Notes: generated from the sequence alone by a model not told the origin. Positions 1 to 47,718 are shown, counted from the first letter of the stretch. The stretch: 47,718 nucleotides of DNA from Candidatus Omnitrophota bacterium (GCA_023819035.1 JAMWCL010000005.1:1-47718), one strand, 5' to 3'. Program-made: numbers and translations.

Positions 1-126
1 CTTTAAAAACGAAAGGAGCCTTAATCTTTGGATTTTTGGGCTCATTAAATATATAAACCTAAACCCAATTCAACAACCTAACAGCTATGCTTCAAAGCAA
101 AAGTGCGAAATATTGCTTGCTTAACT
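1..126 (+). repeat. 126-bp perfect direct repeat, copy A (matches 8576-8701)
   Basis: These bases are identical to 8576-8701 in the same orientation. Identity stops at base 127 (g here, a at 8702). The left limit is the window edge, so the true repeat may be longer. It carries the C-terminal codons of a transposase and ends two bases after the stop codon. A repeat lying exactly at the window edge suggests that an assembly contig was cut here. Confidence 0.95.
2..124 (+). pseudogene. 3' end of an IS256/Mutator-like transposase, copy A
   Basis: Reading from base 2 gives an open frame of 40 codons beginning FKNERSLNLWIFGLIKYIN and ending at TAA 122-124. The segment resembles the extreme C-terminus of IS256/Mutator-superfamily transposases, where a phrase like GxFxNExSxxR precedes the end. 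The upstream part is outside the window, so I cannot tell whether the complete gene is intact. The only other copy seen, at 8148-8699, is badly decayed. Confidence 0.55.
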
Positions 127-141
127 GATTTTGCAACAGTA

Positions 142-170
142 TTGAATTATAAAAGGTTATGTGATAAAAT
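142..170 (+). promoter_or_regulatory. Putative sigma-70 promoter for the COG1839 gene
   Basis: TTGAAT (142-147) and TAAAAT (165-170) are separated by 17 bases. The -35 matches consensus at 4 of 6 positions and the -10 at 5 of 6. The inverted repeat AAGGTTAT (153-160) / ATAACCTT (175-182) brackets the -10 and could be an operator or an early transcript hairpin. The -35 starts 16 bases after the last base of the repeat, the same offset as at the second copy (8717). Confidence 0.5.
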
Positions 171-199
171 ACGAATAACCTTAAACAAGGAGGTAACCA

Positions 200-685
200 A
201 TGTTCCAGATAAAGATTGTGAAGATTAATAAACCTGCAGAGGTAAACCTTATCTTAGGTCAAAGTCATTTTATTAAGAGCGTAGAGGATATCTATGAGGT
301 TTTAGTGAGTCAGGTTCCGGGAATAAAATTTGGGCTTGCCTTCGTAGAATCCTCGGGTGCCTGTAAGATAAGGGTAGAAGGAACTGATCCAGAATTAAAA
401 AACCTAGCCCAGGACAATGCCTTAGAGATTGGGGCGGGACATAGTTTTATTATCTTTTTAAGAAATGCCTACCCTATAAATGTCCTAAATGCTATTAAGG
501 CAGTACCTGAGGTATGTAGTATCTATTGTGCTACTGCTAACCCTGTAGAGGTGGTGGTGGCAGACACCGATACCGGAAGGGGCATATTGGGTGTCATTGA
601 TGGTTTAAAGCCAAAAGGTATTGAGAAACAAGAAGATATAAGCTGGAGACATGATTTTTTACGTAAGATAGGCTACAAGTTATAG
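200..685 (+). CDS. Adenosine-specific kinase family protein (COG1839/DUF355)
   Basis: A 161-residue protein of the COG1839 family, named adenosine-specific kinase after archaeal structural work; its cellular role is poorly established. The family signatures are present: GQSHF at residues 20-24, GAGHSF at 78-83, [14 protein letters not shown] at 87-100, and ATANP at 111-115. The length and the C-terminal LRKIGYKL are typical of the family. A strong ribosome binding site (AAGGAGG, 187-193) fixes the ATG. It is preceded by its own putative promoter and an IS remnant, and the next gene has a separate promoter, so it may be monocistronic. I recall the family as commonest in archaea and thermophilic or deep-branching bacteria, so ancient transfer is possible. 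I am confident of the family and much less so of the reaction. Confidence 0.85.
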
Positions 686-692
686 ATTCCCC

Positions 693-720
693 TTGAAAAA
701 TTTAATTTTTTTGTTATAAT
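693..720 (+). promoter_or_regulatory. Sigma-70 promoter for the lipid acyltransferase
   Basis: TTGAAA (693-698) and a perfect TATAAT (715-720) are separated by 16 bases. The expected transcription start near 727 leaves only about 10-12 bases before the start codon. This fits the lack of a visible Shine-Dalgarno sequence for the gene. Confidence 0.65.
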
Positions 721-738
721 TATTTATCAGTTTCCTTG

Positions 739-1653
739 ATGGATTTTAAACGGATTCGTAAGAGTATAAGTCGCTTCTTTGCCTGGGTAAGTTTACTCTT
801 AAGCTCTTTGATAATTAAGATTATTCCAGCGGATTGGCTATACGGTTTTGCTCAGAAAATAGCACACATCGGCTATATTGTAGCCAGGAAACAGAGAAAG
901 CTCGCTTTAGAGAGCTTAGAGATTGCTTTTGGGAAAGAGAAGAGCAAAGAAGAGATAAGGCAGATTGCGCGTGCTTGTTTTGTTTTCATGACCAAGGCAG
1001 GCTTTGAGCTTATGTTTCTTATGGATCGACCTGAGCTTTTAAAGCGCCGGGTAGATATAGTAGGTAGAGAAAATCTCCAGAGCGCCTTAGGTAGAGGAAG
1101 AGGGGTAATCCTGGTAAGTGCTCATTTTGGCAATTTTGCCCTGATGCTTGCTAAGTTAAGTTTGGAAGGCTATAAAGTAGGTGGAATAATGCGTCATATG
1201 CGGGATAGACGGGTAGAGAAGATTTTTATGGCTAAGCGCACAAGGCTGGGAATAAAGACTATCTATAGCCAACCACGGAAGATCTGCGTAGAGGAAACAA
1301 TCCGCAGTTTAAGAAATAATGAAATAATCTTCATTCCTATAGATCAAAATTTTGGAAGCGGAGGTGTATTTGTAGATTTTTTTGGCAGAAAGGCTGCTAC
1401 TGCCAAGGGGCCGATAGTATTAGCAAAAAGAACCCAGGCAGTAATACTTCCTTGTTTTATTCTTAGACAAAAGGATAATACGCATAAGATAATCTTTGAA
1501 CCACCTTTTGATTTAGAAGAGGAAGAAAACCTTGAGGAAACAGTGATAGTAAATATTCAGAGGTTGACTAATATAATTGAAAGGTACATTCGTAATTATC
1601 CAGAGGAATGGGGCTGGATCCATCGAAGATGGAAGAGCAGGCCAGCATCTTAA
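739..1653 (+). CDS. LpxL/HtrB-like lysophospholipid acyltransferase
   Basis: A 304-residue protein of the bacterial lipid A biosynthesis acyltransferase family (LPLAT superfamily). It is predicted to move an acyl chain onto a lipid A precursor or another glycolipid at the inner membrane. An N-terminal hydrophobic helix lies at about residues 15-32. The block SAHFGNFALM contains the presumed catalytic His129, and PIDQNFG (Asp at about 202) with FVDFFG gives the acceptor-binding blocks. ATG 739 is preferred; a TTG lies directly before it at 736. Neither has a clear Shine-Dalgarno, which agrees with the promoter's very short leader. It implies an outer membrane or a related glycolipid. The exact acceptor cannot be told from sequence, and no other lpx genes are nearby. 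Confidence 0.85.
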   Translation: MDFKRIRKSISRFFAWVSLLLSSLIIKIIPADWLYGFAQKIAHIGYIVARKQRKLALESLEIAFGKEKSKEEIRQIARACFVFMTKAGFELMFLMDRPELLKRRVDIVGRENLQSALGRGRGVILVSAHFGNFALMLAKLSLEGYKVGGIMRHMRDRRVEKIFMAKRTRLGIKTIYSQPRKICVEETIRSLRNNEIIFIPIDQNFGSGGVFVDFFGRKAATAKGPIVLAKRTQAVILPCFILRQKDNTHKIIFEPPFDLEEEENLEETVIVNIQRLTNIIERYIRNYPEEWGWIHRRWKSRPAS

Positions 1654-1668
1654 AAGGAGGTGTAGGCT

Positions 1669-1893
1669 ATGGCAGAAGAGGTCAAACGGGAAGAGAAACA
1701 AGAAGAAAAAAAGGTAGAAATAGGCAAGGTTGTTTCTACCATATTTAAGGTAATCTTAGGTTTAGTATTTCTGATCTTAGGTATTTGGGCAATAATTGCT
1801 TGGAGAAAGGATCTCTGGCTTGTAATTAAGGGCTGTATAGGTCCATTTTTGGTCTTAGCAGGAGTAATTACCTTAGCGATAGCCAAAGAGTAA
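1669..1893 (+). CDS. Small two-helix membrane protein, unknown function
   Basis: A 74-residue protein that I do not recognise. It has a charged N-terminus rich in Glu and Lys (residues 1-20), then two hydrophobic segments at about 24-44 and 52-71, so it should be a small integral membrane protein with a cytoplasmic charged head. The strong AAAGGAGG ribosome binding site at 1653-1660, 16 bases after the acyltransferase stop, and the even codon use support a real gene. It is probably co-transcribed with the acyltransferase. No catalytic motif is visible. Confidence 0.7.
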   Translation: MAEEVKREEKQEEKKVEIGKVVSTIFKVILGLVFLILGIWAIIAWRKDLWLVIKGCIGPFLVLAGVITLAIAKE

Positions 1894-1899
1894 CTAATC

Positions 1900-1937
1900 T
1901 CTCCTTATTTAAAAGGTGATGTTTTTTGATAAGGAGA
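1900..1937 (+). promoter_or_regulatory. Hairpin covering a ribosome binding site
   Basis: TCTCCTTAT (1900-1908) can pair perfectly with ATAAGGAGA (1929-1937), a 9-bp stem with a 20-base loop. The right arm contains the AAGGAG (1931-1936) that would serve the 15-codon reading frame starting at 1946. No U-tract follows, so a terminator is unlikely. Confidence 0.4.
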
Positions 1938-1945
1938 AGTAAAAG

Positions 1946-1993
1946 ATGGAAAAAGAGGGAAGTAGATTTATTGTGCTTCCCTCTTACCTTTAG
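1946..1993 (+). CDS. Possible 15-codon leader peptide before the radical SAM gene
   Basis: ATG 1946 reads MEKEGSRFIVLPSYL and stops at TAG 1991. It has AAGGAG at 1931-1936, nine bases before the start, a much better ribosome binding site than that of the radical SAM gene. The frame is the same as the downstream gene, whose ATG follows 9 bases after the stop, so translational coupling is plausible. A 10-bp hairpin (1953-1985) lies within it. It could also be a chance frame or the decayed start of a longer protein. Confidence 0.25.
   Translation: MEKEGSRFIVLPSYL
1953..1985 (+). promoter_or_regulatory. Strong inverted repeat upstream of the radical SAM gene
   Basis: AAGAGGGAAG (1953-1962) and CTTCCCTCTT (1976-1985) are perfectly complementary, with a 13-base spacer. 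No run of T follows, so this is unlikely to be a simple terminator. It could be a protein operator, an RNA stability stem or part of an attenuator with the preceding hairpin. Confidence 0.4.
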
Positions 1994-2002
1994 TGGATTG
2001 TT

Positions 2003-3388
2003 ATGAGAAGGATAAAGAATAGGATAAAAAGTTGGATTGCCAGCCAGATATTTTTGGGGGTTTTAGAGATTTTCCCGAGGCTTTCTAATAAAGGATTGAT
2101 AAGGCTGATCTATATTGCTCAAAATATCCTTTCGCGTAACGATGTTATTGTAGAAAAGGTGATGTCGGAGTTAAGAAGATATTTTAAACAGGATAATCAT
2201 CCTTTCCTAGGATTGATACGCAGGATATTAAGGGATTTAAATCCTAAATGTAAAAATAGATTAATGAAAAATTTCTTTGTGAATGCAGTATTTAAAGGGG
2301 TATCTAAAAGTAAGGAGTATGCGGATAAAGAAGGCTTTGTCCCACCTTGGTTTATTGTTTTAAGTCCAACGATGCGCTGTAATCTTTCCTGTTTAGGCTG
2401 TTCTACCCGCCGTTATACAAAGGATGACGATCTACCTATTCCGATTATCGACCGCATATTAAATGAAGCAAAACAGATGGGAATACATTTTATTGTTACC
2501 CAAGGCGGCGAGATGTTTATCTATGAAGAGATGTGGCAGGTATATGAAAAACATAAAGATATATATTTTCAAGTCTATACTAATGGAACCTTGATTGATA
2601 AAAAGACCGCTAAGAGGATCGCGCGATTAGGTAATATTGCTCCTATGGTAAGTTTAGAAGGGTTTAAAGAGACTACTGATTATAGAAGGGGTAAGGGTGT
2701 ATTCGATAAGGCGATACAGGCAATGGATAATTTAAGGCAAGAGGGCTGTTTCTTTGGCGCCTCCGTTACTCATACGCGCCATAATAGTGAAGAGATAACC
2801 TCGGATGCATTCTTCGAGATGTTATTTAAAAAAGGCTGTTATGTGATTTGGTTTTTTCAGTTTGTCCCCGTGGGAAAGGATCCGGATTTAGGACTTATGC
2901 CCACCCCGCACCAGCGCAATCGTCTACGCCAGAAGGTATCCAAGATTAGAGAAAGGCTACCTATATTTATTGGGGATTTTTGGAATGATGGGCCATTTGT
3001 GGGTGGATGTATTGCTGCAGGCAGAAGATATATACATATTAATAATAAAGGGGATGTTGAACCTTGTGCTTTTGTGCATTTTGCAGTAGATAATATAAAG
3101 AATAAAACATTAAAAGAAGCATTAAATTCCGATTTCTTTAAATTTTTAAGGAAAAAACAGCCCTTTGGAGATGGCAATCTTTTTACCCCTTGCATGATTA
3201 TTGATAATCCTGAGGTGCTGCGTGAGGCAGTAAGATTAACCGGAGCCAAACCCACACATGAAGACGCAGAACTGATTCTCAATGGCAGATTAAAAGATGG
3301 TCTAAACGAATATGCCCGCCAGATGCATAGGTTAACTGAACCCTTCTGGAATGCGATTAAAGATAAAATAATTAAATGGCCATATTAG
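2003..3388 (+). CDS. Radical SAM enzyme with SPASM-like C-terminus
   Basis: A 461-residue radical SAM protein. The iron-sulfur motif CNLSCLGC places the three cluster cysteines at 126, 130 and 133, and TQGGEMF is the SAM-binding GGE-type motif. The C-terminal third holds further cysteines (336, 355, 397) in GGCIAAGRRY, GDVEPCAF and FTPCMIID, as in SPASM or twitch domains that bind extra clusters. About 110 residues precede the radical SAM core and look amphipathic. The product is unknown. Neighbours are a lipid acyltransferase and a prenol/dolichol kinase-like protein, so a lipid-modifying role is an inference worth testing. The ATG at 2003 has only a weak ribosome binding site and may be coupled to the small frame upstream. 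It overlaps the next gene by 13 bases. Confidence 0.85.
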   Translation: MRRIKNRIKSWIASQIFLGVLEIFPRLSNKGLIRLIYIAQNILSRNDVIVEKVMSELRRYFKQDNHPFLGLIRRILRDLNPKCKNRLMKNFFVNAVFKGVSKSKEYADKEGFVPPWFIVLSPTMRCNLSCLGCSTRRYTKDDDLPIPIIDRILNEAKQMGIHFIVTQGGEMFIYEEMWQVYEKHKDIYFQVYTNGTLIDKKTAKRIARLGNIAPMVSLEGFKETTDYRRGKGVFDKAIQAMDNLRQEGCFFGASVTHTRHNSEEITSDAFFEMLFKKGCYVIWFFQFVPVGKDPDLGLMPTPHQRNRLRQKVSKIRERLPIFIGDFWNDGPFVGGCIAAGRRYIHINNKGDVEPCAFVHFAVDNIKNKTLKEALNSDFFKFLRKKQPFGDGNLFTPCMIIDNPEVLREAVRLTGAKPTHEDAELILNGRLKDGLNEYARQMHRLTEPFWNAIKDKIIKWPY

Positions 3389-3954
3389 GAGCACGTAAGA
3401 TTTGGCGTCTTTGCGGATTAGTCTTTCCGGTATGTTATTACTTTGGTAGTAAAACCTTAGCTTTTTGGATAGTTTTTTTATCTCTGTCTTTTTTTATCCT
3501 TATTGAAATTTTGCGCGGGATTAAACCTAATTTTAATGAAAGATTGTTTATTATTTTTAAGCCCGTATTAAAAGAAAAAGAAAAAAGGAGTCTTCTTTCT
3601 ACTACCTGGCTTATTTTTTCGGTATTTTTAACTATGCTTTTCTTTAAAAAAGAGTTTGCCATTGTGGCTATGCTTTTTCTTGTTCTGGGGGATATTGCCT
3701 CCTGGCTTATCGGAACATATTTTGGTAAGATCTCTATTGGAAGGCATACCTTAGAAGGAAGTGTGGCTTTCTTTACTAGTTGCTTAATTATCGGGATACT
3801 TTTGAATCAATTTAGTTACATTAAGCTTTCCTGGCGGGTAATAATTTTAGGCGCTTTATCTGCTACACTTGCGGAACTTTTCCCCTGGTTAGATGATAAT
3901 TTTACAATTAGTCTTTTTTCTGGTATGATGATGACCTTGGTATCAAAGATTTAA
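3376..3954 (+). CDS. Dolichol/phytol kinase-like membrane protein (COG0170)
   Basis: A 192-residue polytopic membrane protein with about six hydrophobic helices. The segment GDIASWLIGTYFG followed by a TLEGSVAFF motif (about residues 109-136) and AELFPWLDDNFTISL (about 166-180) matches the CTP-dependent dolichol kinase, phytol kinase and diacylglycerol kinase family, related to CDP-DAG synthase. It should phosphorylate a prenol or diacylglycerol in the cytoplasmic membrane. It overlaps the radical SAM gene by 13 bases, so the two are probably translationally coupled. The substrate is uncertain. Confidence 0.75.
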   Translation: MAILGARKIWRLCGLVFPVCYYFGSKTLAFWIVFLSLSFFILIEILRGIKPNFNERLFIIFKPVLKEKEKRSLLSTTWLIFSVFLTMLFFKKEFAIVAMLFLVLGDIASWLIGTYFGKISIGRHTLEGSVAFFTSCLIIGILLNQFSYIKLSWRVIILGALSATLAELFPWLDDNFTISLFSGMMMTLVSKI

Positions 3955-3975
3955 TTATTAAGAAAGGAGAATCTT

Positions 3976-4557
3976 ATGGAGAAGGTATTAAGTAAAGAGA
4001 TTATTTTTAAAAAAACCCTTTCTCGTGCAGGGGGAGTATTAATTTTTGTTATCCTTACTGCTTTAGGGGCGTATATACGCATACATTTAGATTTTACTCC
4101 CGTGCCTATAACCTTACAGAGCCTCTTTGTTTTATTATCAGGTGCTTTTTTAGGAAGTAGCTTAGGCGTATTAAGTCAATTATGTTATGTGATCTTAGGA
4201 ATAAGCAGGATACCTTTGTTCGTCTATGGTGGAAGACCGATTTATATCCTCGGTCCAACCGGCGGGTATCTAATCGGGTTTATTATAGCAAGTTTTCTGG
4301 TAGGGAGATTAATAAAGTACACAAAAGATAATCTCTTTCTTTGTGGTTTAGGTTTTTTCTTGGCGGATTTAGCTATTTTAGTTTTTGGGGTTATCTGGCT
4401 TAGGATTATTTTTGGGTATAGCCTTAAGAAGTTATTGGGGATTGGTTTTTTGCCTTTTATCCCCGGGGAGCTCCTGAAAATAGGATTTGCGGTTTGGCTT
4501 TATTTAAAAATAAAACCCCGCTTAAAAAGCTTATTTAAACTAGGAGGGAAGAAATGA
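3976..4557 (+). CDS. bioY: Biotin transporter substrate-binding subunit BioY
   Basis: A 193-residue membrane protein, the S component of the energy-coupling-factor biotin transporter. Family blocks are present: TPVPITLQSLFVLLSGAFLG (about 47-66) and YILGPTGGYLIGF (about 91-103), within about six membrane helices. The AAAGGAG at 3963-3969 fits the ATG. No EcfA or EcfT genes are in the window, so BioY would use shared modules or act alone. Its stop overlaps the next start as ATGA. It suggests biotin scavenging; I see no biotin synthesis genes in the window. Confidence 0.9.
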   Translation: MEKVLSKEIIFKKTLSRAGGVLIFVILTALGAYIRIHLDFTPVPITLQSLFVLLSGAFLGSSLGVLSQLCYVILGISRIPLFVYGGRPIYILGPTGGYLIGFIIASFLVGRLIKYTKDNLFLCGLGFFLADLAILVFGVIWLRIIFGYSLKKLLGIGFLPFIPGELLKIGFAVWLYLKIKPRLKSLFKLGGKK

Positions 4558-5015
4558 AGGTAAATCAGATAATGAGTAAAGAGGTGATAAGTATTAAGCC
4601 GAAAGATAATATCAAGGATGCTTTGATGACCTTATTTAAATACAAGATAAGTGGTCTACCGGTTATTGATGAGAATCAGAGACTGGTGGGGATGTTTACC
4701 GAAAAAGATATCTTAAGGGAGATTTTACCTTCCTATATAGAGAGAGTAGGGAGATTTGTCTATGAAGAGAATCCTAAGTCAATAAGAAAGAGATTGGAAA
4801 CCTTGACAGGTCTGCCCGTTTCCTTAATTATGCGTAAAGAGGTGGTGACAGTAAGCGAAGACACCACTTTATGTGAGGTGGGCCAGCTTATGCTTCTCCA
4901 GAAGGCCAGGCGTATCCCGGTTTTAGATAATCAAAAAAAAGTAGTAGGGATTGTTGCTAGAGAGGATGTTATTAAAGCCTATGCTAAAGAGGCAGGATGG
5001 ATAGTAAGCGATTAA
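4554..5015 (+). CDS. Two-CBS-domain regulatory protein
   Basis: A 153-residue protein made almost wholly of a CBS pair. The first domain covers about 1-60 (IMSKEVISIKPKDNI and LVGMFTEKDIL) and the second about 85-148 (IMRKEVVTVSEDTTL and VVGIVAREDVI). CBS pairs bind adenine nucleotides and control attached or associated enzymes and transporters. The gene starts in the ATGA overlap with bioY and overlaps the ion permease gene by 19 bases, which strongly suggests tight co-expression with the permease. The ligand is not predictable. Confidence 0.9.
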   Translation: MKVNQIMSKEVISIKPKDNIKDALMTLFKYKISGLPVIDENQRLVGMFTEKDILREILPSYIERVGRFVYEENPKSIRKRLETLTGLPVSLIMRKEVVTVSEDTTLCEVGQLMLLQKARRIPVLDNQKKVVGIVAREDVIKAYAKEAGWIVSD

Positions 5016-6397
5016 TTCTTAAATTTATTCTTTTATTTGGTCTTACTTTTCTTACTGGGTTAATCAGTTCTCGAATTGGGTTTAATACTCAACAGGTGAT
5101 CTCGATGAGTATCTTTTCTGTTTCGGTTTTTGCTACCCTTTTATTCTGGGACTTTAGAGTGGCTATCGCCTTCTTAGGTGTAGGGATGCTTTTGCTTACT
5201 AAAACCGTAGATTTAGAAAATATAATTAAATTTGCTTCTTTAGAGGTAATCCTTTTCTTGATGGGAATGATGGTTTTGGTGGGATTACTTAAAGAAAGCG
5301 GTTTTTTTGCCTGGTTAATCACCTTAATCTTAAGAACAAAGAATCTTACTGCCAAAAAATTTGTTTTTATCATCTCTATCCTTTCTGCATTACTTTCCTG
5401 TGTAGTAGATGAAGTAACCTCAATAGTCTTTATGTCTGCTGCGGTTTTAGAGATCTGTGATTATTTTGAGGTAGAGCCCACCGTTTATATAATTATAAGC
5501 ATCTTGGCAACAAATATCGGTTCTACAGGCACCGTCTTAGGAAATCCTATTGGGATTCTTATTGCTTCTAAGTCCGGACTTACTTTTGAGGATTTTCTTT
5601 TTAAAGCCTTTCCTTTGATGCTAATCTGTCTTTTGATTACTATTTTTTTGGTAATTATTTGGTATCGGAAAAGTATAATTAAGTTGGATAAAAATATGAA
5701 TGAGCTTAAAGCCAATGAGATCCTTATAAGGTTAATCTCAGTCCCGCCGGAAAAAAAATTAAGAGTAAGCCTAAGTATCTTTGGGATAACCCTTTTATTT
5801 ATAAGTCTACACCATCGTTTAGAGCTACTTTGGTATTTAGAGACTAATACCTTACTTTTAAGTATTCCCCTGCTTTCTGCAGGAGCGATAATGATTTGGA
5901 AATGGAATAAAGCACGCAGTTACATTGAAAAAGATGTAGATTGGTGGACATTGCTTTTTTTTATGTTTTTGTTTGCGAAAGCAGGGACATTAAAATATAC
6001 CGGAGCTACTGATATAATTGCTAAAAAAGCGGTAAGTATTATTGGTAATAATCTAAACTTTTTAAGTGGGATTATCCTTTGGGTGAGTTTTTTGGGTTCA
6101 AGCATATTAGATAATGTAGTGTTGGTAGCTGCTTTTATTCCTATTATTCAGGGATTCCAGGCATTGAATCTTAATCTTCAACCATTATGGTGGGCACTTC
6201 TTTTTGGGGGTTGTTTCGGGGGGAATCTCACTATGGTGGGATCTACTGCTAATATCGTTGCTTTAGGGCTTTTAGAAAAGGAAAGGGGTATCCGTATGAA
6301 TTTCTTCCGTTGGTTAGGCATTGGTCTAGTAATAGGAATAATTACTACCTCGGTTGCCTGGGTTACGCTCTTATTTATTCCCCATTACTATAGGTAA
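4997..6397 (+). CDS. ArsB/NhaD-type anion or sodium/proton permease (IT superfamily)
   Basis: A 466-residue integral membrane protein with about 11-12 hydrophobic helices. Two related half-motifs typical of the ion transporter superfamily are visible: VVDEVTSIVFMSAA with GSTGTVLGNPIGILIAS in the first half, and SILDNVVLVAAF with GGNLTMVGSTANIVALG in the second. Members move arsenite, sodium/proton, citrate or other anions. Substrate cannot be assigned; there is no ars regulator or arsenate reductase beside it. The ATG lies inside the CBS gene, so the CBS protein is the likely regulatory partner. Confidence 0.85.
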   Translation: MDSKRLILKFILLFGLTFLTGLISSRIGFNTQQVISMSIFSVSVFATLLFWDFRVAIAFLGVGMLLLTKTVDLENIIKFASLEVILFLMGMMVLVGLLKESGFFAWLITLILRTKNLTAKKFVFIISILSALLSCVVDEVTSIVFMSAAVLEICDYFEVEPTVYIIISILATNIGSTGTVLGNPIGILIASKSGLTFEDFLFKAFPLMLICLLITIFLVIIWYRKSIIKLDKNMNELKANEILIRLISVPPEKKLRVSLSIFGITLLFISLHHRLELLWYLETNTLLLSIPLLSAGAIMIWKWNKARSYIEKDVDWWTLLFFMFLFAKAGTLKYTGATDIIAKKAVSIIGNNLNFLSGIILWVSFLGSSILDNVVLVAAFIPIIQGFQALNLNLQPLWWALLFGGCFGGNLTMVGSTANIVALGLLEKERGIRMNFFRWLGIGLVIGIITTSVAWVTLLFIPHYYR

Positions 6398-6405
6398 TAA
6401 AAGCA

Positions 6406-6434
6406 TTGACAGGGTACTCAGTTTATGGTAACAT
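6406..6434 (+). promoter_or_regulatory. Putative sigma-70 promoter for the small exported protein
   Basis: A perfect TTGACA (6406-6411) is followed after 17 bases by TAACAT (6429-6434), a 4 of 6 match to the -10. The gene 3' of it has an AAGGAGGA ribosome binding site at 6447-6454. This marks a new transcription unit after the permease. Confidence 0.55.
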
Positions 6435-6459
6435 TTTTTAAAAAAGAAGGAGGATAAAG

Positions 6460-6900
6460 ATGGGGAAGAAAAAGGTCTTTATTTTTACACTGATATTTAT
6501 TTTTATTTTATTTTTAGGATTTAACTTTGCTGAAGAGATAAAACCCGAGATTCAAAAGAAGAAGGATGCCTCTAGTTTTGTTTCTGATTTTGATGTGCAA
6601 TGGGTATGGGGCGAGGTTGTTTCAGTGGATACAAACACAAAAACAATTATCTTAAAATACCTTGATTATGAGACAGATGTTGAAAAAGAGATTATCTTAA
6701 ACACTGATGAAAATACCCAGTATGAAAATTGTGATTCTTTAAACCAGATAAAACCTGCCGATACAATTAGTGTAGATTATATTATCAGTCCAGAAGGTAA
6801 GAATCTTGCCAAATATGTAGTCTTAGAGAAGCCGGAGAATACGGTAAATCCCCAGGAAGAATCTAAAGAGGTTCTGCCAGAGGGATCGGATCTTCGCTGA
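6460..6900 (+). CDS. Small exported protein of unknown function
   Basis: A 146-residue protein with a clear N-terminal signal sequence: a lysine-rich start (KKK, 3-5) then a hydrophobic core to about residue 22, with possible cleavage near FAEE. The mature part looks like a small beta-rich domain (WGEVVSVDTNTKTIILKYLDYE and a later IKPADTISVDYI), reminiscent of DUF5666/OB-like periplasmic domains that carry a stretch such as V-x-D-x-x-T. The acidic tail (PQEESKEVLPEGSD) is probably disordered. Function unknown. It is the first gene after its own promoter. Confidence 0.75.
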   Translation: MGKKKVFIFTLIFIFILFLGFNFAEEIKPEIQKKKDASSFVSDFDVQWVWGEVVSVDTNTKTIILKYLDYETDVEKEIILNTDENTQYENCDSLNQIKPADTISVDYIISPEGKNLAKYVVLEKPENTVNPQEESKEVLPEGSDLR

Positions 6901-6943
6901 ATATAAAGATCCGGCTCCAAATTTATGGAAAAATCTTTTTAAG

Positions 6944-7581
6944 ATGGAGAATATAAAATTAATTATCTTTGATTTAGATGGAACCCTGGTGGATGCCTAT
7001 CCAGCAATTATTAAAAGCTTTAATTACACCATGACTGCCTTACGATATCCTCAGCAAGACCCTTCAACTATCCGCAGAGCAGTAGGGCATGGCGATGAGG
7101 GGTTAATTAGGCCATTTGTAAAACCAAAGGATTTAAAAAAGGCACTTTGTTTATATCGCCGGCATCATAAGAAAGCACTTTTAAACGGATCTTACCTGCT
7201 TCTTGGTGCAGGAGAGATACTTTCCTATCTTAAGGATAAGGGTTATAGACTTGCCATCGCTAGTAATCGCCCCACACAGTTTTCTCGCATTATAATTAAC
7301 CATTTAGGATTAAATAGATACTTAGATGGCCTTCTTTGTGCAGATAGGCTTAAACATAAGAAACCTCACCCGGAGATTCTTAAAAGATTATGCAGAGATT
7401 CTCTGTTGATCCTGAGCAGACTTTATATGTAGGGGATATGACTATCGATGTTCAGACAGCCAGGCATGCCAAAGTAAAGGCAATTATTGTAACCACAGGT
7501 TCAAGTACCGAAGAGGAGATTAGAAAAGAAAAGCCCTTTATGGTTATCCAAAGGCTTAAAGAGATAAAAAAAATACTTTAA
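6944..7581 (+). pseudogene. HAD-family phosphatase (phosphoglycolate phosphatase-like), interrupted by a 1-base frameshift
   Basis: The first 146 codons read as a HAD hydrolase: FDLDGTLVD with nucleophile Asp10 and Asp12, IASN for motif II, and HKKPHPEIL for motif III. The frame then runs into a stop at 7432. The remaining part (YVGDMTIDVQTA, motif IV with its metal-binding Asp) continues one frame back, to 7581. Adding one A to the A4 run at 7382-7385 restores LKKIMQRFSVDPEQTLYVGD and a continuous protein of about 212 residues. This is a recent mutation or a homopolymer sequencing error. If intact, the enzyme would dephosphorylate 2-phosphoglycolate or another small phosphate ester. Its substrate is not certain. 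Confidence 0.85.
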
Positions 7582-7662
7582 AGTTAAGGTTTTTAACTGT
7601 TACCACAATATAATAATGTCATCTTTCTGCAAAGTAGAAATGTCAGGGTAGATTAATGTAAA

Positions 7663-7693
7663 ATACCACCTCCGAAGAAAAAGGAGGTGGTAT
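7663..7693 (+). promoter_or_regulatory. 11-bp hairpin that sequesters a transposase ribosome binding site
   Basis: ATACCACCTCC (7663-7673) and GGAGGTGGTAT (7683-7693) pair perfectly around a 9-base loop. The right arm contains GGAGGTG, the ribosome binding site for the ATG at 7695. Stems of this kind in IS elements block translation from readthrough transcripts, so this was probably the control region of the lost element. Confidence 0.6.
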
Positions 7694-7694
7694 T

Positions 7695-7775
7695 ATGCAA
7701 GAACTAATTACCCTGACAATGAAGGAACACCTAAGATACGAAGTAAGGCTTAAGCAGGGACGTTCCTTATCCTAA
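7695..7775 (+). pseudogene. N-terminal stub of a transposase
   Basis: ATG 7695 reads MQELITLTMKEHLRYEV and continues to a stop after 26 codons. The start resembles the opening of helix-turn-helix transposases (MxExITLTxKE) of the ISNCY/IS481-like type that I recall. It breaks off exactly where the MITE-like element begins (7756). It is probably unrelated to the IS256-like fragments downstream. Family assignment is tentative. Confidence 0.4.
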
Positions 7776-8012
7776 AGCATAGTCTGTCCCCCCTTAGATA
7801 AGATATTAAAAACTTTCACTTAAGAAATATAACTTATCCTTGCCAATTATCTGCCTCTTGAGCTCAAGAAGTTAAAAAAGAAAAAGATTTTTAGCCAAAA
7901 TTATGCAAGGGATAAATCAAGCTTAAGACCAGCCTAAAAATCATCTAACCGAAAGGGACATTCTTCCGATGGGATAGAAACACGGCCCCTGATGGGATGA
8001 AGGAACGTCCCT
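7756..8012. mobile_element. 257-bp MITE-like element with 13-bp inverted ends
   Basis: AGGGACGTTCCTT at 7756-7768 is the exact reverse complement of AAGGAACGTCCCT at 8000-8012. A near copy in the same orientation as the left end, AGGGACATTCTTC, lies at 7954-7966, so a second shorter hairpin with the right end is possible. No coding frame spans the interior. It interrupts the transposase stub. The arrangement fits a non-autonomous element mobilised in trans; the absence of an obvious target duplication leaves the transposase family open. Confidence 0.55.
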
Positions 8013-8147
8013 AATTACTTCTACTTAACTGTTTTAAAAATCAAACCTTAAAAATTTAAACTCTTCTTTACTTAATTAAAGGCTTAAGGTGTGGATAGGA
8101 TGGGGTTATCGTCTTTAATTGCCACTTAAGATAATGTAAAATATCTT

Positions 8148-8699
8148 TCGCACAGTAAACTTCTCTAAGGATACTTTACCAAAGCAATGGCAATATGTAA
8201 AGCGTAACTTACAGGAGATGTCCGCTCAGACACTTATCCCAGGACATTTACTACCACCTTTGGCAAAACAAGATTACTTATCCCTAAGGTAGATAAGAAA
8301 AGTCGGGATTATGTCTATAGCCTACTTACTAAATACCAAAGAAGACAGAAGAAGTTCGATGACATGGTAGTATTATCCTTACTCCTTAGAAGAATACACA
8401 AACCTCTTAAATGACCTTTATCGCAGAGGCTTAACTGGCAAATCCTTTAAGCTGATTATCTCTGATGGCTCTCAAGGCATAATCGCAGCTTGTAATACTA
8501 TTTATCCCTATCAACTACGAATCACCCGAAACGCTTCCTTGAGGAGATACACCGGCACATTAAGATACAAGGCTACTTTAAAAACGAAAGGAGCCTTAAT
8601 CTTTGGATTTTTGGGCTCATTAAATATATAAACCTAAACCCAATTCAACAACCTAACAGCTATGCTTCAAAGCAAAAGTGCGAAATATTGCTTGCTTAA
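8148..8699 (+). pseudogene. Decayed IS256/Mutator-like transposase, copy B
   Basis: Three pieces in shifting frames can be joined. Piece 1 (about 8244-8414) contains SLLTKYQRRQKKFDDMVV. Piece 2 (about 8365-8519) contains EYTNLLNDLYRRGLTGKS and KLIISDGSQGIIAAC, the block with the catalytic Asp of Mutator-type transposases. Piece 3 (8520-8699) contains FLEEIHRHIKIQGYFKNERS and runs to TAA 8697-8699. Internal sequence between the second and third pieces is missing. The last 126 bases are identical to 1-126. Certainly inactive; the IS256 assignment rests on motif recall. Confidence 0.65.
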
Positions 8700-8701
8700 C
8701 T
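8576..8701 (+). repeat. 126-bp perfect direct repeat, copy B
   Basis: Identical to bases 1-126. Identity ends two bases after the transposase stop codon, and a -35 hexamer begins 15 bases further on (8717). The lack of any mismatch, despite heavy decay upstream, points to recent duplication, gene conversion or an assembly effect. Confidence 0.95.
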
Positions 8702-8716
8702 ATTTTATAAAAAAAG

Positions 8717-8745
8717 TTGACAAAATTATATTTTTAATATATACT
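8717..8745 (+). promoter_or_regulatory. Near-consensus sigma-70 promoter of the tRNA/ribosomal/RNA polymerase cluster
   Basis: TTGACA (8717-8722), a 17-base A+T spacer, and TATACT (8740-8745) give a 6/6 and 5/6 match. The surroundings are extremely A+T rich, resembling an UP element upstream (8702-8716). It is the only strong promoter I see for the run of genes from tRNA-Thr onward. Confidence 0.8.
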
Positions 8746-8758
8746 TTTCTATTTATAT

Positions 8759-8796
8759 AAACCCTCACTATCTTACCAGTAGTAAAAAAAGGGTTT
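8759..8796 (+). promoter_or_regulatory. Leader hairpin with T-run, possible attenuator
   Basis: AAACCC (8759-8764) can pair with GGGTTT (8791-8796), followed by TT. Inside, ACTA (8767-8770) pairs with TAGT (8780-8783). It lies about 10 bases after the expected transcription start, so it is transcribed in the leader. The T-run is short, so termination may be weak or conditional. Confidence 0.35.
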
Positions 8797-8805
8797 TTAG
8801 CTTAA

Positions 8806-8826
8806 AAGAATTTTTAAAAAATTCTT
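8806..8826. repeat. 21-bp A+T palindrome in the leader
   Basis: AAGAATTTTT (8806-8815) and AAAAATTCTT (8817-8826) are perfect inverted arms around one base. It sits in the transcribed leader, about 50 bases before tRNA-Thr. Possible roles are an RNA stem marking tRNA processing or a DNA-binding site. Chance is not excluded in such A+T-rich sequence. Confidence 0.35.
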
Positions 8827-8872
8827 AAAAGGGAGTATTTTTGTATTTTATCCTTGAAGGGCAAGATATTCT

Positions 8873-8945
8873 GCTGGAGTAGCTCAGTCGGCAGAGCACG
8901 TCCTTGGTAAGGACGGGGTCACGGGTTCAATTCCCGTCTCCAGCT
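8873..8945 (+). tRNA. tRNA-Thr (GGT anticodon)
   Basis: A 73-base cloverleaf can be drawn. The acceptor GCTGGAG pairs with CTCCAGC, the D arm contains AGCTCAGTCGGCAGAGC, the anticodon stem CGTCC/GGACG encloses loop TTGGTAA with anticodon GGT, and the T loop is TTCAATT. The CCA end is not encoded. It is the first gene after the promoter at 8717, ahead of rpmG, so it is processed from the ribosomal transcript. Confidence 0.95.
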
Positions 8946-8965
8946 TAAAGAAACCAGAATAATTT

Positions 8966-9115
8966 ATGCGAGAGATTATTACCTTAGAATGTTCTGTTTG
9001 TAAAAATAGAAATTATACTACGACCAAAAATAAAAAGAAGCACCAAGAAAAATTAGAATTAAATAAATTCTGTAGGTTTTGTAGAAAACATACGCTTCAT
9101 CGAGAAATTAAGTAA
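8966..9115 (+). CDS. rpmG: 50S ribosomal protein L33 (bL33)
   Basis: A 49-residue protein encoded between the two tRNA genes. It starts [12 protein letters not shown] and has two zinc-binding pairs, Cys9/Cys12 and Cys36/Cys39, with the typical N-terminus and the spaced NYTTTKNKK block. This is the zinc-containing (C+) form. L33 sits near the E site of the large subunit. The order tRNA-Thr, rpmG, tRNA-Trp, secE, nusG is common in bacteria and confirms the call. Confidence 0.95.
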
Positions 9116-9121
9116 AAAAGT

Positions 9122-9193
9122 AGGGACGTTGGTTAACTGGCAAACCACTGGTCTCCAAAACCAGGACTGGGGGTTCGAGTCCCTCCGTCCCTG
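9122..9193 (+). tRNA. tRNA-Trp (CCA anticodon)
   Basis: A 72-base cloverleaf. The acceptor AGGGACG pairs with CGTCCCT, the anticodon stem CTGGT/ACCAG encloses loop CTCCAAA with anticodon CCA at 9155-9157, and the T arm has GGGTTCGAGTCCC. G9193 is the discriminator base and CCA is not encoded. Its place just before secE is the usual one. Confidence 0.95.
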
Positions 9194-9207
9194 TATAGGG
9201 GGTAAAG

Positions 9208-9402
9208 TTGTTGAACATATTTAAAAGATTAATAAATTTTATTAAGGAAGTAAGAGAGGAGTTAACCAAGGTATCCTGGTCAAATCGCGAAGAATTGATG
9301 AGTTTAACCTTTGTAGTTATTATTACTACCTCGTTAATGGCATTGTTTATATTTGTAGTTGATTTTTTTCTTTCTAAAAGTTTAAATATGTTGCTTAAAT
9401 AA
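9208..9402 (+). CDS. secE: Preprotein translocase subunit SecE
   Basis: A 64-residue protein with an amphipathic N-terminal helix, the family motif FIKEVREELTKVSWSNREEL and one C-terminal membrane helix (about residues 32-53). It joins SecY and SecG in the inner-membrane export channel and clamps SecY. No ATG is available; the start is TTG at 9208 or 9211 after an AGGGGG ribosome binding site. It is followed by nusG after one base. Confidence 0.93.
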   Translation: MLNIFKRLINFIKEVREELTKVSWSNREELMSLTFVVIITTSLMALFIFVVDFFLSKSLNMLLK

Positions 9403-9403
9403 G

Positions 9404-9931
9404 ATGAAACACTGGTATGTTGTTCATACACAAACAGGCTCTGAAGAAAAGGTGAAATTATATTTGGAAAATAAAATTGCTACTTCAGGTCTATCGGATA
9501 TGATCTCTAAGGTAATTATACCTGTAGAACAAATCTCCGAGGTTCGCGCAGGTAAAAAAAGAATATCGCAGAGAAAATTTTTTCCCGGTTATATTCTGGT
9601 GGAGATGGAGCTTAATGAACAGACCTATCTTTTCATTAAAACCATTCCGGGTGTAACGGGATTTATTGGTCCGGGTAAAAAACCTATGCCTCTGGCTCAG
9701 ACAGAGGTGGATAGTATTTTAAAAAGAACCGAGGAGACCTATGTTAAACCCAGTCCAAAGATTATATTTGAAAAGGGCGAGCAGGTCAGGGTTACGGATG
9801 GACCATTTATGAACTTTAATGGTACAGTAGAGGAGGTTTATCCAGAAAAAGGTAAATTAAAGATAAGTATCTCTATCTTTGGGAGAGCAACCCCTGTAGA
9901 ATTAGAGTACTGGCAGGTAGAGAAAATATAA
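9404..9931 (+). CDS. nusG: Transcription elongation/antitermination factor NusG
   Basis: A 175-residue protein beginning [16 protein letters not shown], the standard NusG N-terminal domain that binds RNA polymerase. It has the [10 protein letters not shown] block and a C-terminal KOW domain (about 122-170, with [18 protein letters not shown]). It links RNA polymerase with the leading ribosome or Rho and here is made from the same transcript as the polymerase and ribosomal proteins. Length is normal. Confidence 0.97.
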
Positions 9932-9944
9932 ATTTAAAGATATT

Positions 9945-10370
9945 ATGGCAAAGAAGGTTGTTGCTCAGATTAAATTGTATATCCCTGCAGGACAGGCTAA
10001 TCCTGCACCTCCGGTTGGACCTGCCTTAGGTCAATATGGGGTAAATATTATGCAGTTCTGTAAGCAGTTTAATGAGAAGACGCAGGGCAAAGAAGGAATG
10101 ATTTTGCCGGTAGTAATTACTGTCTATGAAGATAAATCCTTCACCTTTATTATTAAAAGCCCACCTTCTTCAGTACTGCTTAAACGTGCTGCAAATTTGG
10201 CTAAGGCATCGGGTTTAAGCGGTAAAGAGATTATTGGTAAGATAACTCGAAAACAACTTGAAGAAATCGCTAAACTTAAATTGAAGGATCTTAATACTAC
10301 TGATTTAAAACAGGCAATAAAAATAATTGAGGGAACTGCCCGGAGTATGGGAATTACGGTAGAGGGATAA
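9945..10370 (+). CDS. rplK: 50S ribosomal protein L11 (uL11)
   Basis: A 141-residue protein with the N-terminal proline-rich block [20 protein letters not shown] (the thiostrepton region) and a C-terminal rRNA-binding domain ending [11 protein letters not shown]. It forms the GTPase-associated centre with L10 and L12. Start and length are typical, and it lies directly after nusG as usual. Confidence 0.97.
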
Positions 10371-10373
10371 TTC

Positions 10374-11054
10374 ATGAAGAAGCGTAGCAAAAGATATCAA
10401 CAATCAGAAAAACTTGTAGATAAAACTAAGGTCTATCCACTTAAAGAAGCGATTTCTATTTTAAAAAAAATGACGCCACCCAAATTTGATGGTTCGGTAG
10501 ATTTACATTTTCATCTTAATATCGATCCTAAAAAATCAGACCAGATGGTAAGAGGAACTGTTGTTCTTCCTCACGGCACAGGCAAAAAGATAAAAATAGC
10601 GGTTTTTTGTAAAGGAGAGGATGAGCTGGCTGCGCGTCAGGTTGGAGCAGATTATATCGGAGGGTCAGATTTAATTGAGAAGGTGATGACAGGGTTTTTA
10701 GATTTTGATTATTGTATTGCCACCCCCGAAATGATGAAGGATCTCAGTAAATTAGGTAAGATTTTAGGACCGCGCGGACTTATGCCCAGTCCAAAAACAG
10801 GTACTGTGACCAATGATATTATAAAAGCAGTCCAAGATCTAAAAAGGGGTAAGGTTGAATTTCGTAGTGATAAGCAAAGCGGGATACATCTTTCTATAGG
10901 AAAGCTCTCTTTTGATGAAGAAAAAATTTATGATAATGCGATTAAGGTAATCGAAGCAGTTAACGATGCCAAGCCACAGACAGTAAAGGGCAAATTTATA
11001 AAAGCAATATTTATCTCAACTACCATGAATCCAGGGATAAGGATAGCATTTTAA
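10374..11054 (+). CDS. rplA: 50S ribosomal protein L1 (uL1)
   Basis: A 226-residue protein with the L1 blocks [35 protein letters not shown] and a C-terminal TMNPGIRI. It forms the mobile L1 stalk. In many bacteria L1 represses its own operon by binding the mRNA. With only three bases between rplK and rplA, any such site would have to lie elsewhere; I do not see one. Confidence 0.97.
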
Positions 11055-11066
11055 AGGCCTTATAAA

Positions 11067-11594
11067 ATGAAAAAGATCAGTTTATTGTTCAAAGAGATAT
11101 CTATAAATCAAATAAAGAATAGTTTAAAGGAAGTAGAATCTGTTTTTATAGTAAGTTATTCTGGTGTCTCTAGTCCGAATCTAAGTACATTGCGCCAGTC
11201 ACTTAGAGGTTTAAATTCTCGGCTGTTTATGGTCAAAAACAGTATTGTGCGTAAGGCATTTAAGGATGCGGGATTAGATAATATAATTCAGTTTATAGAA
11301 GGACCTTGCGGTTTAGTTTTTATCAAGGATGAATCTGTGGGGGTATCTAAATTGTTATGTGATTTTGTGCGTCAAAATCAGGGCTTTAAATTAGCAGGAG
11401 GGTTTCTGAAAGATAGATTACTTAAGAAAGAGGATATTGAGGCATTATCTAAACTTCCTACGAAAGAAACCTTGAGGACCCAGGTAGTAATCGCAATAAA
11501 ATCACCCCTTACTAGTTTTGTGGTTACATTAAATCAGATACTTAGAAAATTTATTTATTGTTTAGAACAGATAAAACAAAAAAAGGAGGTATAA
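11067..11594 (+). CDS. rplJ: 50S ribosomal protein L10 (uL10)
   Basis: A 175-residue protein with the L10 RNA-binding domain ([18 protein letters not shown] and [13 protein letters not shown]) and a C-terminal helix to which L12 dimers bind. It forms the base of the ribosomal stalk. In Escherichia coli an upstream leader mediates control by L10; here only 12 bases separate it from rplA, so that leader arrangement is missing. Confidence 0.95.
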
Positions 11595-11595
11595 G

Positions 11596-11991
11596 ATGGG
11601 AAAGGAGAAGATTGATGAATTAATTAAGTCGATTGAAGGTATGACGGTTCTGGAGCTTTCAGATTTAGTTAAGGCATTAGAGGAAAAATTTGGGATTCAA
11701 GCAAATATTCCAATGATGGCCCATCCTGTAGGAACGGTTGCAACTGCTGGGGCAACTCAGACAGCTACTCAGGAAGAAAAAACTACCTTCACGGTGGTTT
11801 TAGCTAATGCAGGAGCAAATAAGATTGCGGTAATTAAAGAGGTCAGGGCAATGATAAACCTAGGATTAAAGGAGGCAAAGGATTTAGTAGACCAAGCGCC
11901 AAAACCCATTAAAGAGGGGGTTTCTAAAGAAGAGGCAGAAGAGATGAAGAAGAAACTCGAAGCAGTAGGTGCTACGGTGGAATTAAAATAA
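11596..11991 (+). CDS. rplL: 50S ribosomal protein L7/L12 (bL12)
   Basis: A 131-residue protein with the N-terminal dimerisation helices ([17 protein letters not shown]), an Ala/Thr-rich hinge (about 45-65) and the C-terminal factor-binding domain ([24 protein letters not shown] and the ending GATVELK). It recruits GTPase factors to the ribosome. A strong GGAGG (11585-11589) ahead of the ATG would support the several copies of L12 needed per ribosome. Confidence 0.97.
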
Positions 11992-12014
11992 CCCTAAAGA
12001 AGTGAGGTTGATTG

Positions 12015-15000
12015 ATGATAAAGCGTAAAAATTTTGGTAAACTTAAGGACGTCTATCAGTTACCTCATCTTTTAGAGATACAACTTCAATCCTATCGAGA
12101 TTTTCTTCAGATGGATGTTCCTGCAAGCGAAAGGAAACATCAAGGATTACAGGAGATATTTGAGGAGATTTTTCCTATTGAAAATGCTACCCGGACAGTT
12201 AAGATAGAATTCATAAGTTATTCTCTAGGTAAACCCAAATATAATATTGCCGAATCTAGACGAAGAGGGTTGACTTATTCTGCACCTTTAAAGGTTAAAT
12301 TTAGGTTAACTACCCCTTACGAAACTAAGGAACAGGATGCTTATTTTGGAGAGATACCCTTAATGACTGAAACAGGAACATTTATTATTAATGGCGATGA
12401 AAGAGTAGTAGTAAGCCAACTTCAGCGTTCACCAGGGATAACATTTGAAGAGGAGTCCCATCCTACAGGTAAAAAAATATTTTATGGACGCATTATACCC
12501 TATAGAGGGGCCTGGTTAGAATTTAAATATGATTTAACCGAAACAATCCTTGCTTATGTAGATAGACGTAGAAGCTTCCCTGCTACACAGATTTTAAGAA
12601 TCTTAGGTTTCTCTACAGATCAGGAAATTATTCAGGCATTTACTAAAGAATATCCTGAGATAAATAATACCCTAAGAAAAGATTACACAAAAAATAAAGA
12701 AGAGGCTTATTTAGATTTTTATCGGAAGATGCGTCCGGGAGAGCCTGTGACTAAAGAAGCAGCAGAATCATTTTTCTATCGGTTATTCTTCGATCCCGCC
12801 CGCTATGATTTAGAAAGGGTGGGTAGATTTATGTTGAATAGAAAGCTAGGGATGAATGTTTCTTTGGATAAGAGAATCCTTGATTCTGCTACCGTAGTTA
12901 AGGTTATAGAATATTTAATTAAACTTAAGGCGGGCGAAGGAAAGATCGACGATATTGACCATTTAGGCAATCGTCGGGTTAAAACAGTCGGAGAGCTAGT
13001 CTACAATCAGTTTAGAATTGGTTTAGCCAGGGTGGAGCGTTCAATAAGAGAAAGACTAAGTATCTTAGGCGACATCACCACCCTAAATGTTCATTATTTA
13101 ATAAATTCCAAATTGCTTTTCAATCAAATACGTGATTTCTTTGCTCGCAGTCAGTTATCTCAATTTATGGATCAGGTGAATCCATTGGCTGAGATGACCC
13201 ACAAAAGAAGATTAAGCGCTTTGGGACCGGGAGGGCTGTCGCGAGAAAGAGCAGGTTTTGAGGTAAGGGATATTCATCCTTCTCATTACGGGAGGATTTG
13301 TCCTATAGAAACGCCCGAAGGACCAAATATTGGTTTAATATCATCCTTAGGTTGTTATGCTCGAGTTAATTCCTTAGGGTTGCTTGAGACACCTTATCGT
13401 AAGGTAGAAAACGGAAAGGTAACCCATAAGATTGAATATCTAACTGCAGACATAGAAGAAGACAAGATTATCGCTCAAGCAAATGTTCCCTTGGATGAAG
13501 AGGGTAAATTTTTAGAACCTTTTGTTTCATGTCGATATAAAGGTGATTTTCCTAAAGTACCGGGGAATAAAGTAGAATATATGGATGTTTCACCCAAACA
13601 GTTAGTCTCTGTGGCTGCTTCTTTAATTCCGTTTTTAGAACACGATGATGCCAACCGTGCTTTAATGGGGTCAAATATGCAAAGGCAGGCAGTGCCTTTA
13701 TTGGTCACTGAACCACCGTTAGTAGGAACCAATATGGAAGCAAAGGTAGCTTATGATTCTGGAACAGTTTTAGTTGCTGAGGAATCAGGCAAGGTTACCT
13801 ATGTGGACTCTTCTACTATAATCATAGGTAAAAAAACCTACCATCTTAAAAAATTTATGCGTACCAATGCTAATGCCTGCATAAATCAAAGACCGTTAGT
13901 TAAATTAGGTGATTATGTTGAAAAGGGGCAGGTTATTGCGGATGGTATGTGTACAAAGAATGGAGAACTGGCTATGGGAAGAAATCTACTCTGTGCTTTT
14001 ATTCCTTGGCGAGGTTACAATTTTGAAGATGCCATTCTTATTAGTGAAAAGGTAGTTAAGGAAGACACACTTACCTCGATTCATATTGAACAATTTGAGG
14101 TGGAAGCAATTGAAACCCGTTTAGGTAACGAAGAAATTACACGGGATATCCCCAATGTAAGCGAAGAGGCTTTAAAAAATTTAGATGAAACAGGTATCAT
14201 TCGGATAGGTGCGGAGGTTGGTCCCGGTGACATTCTAGTGGGAAAGGTTACTCCTAAGACTGAAACGGAACTCTCTCCTGAAGAACGGCTTTTGCGTGCC
14301 ATATTTGGAGAAAAAGCAGGTGATGTGCGAGATACATCATTGACCGTGCCTCCTGGTGTAGAGGGTGTAGTGGTAGATGTGCATGTATTTTCCCGAAAGG
14401 AACGCGGCAGAAAGTCTAAAGAGGAAAAGACCAAGGAATTAGCTAAGATTAAAGAGATTAAAAACTATTACAAACTGGAGATAGATTTCATTCAAAAAGA
14501 AAAGATTAATCGACTAAGCCAGATATTAGGTGTAAATAAGAAGAAACTTGATTCATTAGATTTCAGTGAAAATGAAGAGGCAAGAATATTAGCAGACTCT
14601 TTTGATGAACAAATAAAGGATCTTTTAGCTGAGCAGGAGCAAGAGATTGAAAGAGTCAAAAAAGGAGATGAATTGCCTACCGGGGTTTTAAAACGGGTAG
14701 TAGTTTATATCGCTACTAAACGCAAGCTTTCTGAGGGAGATAAATTGGCAGGTAGACACGGGAATAAAGGGGTAGTGGCAAGAATCCTTCCTGAGGAAGA
14801 TATGCCCTATCTACCCGACGGGACACCTATTGAGATTGTATTAAATCCTCTGGGGGTGCCCTCGCGAATGAATGTTGGTCAGATCTTAGAGACACATTTA
14901 GGTTGGGCAGCGAAGGTATTAGGTTTATATGTAAGTTCACCTGTCTTTGATGGGGCTAGCGAAGAGGAAGTAAAGGAAATGCTTAAAAAAGCAGGTTTGC

Positions 15001-15419
15001 CGGAAGATGGAAAGATTACTCTTTACGACGGATATACCGGAGAACCTTTTAATCAAAGGGTTACTGTAGGTTATATATACATGATGAAACTCATCCATTT
15101 GGTGGATGAGAAAATTCATGCTCGCTCAATCGGTCCTTATTCCTTGGTTACCCAACAACCTTTAGGTGGTAAGGCGCAATTTGGTGGTCAAAGATTGGGT
15201 GAAATGGAGGTATGGGCTTTGGAGGCGTACGGCGCTGCCTTTACTTTACAGGAAATGCTTACAGTAAAAAGCGATGATGTTGCCGGTAGAACCCGCATCT
15301 ACGAAGCGATTGTTAAAGGAGAACAGCGTTTAACCCATGGAACCCCTGAATCTTTCAATGTCTTAGCCAAGGAGTTACAGGGATTATGTTTAGATATAAA
15401 AACGGAAAAGACAAAATGA
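12015..15419 (+). CDS. rpoB: DNA-directed RNA polymerase beta subunit
   Basis: About 1134 residues, a little shorter than in E. coli, consistent with lack of large lineage-specific insertions. Diagnostic blocks include the rifampicin-region sequence ([20 protein letters not shown]), [17 protein letters not shown], and [12 protein letters not shown] at about 908-919 near the active site. A Glu/Lys-rich stretch ([19 protein letters not shown]) sits before that. ATG 12015 is preferred over TTG 12012 because a GTGAGG ribosome binding site (12002-12007) is well placed. Confidence 0.98.
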
Positions 15420-15435
15420 CTAAAAGAGGTGGATT

Positions 15436-18400
15436 ATGACAACTAATCTTAATTTTGATACCATCTCTATAAAGATCGCCTCACCTCAAGTAATAAGGTC
15501 ATGGTCTAAAGGCGAGGTAAAAAAAGCAGAGACGATAAATTACCGCACCCTTAAACCGGAAAAAGATGGTCTTTTTTGCGAAAAAATCTTTGGTCCGGTT
15601 CATGATTGGGAATGTAATTGCGGAAAGTATAAAGGGCCAAAATTTAAAGGGATTACCTGTGACCGTTGTGGTGTTACGGTAGATCATTCCTCGGTAAGAA
15701 GGGAACGCATGGGGCATATCGAACTTGCTACCCCGGTTACCCATATTTGGTTTTTTAAGGTAGTTCCAAGTAGACTCTCAGCATTGTTAGAGATGAGCTT
15801 AAGAGACCTTGAAAAGGTAATTTACTATGAAGAATATATTGTAATTGATCCGGGAAATACTCCTTTAAGAAAAAAAGAACTTCTTTCAGAAGAAAAATAT
15901 CAGGAAGCAGTAAGCAAATATGGTCAATCTTTTAAGGCTAAGATTGGTGCAGAGGCAATAAGGGATCTATTAAAAGAATTAGATTTAGATGCTTATTCTC
16001 GTAAGTTGCATCGTGATTTGGCTCGTTCAAAAGATATGTTAAGTAACCCTAAAACCTTAAAGATCTTAAAGATTGTAGAGGACTTTAAAAAATCGGGTAA
16101 TAAACCGGAATGGATGGTTTTAGAGGTACTTCCGGTTATACCACCGGACCTGAGACCTTTAGTTCCTTTGGATGGCGGTAGATTTGCTACATCTGACCTT
16201 AACGATTTATATCGCAGGGTAATAAATCGAAATAACCGTCTGAAAAAACTAATAGAATTAAATGCTCCTGAGATAATTATTCGTAATGAAAAACGTATGC
16301 TTCAAGAAGCAGTGGATGCTCTTCTAGATAATGGTAGACATGGACGAGCGGTATTGGGCTCAAATAATCGTGCCTTAAAATCACTTTCTGATATGCTTAA
16401 AGGTAAGCAAGGTCGATTTAGACAGAATCTTTTAGGTAAACGTGTGGATTATTCCGGACGTTCGGTAATTGTAGTAGGACCTGAACTTAAATTACATGAA
16501 TGCGGTCTTCCTAAACAGATGGCCTTAGAATTATTTGAGCCTTTTATCATTAAGAAGTTAAAGGAAAGGGGATTTGTTCATACTATAAAAGGCGCACGCA
16601 GAATGGTAGAACGCGGAAAGATCGAGGTTTGGGATATCTTAGATGAGGTAATTAAGGATCATCCTGTGCTTTTAAACCGCGCACCCACCTTACATCGTTT
16701 GGGGATTCAGGCGTTTCAACCTGTTTTAATCGAAGGAAAATCTATAAAGATTCACCCCTTAGTCTGTACCGCTTTTAATGCTGACTTTGATGGAGATCAA
16801 ATGGCGGTTCATGTTCCTCTTTCCTTGGAATCTCAACTTGAGGCAAAGATACTTATGCTTTCTGTTAATAATATATTTTCCCCTGCAGATGGAAGGCCAA
16901 TCGTTACCCCTACCCAGGATATTATCCTGGGTCTTTCTTATCTTACCAAGGAAAAACCCGATACAAAAGGTCAAGATATGGTTTTTGCCAATCCGGACGA
17001 GGTAAGAAGTGCTTATGATGATGGGGTGGTGGATTTACATGCAAGAATAAAATTAAGGTTAGAGAAACTTTTTGATTTTGAGGAAAAAAAAGTGATATCC
17101 AAAAGCCAAATTATTACTACCACCGTAGGAAGAGTCTTGTTTAACGAGATCCTTCCTAAGGATATGGGTTTTATAAATTTAGAATTAAATAAGCGCAATG
17201 TAGGTGATATTATTATAGATTGCTACAAACGTTTTGGACATCAAAGAACTGTTCAGTTACTTGACGATATGAAAAGAATAGGTTTTGAATATGCGACCTT
17301 AGGTGGCATCTCTATTGGTATAGATGATTTAGTAATACCTAAAAATAAAGATGAGATTTTAAAGGAAGCGCAACAGGAAGTAAGAAAGGTTGAAGAGCAA
17401 TATCGACAGGGAGTAATTACTGATAAGGAACGCCATAATAAGGTTATTGATATATGGACTCATGCTACCAATAAAGTTGAGGATTCATTATTTAAAGGTA
17501 TGGATCCTTTTAATCCTATCTTTATGATGGCGGATTCAGGAGCGCGCGGTTCCCGTGCACAGGTAAAACAACTCTCTGGGATGCGTGGACTTATGGCTAA
17601 GCCATCGGGCGAGATCATTGAAAGTCCTATAACCGCTAATTTCCGTGAGGGACTGACGGTTCTGGAATATTTTATCTCTACGCATGGGGCGCGTAAAGGT
17701 TTAGCGGATACAGCATTAAAGACTGCAGATGCAGGATATCTTACCAGGAGATTAGTAGATGTTGCCCAGGAGGTTATCGTAACAGAAGAGGACTGTGGCA
17801 CGCTTAATGGTATTACTGTGTCTGCGATTATTGAAGGCGATGAGGTAGTTGTTTCTTTAAAAGACCGTATTGTAGGTAGAGTCGCTTTAGATAATATTGT
17901 AGATATTATTACCGATGAGGTGATTGTAGAAGCAGGTACGGAGATTACTGAGGAAAAAGCAGATATGATTGAGAAATTAGGCATTGAGAGGATTCGTATT
18001 CGCTCAGTTCTGACCTGTGAGGCAGGCAGGGGGGTCTGTACAAAATGCTATGGAAGAAACCTTGCTACGGGTAGGATGGTAGAGGTAGGCGATGCGGTGG
18101 GAATAATTGCTGCGCAGAGTATTGGTGAACCAGGAACACAATTAACCATGCGGACATTCCATATCGGAGGTACTGCTTCAAGAGTTATAGAACAATCTTT
18201 CATCAGATCAAAGAATAAAGGAATAATTAAATACCATAATTTAAAAATCACACCTAAGGATAATAATTTTGTGGTTCTCAACAGAAATGGTTCTATAAGT
18301 ATAAATGATAAACAAGGTAGGGAGCTTGAACGTTATCCTGTACCTCAAGGTGCCTTAATTACCTTTAATGATGATGAAGAGATTAATAAGGGTGTTTTAT

Positions 18401-19449
18401 TTGTGCGTTGGGATCCCTATACTCAGCCCATCCTTACTGAGGTAAGTGGAAGGGTGAAATTTGAGGATATAAAAGAAGATATCACCATAAGAGAAGAGAT
18501 TAACCCGGTAACCAGGCTTACAGAACGTATCGTGGTTGAACATAAGGCAGACTACCATCCTCAGATTTTAATTTTAAATGAGAAGGAAGAGGTCTTAGGT
18601 TTTTATCCCATACCAGTAGGTGCACATATATTAGTTAAAGATGGACAAGGTGTAAATGCAGGCGACCTTTTAGCGAAGATCCCGCGTCTAATTGTTAAAA
18701 CCAGAGATATTACCGGTGGTCTTCCCCGTGTAGCAGAGTTATTTGAAGCAAGAAGACCAAAAGACCCGGCAATCATCAGTGAGATAGATGGCTTTGTAGA
18801 ATTTGGGGAGACCAAAAAAGGTCAAAGGGTGATTATTGTAAGGTCTCCTACCGGGATGCAGAGAGAGTATATTATCCCCCATGGAAAACATCCTAATGTA
18901 TATAAAGGTGATAAGGTTACCGCTGGACAACAATTAACCGATGGACCGGTAGTTTTACAGGATATACTAAGGGTCAGCGGTGATAAGGCACTCCAGGAAT
19001 ACTTGGTTAATGAAATCCAGGAGGTATATAGACTGCAGGGTGTAAGAATAAACGATAAGCATATTGAATTAATCATCCGACAGATGCTAAAAAAGGTAAG
19101 GATCGAGGATCCAGGTGACACAGAATTTCTGGCCGGGCAACAGGTAGACAAATGGGTATTTCAAAAAGAAAACTCTCGGATAATTAAAAAAGGTGGTAAA
19201 CCTGCTCAGGCAACCCCTTTACTATTAGGAATTACCAAGGCTTCCTTAAGTACTGAAAGCTTTATCTCCGCTGCCAGCTTTCAGGAGACTACACGGGTTC
19301 TTACTGACGCAGCAGCATCCGGAAAGCGAGATGAGTTATTTGGATTAAAAGAAAATGTAATTGTAGGACATCTTATTCCTGCAGGAACAGGTTTTTATGC
19401 GCATCATAATATCGAGGTAGTAAAGGTTACCCAGGAACAGAAAGGCTAA
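15436..19449 (+). CDS. rpoC: DNA-directed RNA polymerase beta' subunit
   Basis: A 1337-residue subunit. The N-terminal zinc site is Cys60, 62, 75 and 78, the catalytic loop NADFDGD lies at 448-454 with its three metal-binding Asp, and the second zinc site is Cys787, 861, 868 and 871. The trigger-loop region ([20 protein letters not shown]) and the C-terminal [15 protein letters not shown] block are intact. It completes the core enzyme with rpoB (16-base gap) and the distant rpoA in the same run of genes. Confidence 0.98.
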
Positions 19450-19452
19450 AGA

Positions 19453-19824
19453 ATGCCAACCATCGCCCAGTTAATTAGATTAGGAAGACAGGCAAAAAGG
19501 AAGAAAAGCAAGTCTCCAGCTTTAAAAGGTTGTCCCCAGAGAAGGGGCGTCTGTGTTCAGGTTCGCACGATGACCCCTAAGAAGCCAAATTCTGCCTTAA
19601 GGAAGATTGCGCGTGTGCGTTTAAGTACAGGAATCGAGGTTACTGCTTATATTCCAGGTGAAGGACATAATCTGCAGGAACATTCCATTGTATTAGTAAG
19701 GGGTGGAAGGGTAAAGGATTTACCGGGGGTAAGGTATCATATTGTAAGAGGAACCTTAGATGCAGCAGGGGTTGCCCAGCGCAGAAAATCACGCTCTAAA
19801 TACGGAGCAAAGAAACCTAAATAA
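19453..19824 (+). CDS. rpsL: 30S ribosomal protein S12 (uS12)
   Basis: A 123-residue decoding-centre protein. It contains [20 protein letters not shown], the block whose Lys is commonly altered in streptomycin resistance; Lys is present, so the wild-type residue is kept. It starts three bases after rpoC and opens the str operon, with no space for a separate promoter. Confidence 0.98.
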
Positions 19825-19829
19825 AAAAG

Positions 19830-20300
19830 ATGAGAAGAAGAAGAGCGCCAACAAGAGAGATTTTACCCGATCCTAAATTTAACAGTAAAATAGTAGCAAA
19901 GTTTATTAATATGATAATGCTTGATGGAAAAAAAACTATCGCAGAAAAGATCGTTTACGGTGCATTTGATATAATTAAGAATCAATTAAATGAACCCGAT
20001 GTTTTAAAGGTATTTTATAAAGCTATAGATAATGTAAGACCGCGTTTAGAGTTAAAACCACGCAGGGTAGGTGGGGCTACTTATCAGGTGCCTGTGGAGG
20101 TAAAACAGGAACGCGGAACATCTATTGCATTGCGTTGGATAAGAGATTTTGCACGCGTAAAGAAAGGTAAAAGTATGCAAGAAAGGCTTGCGGAGGAGAT
20201 TATTTCTGCTTATAAAGGTGAAGGCGCCAGTGTAAAGAAAAAGGAAGATACCCATAAAATGGCTGAGGCAAATAGGGCTTTTGCTCATTTTAGATGGTAA
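19830..20300 (+). CDS. rpsG: 30S ribosomal protein S7 (uS7)
   Basis: A 156-residue primary binder of the 3' major domain of 16S rRNA. Recognised by [16 protein letters not shown] at the start, the block [20 protein letters not shown] and the ending [16 protein letters not shown]-like [14 protein letters not shown]. Length is the family norm. It follows rpsL by five bases and precedes fusA. Confidence 0.97.
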
Positions 20301-20305
20301 TATAG

Positions 20306-22408
20306 ATGAGAAGAGTTGCTTTAGAAAAATTAAGAAACATTGGCTTAATCGCACATATTGATGCAGGCAAAACCACTACTACCGAAAGGATGCTTTTTTA
20401 TACTGGAAAGACTTACAAGATTGGTGAAGTAGATGAGGGCACCGCAACTATGGATTGGATGATTCAGGAACAAGAAAGGGGCATTACAATTACTGCTGCC
20501 TGTACAAGTTGTATGTGGAATGGTTTTCAGATAAATATAATCGATACCCCCGGACATGTAGATTTTACCGTAGAGGTAGAAAGGTCGCTGAAGGTTTTAG
20601 ATGGGGTAGTAGTTATTTTCTGTGGTGTGGGAGGGGTTGAGTCGCAATCAGAGACAGTTTGGCGCCAAGCAGACCGGTATAATGTACCAAGGATTGCTTT
20701 TGTGAATAAGATGGATAGGGTAGGTAGTGATTTTTTAGGTGTGCTTCAACAAATACATGATAAGTTAGGTACCAATGCCTATGCAATACAATTACCTTAT
20801 GGCCGAGACGAAAATTTTAATGGTGTAATTGACTTGATTACACAAAAATTAATTATTTATCAGGATGAGCTTGGCAGGGAGTTTATAATTAAAGATGTTC
20901 CTTTAGAAATATCAGCGGATTTAAAGAAGCATCGGGAAAAACTTTTGGAAAGATTAGCCGAGGTTGACGAAAGGATAATGGATAGATTTATTCAAGGACA
21001 GGAGATTGGTTCGCAAGATATAAAAGATGCCATCCGGAAGGCTACGATAAAGAATAAATTTGTTCCTGTTTTATGCGGAGCAGCTTTAAGGAATAAAGGA
21101 ATACAGATGCTTCTTGACGCAATCTGCGATTATCTTCCTTCGCCTTTAGATCTACCTCCAATAAAAGGAACTAATCCTAAGACACAGGAATTTGAGGAGA
21201 TAATCGCCTCCGATGAAGCACCCTTCTGTGCTTTGTGTTTTAAGGTAGCTACCGACCCATATGTAGGAAAATTAAATTATATTAGAGTTTATGCGGGTAC
21301 CTTAAGAACAGGAGAGATGGTTTACAATGCAACCAGGAGAGAAAAGGAAAAAATAACTAAATTGGTAAGAATGCATGCTAATCGCCAGGAACTTATCGAA
21401 GAGGTCTTAACGGGTGATATCGTTGCCTGTGTAGGGTTAAAGGAGACCAAGACAGGAGATACACTTTGTACGGAAGATAATCCTATTCTAGTTGAATCCA
21501 TGCGTTTTCCTGAGCCGGTAATCCAGCAAGCAGTGGAACCAAAAACAAAAAAAGACCAGGAAAGGTTAAGTTTTGCTTTGCATAAGTTAGAAGAGGAGGA
21601 TCCTTCTTTTCGCGTAAAATATAATCCTGAAACAGGAGATACTATTATTGCGGGAATGGGACAGTTACATTTAGAGATTGCCATTGACCGTATCTTAAGA
21701 GAGTTCAATGTGGAGGCAAGGGTAGGTCTTCCCCAGGTAGCTTATCGTGAAACAATTACTAAAAAGGTAATCTCTACAGGAAAATTTATTCAGCAGACAG
21801 GCGGTAAGGGACAATACGGTCATGTAGTCTTGGAGATGGAACCACAGGATATGCCGGGAAGGGGTAATACCTTTACAGAGAAAATAAAAAGTACAGCCAT
21901 ACCCAAGGAATTTATCCCGGCAATTAAAGAAGGGGTTATGAATTCAGCAAAAAGTGGATGTTTAGCAGGTTATCCTGTAACCGATGTAAAGGTCACCTTA
22001 ATTGATGGTTCTTATCATGAAGTTGATTCATCCGAGATGGCTTTTCAGATGGCTGCTGCTATAGCTTTTCATGACGGCCTTAAGAAAGCAAAACCGATAC
22101 TTTTAGAACCAATAATGGATATGGAGATAGTAGTTCCGGAGGAATTTATGGGTGCAATAATTGGTGATCTAAATTCCCGTCGGGCAAAGATTATCTCCTT
22201 ATCAACCAGAGCAAACCTTAGGGTAATCAGAGCTTATGTACCGCTTGCAGAAGTATTTAATTATGCTACAATATCCCGCTCCTTAACCCAAGGGCGCGCA
22301 TCCTATACAATGGAGCCCTCATTTTATGCTGAGGTGCCTTCACATATAGCAGAAAGAATCATCCTGGGTTTTACTACCATGAATTTGAAAGGTGGTTATA
22401 GGACTTAA
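20306..22408 (+). CDS. fusA: Elongation factor G
   Basis: A 700-residue translational GTPase that drives translocation. G1 is [15 protein letters not shown], switch I contains ERGITITAA with the invariant Thr, G3 is DTPGHVDF, and G4 is NKMD. Domains II to V follow, including the domain IV sequence [14 protein letters not shown] and a C-terminal [16 protein letters not shown]. No sign that this is the recycling-only paralogue. It sits in the usual place between S7 and EF-Tu. Confidence 0.97.
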
Positions 22409-22423
22409 CAAGGAGGTGTTTAA

Positions 22424-23638
22424 ATGGCTAAGGAGAAATTTGTAAGAAGTAAACCTCATGTGAATATTGGAACCATTGGTCATATTGATCACGGTAAAAC
22501 TCTGCTGACCTCTGTAATTACCTATGTATTGGCAAAATTAGGTAAGGCGCAACCGCGTGCATATGCAGATATTGCCAAAGGAGGAGCAGTAAGGGATGAA
22601 TCAAAGATTTTAACCATATCGGTTGCTCATGTAGAGTATGAAACAGATAATCGTCACTATGCCCATATAGATTGTCCGGGACATGCCGATTATATCAAAA
22701 ATATGATCACTGGTGCTGCACAAATGGATGGAGCCATCTTAGTAGTTTCAGCTGCGGACGGTCCTATGCCCCAGACCCGCGAACATATACTTTTGGCGCG
22801 TCAGGTTAATGTTCCCGCAATGGTAGTGTTCTTAAATAAGATAGATGTGGTTACTGACAAGGAGCTCATTGATCTGGTAGAGATGGAGGTAAGAGAACTC
22901 CTTACTAAATATGGCTTTCCTGGAGATAAGATTCCAGTGATAAAAGGAAGTGCGTTGAAGGCAATGCAGGCATTACAAGCAGGTGCCGGTCCTGACCATC
23001 CTGATTGTAAGCCTATCTTAGATTTAATGAAGGCAGTGGATGAATATATACCTATACCTGTAAGAGAGGTGGATAAACCCTTCTTAATGGCAGTAGAAGA
23101 TGTTTTTAGTATCGAAGGTAGAGGAACCGTGGGCACAGGAAGGATTGAACGCGGAAGGGTAAAGTTAAATGATGAGGTAGAGATAGTGGGTTTAAGACAA
23201 GAGGTAAAAAAGACGGTTGTTACAGGTATAGAGATGTTTAGAAAAACATTAGATGAAGGTCAGGCAGGTGATAACGTAGGTTTGCTTTTAAGAGGGGTGG
23301 AGAAGGATGAATTAGAAAGAGGTATGGTTATCGCCGCTCCTAAGAGTATTACACCACATACCAAATTTAAAGCCCAGGTTTATGTTCTGACCAAGGAAGA
23401 GGGAGGAAGACATACACCATTCTTTAGCGGTTATCGACCACAATTTTATTTTCGTACCACCGATGTCACGGGAACGGTTAAGCTTCCTGAAGGTGTAGAG
23501 ATGGTTATGCCGGGCGACAATGTTAACTTAGAGGTAGAATTAATCGTACCTATTGCTATGGAAAGGGAATCACGCTTTGCCATCCGCGAAGGCGGTCATA
23601 CGGTAGGTGCGGGTGTAGTTACAGAGGTTATTGCTTAA
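22424..23638 (+). CDS. tuf: Elongation factor Tu with atypical switch I
   Basis: A 404-residue GTPase carrying aminoacyl-tRNA to the ribosome. G1 is GHIDHGKT at 19-26, G3 DCPGH at 83-87, G4 NKID at 138-141 and G5 GSALK at 175-179. Instead of the usual acidic-PEE-RARGITI segment, residues 50-66 read [17 protein letters not shown]. The key Thr (Thr64) is kept but the Arg-Gly before it is not. I recall similar variants in Planctomycetes and related groups. Domains II and III look complete (VGTGRIERG and [10 protein letters not shown]). GGAGG upstream gives a strong start. It stands in the standard str position, so it is probably the working EF-Tu. Confidence 0.95.
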
Positions 23639-23643
23639 TTTCA

Positions 23644-23949
23644 ATGCAAACACAAAAGATTCGAATAAAACTAAAGGCCTACGATCACCGTCTATTAGAT
23701 CAAGCGGTAAAGGAGATTGTGGAGACGGTAAGGCGTACTGGTGCCAGGTTATGCGGACCGATACCCTTACCCACGAAAAGAGAAATCTATACGGTATTAC
23801 GATCTCCGGTGATTGATAAGAAATCACGCGAGCAGTTTGAGTTATCTACGCACAAAAGGCTTATTGATATATTTGAACCAACTTCTAAAACGATTGATGC
23901 TTTAAGAAAATTAAATCTTTCTGCAGGGGTAGATGTGGAGATAAAGTAA
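23644..23949 (+). CDS. rpsJ: 30S ribosomal protein S10 (uS10)
   Basis: A 101-residue head protein of the small subunit that is also NusE in antitermination. Typical blocks: [11 protein letters not shown]-like [33 protein letters not shown] and STHKRLIDI. It begins six bases after tuf and opens the S10 operon. There is no intergenic leader for the L4-mediated control known from E. coli. Confidence 0.97.
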
Positions 23950-23950
23950 G

Positions 23951-24559
23951 ATGTCTGGGATATTAGGTAAAAAGTTAGCAATGACGCAGGTCTTTGATGA
24001 TAAAGGACAACTTGTAGGGGTAACTGTGATTGAAGCAGGACCCTGTCCAGTCTTAGCGGTAAAGGAGAAATCTATTCAGTTAGGATTTGATTTGCTACCC
24101 GAGAAAAAACTTAAGAAGCCCCAGTTAGGATATTTTAAAAAACTAAATATTGCTCCGCGTAAGATGATTGCTGAGGTCACGAAGAACCCCTCTTCTGATT
24201 ATAAGGTAGGAATGGAGGTGAAGGTTGATATATTCAAACCGGGAGATTTTGTAGATGTTACGGGGGTCTCTATAGGTAAGGGATTCCAGGGAGGAATGAA
24301 ACGCTGGGGTTGGAGCGGAGGGCCTGCTTCCCATGGTTCCATGTCTCACCGTCGGATTGGTTCACTTGGTTCAAGTACTACACCCGGGAGGGTTTGGAAG
24401 GGACATCATTTACCAGGGCATATGGGCAATCAGCGGGTTACTGTGCAGAATCTAAAAGTAATAAAAGTAGATTTAGAGAATAATCTATTGGTGGTAAAGG
24501 GTGCTGTCCCGGGCCATAAAAATAGTTATTTAATAATTAAAAAGGCTAAGAAGAAGTAA
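23951..24559 (+). CDS. rplC: 50S ribosomal protein L3 (uL3)
   Basis: A 202-residue early assembly protein near the peptidyl-transferase centre. It begins MSGILGKKLAMTQVF and holds the loop block GKGFQGGMKRWGWSGGPASHG and GSLGSSTTPGRVWKGHHLPGH. The central loop residues are conserved. It lies one base after rpsJ. Confidence 0.97.
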   Translation: MSGILGKKLAMTQVFDDKGQLVGVTVIEAGPCPVLAVKEKSIQLGFDLLPEKKLKKPQLGYFKKLNIAPRKMIAEVTKNPSSDYKVGMEVKVDIFKPGDFVDVTGVSIGKGFQGGMKRWGWSGGPASHGSMSHRRIGSLGSSTTPGRVWKGHHLPGHMGNQRVTVQNLKVIKVDLENNLLVVKGAVPGHKNSYLIIKKAKKK

Positions 24560-24560
24560 G

Positions 24561-25214
24561 ATGAAGGGAATTACTTTACCTATCTATAATACTGAAGGTA
24601 AACAGGTAGAAGAGATAAAACTTGATCCTGAGGTATTTGACGGCACCGTTAATACCAATGCTATCTATCAAGCATTAGTTGCTTATCGGGCGAATCAAAG
24701 AAGGGGGCTTGCCTCAACTAAGACACGGGGTGAGGTTTCGGGTGGAGGAAGAAAACCTTGGAGACAAAAGGGAACGGGACGGGCAAGGGTAGGTTCTATA
24801 CGCTCTCCTTTATGGAGACATGGAGGAGTAATCTTTGGTCCTCACCCAAGAGATTTTTCTTACAATATACCTAATAGAATAAAAAAATTGGCTTTAAAAT
24901 CAACCCTTAATGCAAAGCTTAACGAAAACAATCTGGTTGTCTTAGATGAATTGAAATTAAGTAATTATAAGACAAAACAGGCTTTAAGGATATTTAGGAA
25001 TTTAAATATAAATCAAAAGAAAAAAAATAAATTTTATCGAACCCTTCTTTTATTAGATGAAATCAATGAGAATTTTAAAAAAGCTATTCGCAATTTAGAT
25101 TTTTTAAGTTTTAATTTAGCTAAAAATACCCATGTGTATGAGGTGCTTTATAATAAAAAATTAATTGTTACAAAAAACGCTCTTAAGCAATTAACCGAAA
25201 GACTTAAAAAATGA
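24561..25214 (+). CDS. rplD: 50S ribosomal protein L4 (uL4)
   Basis: A 217-residue protein whose extended loop lines the peptide exit tunnel. The loop sequence TRGEVSGGGRKPWRQKGTGR followed by ARVGSIRSPLWRHGG is clear. The C-terminal half is rich in Lys and Asn and more divergent. Its stop overlaps the rplW start as ATGA. Confidence 0.96.
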   Translation: MKGITLPIYNTEGKQVEEIKLDPEVFDGTVNTNAIYQALVAYRANQRRGLASTKTRGEVSGGGRKPWRQKGTGRARVGSIRSPLWRHGGVIFGPHPRDFSYNIPNRIKKLALKSTLNAKLNENNLVVLDELKLSNYKTKQALRIFRNLNINQKKKNKFYRTLLLLDEINENFKKAIRNLDFLSFNLAKNTHVYEVLYNKKLIVTKNALKQLTERLKK

Positions 25215-25495
25215 CAAAATCCCCTTATGAGGTAATTAAATCTATAATTAGAACAGAAAAGTCCACTAAATACTATGAACCAGAAGGAAGGTATCTCTTC
25301 TTTGTGGATAAGTCATGTAATAAACTTCAAATTAAAGAAGCGGTAGAAAAGATATATAAGGTAAAGGTAAAGGATGTAAATACCTTTATAAGTAAAGGTA
25401 AGTTAAAAAGGGTAAGATACCAAGTGGGTAGAACCCCTGAGGTTAAAAAAGCAGTGGTAACCTTAAAAGAAGGCCAAAAAATCGAGCTAAAATAA
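25211..25495 (+). CDS. rplW: 50S ribosomal protein L23 (uL23)
   Basis: A 94-residue protein at the exit tunnel mouth, the docking point for trigger factor and signal recognition particle. Blocks: [16 protein letters not shown] and [24 protein letters not shown] (split here as family strands). Starts within the ATGA overlap of rplD. Confidence 0.95.
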
Positions 25496-25496
25496 A

Positions 25497-26330
25497 ATGG
25501 GGATAAAGAAATTTAAACCTACAACTCATTCACGGCGTTGGATGACCGGTTCAGATTTTTCCGAGATCACCAAGACAGAACCAACCAAGTCGCTTACCAT
25601 TCCTTTAAAGAAAACCGGCGGTAGAAATAATATGGGTAGGATTACGGTCAGGCATCGAGGCGGTGGGCATAAAAGAATGTTACGGATCATTGATTTTAAA
25701 CGAGATTTATTTGAGGTTCCGGCAAAGGTGCTTTCTATCGAATACGACCCTAACCGTAGTGCCCGCATTGCCTTACTGGAATATCCTAATAAAGAAAAAA
25801 GATATATTATTGCTCCTGAAGGCTTGAAGCCAAATGATATACTCATCTCATCTAATCAAAAAGATACTGAGATAAAAATAGGCAATTGTCTTCCTTTAAG
25901 ATTTATCCCTCCTGGAATATTTATCCATAATATAGAATTAATTAAAGGTAGGGGGGGTCAGATTGTGCGCAGCGCAGGTACATATGCACAAATTATGGCT
26001 AAGGATGAAAAATTTGCTCATGTAAGACTGCCTTCAGGAGAGATAAGACTCATAGATTTGGATTGTCATGCTACTATCGGTCAAGTCAGTAATATTGAAC
26101 ATGAGGTAATAAGCTTAGGTAAAGCGGGAAGAAGCAGATGGTTAGGTATTAGACCTACGGTAAGGGGCTTGGCGATGAATCCGGTGGATCATCCTCATGG
26201 AGGTGGAGAAGGGAAGTCGGGGCAAGGTAATCCCCATCCTGTTTCGCCCTGGGGTATACCTACCAAAGGCTTTAAGACCCGCAAAAAAGGTAAGTATTCG
26301 GATAAATTTATTCTTAAAAGAAGAAAATAA
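25497..26330 (+). CDS. rplB: 50S ribosomal protein L2 (uL2)
   Basis: A 277-residue protein needed for subunit joining and peptidyl transfer. It has the [20 protein letters not shown]-terminal block and the C-terminal [20 protein letters not shown] with the conserved His in the HPHGGGEG segment. Length is typical. Confidence 0.98.
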
Positions 26331-26339
26331 AGGAAAAAT

Positions 26340-26627
26340 ATGGCACGTTCATTAAAAAAAGGTCCTTATGTAGATGAGAAATTATTAGAGAAGGTAAGAA
26401 AAGCAAAAGAGACGGGAAGCAGACAGGCAATAAAGACTTGGTCTAGAAGGTCAACAATTATCCCTGAGTTTGTAGGTTTAACCTTTGCGGTCTATGATGG
26501 GAGAAAGCATCTACCTATTTTTATTACGGAAAATATGGTTGGGCATAAATTAGGTGAATTTGCTCCTACAAGAATATTTAAAAAGCACGGTGGTGTAAAA
26601 GCAAAGAAGGCCTTAGAAAAAACTTAA
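26340..26627 (+). CDS. rpsS: 30S ribosomal protein S19 (uS19)
   Basis: A 95-residue head protein that contacts S13. Start [16 protein letters not shown] and the blocks [14 protein letters not shown] and [14 protein letters not shown] are standard. A GGAAAA stretch precedes its ATG. Confidence 0.97.
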
Positions 26628-26642
26628 AAATTAAATAAAATT

Positions 26643-26978
26643 ATGATTGCAAAAGCAGAATTAAGATTTATAAGAATATCTCCCACAAAGGTAAATCAGG
26701 TCTTAGAACTTATTCGTTATAAAGATATTCATGAAGCAGAGGGGATACTTTATAATTTAAATAAACGTCCTAAAGAATATCTGATAAAACTTTTAAAGCA
26801 GGCGGTAACTAATGCTAAAAATAAAGGCTTCAATCCTGAGCAGTTATATATCTCTAAGATAATCTGTAATAAAGGCCCCATTTGGAAAAGATATAGGGCA
26901 GCTGCATTTGGTAGAGCGGTACCTATAAGAAGAAGGACATCGCATATTAAAATAGAATTAGATCTTAAAAGTACATAA
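26643..26978 (+). CDS. rplV: 50S ribosomal protein L22 (uL22)
   Basis: A 111-residue exit-tunnel protein. Recognised by AELRFIRISPTKVNQVLELIR at the start and the tunnel loop near RYRAAAFGRAVPIRRRTSHI. Length is normal and order S19-L22-S3 is universal. Confidence 0.95.
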   Translation: MIAKAELRFIRISPTKVNQVLELIRYKDIHEAEGILYNLNKRPKEYLIKLLKQAVTNAKNKGFNPEQLYISKIICNKGPIWKRYRAAAFGRAVPIRRRTSHIKIELDLKST

Positions 26979-26988
26979 GGAAACAGAC

Positions 26989-27657
26989 ATGGGTCAAAAA
27001 GTTCATCCTTTTTTATTACGGGTTGGTTTTATAAGAGACTGGGAGAGCAAGTGGTTCGCTCCTAAAAAGAATTATAGCCAATTTATTGAAGAGGACTATA
27101 GGATAAGAAAACTTATCAAGGATAGATATAAACAAGCAGGTATCTCTAAGATTATAATTGAAAGGTTAGCGCAAAAGGTAATAATCCGCATTTTAACTGC
27201 CCGGCCGGGTATAGTTATTGGCCGCCATGGAGCAGATATTGAGCGTTTAAGGGAAGATATTAATAATATGATTAAAAAAGAGGTCTCTATTGACATAGAA
27301 GAAGTAAAAAACCCTGCCTTAGATGCACAGCTAGTGGCAGAAAATATTGCTTTACAGTTAGAAAAGAGGGTAGCTTTCCGAAAAGCAGTAAAGCGGGCAA
27401 TCGAACAATCAATGAGTGCAGGAGCAATGGGGATAAAGATAAGCTGTGCGGGAAGATTGGGAGGCGCAGAGATGGCCCGTACAGAAACCTATAAGGAAGG
27501 TAAGATTCCTTTAGCTACCTTACGCGCAGATATTGATTATGGATTTACTGAGGCCCTTGCCACTTATGGGTTAATTGGGGTTAAGGTCTGGATTTATAAA
27601 GGCGATGTTTTTACTAAAAAAGGTCTTCAAGAAACAGAAACGCTCGCTTCTGGTTAA
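26989..27657 (+). CDS. rpsC: 30S ribosomal protein S3 (uS3)
   Basis: A 222-residue protein at the mRNA entry channel. It starts MGQKVHPFLLRVGFIRDWES, has a KH domain with GIVIGRHGADIERL, and the C-terminal domain with GAMGIKISCAGRLGGAEMAR. It lacks a long C-terminal tail. Confidence 0.97.
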   Translation: MGQKVHPFLLRVGFIRDWESKWFAPKKNYSQFIEEDYRIRKLIKDRYKQAGISKIIIERLAQKVIIRILTARPGIVIGRHGADIERLREDINNMIKKEVSIDIEEVKNPALDAQLVAENIALQLEKRVAFRKAVKRAIEQSMSAGAMGIKISCAGRLGGAEMARTETYKEGKIPLATLRADIDYGFTEALATYGLIGVKVWIYKGDVFTKKGLQETETLASG

Positions 27658-27678
27658 TTATTTAAAGGGATCTTAAAT

Positions 27679-28095
27679 ATGGTCTTGATGCCCAAAAGGG
27701 TAAAATATCGGAAAAGTCAAAAAGGCACCCGTCGAGGTGTAGCTACTACGGGTAATGAGGTTGCCTTTGGTGAATTTGGCTTAAAGGCCTTAGAAAATGG
27801 TTGGCTAAAAAATACTCAGATAGAATCAGCACGCGTAATCTTGGCCCGACAACTTCATAAAGGAGGAAAACTTTGGATTAGGGTTTTCCCAGATAAATCG
27901 GTAACAAAGAAGCCTGCTGAGGTAAGGATGGGTAAGGGTAAGGGTGAACTAGATCACTGGGTGGCAGTAGTAAAACGGGGTAGGATTCTTTTTGAATTAG
28001 GAGGGGTGCCTGAGGAATTTGCACGAAGGTGTTTTAGGCTTGTTGCCTATAAATTACCTATAAAGACAAAATTTGTAACACGTTTGCATAGATGA
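27679..28095 (+). CDS. rplP: 50S ribosomal protein L16 (uL16)
   Basis: A 138-residue protein that helps position tRNA in the A site. Blocks: [31 protein letters not shown] and [23 protein letters not shown] 27679 gives a three-residue longer start than ATG 27688; AAAGGGA at 27662-27668 favours 27679. Confidence 0.95.
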
Positions 28096-28096
28096 A

Positions 28097-28297
28097 ATGA
28101 AAATAAAAGAATTAAGAAACTTCTCTAATGAAGAATTATTGCAGAAACAGAGTCAACTAAAAGAGGAGTTATTTAAACTTAACCTTCAACGTTACGGAGG
28201 CAGAGTAGATAAACCGCATTTGTTTTCTTTAATAAAAAGGGATATTGCTCGCATTCAGACTATATTAAACGAAAGGAAAAATAGAAAAGATGGGTAA
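28097..28297 (+). CDS. rpmC: 50S ribosomal protein L29 (uL29)
   Basis: A 66-residue two-helix protein near the tunnel exit. The motif ELRNFSNEELLQKQSQLKEE then LFKLNLQR and RDIARIQTILNER is typical. It overlaps rpsQ by eight bases. Confidence 0.93.
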   Translation: MKIKELRNFSNEELLQKQSQLKEELFKLNLQRYGGRVDKPHLFSLIKRDIARIQTILNERKNRKDG

Positions 28298-28571
28298 AAA
28301 AAGAGAGTTTGTAGGAACGGTGATCAGTGATAAGATGCAGAAGACCATCATTGTTAAAATTATGCGTCTTACCAAACATCCCAAATACAAACGGATCATC
28401 AAGAAATATAATAAATTTAAGGTCCATGATGAGAAGGGAATAGCTAAAATAGGAGATATGGTAAGAATTCAACAGACAAGACCGATATCAAAAGAAAAGC
28501 ATTTTAGACTTCTTGAGGTTATTAAACCTGCGAAATCTTCAGGTATAGAAATAAAGCCAGAACTATTATGA
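28290..28571 (+). CDS. rpsQ: 30S ribosomal protein S17 (uS17)
   Basis: A 93-residue OB-fold protein. Blocks: [30 protein letters not shown] and [20 protein letters not shown]. Starts inside rpmC and overlaps rplN as ATGA, so translation is coupled in the trio. Confidence 0.96.
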
Positions 28572-28936
28572 TTCAATTGCGCACAATATTAGATGTAGCG
28601 GACAACACCGGAGCAAAAAAAGCAGCATTTATTGGGGTCTTGGGAAGAAAGGGGCGTGCCTACGCTGAAATAGGAGATATTATCAATGTTCATGTAAAGG
28701 AATCCTCTCCTGAGGCAATTATAAAAAAAGGTGAAGTAGCTAAGGCAGTGGTAGTAAGGACGAAATGGCCAATAAGACGCCCCGATGGCTCAATATTGCG
28801 TTTTGACCGTAATGCCATTGTCTTTATAGACAATCAATTAAATCCAAAGGGCACACGTGTATTTGGTCCGGTGGCACGAGAATTAAGAGATAAAAATTTT
28901 ACTAAGATTATTTCTTTAGCACCCGAGGTAATATAG
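28568..28936 (+). CDS. rplN: 50S ribosomal protein L14 (uL14)
   Basis: A 122-residue intersubunit-bridge protein, starting [18 protein letters not shown] and containing [20 protein letters not shown] and [15 protein letters not shown]. It opens the spc operon, here without any gap after S17. Confidence 0.98.
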
Positions 28937-28937
28937 G

Positions 28938-29249
28938 ATGCAGAAGATTAAAAAAGACGACCTTATTTATGTAATAAAAGGAAAGGATAGAGGAAAAAAA
29001 GGAAAGGTCCTGGCGGTCTTTCCCAAAAAGGGTAGGGCAGTTGTAGAAGGAATAAATCTGGTTAAAAAACATATGCGCAGAGTCAGCGCAGAGATTCCCG
29101 GAGGGATTGTATCTGTAGAGATGCCAATAAGTATTGCTAATCTTATGCTTTTCTGTAAACATTGCAATCGCCCGGTAAGGGTAGGTTTTAAAATCTTAGA
29201 AAATAAAACTAAAGTCCGTTTTTGTAAGGCCTGTAAGGAGATAATATAA
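28938..29249 (+). CDS. rplX: 50S ribosomal protein L24 (uL24), zinc-ribbon form
   Basis: A 103-residue assembly initiator. The KOW core VIKGKDRGKKGKVLAVFPKK is followed by a C-terminal zinc-ribbon pattern, Cys73/Cys76 and Cys96/Cys99. Such cysteine pairs occur in L24 of many anaerobes and deep-branching bacteria. One base after rplN. Confidence 0.95.
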   Translation: MQKIKKDDLIYVIKGKDRGKKGKVLAVFPKKGRAVVEGINLVKKHMRRVSAEIPGGIVSVEMPISIANLMLFCKHCNRPVRVGFKILENKTKVRFCKACKEII

Positions 29250-29250
29250 A

Positions 29251-29802
29251 ATGATCCCCAGGTTATTAGAAAAATATAGAAATGAAATTGTTCCTCAGAT
29301 GATGCAGAGCTTTAATATAAAAAATAGATTGGCGGTCCCGCGCATAGAGAAGATTGTGATAAATATGGGTATAGGTGAAGCTATCCAAGATATCAAGATC
29401 TTAGAAAAGGCAATGGATGAGCTTGCCTTGATTGCTGGGCAAAGGCCGATCAAAAGATATGCTAAAAAAGCAATCTCAAATTTTAAACTTAAGCAAGGAC
29501 AACCTGTTGGCTGTAAGGTTACATTAAGAAGAGCCAGGATGTATGAGTTTATGGATAGATTATTAAATGTTGCCCTTCCGCGTATTCGTGATTTTAGAGG
29601 GGTATCCGTGGATTCCTTTGATGAAGCGGGTAACTATACCTTAGGGATCGCTGAGCAGACTATATTTCCTGAGATAGATTATGATAAGGTTACCCGTATA
29701 CAAGGCATGGACATAACCTTTGTTATCAAAAATGCTAAATCTAAAGAACAAGCAAAGGAGTTGTTAAGACTTTTTGGTATGCCTTTTAAAACCAAGGAAT
29801 AA
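29251..29802 (+). CDS. rplE: 50S ribosomal protein L5 (uL5)
   Basis: A 183-residue 5S rRNA-binding protein. Blocks: [36 protein letters not shown] and [19 protein letters not shown]. It ends near FGMPFK as usual. Confidence 0.97.
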
Positions 29803-29804
29803 AT

Positions 29805-29990
29805 ATGGCTAAGGCCTCTCAAATAGCAAGATGGAAAAAAACCCAAAAGTTTTCTACCCGCAGATACAACCGTTGTCGCATCTGTGGTAGATCAGGGGGT
29901 TATTTAAGAAGATTCGGCCTTTGTCGAATTTGTTTTCGAGAGCTTGCCTGGCGTTGTTTGATTCCCGGGGTAAAAAAAGCCAGCTGGTAA
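29805..29990 (+). CDS. rpsN: 30S ribosomal protein S14, zinc-binding type (uS14)
   Basis: A 61-residue protein of the short zinc-containing class, with Cys24, Cys27, Cys40 and Cys43 ([11 protein letters not shown] and [12 protein letters not shown]), ending GVKKASW. It lies in the canonical place between L5 and S8. Confidence 0.97.
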
Positions 29991-30012
29991 AACTTAAAGG
30001 AGAAAATAGAAT

Positions 30013-30408
30013 ATGTCAAGAACAGATTTAATTGCGGATGCCTTTACGATAATTCGTAATGCAGTAATGGCAAAGAAGGAGATTGTAGATATCCCTGCAT
30101 CAAAGATGTTAAAATCGATACTGGAGATTCTTAAAAAAGAAAATTATATTGATAATTTTAAATTTATTGAAGATAAGAGCAGGCCGCGTTTAAGGATCTA
30201 TTTAAAATATATCGCCAATAAATCTGCAATAACTCAGATAAAACGTGTATCTAAGCCGGGATTACGGGTATATGTAAAAAGGAAGGATATCCCTTTGGTC
30301 TTAAGGGGTAAGGGATTAGCGATCCTTTCTACCTCAAAGGGGATTCTTACCGATAAGGAAGCCAGAGCAACAAAAATAGGTGGAGAGGTTATTGGTTATA
30401 TATGGTAA
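30013..30408 (+). CDS. rpsH: 30S ribosomal protein S8 (uS8)
   Basis: A 131-residue platform protein, with DLIADAFTIIRNAVMAKK at the start, KPGLRVYVKRKDIP, and GLAILSTSKGILTDKEARATK near the end. A ribosome binding site AAAGGAG (29996-30002) serves it. S8 is the autoregulator of the spc operon in E. coli; no target structure was identified here. Confidence 0.96.
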   Translation: MSRTDLIADAFTIIRNAVMAKKEIVDIPASKMLKSILEILKKENYIDNFKFIEDKSRPRLRIYLKYIANKSAITQIKRVSKPGLRVYVKRKDIPLVLRGKGLAILSTSKGILTDKEARATKIGGEVIGYIW

Positions 30409-30412
30409 GGAT

Positions 30413-30958
30413 ATGTCAAGGATAGGCAAGAAACCCATAATTATACCAGAAGGTGTAAAAATTGCTCTGAAAGAACGCATTATCTCTGTAGAAGGTCCGA
30501 AAGGGACTTTAAATAAAACCTTACCTGACCAAATTGAAGTAGAGATAAATAATAATCAGATTTTTGTAAAAAGAAGATCAGATACTAAGTTGGATAGAGC
30601 ACTCCACGGTCTTTATCGGACACTGATTTTTAATATGATTAAAGGGGTTACCGAGGGTTATAGCAAAGAACTGGAGATTGTGGGTGTGGGTTATAAAGCA
30701 CAGGTTAAAGATAATATTTTAACCATGCATCTGGGTTTTTCTCATCCTGTAAATTTTACTGTCCCGGAAGGTATAAAAATTGAGACACCTAAACAAACTC
30801 AAATTATCATTCGGGGGATAGATAAAGAAAAGGTAGGAGAAATAGCTGCACGGATACGCAGGATATCTCCTCCCGAGCCATATAAAGGTACAGGTATCCG
30901 TTATACAGGAGAGTATATAAGAAGAAAGGTCGGCAAGGCACAGGCTACAGGTAAGTAA
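30413..30958 (+). CDS. rplF: 50S ribosomal protein L6 (uL6)
   Basis: A 181-residue protein with two similar domains, starting MSRIGKKPIIIPEGVK and ending with PEPYKGTGIRYTGEYIRRKVGK. An earlier in-frame ATG at 30380 lies inside rpsH and would add eleven unrelated residues, so 30413 is preferred. Confidence 0.96.
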   Translation: MSRIGKKPIIIPEGVKIALKERIISVEGPKGTLNKTLPDQIEVEINNNQIFVKRRSDTKLDRALHGLYRTLIFNMIKGVTEGYSKELEIVGVGYKAQVKDNILTMHLGFSHPVNFTVPEGIKIETPKQTQIIIRGIDKEKVGEIAARIRRISPPEPYKGTGIRYTGEYIRRKVGKAQATGK

Positions 30959-30967
30959 ACGAAAGTG

Positions 30968-31330
30968 ATGAAAAATAGAAAAGAACTTCACAGATTAAGA
31001 CGACATCGGCGGATACGCCTGAAAATCCAGGGCACAAGCCAAAGGCCTCGTTTGGTAGTAAGTAGAAGTTTAAAGAATCTTTATGCGCAGATAATCGATG
31101 ATACACAAAATAGGACAATTTTTTCTTTATCAACCTTAGATAAACAGATAAAAGATAAATTTCCCTGCGCAGGTAATATAAAAGCAGCGGAATTTTTTGG
31201 TGAGGTCTTTGCACAAAAAGCAAAGGAGAAGGGAATAACCAAGATTGTTTTTGACCGCGCAGGATATCTTTATCATGGCAGAATCAAAGCCTTCGCCGAG
31301 GCTTTAAGAAAAGGAGGGCTTCAGTTTTAG
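30968..31330 (+). CDS. rplR: 50S ribosomal protein L18 (uL18)
   Basis: A 120-residue 5S rRNA-binding protein: [31 protein letters not shown] and a C-terminal [25 protein letters not shown] lies directly before the ATG at 30965; either could be used. Confidence 0.95.
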
Positions 31331-31332
31331 AT

Positions 31333-31788
31333 ATGCAAGAGATTAATCTTGAGACACCACAAGCCGAGTTAATAGAAAAGATTATTACTATTAATCGTGT
31401 AGCTAAGGTTACCAAAGGTGGCAAGAAGCTTTCCTTTAGTGCCTTGGTAGTAGTAGGAGACACAAAGGGAAGGGTTTGCTTTGCCTTAGGCAAAGCAAAC
31501 GAGGTAGCGGATGCTATCCGTAAGGCCCTGGTAAAGGCCAAGAAAAATTTAATAAATATAAATCTTCAAGGCTCCACGATACCCCATGAAGTAATAGGCA
31601 GATTTGGTGCAGCTAAGGTTCTTTTAAAACCAGCCTCAGAAGGAACAGGGGTAATTGCCTCTGGACCAGTAAGGGCAGTATGTGAAGCCTGTGGGATAAA
31701 GGATATCTTAACTAAATCCCTTAAATCTAATAACCCGATAAATGTGATTAAAGCCACGCTGGAGGCTTTAAAAAGCCTGAAGGTTTAA
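31333..31788 (+). CDS. rpsE: 30S ribosomal protein S5 (uS5)
   Basis: A 151-residue decoding-fidelity protein. Blocks: [39 protein letters not shown] and [20 protein letters not shown]. It is followed immediately by rplO; the rpmD gene normally found between them is absent. Confidence 0.97.
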
Positions 31789-32238
31789 ATGGAGATTGGT
31801 TTACATAATCTAAAATCCCCTTTGGGGGCTAGAAAGAAAAAGAAGATATTAGGTAGAGGACCCAGCTCTGGCCATGGAAAAACCTCTACCCGGGGTAGCA
31901 AAGGACAAACCTCACGCACAGGAAGGGATTTTTATCTTGGTTTTGAAGGGGGTCAGACCCCTTTAATCCGAAGGATTCCTAAAAGAGGCTTTAGTCACCC
32001 CTTTAAAAAAGAATATCAACTTGTTAATTTGAAAGATCTTAACAAAATAAAAGAAGATAATATAAATCCTGAGATCTTAGAAAAATATGGATTGATTAAA
32101 AATAAGAAAAAATTGGTCAAGATCTTAGGCGAAGGCAAAATTCAAAATCCTGTAACTATTCAAGCACATGCTTTTTCTAAAAATGCACTTCAGAAGATTC
32201 AAGATGCGAAAGGAAGGATTGAGATTATAAATGTTTAA
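31789..32238 (+). CDS. rplO: 50S ribosomal protein L15 (uL15)
   Basis: A 149-residue late-assembly protein with the glycine- and arginine-rich N-terminus ([38 protein letters not shown]). It overlaps secY by eight bases. It starts right at the rpsE stop, so there is no room for uL30. Confidence 0.95.
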
Positions 32239-33577
32239 GGCATTAGTTAATTCTTTTAGGATTCCGGATTTAAAAAGAAAACTTTTTATAACCGCAGGTT
32301 TAATTATTGTCTATAGAATCGGTTGTTACATACCTACTCCGGGAATCGATGGAACCGCTTTAGCTGAATTTTTTAATCGGATTACCAAGACACAGGGAGG
32401 TACTATCTTTGGCATTTTGAATATGTTTTCGGGTGGAGCGATGGAAAAGCTAACTATCTTTGCCTTAGGGATTATGCCTTATATTACTGCTTCTATTATC
32501 ATACAGCTTTTAACTGCAATCGTCCCTGCCTTGGAAAAATTGACTAAAGAAGGGAGACATGGTTATGAAAAAATAAATCAATATACCCGTTACTGCACAG
32601 TTTTGATTTCAATAATTCAGTCATTTATTGTTGTTTTATATCTAAAGAATCCTGCACATTTTGACGGCATACAAATCGTAATGAATCCCGGATGGGGTTT
32701 TTGTCTGTTAACTGTCCTTACCCTTACCTCTGGTACCATATTTATCATGTGGTTAGGTGAGCAGATTCAAGAGAGAGGCATCGGTAATGGAATATCTTTA
32801 ATAATTACTGCGGGGATTGTCTCAAGAATACCCACTGCTTTAAATCAACTTTTTGTCCTAATTTCTCCTTTTTCTCCTTCTAAAAGACAGATTCAACCCT
32901 TTACCTTATTAATTATGGCGGTATTATTAGTAGGGGTAGTACTTTCCGTAATCTTAATTACCCAGGGGCAGAGAAGGATACCTGTGCAATATGCTCGCAG
33001 GATTGTAGGAAGGAAGATTTATGGCGGTCAAAGCACATATTTACCTCTTAAAGTAGATACTGCAGGTGTAATTGCTATAATCTTTGCTCAATCAATTATT
33101 TTATTTCCTGCGACCTTAGCTTCTTTTATTCCCAACCCTACATTCCAGAGATGGGCACAGGGATTGGTAAGAGGGCATATCTTATATACCATTATCTATG
33201 CCTTACTGATAATCTTTTTCTGTTATTTTTATACTGCGATTGTTTTTAACCCTGTAGATATATCAGAAAATATGAAGAAATACGGTGGATTTATCCCGGG
33301 GATAAGACCAGGCACCTCCACCGCTGAATTTTTGGATTATGTAATGACCAGGATAACCTTAGCAGGTGCAATATTTGTAGCAATTATTGCCATATTTCCT
33401 GATTTTATTATGGCCTGGCTAAAGGTTCCGTATCTGGTAGCTTCTTTTTTTGGGGGTACAGGTATATTAATTATAGTAGGCGTTATGTTAGATACCTTAA
33501 AGCAAATTGAGTCTCATCTTTTAATGCATCATTATGAAGGTTTCCTGACCGTAGGAAGGATTAAAGGAAGAAGATAA
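32231..33577 (+). CDS. secY: Preprotein translocase channel SecY
   Basis: A 448-residue inner-membrane channel with about ten membrane helices. Family sequences include [29 protein letters not shown] with the plug region nearby, [12 protein letters not shown]-like [17 protein letters not shown], and the C-terminal loop [14 protein letters not shown]. It pairs with SecE encoded at 9208. Position in the spc operon before adk and map is standard. Confidence 0.98.
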
Positions 33578-33598
33578 GTCTTTTAGGAATAATCGCAT

Positions 33599-34267
33599 AT
33601 GAAAATCATACTTTTAGGTCCCCCTGGAGCAGGCAAGGGTACACAGGCAAAAGATTTATCTCAGCGATTAAATCTACCTCATATATCTACCGGGGATATC
33701 TTAAGACAGAATGTCTCTTTATCTACGGAATTAGGTAAAAAAGCCAAGGATTTTATGGATAGGGGTCTGCTTGTTCCCGATGAACTCATTACTGAGATGT
33801 TAAAAGAAAGGTTACAGCAACCTGATGTGCAGGAAGAAGGGTTTATTTTAGATGGATATCCACGTAATCTTAATCAGGCGCAAACCCTGGATAATATCTT
33901 AAAAAAGAAAAATACTGAGATTGATATAGTATTTTATCTTGATACCAGCGAATCTGTAATTATCCAAAGACTCTCTGGGCGTCTGGTCTGTAGCAAATGC
34001 GGAGCAAATTTTCATATAAAAAACATGCCTCCTAAAGTAGATATGATCTGTGATTATTGTCAAGGTGAACTTTACCAGAGAACTGATGATAGGGAAGAAA
34101 CGATTAAAAAAAGACTTCAGGTCTATTATAAAGAGGTTTCCTCTTTAATTAAATATTATGAGAGGCAAAATAAATTACAGAGAATCTGTGCCGATGAAGA
34201 AAGAGAGATTGTTTTAAGTAGAATTATTCAGATGGTTAAGAATCATTGTTTAACTACCAAGACCTAA
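33599..34267 (+). CDS. adk: Adenylate kinase, zinc-containing long form
   Basis: A 222-residue enzyme that interconverts ATP plus AMP and two ADP. P-loop GPPGAGKGTQ at 7-16, HISTGDILR for AMP binding, DGYPRN, and a LID domain with a four-cysteine zinc site at 131, 134, 151 and 154. It is encoded between secY and map, the usual order. Confidence 0.97.
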   Translation: MKIILLGPPGAGKGTQAKDLSQRLNLPHISTGDILRQNVSLSTELGKKAKDFMDRGLLVPDELITEMLKERLQQPDVQEEGFILDGYPRNLNQAQTLDNILKKKNTEIDIVFYLDTSESVIIQRLSGRLVCSKCGANFHIKNMPPKVDMICDYCQGELYQRTDDREETIKKRLQVYYKEVSSLIKYYERQNKLQRICADEEREIVLSRIIQMVKNHCLTTKT

Positions 34268-34271
34268 AAAT

Positions 34272-35015
34272 ATGATTTCATTAAAGTCCGAACATGATAT
34301 AGAAATGATAAAAAGATCTGCTAAGATTTTATCTAAGGTAATGCAGCAAATTCAAAGATTTATTAAAGCAGGAATAAAGACTATCGAGATCGATAAATTA
34401 GCAGAGGAGCTATTAAAAAAGGAAAATGCCATTGCTGCTTTTAAAAATTATCGAGGTTTTCCTGCAAACATTTGTATCTCTATAAATGAAGAGGTTGTAC
34501 ATGGAATACCTAGTGACAGAACGATAAAAGAGGGTGACATTGTAAGTATAGATTTGGGAGTAAATTATAATGGTTATTTTTCTGACGCAGCAATTACTAT
34601 CCCGGTAGGTAAAATAAATGCTTTAAGAAAAAAATTAATCGAGGTAACCAAAAATGCATTAATGGAGGGGATAAGGCAAGCCAGACCAAATAATCATCTT
34701 TCTGATATTTCCTATGCAATTCAATCTTATGTAGAACGACATGGTTTTTCGGTAGTCAGACAATTTGTTGGACATGGAATAGGTTTTCAACTCCATGAGG
34801 AACCGGAGATCCCCAATTTTGGAAGGCCTCACCAAGGTCCTCTTTTAAAATCAGGCATGGTCTTTGCTATTGAACCGATGGTAAATATGGGTAGTTGGGA
34901 GTGTAAAATTTTAGACAACGGTTGGACAGCGATAACTAAAGATGGACTGGATTCAGCACATTTTGAACATACACTGGCGATCACAGATAATGGTCCGCAA
35001 ATTCTTACAAATTAA
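34272..35015 (+). CDS. map: Methionine aminopeptidase, type I
   Basis: A 247-residue enzyme that removes the start Met from new proteins. Metal ligands are visible in DLGVNYNGYFSDAA (two Asp), GHGIGFQLHEEP (His), FAIEPM (Glu) and the late FEHT (Glu). Four bases after adk, four before infA. Confidence 0.97.
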   Translation: MISLKSEHDIEMIKRSAKILSKVMQQIQRFIKAGIKTIEIDKLAEELLKKENAIAAFKNYRGFPANICISINEEVVHGIPSDRTIKEGDIVSIDLGVNYNGYFSDAAITIPVGKINALRKKLIEVTKNALMEGIRQARPNNHLSDISYAIQSYVERHGFSVVRQFVGHGIGFQLHEEPEIPNFGRPHQGPLLKSGMVFAIEPMVNMGSWECKILDNGWTAITKDGLDSAHFEHTLAITDNGPQILTN

Positions 35016-35018
35016 TCT

Positions 35019-35234
35019 ATGAAAGAGGAACTTATCGAAACAGAAGGAAAGGTTATAGAATCTCTACCTAATGCAATGTTTCGAGTAGAACTGGATAATG
35101 GACATATCGTGCTTGCTCATGTTTCGGGAAAAATGCGCATGAATTTTATTAGAATACTACCGGGTGATAGGGTAAAATTAGAACTTTCTCCTTATGATTT
35201 AACCAGAGGAAGAATTACCTTTAGAATAAAATGA
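35019..35234 (+). CDS. infA: Translation initiation factor IF-1
   Basis: A 71-residue OB-fold protein: [40 protein letters not shown] and a C-terminal [15 protein letters not shown]. It overlaps the next gene, rpmJ, by ATGA. Confidence 0.97.
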
Positions 35235-35344
35235 AGGTAAGGTCGTCAATAAGAAAGATTTGCGACAGGTGTAAGATTATTAAAAGAAAAGGTGTGGCGC
35301 GGGTTATATGTTCAAACCCAAAACATAAACAGAGACAGGGTTAA
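35231..35344 (+). CDS. rpmJ: 50S ribosomal protein L36 (bL36), zinc form
   Basis: A 37-residue protein starting [14 protein letters not shown] with zinc ligands Cys11, Cys14, Cys27 and His32, ending PKHKQRQG. The ATG overlaps the infA stop as ATGA. The infA-rpmJ-rpsM order is standard. Confidence 0.96.
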
Positions 35345-35358
35345 AAAGGAGTATTTTT

Positions 35359-35778
35359 ATGCCAAGAATTTTAGGTGTAGATATCCCAAAAGAAAAACGT
35401 ATGGAGATAGCTTTAACCTATCTGTATGGGATAGGTAGAACCCTCTCTAATAAAATATTAAAAGAGGCAGGAATCAGTCCGGATAAACGTGCTAAAGATT
35501 TAACCGAAGAGGAGGCATCTTTAATTAGTAATACTATACAGAGAGTGGGTTATAAAGTTGAGGGTGATTTACGAAGAGAGGTGCAGCAGAATATTAAAAG
35601 ATTAATGGATATCGGATCCTGGCGGGGTTTAAGACATAAGAAAGGATTACCGGTAAGAGGCCAACGCACACGCACTAATGCAAGAACAAGAAAAGGTCCG
35701 CGCAAAGGTGGTGCAGCCATAGTTATCAAAAAAACAGAATCTGCCAAAAAAACCTCATCTCAAGCAAAAACAAAATAA
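35359..35778 (+). CDS. rpsM: 30S ribosomal protein S13 (uS13)
   Basis: A 139-residue head protein: [20 protein letters not shown], the helix-turn YGIGRT, and [20 protein letters not shown]. The last 25 residues form a Lys/Ser/Thr-rich tail ([16 protein letters not shown]), longer than usual. An AAAAGGAG lies upstream at 35345-35352. Confidence 0.96.
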
Positions 35779-35790
35779 AGGAGAGCTAAT

Positions 35791-36180
35791 ATGCCAACTA
35801 AAGATAAAGCAAAGAAGAAAAAACTTATTAAAGGAATAACCCAGGGTATCGCACATATTCAGGCAACCTTCAATAATACCATTATTACTATAACCGATAA
35901 ACAAGGTAATACCTTAGTTTGGTCAAGTCCAGGGATTGTGGGTTACAGTGGCTCTAAAAAATCTACTCCTTTTGCTGCTCAGGTAGCTGCTACAGATGCT
36001 GCAAAGAAAGCCAAAGAGATAGGAATTAAGGAAGTGGAGATTCGGGTAAAAGGCCCGGGATTCGGCCGTGAGTCAGCGATTAGGGCATTACAAGCAGCAG
36101 GATTAACTATTACCTCTATAAAGGACGTAACGCCTATCCCCCATAATGGTTGTCGGCCCAAAAAGAAAAGAAGGGTTTAA
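35791..36180 (+). CDS. rpsK: 30S ribosomal protein S11 (uS11)
   Basis: A 129-residue platform protein: [20 protein letters not shown], the [15 protein letters not shown] helix, [17 protein letters not shown] and the end [18 protein letters not shown]. Preceded by AAAGGAGAG (35777-35785). Confidence 0.97.
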
Positions 36181-36197
36181 AAAAGGAAGGAATTGGA

Positions 36198-36824
36198 ATG
36201 GCTAGATATATTGGTGCAGTTTGTAGATTATGTAGACGTCAAGGAGAAAAATTATTTTTAAAAGGCGCACGTTGTAATACCCCTAAATGTGCCTTAGCAA
36301 AAAGAAGTTATCCTCCGGGACAACATGGATATACTAAGGCAAAACTTTCTAATTATGGTCTTCAGTTAAAAGAGAAACAGAAGATAAAAAGAATGTATGG
36401 GATTTTAGAGAAGCAGTTTCGTAGATTATTTAGAATAGCCGAAAAGACAAAAGGTGTAACAGGTAGAATATTATTGCAACTTTTAGAAAGGCGTTTAGAT
36501 AATGTAATATTTAGATTGGGTTTGGGGGTATCACGCAGACAGGCAAGGCAAATCGTGCGTCATAATTTTGTTTATGTAAATTCCCGCCGGGTAAATATAC
36601 CTTCTTATCTGGTAAAAGAAGGTGATATTATTCAGATAAAGGCAAGGGATAAAGTTAAGGAAAAATTAAAGGAAAATCTAGAGATCTCCCAAGAAAGGAT
36701 AATCCCAAACTGGTTAGAGTTTAATCCATTGGAATGGAAAGCTAAGGTTTTAAGATTACCTGAAAAGGAAGACATCCCTCAGCAGATACAGGAACAGTTG
36801 ATTGTAGAGTTATATTCGAAATAA
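36198..36824 (+). CDS. rpsD: 30S ribosomal protein S4 (uS4), zinc form
   Basis: A 208-residue assembly initiator with a zinc site at Cys9, Cys12, Cys26 and Cys31, then KRSYPPGQHG and an S4 RNA-binding domain (RRLDNVIFRLGLGVSRRQAR). An earlier in-frame ATG at 36150 lies inside rpsK; ATG 36198 has AAGGAAGG (36183-36190) and gives the normal MARY start. Confidence 0.97.
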   Translation: MARYIGAVCRLCRRQGEKLFLKGARCNTPKCALAKRSYPPGQHGYTKAKLSNYGLQLKEKQKIKRMYGILEKQFRRLFRIAEKTKGVTGRILLQLLERRLDNVIFRLGLGVSRRQARQIVRHNFVYVNSRRVNIPSYLVKEGDIIQIKARDKVKEKLKENLEISQERIIPNWLEFNPLEWKAKVLRLPEKEDIPQQIQEQLIVELYSK

Positions 36825-36837
36825 GGGAGGGTTAAGC

Positions 36838-37830
36838 ATGGGTATAAAATGGAGAGACTTTCAGTTACCAAAGAGATTAGAGTGTGACGAATCAACCTAC
36901 ACAAATACCTATGGTAAATTTTATGCTGCTCCTTTTGAGCGAGGTTTTGGCGTTACTTTAGGCAATTCTTTAAGAAGGGTATTATTATCTTCTATAGAAG
37001 GAAGTGCGGTAACCTCGGTAAGGATCAATGGTATTCAACATGAATTTTCTACTATTCCGGGAGTTCTGGAAGATGTTCCCGAGATAATCTTAAATATAAA
37101 GAATTTAGTGGTTAATTCTCATTCTAAGATACCTAAGACTATATATATAAAAAGAGAAACTAAGGGAGAAATTAAGGCAAAGGATATTGAGGTAGATGAG
37201 ACTATTGAAATAATAAATCCGGAATTACACATTGTCACCTTAACCAAGGATATCAAGTTTTATATGGAGATGGAGGTCTCCCGAGGCAGAGGCTATGTTC
37301 CTGCCGAACTTAATAAAAAAGAAGATGCCCCTATTGGGGTAATTCCTATCGATTCTATTTTTAGCCCAGTAAAAAAAGTAAATTTCTATGTAGAAAATAC
37401 AAGAGTAGGACAAAGAACTGATTATGATAAGTTAACCTTAGAGATATTTACCAATGGAGCAATAAACCCTAAGGATGCCCTTCTTTATGCCTCAAATATC
37501 TTACAAAGGCATTTAGATATCTTTGTCAACTTTGGTCAATTACCTGAGGAGATAGAAGAGGAGGAACCACCCATGACTGAACAGGAGATAGCCTTATATG
37601 AAAAACTAAAACTTCCTATCTCAGAATTGGAACTCTCTGTAAGAAGCTCAAATTGCTTAAGAGAAGCAAATATCAAAACTATTGCGGATTTAGTACAAAA
37701 GACTGAAGAAGAGATGTTAAGCTTTAAAAATTTTGGGAAAAAGTCCCTAGCAGAAATAAAAGAATTACTGTCAGGAATGGGTTTAAGTTTAGGTATGCAG
37801 GTTGACCCTAAGAAATTAAAACGCATTTAA
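36838..37830 (+). CDS. rpoA: DNA-directed RNA polymerase alpha subunit
   Basis: A 330-residue subunit. The N-terminal dimerisation domain has ERGFGVTLGNSLRRVLLSS, and the C-terminal domain (about 265-325) has ELELSVRSSNCLREANI and FGKKSLAEIKE, the part that binds UP elements and activators. An acidic linker EEIEEEEPPMTEQE joins them. It is in the alpha operon between S4 and L17. Confidence 0.98.
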   Translation: MGIKWRDFQLPKRLECDESTYTNTYGKFYAAPFERGFGVTLGNSLRRVLLSSIEGSAVTSVRINGIQHEFSTIPGVLEDVPEIILNIKNLVVNSHSKIPKTIYIKRETKGEIKAKDIEVDETIEIINPELHIVTLTKDIKFYMEMEVSRGRGYVPAELNKKEDAPIGVIPIDSIFSPVKKVNFYVENTRVGQRTDYDKLTLEIFTNGAINPKDALLYASNILQRHLDIFVNFGQLPEEIEEEEPPMTEQEIALYEKLKLPISELELSVRSSNCLREANIKTIADLVQKTEEEMLSFKNFGKKSLAEIKELLSGMGLSLGMQVDPKKLKRI

Positions 37831-38400
37831 ATGAGACATAGAAAAAAAAGATTACAATTAAATCGCTTTACCAGCTGGAGAAAGGCAACTATAAAAAGCC
37901 TCACCCGAAATTTACTTCTTTATGAAAGGATTAAAACTACCCTCACCAAAGCTAAGGCAGCAAAGGTATGGGTAGATAAACTTATCAGCTTGGCTAAAGA
38001 TAATGGATTATCAGCTAAACGACAGGCTTTTAAGATATTAGGGGATCATAAGTTAGTTAGATTACTTTTTAATGAGATTGCCAATCGTTTTAAAGAAAAA
38101 ACAGGTGGATATACCCGCATCCTAAGATTAAATAGGAGAAGAGGGGATAACGCCCAAATGGTAATTTTAGAACTTACAGCGATTAAAAAAGTAGAACGAG
38201 AAAAACCAAAAAAGGAAAGGAGATTAGAAACAAAACCCCCTGAAAGGAAACCTGAGATTCCGGAAGAAAAACCAAAAGAAGAAAGTAAGCCCGAAGGTCC
38301 TGTGGTTGTTAAAGAAAAGCCAACGGTGGTTAAGAAACCTACCAAACATTTTCTGGGCGGATTAAGAAAGATATTCAAAAAAGAAAGAGATTCTCTGTAA
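37831..38400 (+). CDS. rplQ: 50S ribosomal protein L17 (bL17) with C-terminal extension
   Basis: A 189-residue protein. Residues 1 to about 116 are the normal L17 domain (MRHRKKRLQLNRFTSWRKAT and RGDNAQMVILELT). After that a tail of about 70 residues rich in Lys, Glu and Pro follows (KPPERKPEIPEEKPKEESKP) ending with a basic patch FLGGLRKIFKKERDSL. Tails of this sort occur in several phyla and are probably disordered and exposed. The ATG directly follows the rpoA stop. Confidence 0.95.
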   Translation: MRHRKKRLQLNRFTSWRKATIKSLTRNLLLYERIKTTLTKAKAAKVWVDKLISLAKDNGLSAKRQAFKILGDHKLVRLLFNEIANRFKEKTGGYTRILRLNRRRGDNAQMVILELTAIKKVEREKPKKERRLETKPPERKPEIPEEKPKEESKPEGPVVVKEKPTVVKKPTKHFLGGLRKIFKKERDSL

Positions 38401-38410
38401 GTTCTAATTT

Positions 38411-39586
38411 ATGCGGATAGAAAGAATAATTGCTCAGCGCTTAAAAGATATAAATCCCTCACCAACTTTAGCAATCACTGCAAAGGCAAAAAAACTAAAA
38501 CAAGAGGGAAAAGATATTGTAAATTTTGCAGGTGGCGAACCTGATTTTGATACCCCATTATTTATTAAACAAGCAGCAATTGAAGCGATAAATTCAGGGT
38601 TTACTAAATATACCCCTTCCACAGGAATCCCTGAATTAAAAAAACTTATCTCTGAGAAATTCAAAAAGGATAATTCCTTAGATTATAGCCCAGAGCAGAT
38701 TGTGGTTTCCTGCGGAGCCAAGCATAGTATCTTTAACGCCTTACTGACCTTAATAAATCCGCAAGATGAGGTGCTTATCCCTTCTCCCCATTGGGTAAGT
38801 TATCAAGAGATGGTTAAGATATGCGAAGGTATACCCAGATTTATTCCTACTTCTGCAGAGGATAATTTTAAGATTAATATCAAGCAGTTAGAAAGATATA
38901 TTGGTAAAAAAACAAAACTTCTGATCTTAAATAGCCCTTCAAATCCTACTGGTTGCGTTTATAATTTGGATGAATTAAAAGAGATTTCTTCCTTGTGTGT
39001 GGAGAAAAAGATCTTTGTCATCTCGGATGAGGTATATGAGAATTTCATCTATGATAACCATAAACATATATCTATTGCTAGTCTTAATCAAGATATATAT
39101 AATTTAACCATTACCATAAATGGAGTCTCTAAATCCTTTTCTATGACTGGCTGGCGTATCGGTTATCTAGGAGGACCAGTTGAGATTATAGAAGCGATCT
39201 CTAAATTACAGGATCATTCTACCTCTAATCCTACCTCTATTAGTCAAAAGGCAGCATTGATTGCATTAAGTACTAATAATAAATTTCTCATAGAGATTAA
39301 AGAAGAATTTCAAAAAAGACGCGATTATTTAGTATCCAGACTTAAAAGAATAAAAAAATTAAGTTTTGTTATCCCCGAAGGTGCTTTTTATATATTCTGC
39401 GATATTACAAAAACAGAACTAGATTCTTTAACCTTTGCTAATCGGTTACTAGAGGAGGCAATGGTTAGTGTTATACCCGGCAAAGATTTTGGCAGTGACA
39501 ATCATATCCGGATAAGCTTTGCTACTGATATAGAACAGATAAAAAAAGGAATTGATAGATTAGAAGAATGGATTAATAAATTATAA
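38411..39586 (+). CDS. Aspartate aminotransferase-like PLP enzyme (class I/II)
   Basis: A 391-residue fold-type I aminotransferase, probably making aspartate from oxaloacetate and glutamate or the reverse. It has SPSNPTGCVY for substrate and cofactor binding, the PLP lysine Lys241 in SKSFSMTGWRIGY, and the C-terminal arginine in IRISFATD. Aromatic substrates are also possible within this subgroup. It begins 10 bases after rplQ without a visible terminator or promoter. Together with malate dehydrogenase and isocitrate dehydrogenase downstream it fits 2-oxoglutarate and oxaloacetate metabolism. Confidence 0.88.
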   Translation: MRIERIIAQRLKDINPSPTLAITAKAKKLKQEGKDIVNFAGGEPDFDTPLFIKQAAIEAINSGFTKYTPSTGIPELKKLISEKFKKDNSLDYSPEQIVVSCGAKHSIFNALLTLINPQDEVLIPSPHWVSYQEMVKICEGIPRFIPTSAEDNFKINIKQLERYIGKKTKLLILNSPSNPTGCVYNLDELKEISSLCVEKKIFVISDEVYENFIYDNHKHISIASLNQDIYNLTITINGVSKSFSMTGWRIGYLGGPVEIIEAISKLQDHSTSNPTSISQKAALIALSTNNKFLIEIKEEFQKRRDYLVSRLKRIKKLSFVIPEGAFYIFCDITKTELDSLTFANRLLEEAMVSVIPGKDFGSDNHIRISFATDIEQIKKGIDRLEEWINKL

Positions 39587-39600
39587 ATCTTACGGAATAA

Positions 39601-40854
39601 ATGTCTAAGACAATTGCTGAAAAAATACTCAGTGCTCATGCGGGTTGCGACTTAAAAGCAGGTGATTTTGCTATCTGTAAGGTTGATTTTACTTTTAGTC
39701 AAGATGGAACATCAAATATTATTATTGACCGCTTAGAGGAACTTAAGGTTAAAAAACTTAAAACCAGATTTTGCATGGTAATTGACCACAACGCCCCTTC
39801 ACCTAATGAGGGGGTTTCTAAGGTTCATAAAAGGATGCGTCAGTTTGCCAATGATTATCAGGTAGAACTCTATGATATTGGCTGCGGTGTATGCCATCAG
39901 GTTATTCCGGAATCAGCCCAGATACTTCCGGGAGATTTAGTATTAGGCGCAGATTCCCATACCTGTACATATGGTGCATTGGGTATATTTTCTACAGGGG
40001 TTGGTTCTACGGATTTAGCTATTACTTTAGCTACTGGTAAAAATTGGTTTAGGGTTCCTGAAACAATTAAAATAATTGTTAAAGGTAATATACCCAAGGG
40101 TGTCTTTGCTAAGGATATAATCCTTCATATTATAAAAAAAATAAAAGCCGATGGAGCAACCTATAAGGCAATAGAATTTGCGGGAGAGGTAATCAATAAA
40201 TTAGATATGGATGGTCGCTTTACTATCTCTAATATGGTTGTAGAGATGGGGGCAAAGGTAGGTTTTATGCCTTTTGACAAAAAGACTCTTTTCTGGTATA
40301 AAGAAAGGGGCTGTTCAGTTAAAAGGATAAAACCCGTTGTTGCAGATAATGATGCTAATTATAGCCAGATCATAGAATTTGATATATCGAACTTAAAACC
40401 ACAGGTTGCCTGTCCTCATAATGTAGATAATGTGATCTCAGTGGATGAACTAAAGAATATTAATATAAATGAAGCATTCTTAGGCACCTGTACAAATGGA
40501 AGATTGCAGGATTTAAAGATTGCCGCCTCTATATTAAAATCACGTAAAGTTAAAAAAGGTGTAAAATTTATTATTGCACCTGCTTCACGTAAGATTTTAC
40601 TGGAAGCAATTAAATTAGGTTTAATTGAAATATTTATTAAGGCAAGGGCGGTAGTAGTTGCTCCTGGTTGCGGACCATGTGTAGGTACCCATAACGGTAT
40701 CCCTGCGGATGGAGAGGTGGTTATCTCTACCGCAAATAGAAACTTTAAAGGTAGAATGGGAAATCCTAAGGCTTTTATATATTTGGCATCACCAGCCACA
40801 GTTACTGCCTCAGCAGTTGATGGAAGAATCTCCGATCCTCGGAAATATTTATAA
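39601..40854 (+). CDS. Aconitase/3-isopropylmalate dehydratase-type hydro-lyase, large subunit
   Basis: A 417-residue iron-sulfur hydro-lyase of the LeuC/homoaconitase branch. Cluster cysteines are Cys297 (GTCTNGR), Cys357 and Cys360 (APGCGPCVG). GADSHTCTYGALG and the TTGKNWFRVPE-like block ATGKNWFRVPETI are typical. The family includes isopropylmalate dehydratase, homoaconitase and two-subunit aconitases. With an isocitrate-type dehydrogenase and malate dehydrogenase nearby, and no leuA, I infer aconitase activity. The small subunit is at 41925, with pilT between. A biochemical test would be needed to choose. Confidence 0.85.
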   Translation: MSKTIAEKILSAHAGCDLKAGDFAICKVDFTFSQDGTSNIIIDRLEELKVKKLKTRFCMVIDHNAPSPNEGVSKVHKRMRQFANDYQVELYDIGCGVCHQVIPESAQILPGDLVLGADSHTCTYGALGIFSTGVGSTDLAITLATGKNWFRVPETIKIIVKGNIPKGVFAKDIILHIIKKIKADGATYKAIEFAGEVINKLDMDGRFTISNMVVEMGAKVGFMPFDKKTLFWYKERGCSVKRIKPVVADNDANYSQIIEFDISNLKPQVACPHNVDNVISVDELKNININEAFLGTCTNGRLQDLKIAASILKSRKVKKGVKFIIAPASRKILLEAIKLGLIEIFIKARAVVVAPGCGPCVGTHNGIPADGEVVISTANRNFKGRMGNPKAFIYLASPATVTASAVDGRISDPRKYL

Positions 40855-40869
40855 AAAGGAGGATAGAAA

Positions 40870-41916
40870 ATGGAAATCAAGGAGCTACTTTTATTATGTA
40901 TCGAAAAGAAGGCTTCTGATATCCATATTACGGAAGATGAACCGCCCATATTAAGAATTAATGGAAAATTGATTCGTACAAATCTTCCTGTATTAGAAAG
41001 AAATGAATTAAAAAAGATGATTTATAGCATTTTAACAAGTACTCAAAAGGAGGTATTTGAAAGAGATCTGGAACTGGATTTTTCTTTAGCTCTTCCGGGG
41101 TTAGATAGATTTAGGGTAAATATACATATGCAAAGAGGCTCGGTGGAAGCAGCATTTAGACGCGTTCCTTTAAATATACCTAGCCTTGAAGAACTAGGTC
41201 TTCCTCCCATTGCCATTGAGTTAGCCCGTAAACCCAATGGTTTAGTTTTAGTTACCGGACCTACAGGAGTAGGTAAAACCACAACTTTGGCAGCAATGAT
41301 TAATTTGATTAATCATGAAAGGGAATGTCTTATCGTCTGTATTGAGGACCCCATTGAATTTGTATTTACCAATAAAAAGAGCATCATTAAACAAAGGGAG
41401 GTCTATTCAGATACCCATAGTTTTGCAGAAGCACTAAGACATGCCTTAAGACAAGACCCCAATGTAATTGTGGTGGGTGAGATGCGAGACTTAGAAACTA
41501 TCTCTACCACCCTTACCGCTGCAGAAACCGGTCATTTAGTCTTAGCCACCTTACATACCCCTGATGCACCTCAGACCGTAGAAAGAATTATTGATGTATT
41601 CCCTCCTCATCAACAGCAACAGGTAAAACTACAACTAGCAGATTCTCTTCAGGGGGTAATCTCCCAACTTTTACTTCCTCGGGCAGATGGACAAGGACGC
41701 ATTCTTGCTACCGAAATAATGATTGCCACCCCGGGTATAAGAAATCTTATCCGTGAACAAGAGATCGAACAAATCCCTACCCTGATGCAAACAGGTGCAC
41801 AATATGGCATGAAGACTATGGATAAGTCCTTAAAGGAACTATACCAGGCAGGTCTAATTACCTTAGATGTAGCAATGTCTAAGGTTAAAAATATTGATGA
41901 ATTTAAACAATTATAG
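40870..41916 (+). CDS. pilT: PilT/VirB11-type twitching ATPase
   Basis: A 348-residue AAA-like secretion ATPase that powers type IV pilus retraction. It has an N-terminal PAS-like domain (LLLLCIEKKASDIHITEDEPP), Walker A GPTGVGKT at 130-137, an Asp box CIEDPIEF, Walker B VIVVGEMRD, and the His box GHLVLATLHT. The C-terminus AEIM-like ATEIMIATPGIRNLIRE is PilT-type rather than PilB. No other pilus genes are near. It sits between the two subunit genes of the aconitase-type enzyme, an odd place. A GGAGGA (40858-40863) precedes its ATG. Confidence 0.93.
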   Translation: MEIKELLLLCIEKKASDIHITEDEPPILRINGKLIRTNLPVLERNELKKMIYSILTSTQKEVFERDLELDFSLALPGLDRFRVNIHMQRGSVEAAFRRVPLNIPSLEELGLPPIAIELARKPNGLVLVTGPTGVGKTTTLAAMINLINHERECLIVCIEDPIEFVFTNKKSIIKQREVYSDTHSFAEALRHALRQDPNVIVVGEMRDLETISTTLTAAETGHLVLATLHTPDAPQTVERIIDVFPPHQQQQVKLQLADSLQGVISQLLLPRADGQGRILATEIMIATPGIRNLIREQEIEQIPTLMQTGAQYGMKTMDKSLKELYQAGLITLDVAMSKVKNIDEFKQL

Positions 41917-41924
41917 CCTAAACC

Positions 41925-42428
41925 ATGCATATAGAAGGTAAAGCTATAAAAGTAGGCGATAATATAAATACAGATTTTATTATTTCGGGTAGATACAAAT
42001 TCTCCATAACTGATATAAAGCAATTATCTAAACATATTATGGAAGACATTGATCCTACCTTCGCCTCAAAGATAATTCCTGGCAAATCAATAATTGTTGC
42101 GGGGAAAAACTTCGGAATGGGGTCTTCTCGAGAACAAGCCCCTCTTGTGATTAAGGAATCGGGGATTGTAGCAGTATTAGCCAAAAGTTTTGCACGTATA
42201 TTTTATCGTAATGGTATTAATATCGGATTGGCTTTAATTGAGACAGGAACTGAAAAAATTAATGAGGGGGATAATTTAGTTATCGAACTAGATAAAGGTA
42301 TAGTTAAAGATTTAAATCAAAAAATAGAACTTAAAATTAAACCTTTGCCTTTATTTATGCAAAAGATCCTTTCTGAAGGTGGAATAATTAACTTTTACAG
42401 GAAATATCATAACCTTCCTTCATTATAA
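41925..42428 (+). CDS. Aconitase/3-isopropylmalate dehydratase-type hydro-lyase, small subunit
   Basis: A 167-residue swivel domain of the LeuD/homoaconitase branch. GDNINTDFIISGRY and GKNFGMGSSREQAPLVIKESG carry the substrate-binding loops. The specificity loop here reads YKFS, which differs from the YLRT or YLVY types I recall for homoaconitase and isopropylmalate isomerase. It partners the large subunit encoded at 39601. It precedes the isocitrate dehydrogenase by six bases. Confidence 0.85.
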   Translation: MHIEGKAIKVGDNINTDFIISGRYKFSITDIKQLSKHIMEDIDPTFASKIIPGKSIIVAGKNFGMGSSREQAPLVIKESGIVAVLAKSFARIFYRNGINIGLALIETGTEKINEGDNLVIELDKGIVKDLNQKIELKIKPLPLFMQKILSEGGIINFYRKYHNLPSL

Positions 42429-42434
42429 TAATCT

Positions 42435-43523
42435 ATGGTGTATCGGATCACATTAATTCCCGGAGATGGCATTGGACCTGAGGTAATCTTAGCTGCCAAA
42501 AGATGTATTGAAGCAACCGGTGTAAAGATTGAATGGGAGGAGGCGCTTGCAGGCGAAGAAGCGCTTAATAAAACTGGAGAATTATTACCTAAGCAGACAC
42601 TTTATTCTATAGAAAAAAATAAAGTTGCTTTAAAAGGCCCAATTACTACTCCTATCGGAACAGGTTTTCGTTCCGTAAATGTCAGTTTAAGACAAACCTT
42701 AGATTTATATGCATGTATCCGTCCTGCCAAATCTTACGAGGGGACCAAATCACTTTATCCTGATATCGACCTTATAGTTATACGGGAAAATACAGAAGAT
42801 CTCTATGTAGGCATTGAGTTCGAAAAGGGCTCTTCCCAGGCAAAAGATCTTATTGCTGAGATAGAAAAATACACTCAAAAAAGAATCCGCTCCGATTCAG
42901 GTCTTTCCATAAAACCTATTTCCTCATTCGCTTCCGAGCGCATCATAAGATTTGCTTTTGAGTATGCCTTGCGATTTGCGCGAAAGAAAGTGACCGTGGT
43001 AACTAAGGCAAATATTATGAAATTTACTGATGGATTATTTTTAGAAAGCGCCCGGAAGGTAGCCAAAGAATACACAAATAGAATAATCTTTGAAGAGGCC
43101 TTGGTAGATAATATTGCAATGCAGTTAGTACAAAAACCAAAGAATTTTGATGTTCTGGTTCTACCTAATCTTTATGGTGATATAATCTCCGATTTATGCG
43201 CAGGTCTGGTAGGGGGATTAGGGGTTGCGCCGGGAGCAAACCTTGGTGATAAGATTGCTATCTTTGAAGCAGTCCATGGTTCGGCACCAAAATATAAGGG
43301 TTTAAACAAGGTTAATCCTACTGCGATGATCCTGTCCGGTGTTATGATGCTTAAACACATAAAAGAAGAAAAAGCAGCCCAGAAATTAGAGAATGCAGTT
43401 AAAGAGGTACTAAAAGAGGCAAAATTCGTTACCTATGATTTAAAATCTTCTCCCAATGACCCCACCGCAGTAGGAACCCAAGAGATGGCCGAGGCAATAA
43501 TTAAAAAAATTAAAGATCGGTAA
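42435..43523 (+). CDS. NAD-type isocitrate dehydrogenase-like enzyme
   Basis: A 362-residue beta-decarboxylating dehydrogenase. The substrate loop [18 protein letters not shown] and [13 protein letters not shown] are of isocitrate dehydrogenase type; isopropylmalate dehydrogenases have ELTGGIYFG at the second place. [10 protein letters not shown] carries the metal-binding Asp pair, and HGSAPKY contacts the cofactor. Homoisocitrate dehydrogenase cannot be excluded. It follows the aconitase-type small subunit and precedes malate dehydrogenase, consistent with the oxidative branch of the TCA cycle. Confidence 0.85.
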
Positions 43524-43527
43524 AAAT

Positions 43528-44454
43528 ATGAAGATCTCTATAATTGGCGCAGGTAATGTTGGTGGTATGACTGCACTGCAGTTAGCCCAAAATAGAATAA
43601 ATAAGATAATCTTAATAGATAAATTATTAGGTTTAGCCGAAGGCAAGGCGTTTGATTTAGAGGATGTCAAAGCACTTTTAAAGCTTGATTATGATATCGA
43701 AGGTACGGATGACTTTGAAAGTATAAGGGATTCTGCAATTATAATAATTACTGCGGGTTTTCCCCGTCAGCCAGGGATGACTCGTGAGGAGCTCTTAAAT
43801 AAGAATGCTACGATAGTTAAGGAGATAGCTTTAAATATAAAAAAATTTGCTCCTGAATCTATAGTAATTGTAGTTACTAATCCTTTAGATGTAATGACCT
43901 ACCTGGTTTTAAAGATAACGGGTTTTAATCCTAAAAGAATATTAGGAATGGGAATAGGTTTAGATACCGCCAGATTTATAAATCTTATTAGTAAAAAACT
44001 AAATGTTTCTGTTTTAGATATCGAAGCCTGTGTAATAGGCAATCACGGTGAGGCAATGTTACCCTTATCAAGATTCACAAATATAAAAGGGATTCCTTTA
44101 GAGGAATTCCTTGAAGAAAAAGATATTGAAGAGTTAGTTAAAAAGACTGTCGAACGAGGAAAGGAGATTGTCCAACGTTTAGGTACTGGGAGTGCTTATT
44201 TTGCACCTTCCCTGGCTATAACCTCTTTAGTAAAAGCCATTGTTAAAGATGAAAAGCGCATTTTGGGAGTAAGCGCCTATTTAGATGGCCAATATGGGCT
44301 AAAGGATATCTGTATCGGTGTTCCTTGTCGGATAGGTAAAGAGGGCATAGAAGAGATTATCCAGTTAGAATTAAACAGAAAAGAAAGGGAATCTTTTTTA
44401 AAATCCGCAGAATCAATCCGTACACAAATCAAAAGCTTAGATATTAATGTATGA
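43528..44454 (+). CDS. mdh: Malate dehydrogenase
   Basis: A 308-residue NAD-dependent enzyme of the LDH-like malate dehydrogenase group. GAGNVGG at 7-13, the specificity loop FPRQPGMTR with Arg80 and Arg86, Asp146/Arg149 in GLDTARF, and catalytic His173 in GNHGEAM. The Arg pair argues for malate over lactate. It interconverts malate and oxaloacetate and overlaps the next gene by eight bases. Confidence 0.92.
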   Translation: MKISIIGAGNVGGMTALQLAQNRINKIILIDKLLGLAEGKAFDLEDVKALLKLDYDIEGTDDFESIRDSAIIIITAGFPRQPGMTREELLNKNATIVKEIALNIKKFAPESIVIVVTNPLDVMTYLVLKITGFNPKRILGMGIGLDTARFINLISKKLNVSVLDIEACVIGNHGEAMLPLSRFTNIKGIPLEEFLEEKDIEELVKKTVERGKEIVQRLGTGSAYFAPSLAITSLVKAIVKDEKRILGVSAYLDGQYGLKDICIGVPCRIGKEGIEEIIQLELNRKERESFLKSAESIRTQIKSLDINV

Positions 44455-45751
44455 TCTAGCAATAATCGGCGCAGGTTGGGCAGGATTTAGTGCAGTCATA
44501 AAAGCCAAAGAAGCAGGGCTTAAGGTTATCCTTATCGAAAAAGATAAATTAGGAGGAACCTGTTTAAATTCTGGCTGTATCCCCACCAAGGCCCTTATTC
44601 AGTCGGCAAAAGTCTTTTCTTTAATTAAAAAATCTTCTCGCTTTGGAATCGAATTAGATAATCCCCGCATAAACCTTTCCTCTATTCAAGAAAGAAAAGA
44701 AAGGATTATTCAACAGCTTAAGAAGGGTATGGAGCTTATTCTTAAAGGGGTTGAATTCGTCAATTCTCCTGCAGAGCTTATTTCTCCTGATCAGATAAAA
44801 ATTAATGATCGCAAGATCGAAGCTAGGTTTATCCTCTTGGCTACTGGCTCAAAGCCTATGGAACTACCTAACTTAAAATTTGATCACAAAAAAATCATCT
44901 CTAGTGATGATATCTTAAATCTTAAAGATATACCTAATTCACTTTTAATTATTGGAGGAGGAATCATCGGTTGCGAGTTTGCCAGTTTATTCTCTTTTTT
45001 AGGAACTACAGTCTCTATTGTAGAACTTATGCCTCAACTTTTGCCTGGTCAAGATTACGAAGTAGCCAAAAAACTAGAGGTTATCTTTAAAAAAAGAGGG
45101 ATAAAAATAAATACCAATACCGATGCTACTAAGGTTAATCTTTTAGATTATGATTTGGTCTTGCTTTGTATTGGCAGAATCCCGAATATCCATAATCTTG
45201 GTTTAGAGAAAATTGGGATAAAATTAGAGAAAAATAAGATCTTTGTTGATGATTACCTAAGAACCTCTATAGCAAATATTTACGCAGCAGGAGATTGCAC
45301 AGGAAAGATTATGCTTGCGCATTTTGCCAGCTTTCAGGGAACAAAAGCAGTTTATAATATAATTAATTCTTGCAATCCTAAAAAGGTAGAAAAAAGTAGT
45401 ATTCCTAACTGTATCTTTACTGAACCAGAGATAGCCAGTGTAGGAATAACTGAACAGATTGCTCAAGAAAAAAACTTAGAGATTAAAATAAATAAATTTG
45501 ACTTCTTAGGTTCGGGTATGGCACATATATTGGATGAAACCGAGGGATTCGTCAAGGTAATCTCGGATATAAAAACTGATCGCATATTAGGTGCTTCCAT
45601 AATTGGCCCAAAGGCTACTGAGCTTATTAGTATCTTTACTTTAGCTATAGAATCTCAACTTACTACCAACCAGATTAAAGAAATCATCTTCGCCCATCCC
45701 ACACTCTCCGAAGCTGTCTCCGAAACATTTAAGAAAAACTATGGAATCTAA
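44447..45751 (+). CDS. lpdA: Dihydrolipoamide dehydrogenase (E3)
   Basis: A 434-residue FAD disulfide oxidoreductase. FAD loop GAGWAG at 8-13, redox cysteines Cys39 and Cys44 in GGTCLNSGCIPTKA, NAD loop GGGIIGCEFASLF, second FAD block YAAGDCTG, and the C-terminal HPTLSEAV with the His-Glu pair. It reoxidises dihydrolipoamide bound to 2-oxoacid complexes or the glycine cleavage H-protein. Somewhat short for the family. No E1 or E2 gene is near; the only lipoyl carrier is the small protein at 46357. Confidence 0.92.
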   Translation: MYDLAIIGAGWAGFSAVIKAKEAGLKVILIEKDKLGGTCLNSGCIPTKALIQSAKVFSLIKKSSRFGIELDNPRINLSSIQERKERIIQQLKKGMELILKGVEFVNSPAELISPDQIKINDRKIEARFILLATGSKPMELPNLKFDHKKIISSDDILNLKDIPNSLLIIGGGIIGCEFASLFSFLGTTVSIVELMPQLLPGQDYEVAKKLEVIFKKRGIKINTNTDATKVNLLDYDLVLLCIGRIPNIHNLGLEKIGIKLEKNKIFVDDYLRTSIANIYAAGDCTGKIMLAHFASFQGTKAVYNIINSCNPKKVEKSSIPNCIFTEPEIASVGITEQIAQEKNLEIKINKFDFLGSGMAHILDETEGFVKVISDIKTDRILGASIIGPKATELISIFTLAIESQLTTNQIKEIIFAHPTLSEAVSETFKKNYGI

Positions 45752-46388
45752 GATTTTTGATTTAGGGTTGGTCGATTTTGCTTCTGCCCGGAGATTCCAA
45801 CAGGAGATCTTCCAGCAGGTTAAAGATGGTATCTTAAAATCTGCTTTAATTATATGTTCCCATTATCCCGTAATTACCTTGGGAAGAAATTATAAAGAAC
45901 AAAATATAAAGGTTAATCTCCAAAAATTAAAGAAGATGAATATAAAGGTAGTTAAGACAGAAAGGGGTGGGGATGTAACCTACCATGGACCAGGCCAGTT
46001 AATTGCTTATCCTATTTTTAATCTTGTTTACTTAAAAAAAGATATCCATTGGTATTTAAGGGCATTAGAAAAGTTAATAATCGATGTTTTAGCAGAATTT
46101 GGTATTTTTGCCAGGAGAATCCCTCGGCTTACTGGAGTATGGGTAAAAGAAGATAAGATTGCTTCCATAGGAATCGCCATTAAAAACTGGGTCACCTTTC
46201 ATGGATTAGCAATTAATGTAAAAGAAGATGACCTTTTTAATTTTTCCTTGATTAGACCTTGCGGAATGGATATAATAATGACATCGGTAGAATCGGTTTT
46301 AAAAAAAAGAGTCTCGATTGATGAGGTTAAACTTGTTTTAACCAGGAGATGGCAAGATGACCAAGGTAATCTTACCCGAATTGGGTGA
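45741..46388 (+). CDS. lipB: Lipoyl(octanoyl) transferase LipB
   Basis: A 215-residue enzyme moving octanoyl from acyl-carrier protein to lipoyl domains. RGGDVTYHGPGQL at 75-87 is the family signature; the catalytic pair is Lys139 (DKIASIGIAI) and Cys174 (IRPCGMD). It overlaps lpdA by 11 bases and the lipoyl protein by 32, so all three are probably translated together. lipA, which would insert sulfur, is not in the window. Confidence 0.95.
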   Translation: MESKIFDLGLVDFASARRFQQEIFQQVKDGILKSALIICSHYPVITLGRNYKEQNIKVNLQKLKKMNIKVVKTERGGDVTYHGPGQLIAYPIFNLVYLKKDIHWYLRALEKLIIDVLAEFGIFARRIPRLTGVWVKEDKIASIGIAIKNWVTFHGLAINVKEDDLFNFSLIRPCGMDIIMTSVESVLKKRVSIDEVKLVLTRRWQDDQGNLTRIG

Positions 46389-46593
46389 GGGAATTGAACA
46401 GGCAACTATATCATTTTGGTTTGTACAGGAAGGCCAAAGAGTAAATGAAAAGGATGACCTAGTAGAGTTAACTACCGATAAAGCCACCTTTAATCTCCCA
46501 TCACCCTGTAGTGGTGTTCTTACCCAAATCTTCTTCCGCGAAGGCGACACAGTAAATATTGGAGAGGTATTGGCAATTATTGAGGAAGAATAA
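46357..46593 (+). CDS. Free-standing E2-type lipoyl domain protein
   Basis: A 78-residue protein that is only a lipoyl domain: LPELGEGIEQATI at 6-18 and the attachment loop TTDKATF with Lys42, followed by the closing SPCSGVLTQIFFREGDTV. It looks like the first domain of a pyruvate or 2-oxoglutarate dehydrogenase E2, not a GcvH. The stop is genuine and is followed by a terminator, so it is not a truncated E2 cut by the window. It starts inside lipB, after AGGAG (46343-46347). It may be a carrier for an undetermined complex using the E3 and LipB encoded just upstream. Confidence 0.85.
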   Translation: MTKVILPELGEGIEQATISFWFVQEGQRVNEKDDLVELTTDKATFNLPSPCSGVLTQIFFREGDTVNIGEVLAIIEEE

Positions 46594-46611
46594 TATAAGT
46601 CTTTAAGAAGT

Positions 46612-46650
46612 AAAACACCCTTTTAATGGTCGAGGGTGTTTTTTATTTTT
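46612..46650 (+). terminator. Rho-independent terminator ending the 38-kb gene run
   Basis: AAAACACCC (46612-46620) pairs with GGGTGTTTT (46634-46642) around a 13-base loop, and a T-rich tail extends to 46650. It is the only clear intrinsic terminator I see from 8746 to this point. Confidence 0.85.
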
Positions 46651-46660
46651 TAGATAATTC

Positions 46661-46689
46661 TTGACATCATATAATTTCTTTAGTATATG
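46661..46689 (+). promoter_or_regulatory. Sigma-70 promoter for the HTH gene
   Basis: TTGACA (46661-46666) and TATATG (46684-46689) have 17-base spacing; the -35 is perfect. A perfect TATAAT at 46670-46675 also exists but lies only three bases after the -35, so it would need a different, poor -35. The promoter lies 11 bases after the terminator. Confidence 0.6.
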
Positions 46690-46726
46690 TAAAATTATTT
46701 AAAATATATTAAAAGAGGTGATTTTT

Positions 46727-46933
46727 ATGACAAAGGAAAGAGAGATTATGAATACCAAAGAGGTTGCGGAATACCTACATCTACATCCTCTTACTGTGCA
46801 TCGTTATGCCCGGGAAGGGAAGATACCTGCATTTAAAATCGGAACGGACTGGCGATTTCATAAAAAATATATTGAGCAATGGATTAGACAGAAATTAACT
46901 TCTGAGCAAAGAAAGAAAAAAGATACTATCTAA
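46727..46933 (+). CDS. Excisionase/MerR-type helix-turn-helix DNA-binding protein
   Basis: A 68-residue protein with the winged helix of the excisionase family (HTH_17): MNTKEVAEYLHLHPLTVHRY, then REGKIPAFKIGTDWRFHKK. ATG 46727 has AGAGGTG (46714-46720) six bases before, better than GTG 46718. Such proteins act in phage and plasmid excision or as small transcription regulators. Here it is first in a new transcription unit, next to an SRPBCC protein. No integrase is adjacent. Confidence 0.85.
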   Translation: MTKEREIMNTKEVAEYLHLHPLTVHRYAREGKIPAFKIGTDWRFHKKYIEQWIRQKLTSEQRKKKDTI

Positions 46934-46959
46934 CCAAATAAATTCAATTTTTAAAAATT

Positions 46960-47409
46960 ATGCCTAAGATTAATGTCTCTGTTAAAATAAAAGGACCAAA
47001 AGAAAAGGTTTATAAGCTTATAAAGGACCTAGAAAGATTTCCTTCCTTTATACGGGATGTTAAAAGGGTAAACATAGTTAAATATCTTAATAATGGTCTT
47101 ATTACTAATTGGGAGATAGATGTTGAAGGAACACCTTTAAGATGGAAGGAGGAAGATTACTTTGATGATAAAAATTATTTATTAAAATTTGTAATGCTTG
47201 AAGGAGACTATCAGGCTTATCACGGCAACTGGTCAATTAATGAGCTGGATCTTAATAATACAAGATTAACCTTAGAGGTAAGTTTCGACTGGGAAATACC
47301 ACCGGTATTAGAAAAATATATAGGTAAGATTTTAGAAAGGAAGGCACGCCGCAGTATCTTAGGAATGTTACAGGCAATAAAAAAGAAGATAGAAAAAGAC
47401 AATGTATGA
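46960..47409 (+). CDS. SRPBCC-family protein (polyketide cyclase/COQ10-like)
   Basis: A 149-residue START-like fold protein. The N-terminus VSVKIKGPKEKVYKLIKDLERFPSFI and central RWKEEDYF with a C-terminal amphipathic helix fit the cyclase/dehydrase and COQ10-type group that bind hydrophobic ligands. Specific ligand unknown. Its last bases overlap the start of the acyl-ACP reductase-like remnant, so it once may have been in an operon with that gene. Confidence 0.75.
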   Translation: MPKINVSVKIKGPKEKVYKLIKDLERFPSFIRDVKRVNIVKYLNNGLITNWEIDVEGTPLRWKEEDYFDDKNYLLKFVMLEGDYQAYHGNWSINELDLNNTRLTLEVSFDWEIPPVLEKYIGKILERKARRSILGMLQAIKKKIEKDNV

Positions 47410-47655
47410 TTATGCCTTTATCATCCATCCGATAAACGAAGAACTTTTGCATAAGTATGAACCAGGAATGCAATGCAACCTCGTTCTTTAGTAAAGAAGA
47501 TCTTAGAATGGATGCCCCCTGATTTAAAGTGTCTGATCTCCTGTCCTCCCAGAATAAAAGAGACTATTGAGTTTTTAAAAGATTGTCTTATAAAAGGAGC
47601 ATCAGGTGCTGGTATACGAGGAGATAAAAAGAAGATCCCAGGATTTAAAGGATGA
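47402..47655 (+). pseudogene. Frameshifted N-terminal remnant resembling aldehyde-forming acyl-ACP reductase
   Basis: Three consecutive pieces in three frames read like the N-terminus of the acyl-ACP reductase family. 47402-47470 gives YDYAFIIHPINEELLHKYEPG, shown here as YDYAFIIHP and LLHKYEPGM. 47476-47520 gives RSLVKKILEWMPP. 47523-47567 gives FKVSDLLSSQNKR before a stop. Two extra bases (47521-47522) separate the second from the third piece. The catalytic region is not found downstream. I conclude a decayed gene fragment. An alternative is that the middle frame alone (47473-47655, 60 residues) is a short unknown protein. Confidence 0.55.
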
Positions 47656-47718
47656 AAGGTATAAGATATGGGAAAAGGACATGCGCTTACTTAATGCCTG
47701 CGTAATCATTCCCAGTTT
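47606..47718 (+). CDS. Possible start of an unrecognised gene, cut by the window edge
   Basis: GTG 47606 is preceded by AAGGAG (47594-47599) with six-base spacing and opens 37 codons to the window end, reading MLVYEEIKRRSQDLKDERYK and on to LLNACVIIPS. The composition, alternating charged and hydrophobic, looks coding. No family recognised. It overlaps the remnant above in another frame, so it may also be part of the decay. Confidence 0.3.
   Translation, partial: MLVYEEIKRRSQDLKDERYKIWEKDMRLLNACVIIPS

Follow-up and report, generated by a model that had tools for sequence, protein, structure and literature searches.

The usual view is that lipoic acid serves the 2-oxoacid dehydrogenases and glycine cleavage, to which sHdr sulfur oxidation has more recently been added. 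Outside the carbon 2-oxoacid complexes, the sHdr system uses a solo lipoyl protein, LbpA, which is GcvH-like, carries two conserved cysteines in most lineages and has for its modification a dedicated LplA encoded in the hdr cluster (PMC6067878); our literature search for 'single lipoyl domain protein' returned LbpA only. In mycobacteria, electrons pass along a chain from NADH through Lpd, DlaT and AhpD to AhpC (PMC12028322), and in Bacillus subtilis GcvH relays lipoate for LipL (PMC6067878). The GcvH-L/SirTM lipoyl-macrodomain operons are likewise described as giving a lipoyl carrier protein its own dedicated operon partners (PMC4518038).

Candidatus Omnitrophota are a group of uncultured bacteria. 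Genome surveys describe for them a horseshoe TCA cycle that ends at 2-oxoglutarate (PMC8542988) and assign pyruvate:ferredoxin oxidoreductase, together with Pta/Ack, to two of the classes (PMC10066038), a picture consistent with the lack of a lipoate-dependent dehydrogenase. No word beginning with 'lipo' occurs in the main text of either survey, and our literature search found no paper joining Omnitrophota with dihydrolipoamide dehydrogenase. The window, by which we mean the whole stretch of DNA analysed here, is 47,718 nucleotides from a Candidatus Omnitrophota bacterium (GCA_023819035.1 JAMWCL010000005.1:1-47718) whose genome is a draft, 92.6% complete. It contains the following features.

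38411 to 39586, + strand: aspartate-type aminotransferase, with which the conserved operon begins (PF00155; position conserved)
39601 to 40854, + strand: aconitase/IPM isomerase-type large subunit (NF001614 558.9 bits and TIGR01343 537.9 bits, both above cut-off)
40870 to 41916, + strand: PilT-type ATPase, between the two aconitase subunits (TIGR01420 468.3 bits)
41925 to 42428, + strand: aconitase/IPM isomerase-type small subunit (TIGR02087 184.1 bits)
42435 to 43523, + strand: isocitrate dehydrogenase-like protein with NADP-type residues (PF00180; best model NF006529, below cut-off)
43528 to 44454, + strand: malate dehydrogenase (NF004863 399.3 bits)
44447 to 45751, + strand: dihydrolipoyl dehydrogenase (E3, Lpd), short form, 434 aa (TIGR01350 481.7 bits, cut-off 408.8)
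45741 to 46388, + strand: LipB, octanoyl-ACP:protein octanoyltransferase, 215 aa (TIGR00214 150.3 bits, cut-off 83.55)
46343 to 46347, + strand: AGGAG within lipB, the likely ribosome binding site for the carrier (direct reading)
46357 to 46593, + strand: free-standing E2-type lipoyl domain, the lipoyl carrier, 78 aa (PF00364 66.7 bits)
46480 to 46482, + strand: codon of the predicted lipoylation site Lys42, in TDKATFN
46602 to 46654, + strand: intrinsic terminator, hairpin plus T-tract (folding energy of the RNA -18.7 kcal/mol, z = -5.15)

The original prediction was of three overlapping genes, for E3, LipB and carrier, that end at a terminator, and the open reading frames bear this out. The malate dehydrogenase gene, which ends at 44454, shares 8 nt with E3; E3 shares 11 nt with LipB, LipB shares 32 nt with the carrier, and the hairpin follows. 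A promoter/terminator scan reported no terminator at the end of the operon; such a simple scan overlooks this hairpin, whose loop exceeds 8 nt.

Homologues of the carrier lie at the end of a conserved aminotransferase/aconitase/IDH/MDH operon. We read 40 neighbourhoods from relatives in the same family, in other families of the order and in other families of the class, and most of them preserve the gene order RpoA, L17, aminotransferase, aconitase large subunit, (PilT), aconitase small subunit, IDH, MDH, E3, LipB, (LipA), carrier. The PilT-type ATPase occupies the identical place in most of the order, the Lys/Tyr/Val determinants that mark the IDH-like protein as NADP-type are conserved, and in several other families LipA adjoins LipB and the carrier. 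E3, LipB and carrier themselves recur in the same order in most of the 40 neighbourhoods, and dN/dS between close carrier pairs is 0.06-0.10; for these two reasons the three-gene arrangement is beyond chance. The original prediction was silent on membership in the aconitase/IDH/MDH operon and on the wide spread of the module in relatives.

That the carrier is a single domain of 78 residues with an E2-type loop and Lys42, as had been predicted, agrees with both the profile match and the structure model. PF00364 aligns at 72 of its 73 profile positions (cut-off 22.1 bits), and the AlphaFold2 model is a complete, closed lipoyl domain with a mean pLDDT of 97. The protein belongs to Pfam Biotin_lipoyl, not GCV_H. 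When the model was compared with PDB structures, E2 lipoyl domains were the closest folds (TM 0.80-0.97 for the best matches), and they also ranked first in a profile search of PDB sequences, with E = 4.4e-38 for 9y7v and 9.6e-24 for 2l5t. Lys42, which lies within VELTTDKATFNLPSP (TTDKATFN), is probably lipoylated.

Conservation among relatives was measured on loci of two kinds. Contigs were scanned with the pattern T[DE]KA[TA]FN[LVI]P, and residue counts from loci found in this way are biased because the pattern itself fixes residues; loci that came from searching whole genomes at the protein level are free of this bias. All 149 carrier sequences that we counted have K42, T40, F45 and W21; the count takes in pattern-biased loci, and some genomes enter it more than once. 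Among the unbiased loci the exceptions are few: one degenerate carrier (L086, in genome G090) no longer has the lysine, and position 46 varies in a few others. There is no invariant cysteine in the carriers of sets A1 and A2, and every carrier read is closed by a stop codon and does not run on into an E2. The low dN/dS ratios indicate that the carrier is under strong purifying selection and, together with the conserved active sites of the module, rule out a decaying remnant.

The two enzymes encoded beside the carrier have intact active sites. The redox-active CxxxxC, the His-Glu pair and the NAD site by which a dihydrolipoyl dehydrogenase is recognized are all present in E3, whose best PDB match is the lipoamide dehydrogenase 1ebd. 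Cys39/Cys44 and His417/Glu422 are invariant in 34 of 34 relatives, and the NAD-type Glu193 is found in 33 of the 34. In LipB, the catalytic Cys174 and Lys139 are retained in 32 of 33.

The carrier works like an E2, GcvH or LbpA, but it is none of these, since each comparison fails at a defining feature that we tested. With the E2 lipoyl domains of Thermoplasma (2l5t; TM 0.80 to the carrier model) and of B. stearothermophilus E2p (1lab), it shares fold, size and a lysine in a TDKA hairpin, but it has no linker, subunit-binding domain or acyltransferase core, and its genome has no E1. Its TDKATFN, with the conserved Phe45, also differs from the motifs of the true E2 proteins found in two relatives, TDKAQVEV and NQKAVAPI. 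GcvH is likewise a free-standing lipoyl protein oxidised by E3, but it has about 125-130 aa and is encoded between GcvT and GcvP. LbpA shares with the carrier a solo lipoyl domain outside the carbon 2-oxoacid complexes (PMC6067878), whereas the carrier is E2-like, sits with LipB and lacks the invariant cysteines; neither hdr-like genes nor an LplA of their own were noticed in the 40 carrier neighbourhoods. The mycobacterial chain also combines E3 with a lipoyl domain and draws its electrons from NADH, as we propose for the carrier, but there the domain is part of a real E2, DlaT (PMC12028322), while the Omnitrophota carrier stands alone and its acceptor is putative. The carrier of the GcvH-L/SirTM operons is described as GcvH-like (PMC4518038), and no sirtuin/macrodomain gene was noticed around the Omnitrophota carrier.

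The description of the locus as a lipoyl module without E1 or E2 was borne out in the window's genome. Only two of its proteins contain PF00364, the carrier and AccB, and AccB has the biotinylation motif EAMKLMN; with a separate AccB, and with a TDKA motif in place of the AMKM type, the carrier is ruled out as a biotin carrier. We found no E2 acyltransferase core (PF00198), GcvP or GcvT in this genome, and no E1, since PF02779 (Transket_pyr) matches only DXS and a split transketolase. LipA is present at 345 bits on another contig (C5). The named relatives, all Candidatus Omnitrophota, include the closed chromosome of Ca. Velamenicoccus archaeovorus (locus L183), where PF00364 matches the carrier, AccB and four weak candidates that do not resemble E2 in score or length. 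Three of these lie in ORFs of 305-342 aa, which we take for membrane-fusion proteins, and there is no E2 among the PF00364 lipoyl domains of this genome. The suggestion that the carrier belongs to a split 2-oxoacid dehydrogenase encoded elsewhere finds no support in these results. No E2 core lacking its lipoyl domain was found, and no standard complex that clearly uses the carrier.

Among 98 related genomes (Candidatus Omnitrophota), 82 have a match to the carrier, although what matches in G094 is a true E2, through its lipoyl domain. LipA exceeds its cut-off in 75 of the 98 and GcvP in 27, and the E2 core occurs in just two, one of which (G096) also has a solo carrier. Relatives with a glycine cleavage system (GCS) have a separate, true GcvH (about 128 aa), whose gene lies between those for GcvT and GcvP, with an LplA-like protein and LipA inside the GCS cluster. 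Most of them retain the carrier too, and this coexistence rules it out as a substitute for GcvH.

Natural losses of the carrier are informative as to which genes belong together. In G084 and G087, the aconitase small subunit, IDH and MDH are kept, E3, LipB, carrier and LipA are all gone, and there is no glycine cleavage. In five other genomes (G004, G071, G083, G085 and G094), the carrier is lost, glycine cleavage and/or a true E2 is present, and LipA is kept. In these cases, therefore, genomes retain lipoate synthesis only if they still have some lipoyl acceptor, and the module can be separated from the neighbouring TCA genes. The carrier is apparently missing from a further four genomes (G005, G007, G052 and G058), but there the locus runs off the contig and the absence is an artefact; for this reason the co-occurrence rests on the assembled losses, few in number and from draft genomes, and carries no p-value. 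Judged by gene content, E3, LipB, carrier and LipA are retained jointly or lost jointly in those cases that are informative, and given the joint loss in G084 and G087 they look like one module, of which the carrier looks like the only known lipoyl target.

A second conserved operon contains lipA. At the level of the order, its cluster comprises TrxA, a Pta N-terminal-like protein, Pta, AckA, PanD, Def, a 65-aa Cys-rich protein, LipA, TrxB, PEPCK and PurC, as named from profile matches and reading. We found trxB beside lipA in 20 of the 21 lipA loci read, including that of the window's genome, and trxA in the cluster in 17 of the 21. This adjacency is the only pointer to a partner of the carrier, and a weak one, since other families place lipA beside lipB and the carrier, so that the neighbourhood of lipA and trxB may be due to chance. 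The window's genome encodes a canonical TrxB (381 bits) and TrxA (128 bits); the module is therefore not needed as a replacement for thioredoxin reductase, and we rejected that role.

At the level of sequence, the parts, their intact active sites and the absence of the usual partners are established, and they support the view that LipB and LipA would be able to make lipoyl-Lys42 and that E3 could exchange electrons with NAD(H). Our preferred reading, to which we give somewhat less than even confidence, is a dedicated lipoyl-carrier module that acts as an NAD(H)-linked dithiol electron shuttle to a putative partner, possibly the thioredoxin pool. LipB would transfer octanoate to Lys42, LipA would add two sulfurs to the carrier-bound octanoyl group, and E3 would oxidise or reduce the resulting dithiol with NAD(H). 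As a small dithiol/disulfide shuttle, the carrier would thus move two electrons between NAD(H) and a putative thiol-dependent acceptor or donor. The strongest candidate for this partner is the thioredoxin pool, since lipA adjoins trxB in a second conserved operon in which trxA also lies. We favour a shuttle since no acyl- or aminomethyl-loading enzyme was found; that the load consists of electrons, and that thioredoxin is involved, we infer only weakly. The original idea that the module serves a different complex is compatible with the data, but the partner itself is putative, and this counts against the electron shuttle as well. The DKA motif, which matters for reductive acylation by E1, is kept, so that acyl transfer by a putative enzyme may take place instead. 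In addition, G046 has carrier and LipB, but E3 is absent from the operon and was not detected elsewhere in that genome.

The conserved motif also favours the strongest of the alternatives, which we nevertheless consider unlikely: the carrier would be an acyl carrier, loaded by a 2-oxoacid decarboxylase other than E1, such as a VorB/Kor-type ferredoxin oxidoreductase, and relieved of its acyl group by another enzyme before E3 reoxidises it with NAD+. The E2-type fold fits this proposal, the operon enzymes yield 2-oxoglutarate and oxaloacetate, a VorB-type subunit is encoded in the window's genome (449.5 bits), and in relatives lipA shares an operon with pta and ackA. However, the genome has neither E1 nor an acyltransferase core, IDH and MDH remain where the module has been lost (G084 and G087), and ferredoxin oxidoreductases are not known to require lipoate.

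A peroxide or disulfide defence chain like that of mycobacteria, with the lipoyl domain freed from E2, seems to us improbable. Lpd and a lipoyl domain are the first two links of the mycobacterial chain (PMC12028322), and the clustering of lipA with thioredoxin-system genes would suit such a function, but neither AhpC nor AhpD was noticed in the neighbourhoods read, and many members are described as fermentative anaerobes (PMC10066038, PMC8542988). About as improbable, in our view, is a relay in which the carrier is the site of lipoate assembly and afterwards hands the lipoate on to other proteins or sets it free. Although the carrier adjoins LipB, and in several families LipA, and the GcvH relay is a known precedent (PMC6067878), most carrier genomes have no other lipoyl acceptor that we could find, GCS-positive relatives have the LplA-like protein and LipA in the GCS cluster itself, and E3 would be superfluous for a relay. 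That the carrier supplies the lipoyl domain to a pyruvate or 2-oxoglutarate dehydrogenase, or is a GcvH, with the remaining genes in gaps of a 92.6% complete assembly, is scarcely credible. The E2 core is absent from 96 of the 98 relatives and there is no E2 among the lipoyl domains of the closed genome, and on these grounds we rejected incomplete assembly; GcvH is also separate where glycine cleavage exists, and all carriers read end at a stop codon.

A widespread environmental lineage whose genomes are small and whose TCA cycle is incomplete thus keeps lipoate synthesis, an octanoyltransferase, E3 and a carrier, mostly without 2-oxoacid dehydrogenases or glycine cleavage, from which a further lipoate-dependent reaction is predicted; the distribution suggests that lipoic acid has a further job in Candidatus Omnitrophota. 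Returning to the electron shuttle, we put forward more doubtfully its wider form, in which a free-standing, E2-derived lipoyl protein would serve as a soluble redox carrier from NADH, through its own E3, to cellular dithiols in much of the phylum Omnitrophota. If true, protein-bound lipoate would have a role apart from those in 2-oxoacid dehydrogenases, in glycine cleavage and in sHdr sulfur oxidation, and the carrier would be the lipoyl counterpart of thioredoxin.

For annotation, matches to E3 or to a lipoyl domain alone should not yield 'pyruvate/2-oxoglutarate dehydrogenase' in such genomes. Some relatives have a third Transket_pyr protein that looked like a possible E1, a reading we rejected. 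Six of its contexts were read, and in five the protein makes up one half of a split transketolase-like pair; these pairs lie mostly in sugar/polysaccharide clusters, as judged by reading. The sixth context (G104), judged in the same way, is an E1-like pair, also in a sugar/polysaccharide cluster.

A PilT ATPase gene separates the genes for the large and small aconitase-type subunits in the window, an arrangement that is kept across most of the order. The carrier homologue of related genome G090 occupies the usual operon position, with ISSAENTYS at the site and the lipoyl lysine gone; its host has glycine cleavage. The operon of G046 (locus L214) retains LipB and a diverged carrier, but the interval between MDH and LipB lacks E3. 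The features discussed here include:

Window 40870-41916: PilT ATPase gene
L086:8196-8438 (G090): carrier homologue without the lipoyl lysine
L283 (G056:C164:1-4467): joint E3-like/GcvT/GcvP reading frame
Contig C5 (L039:12057-14490), own genome: lipA-trxB operon
L003:2417-3479 (C16, own genome): OorD-like ferredoxin and VorB-type 2-oxoacid:ferredoxin oxidoreductase subunit

At L283, a single reading frame, uninterrupted over no fewer than 1430 codons, runs through E3-like, GcvT and GcvP sequences. Either a glycine cleavage fusion protein or a chimeric or foreign contig could account for this; the end of this contig appears chimeric. Dihydrolipoyl dehydrogenase was not detected in G083 and G081 (96-97% complete, glycine cleavage genes present), where a different flavoprotein may take the L protein role.

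The genes for TrxA, a Pta N-terminal-like protein, Pta, AckA, PanD, Def, a 65-residue Cys-rich protein (no match in the NCBIfam comparison), LipA, TrxB, PEPCK and PurC form a conserved operon in the window's own genome and at loci L195-L214. On C16, dxs adjoins the OorD-like and VorB-type genes.
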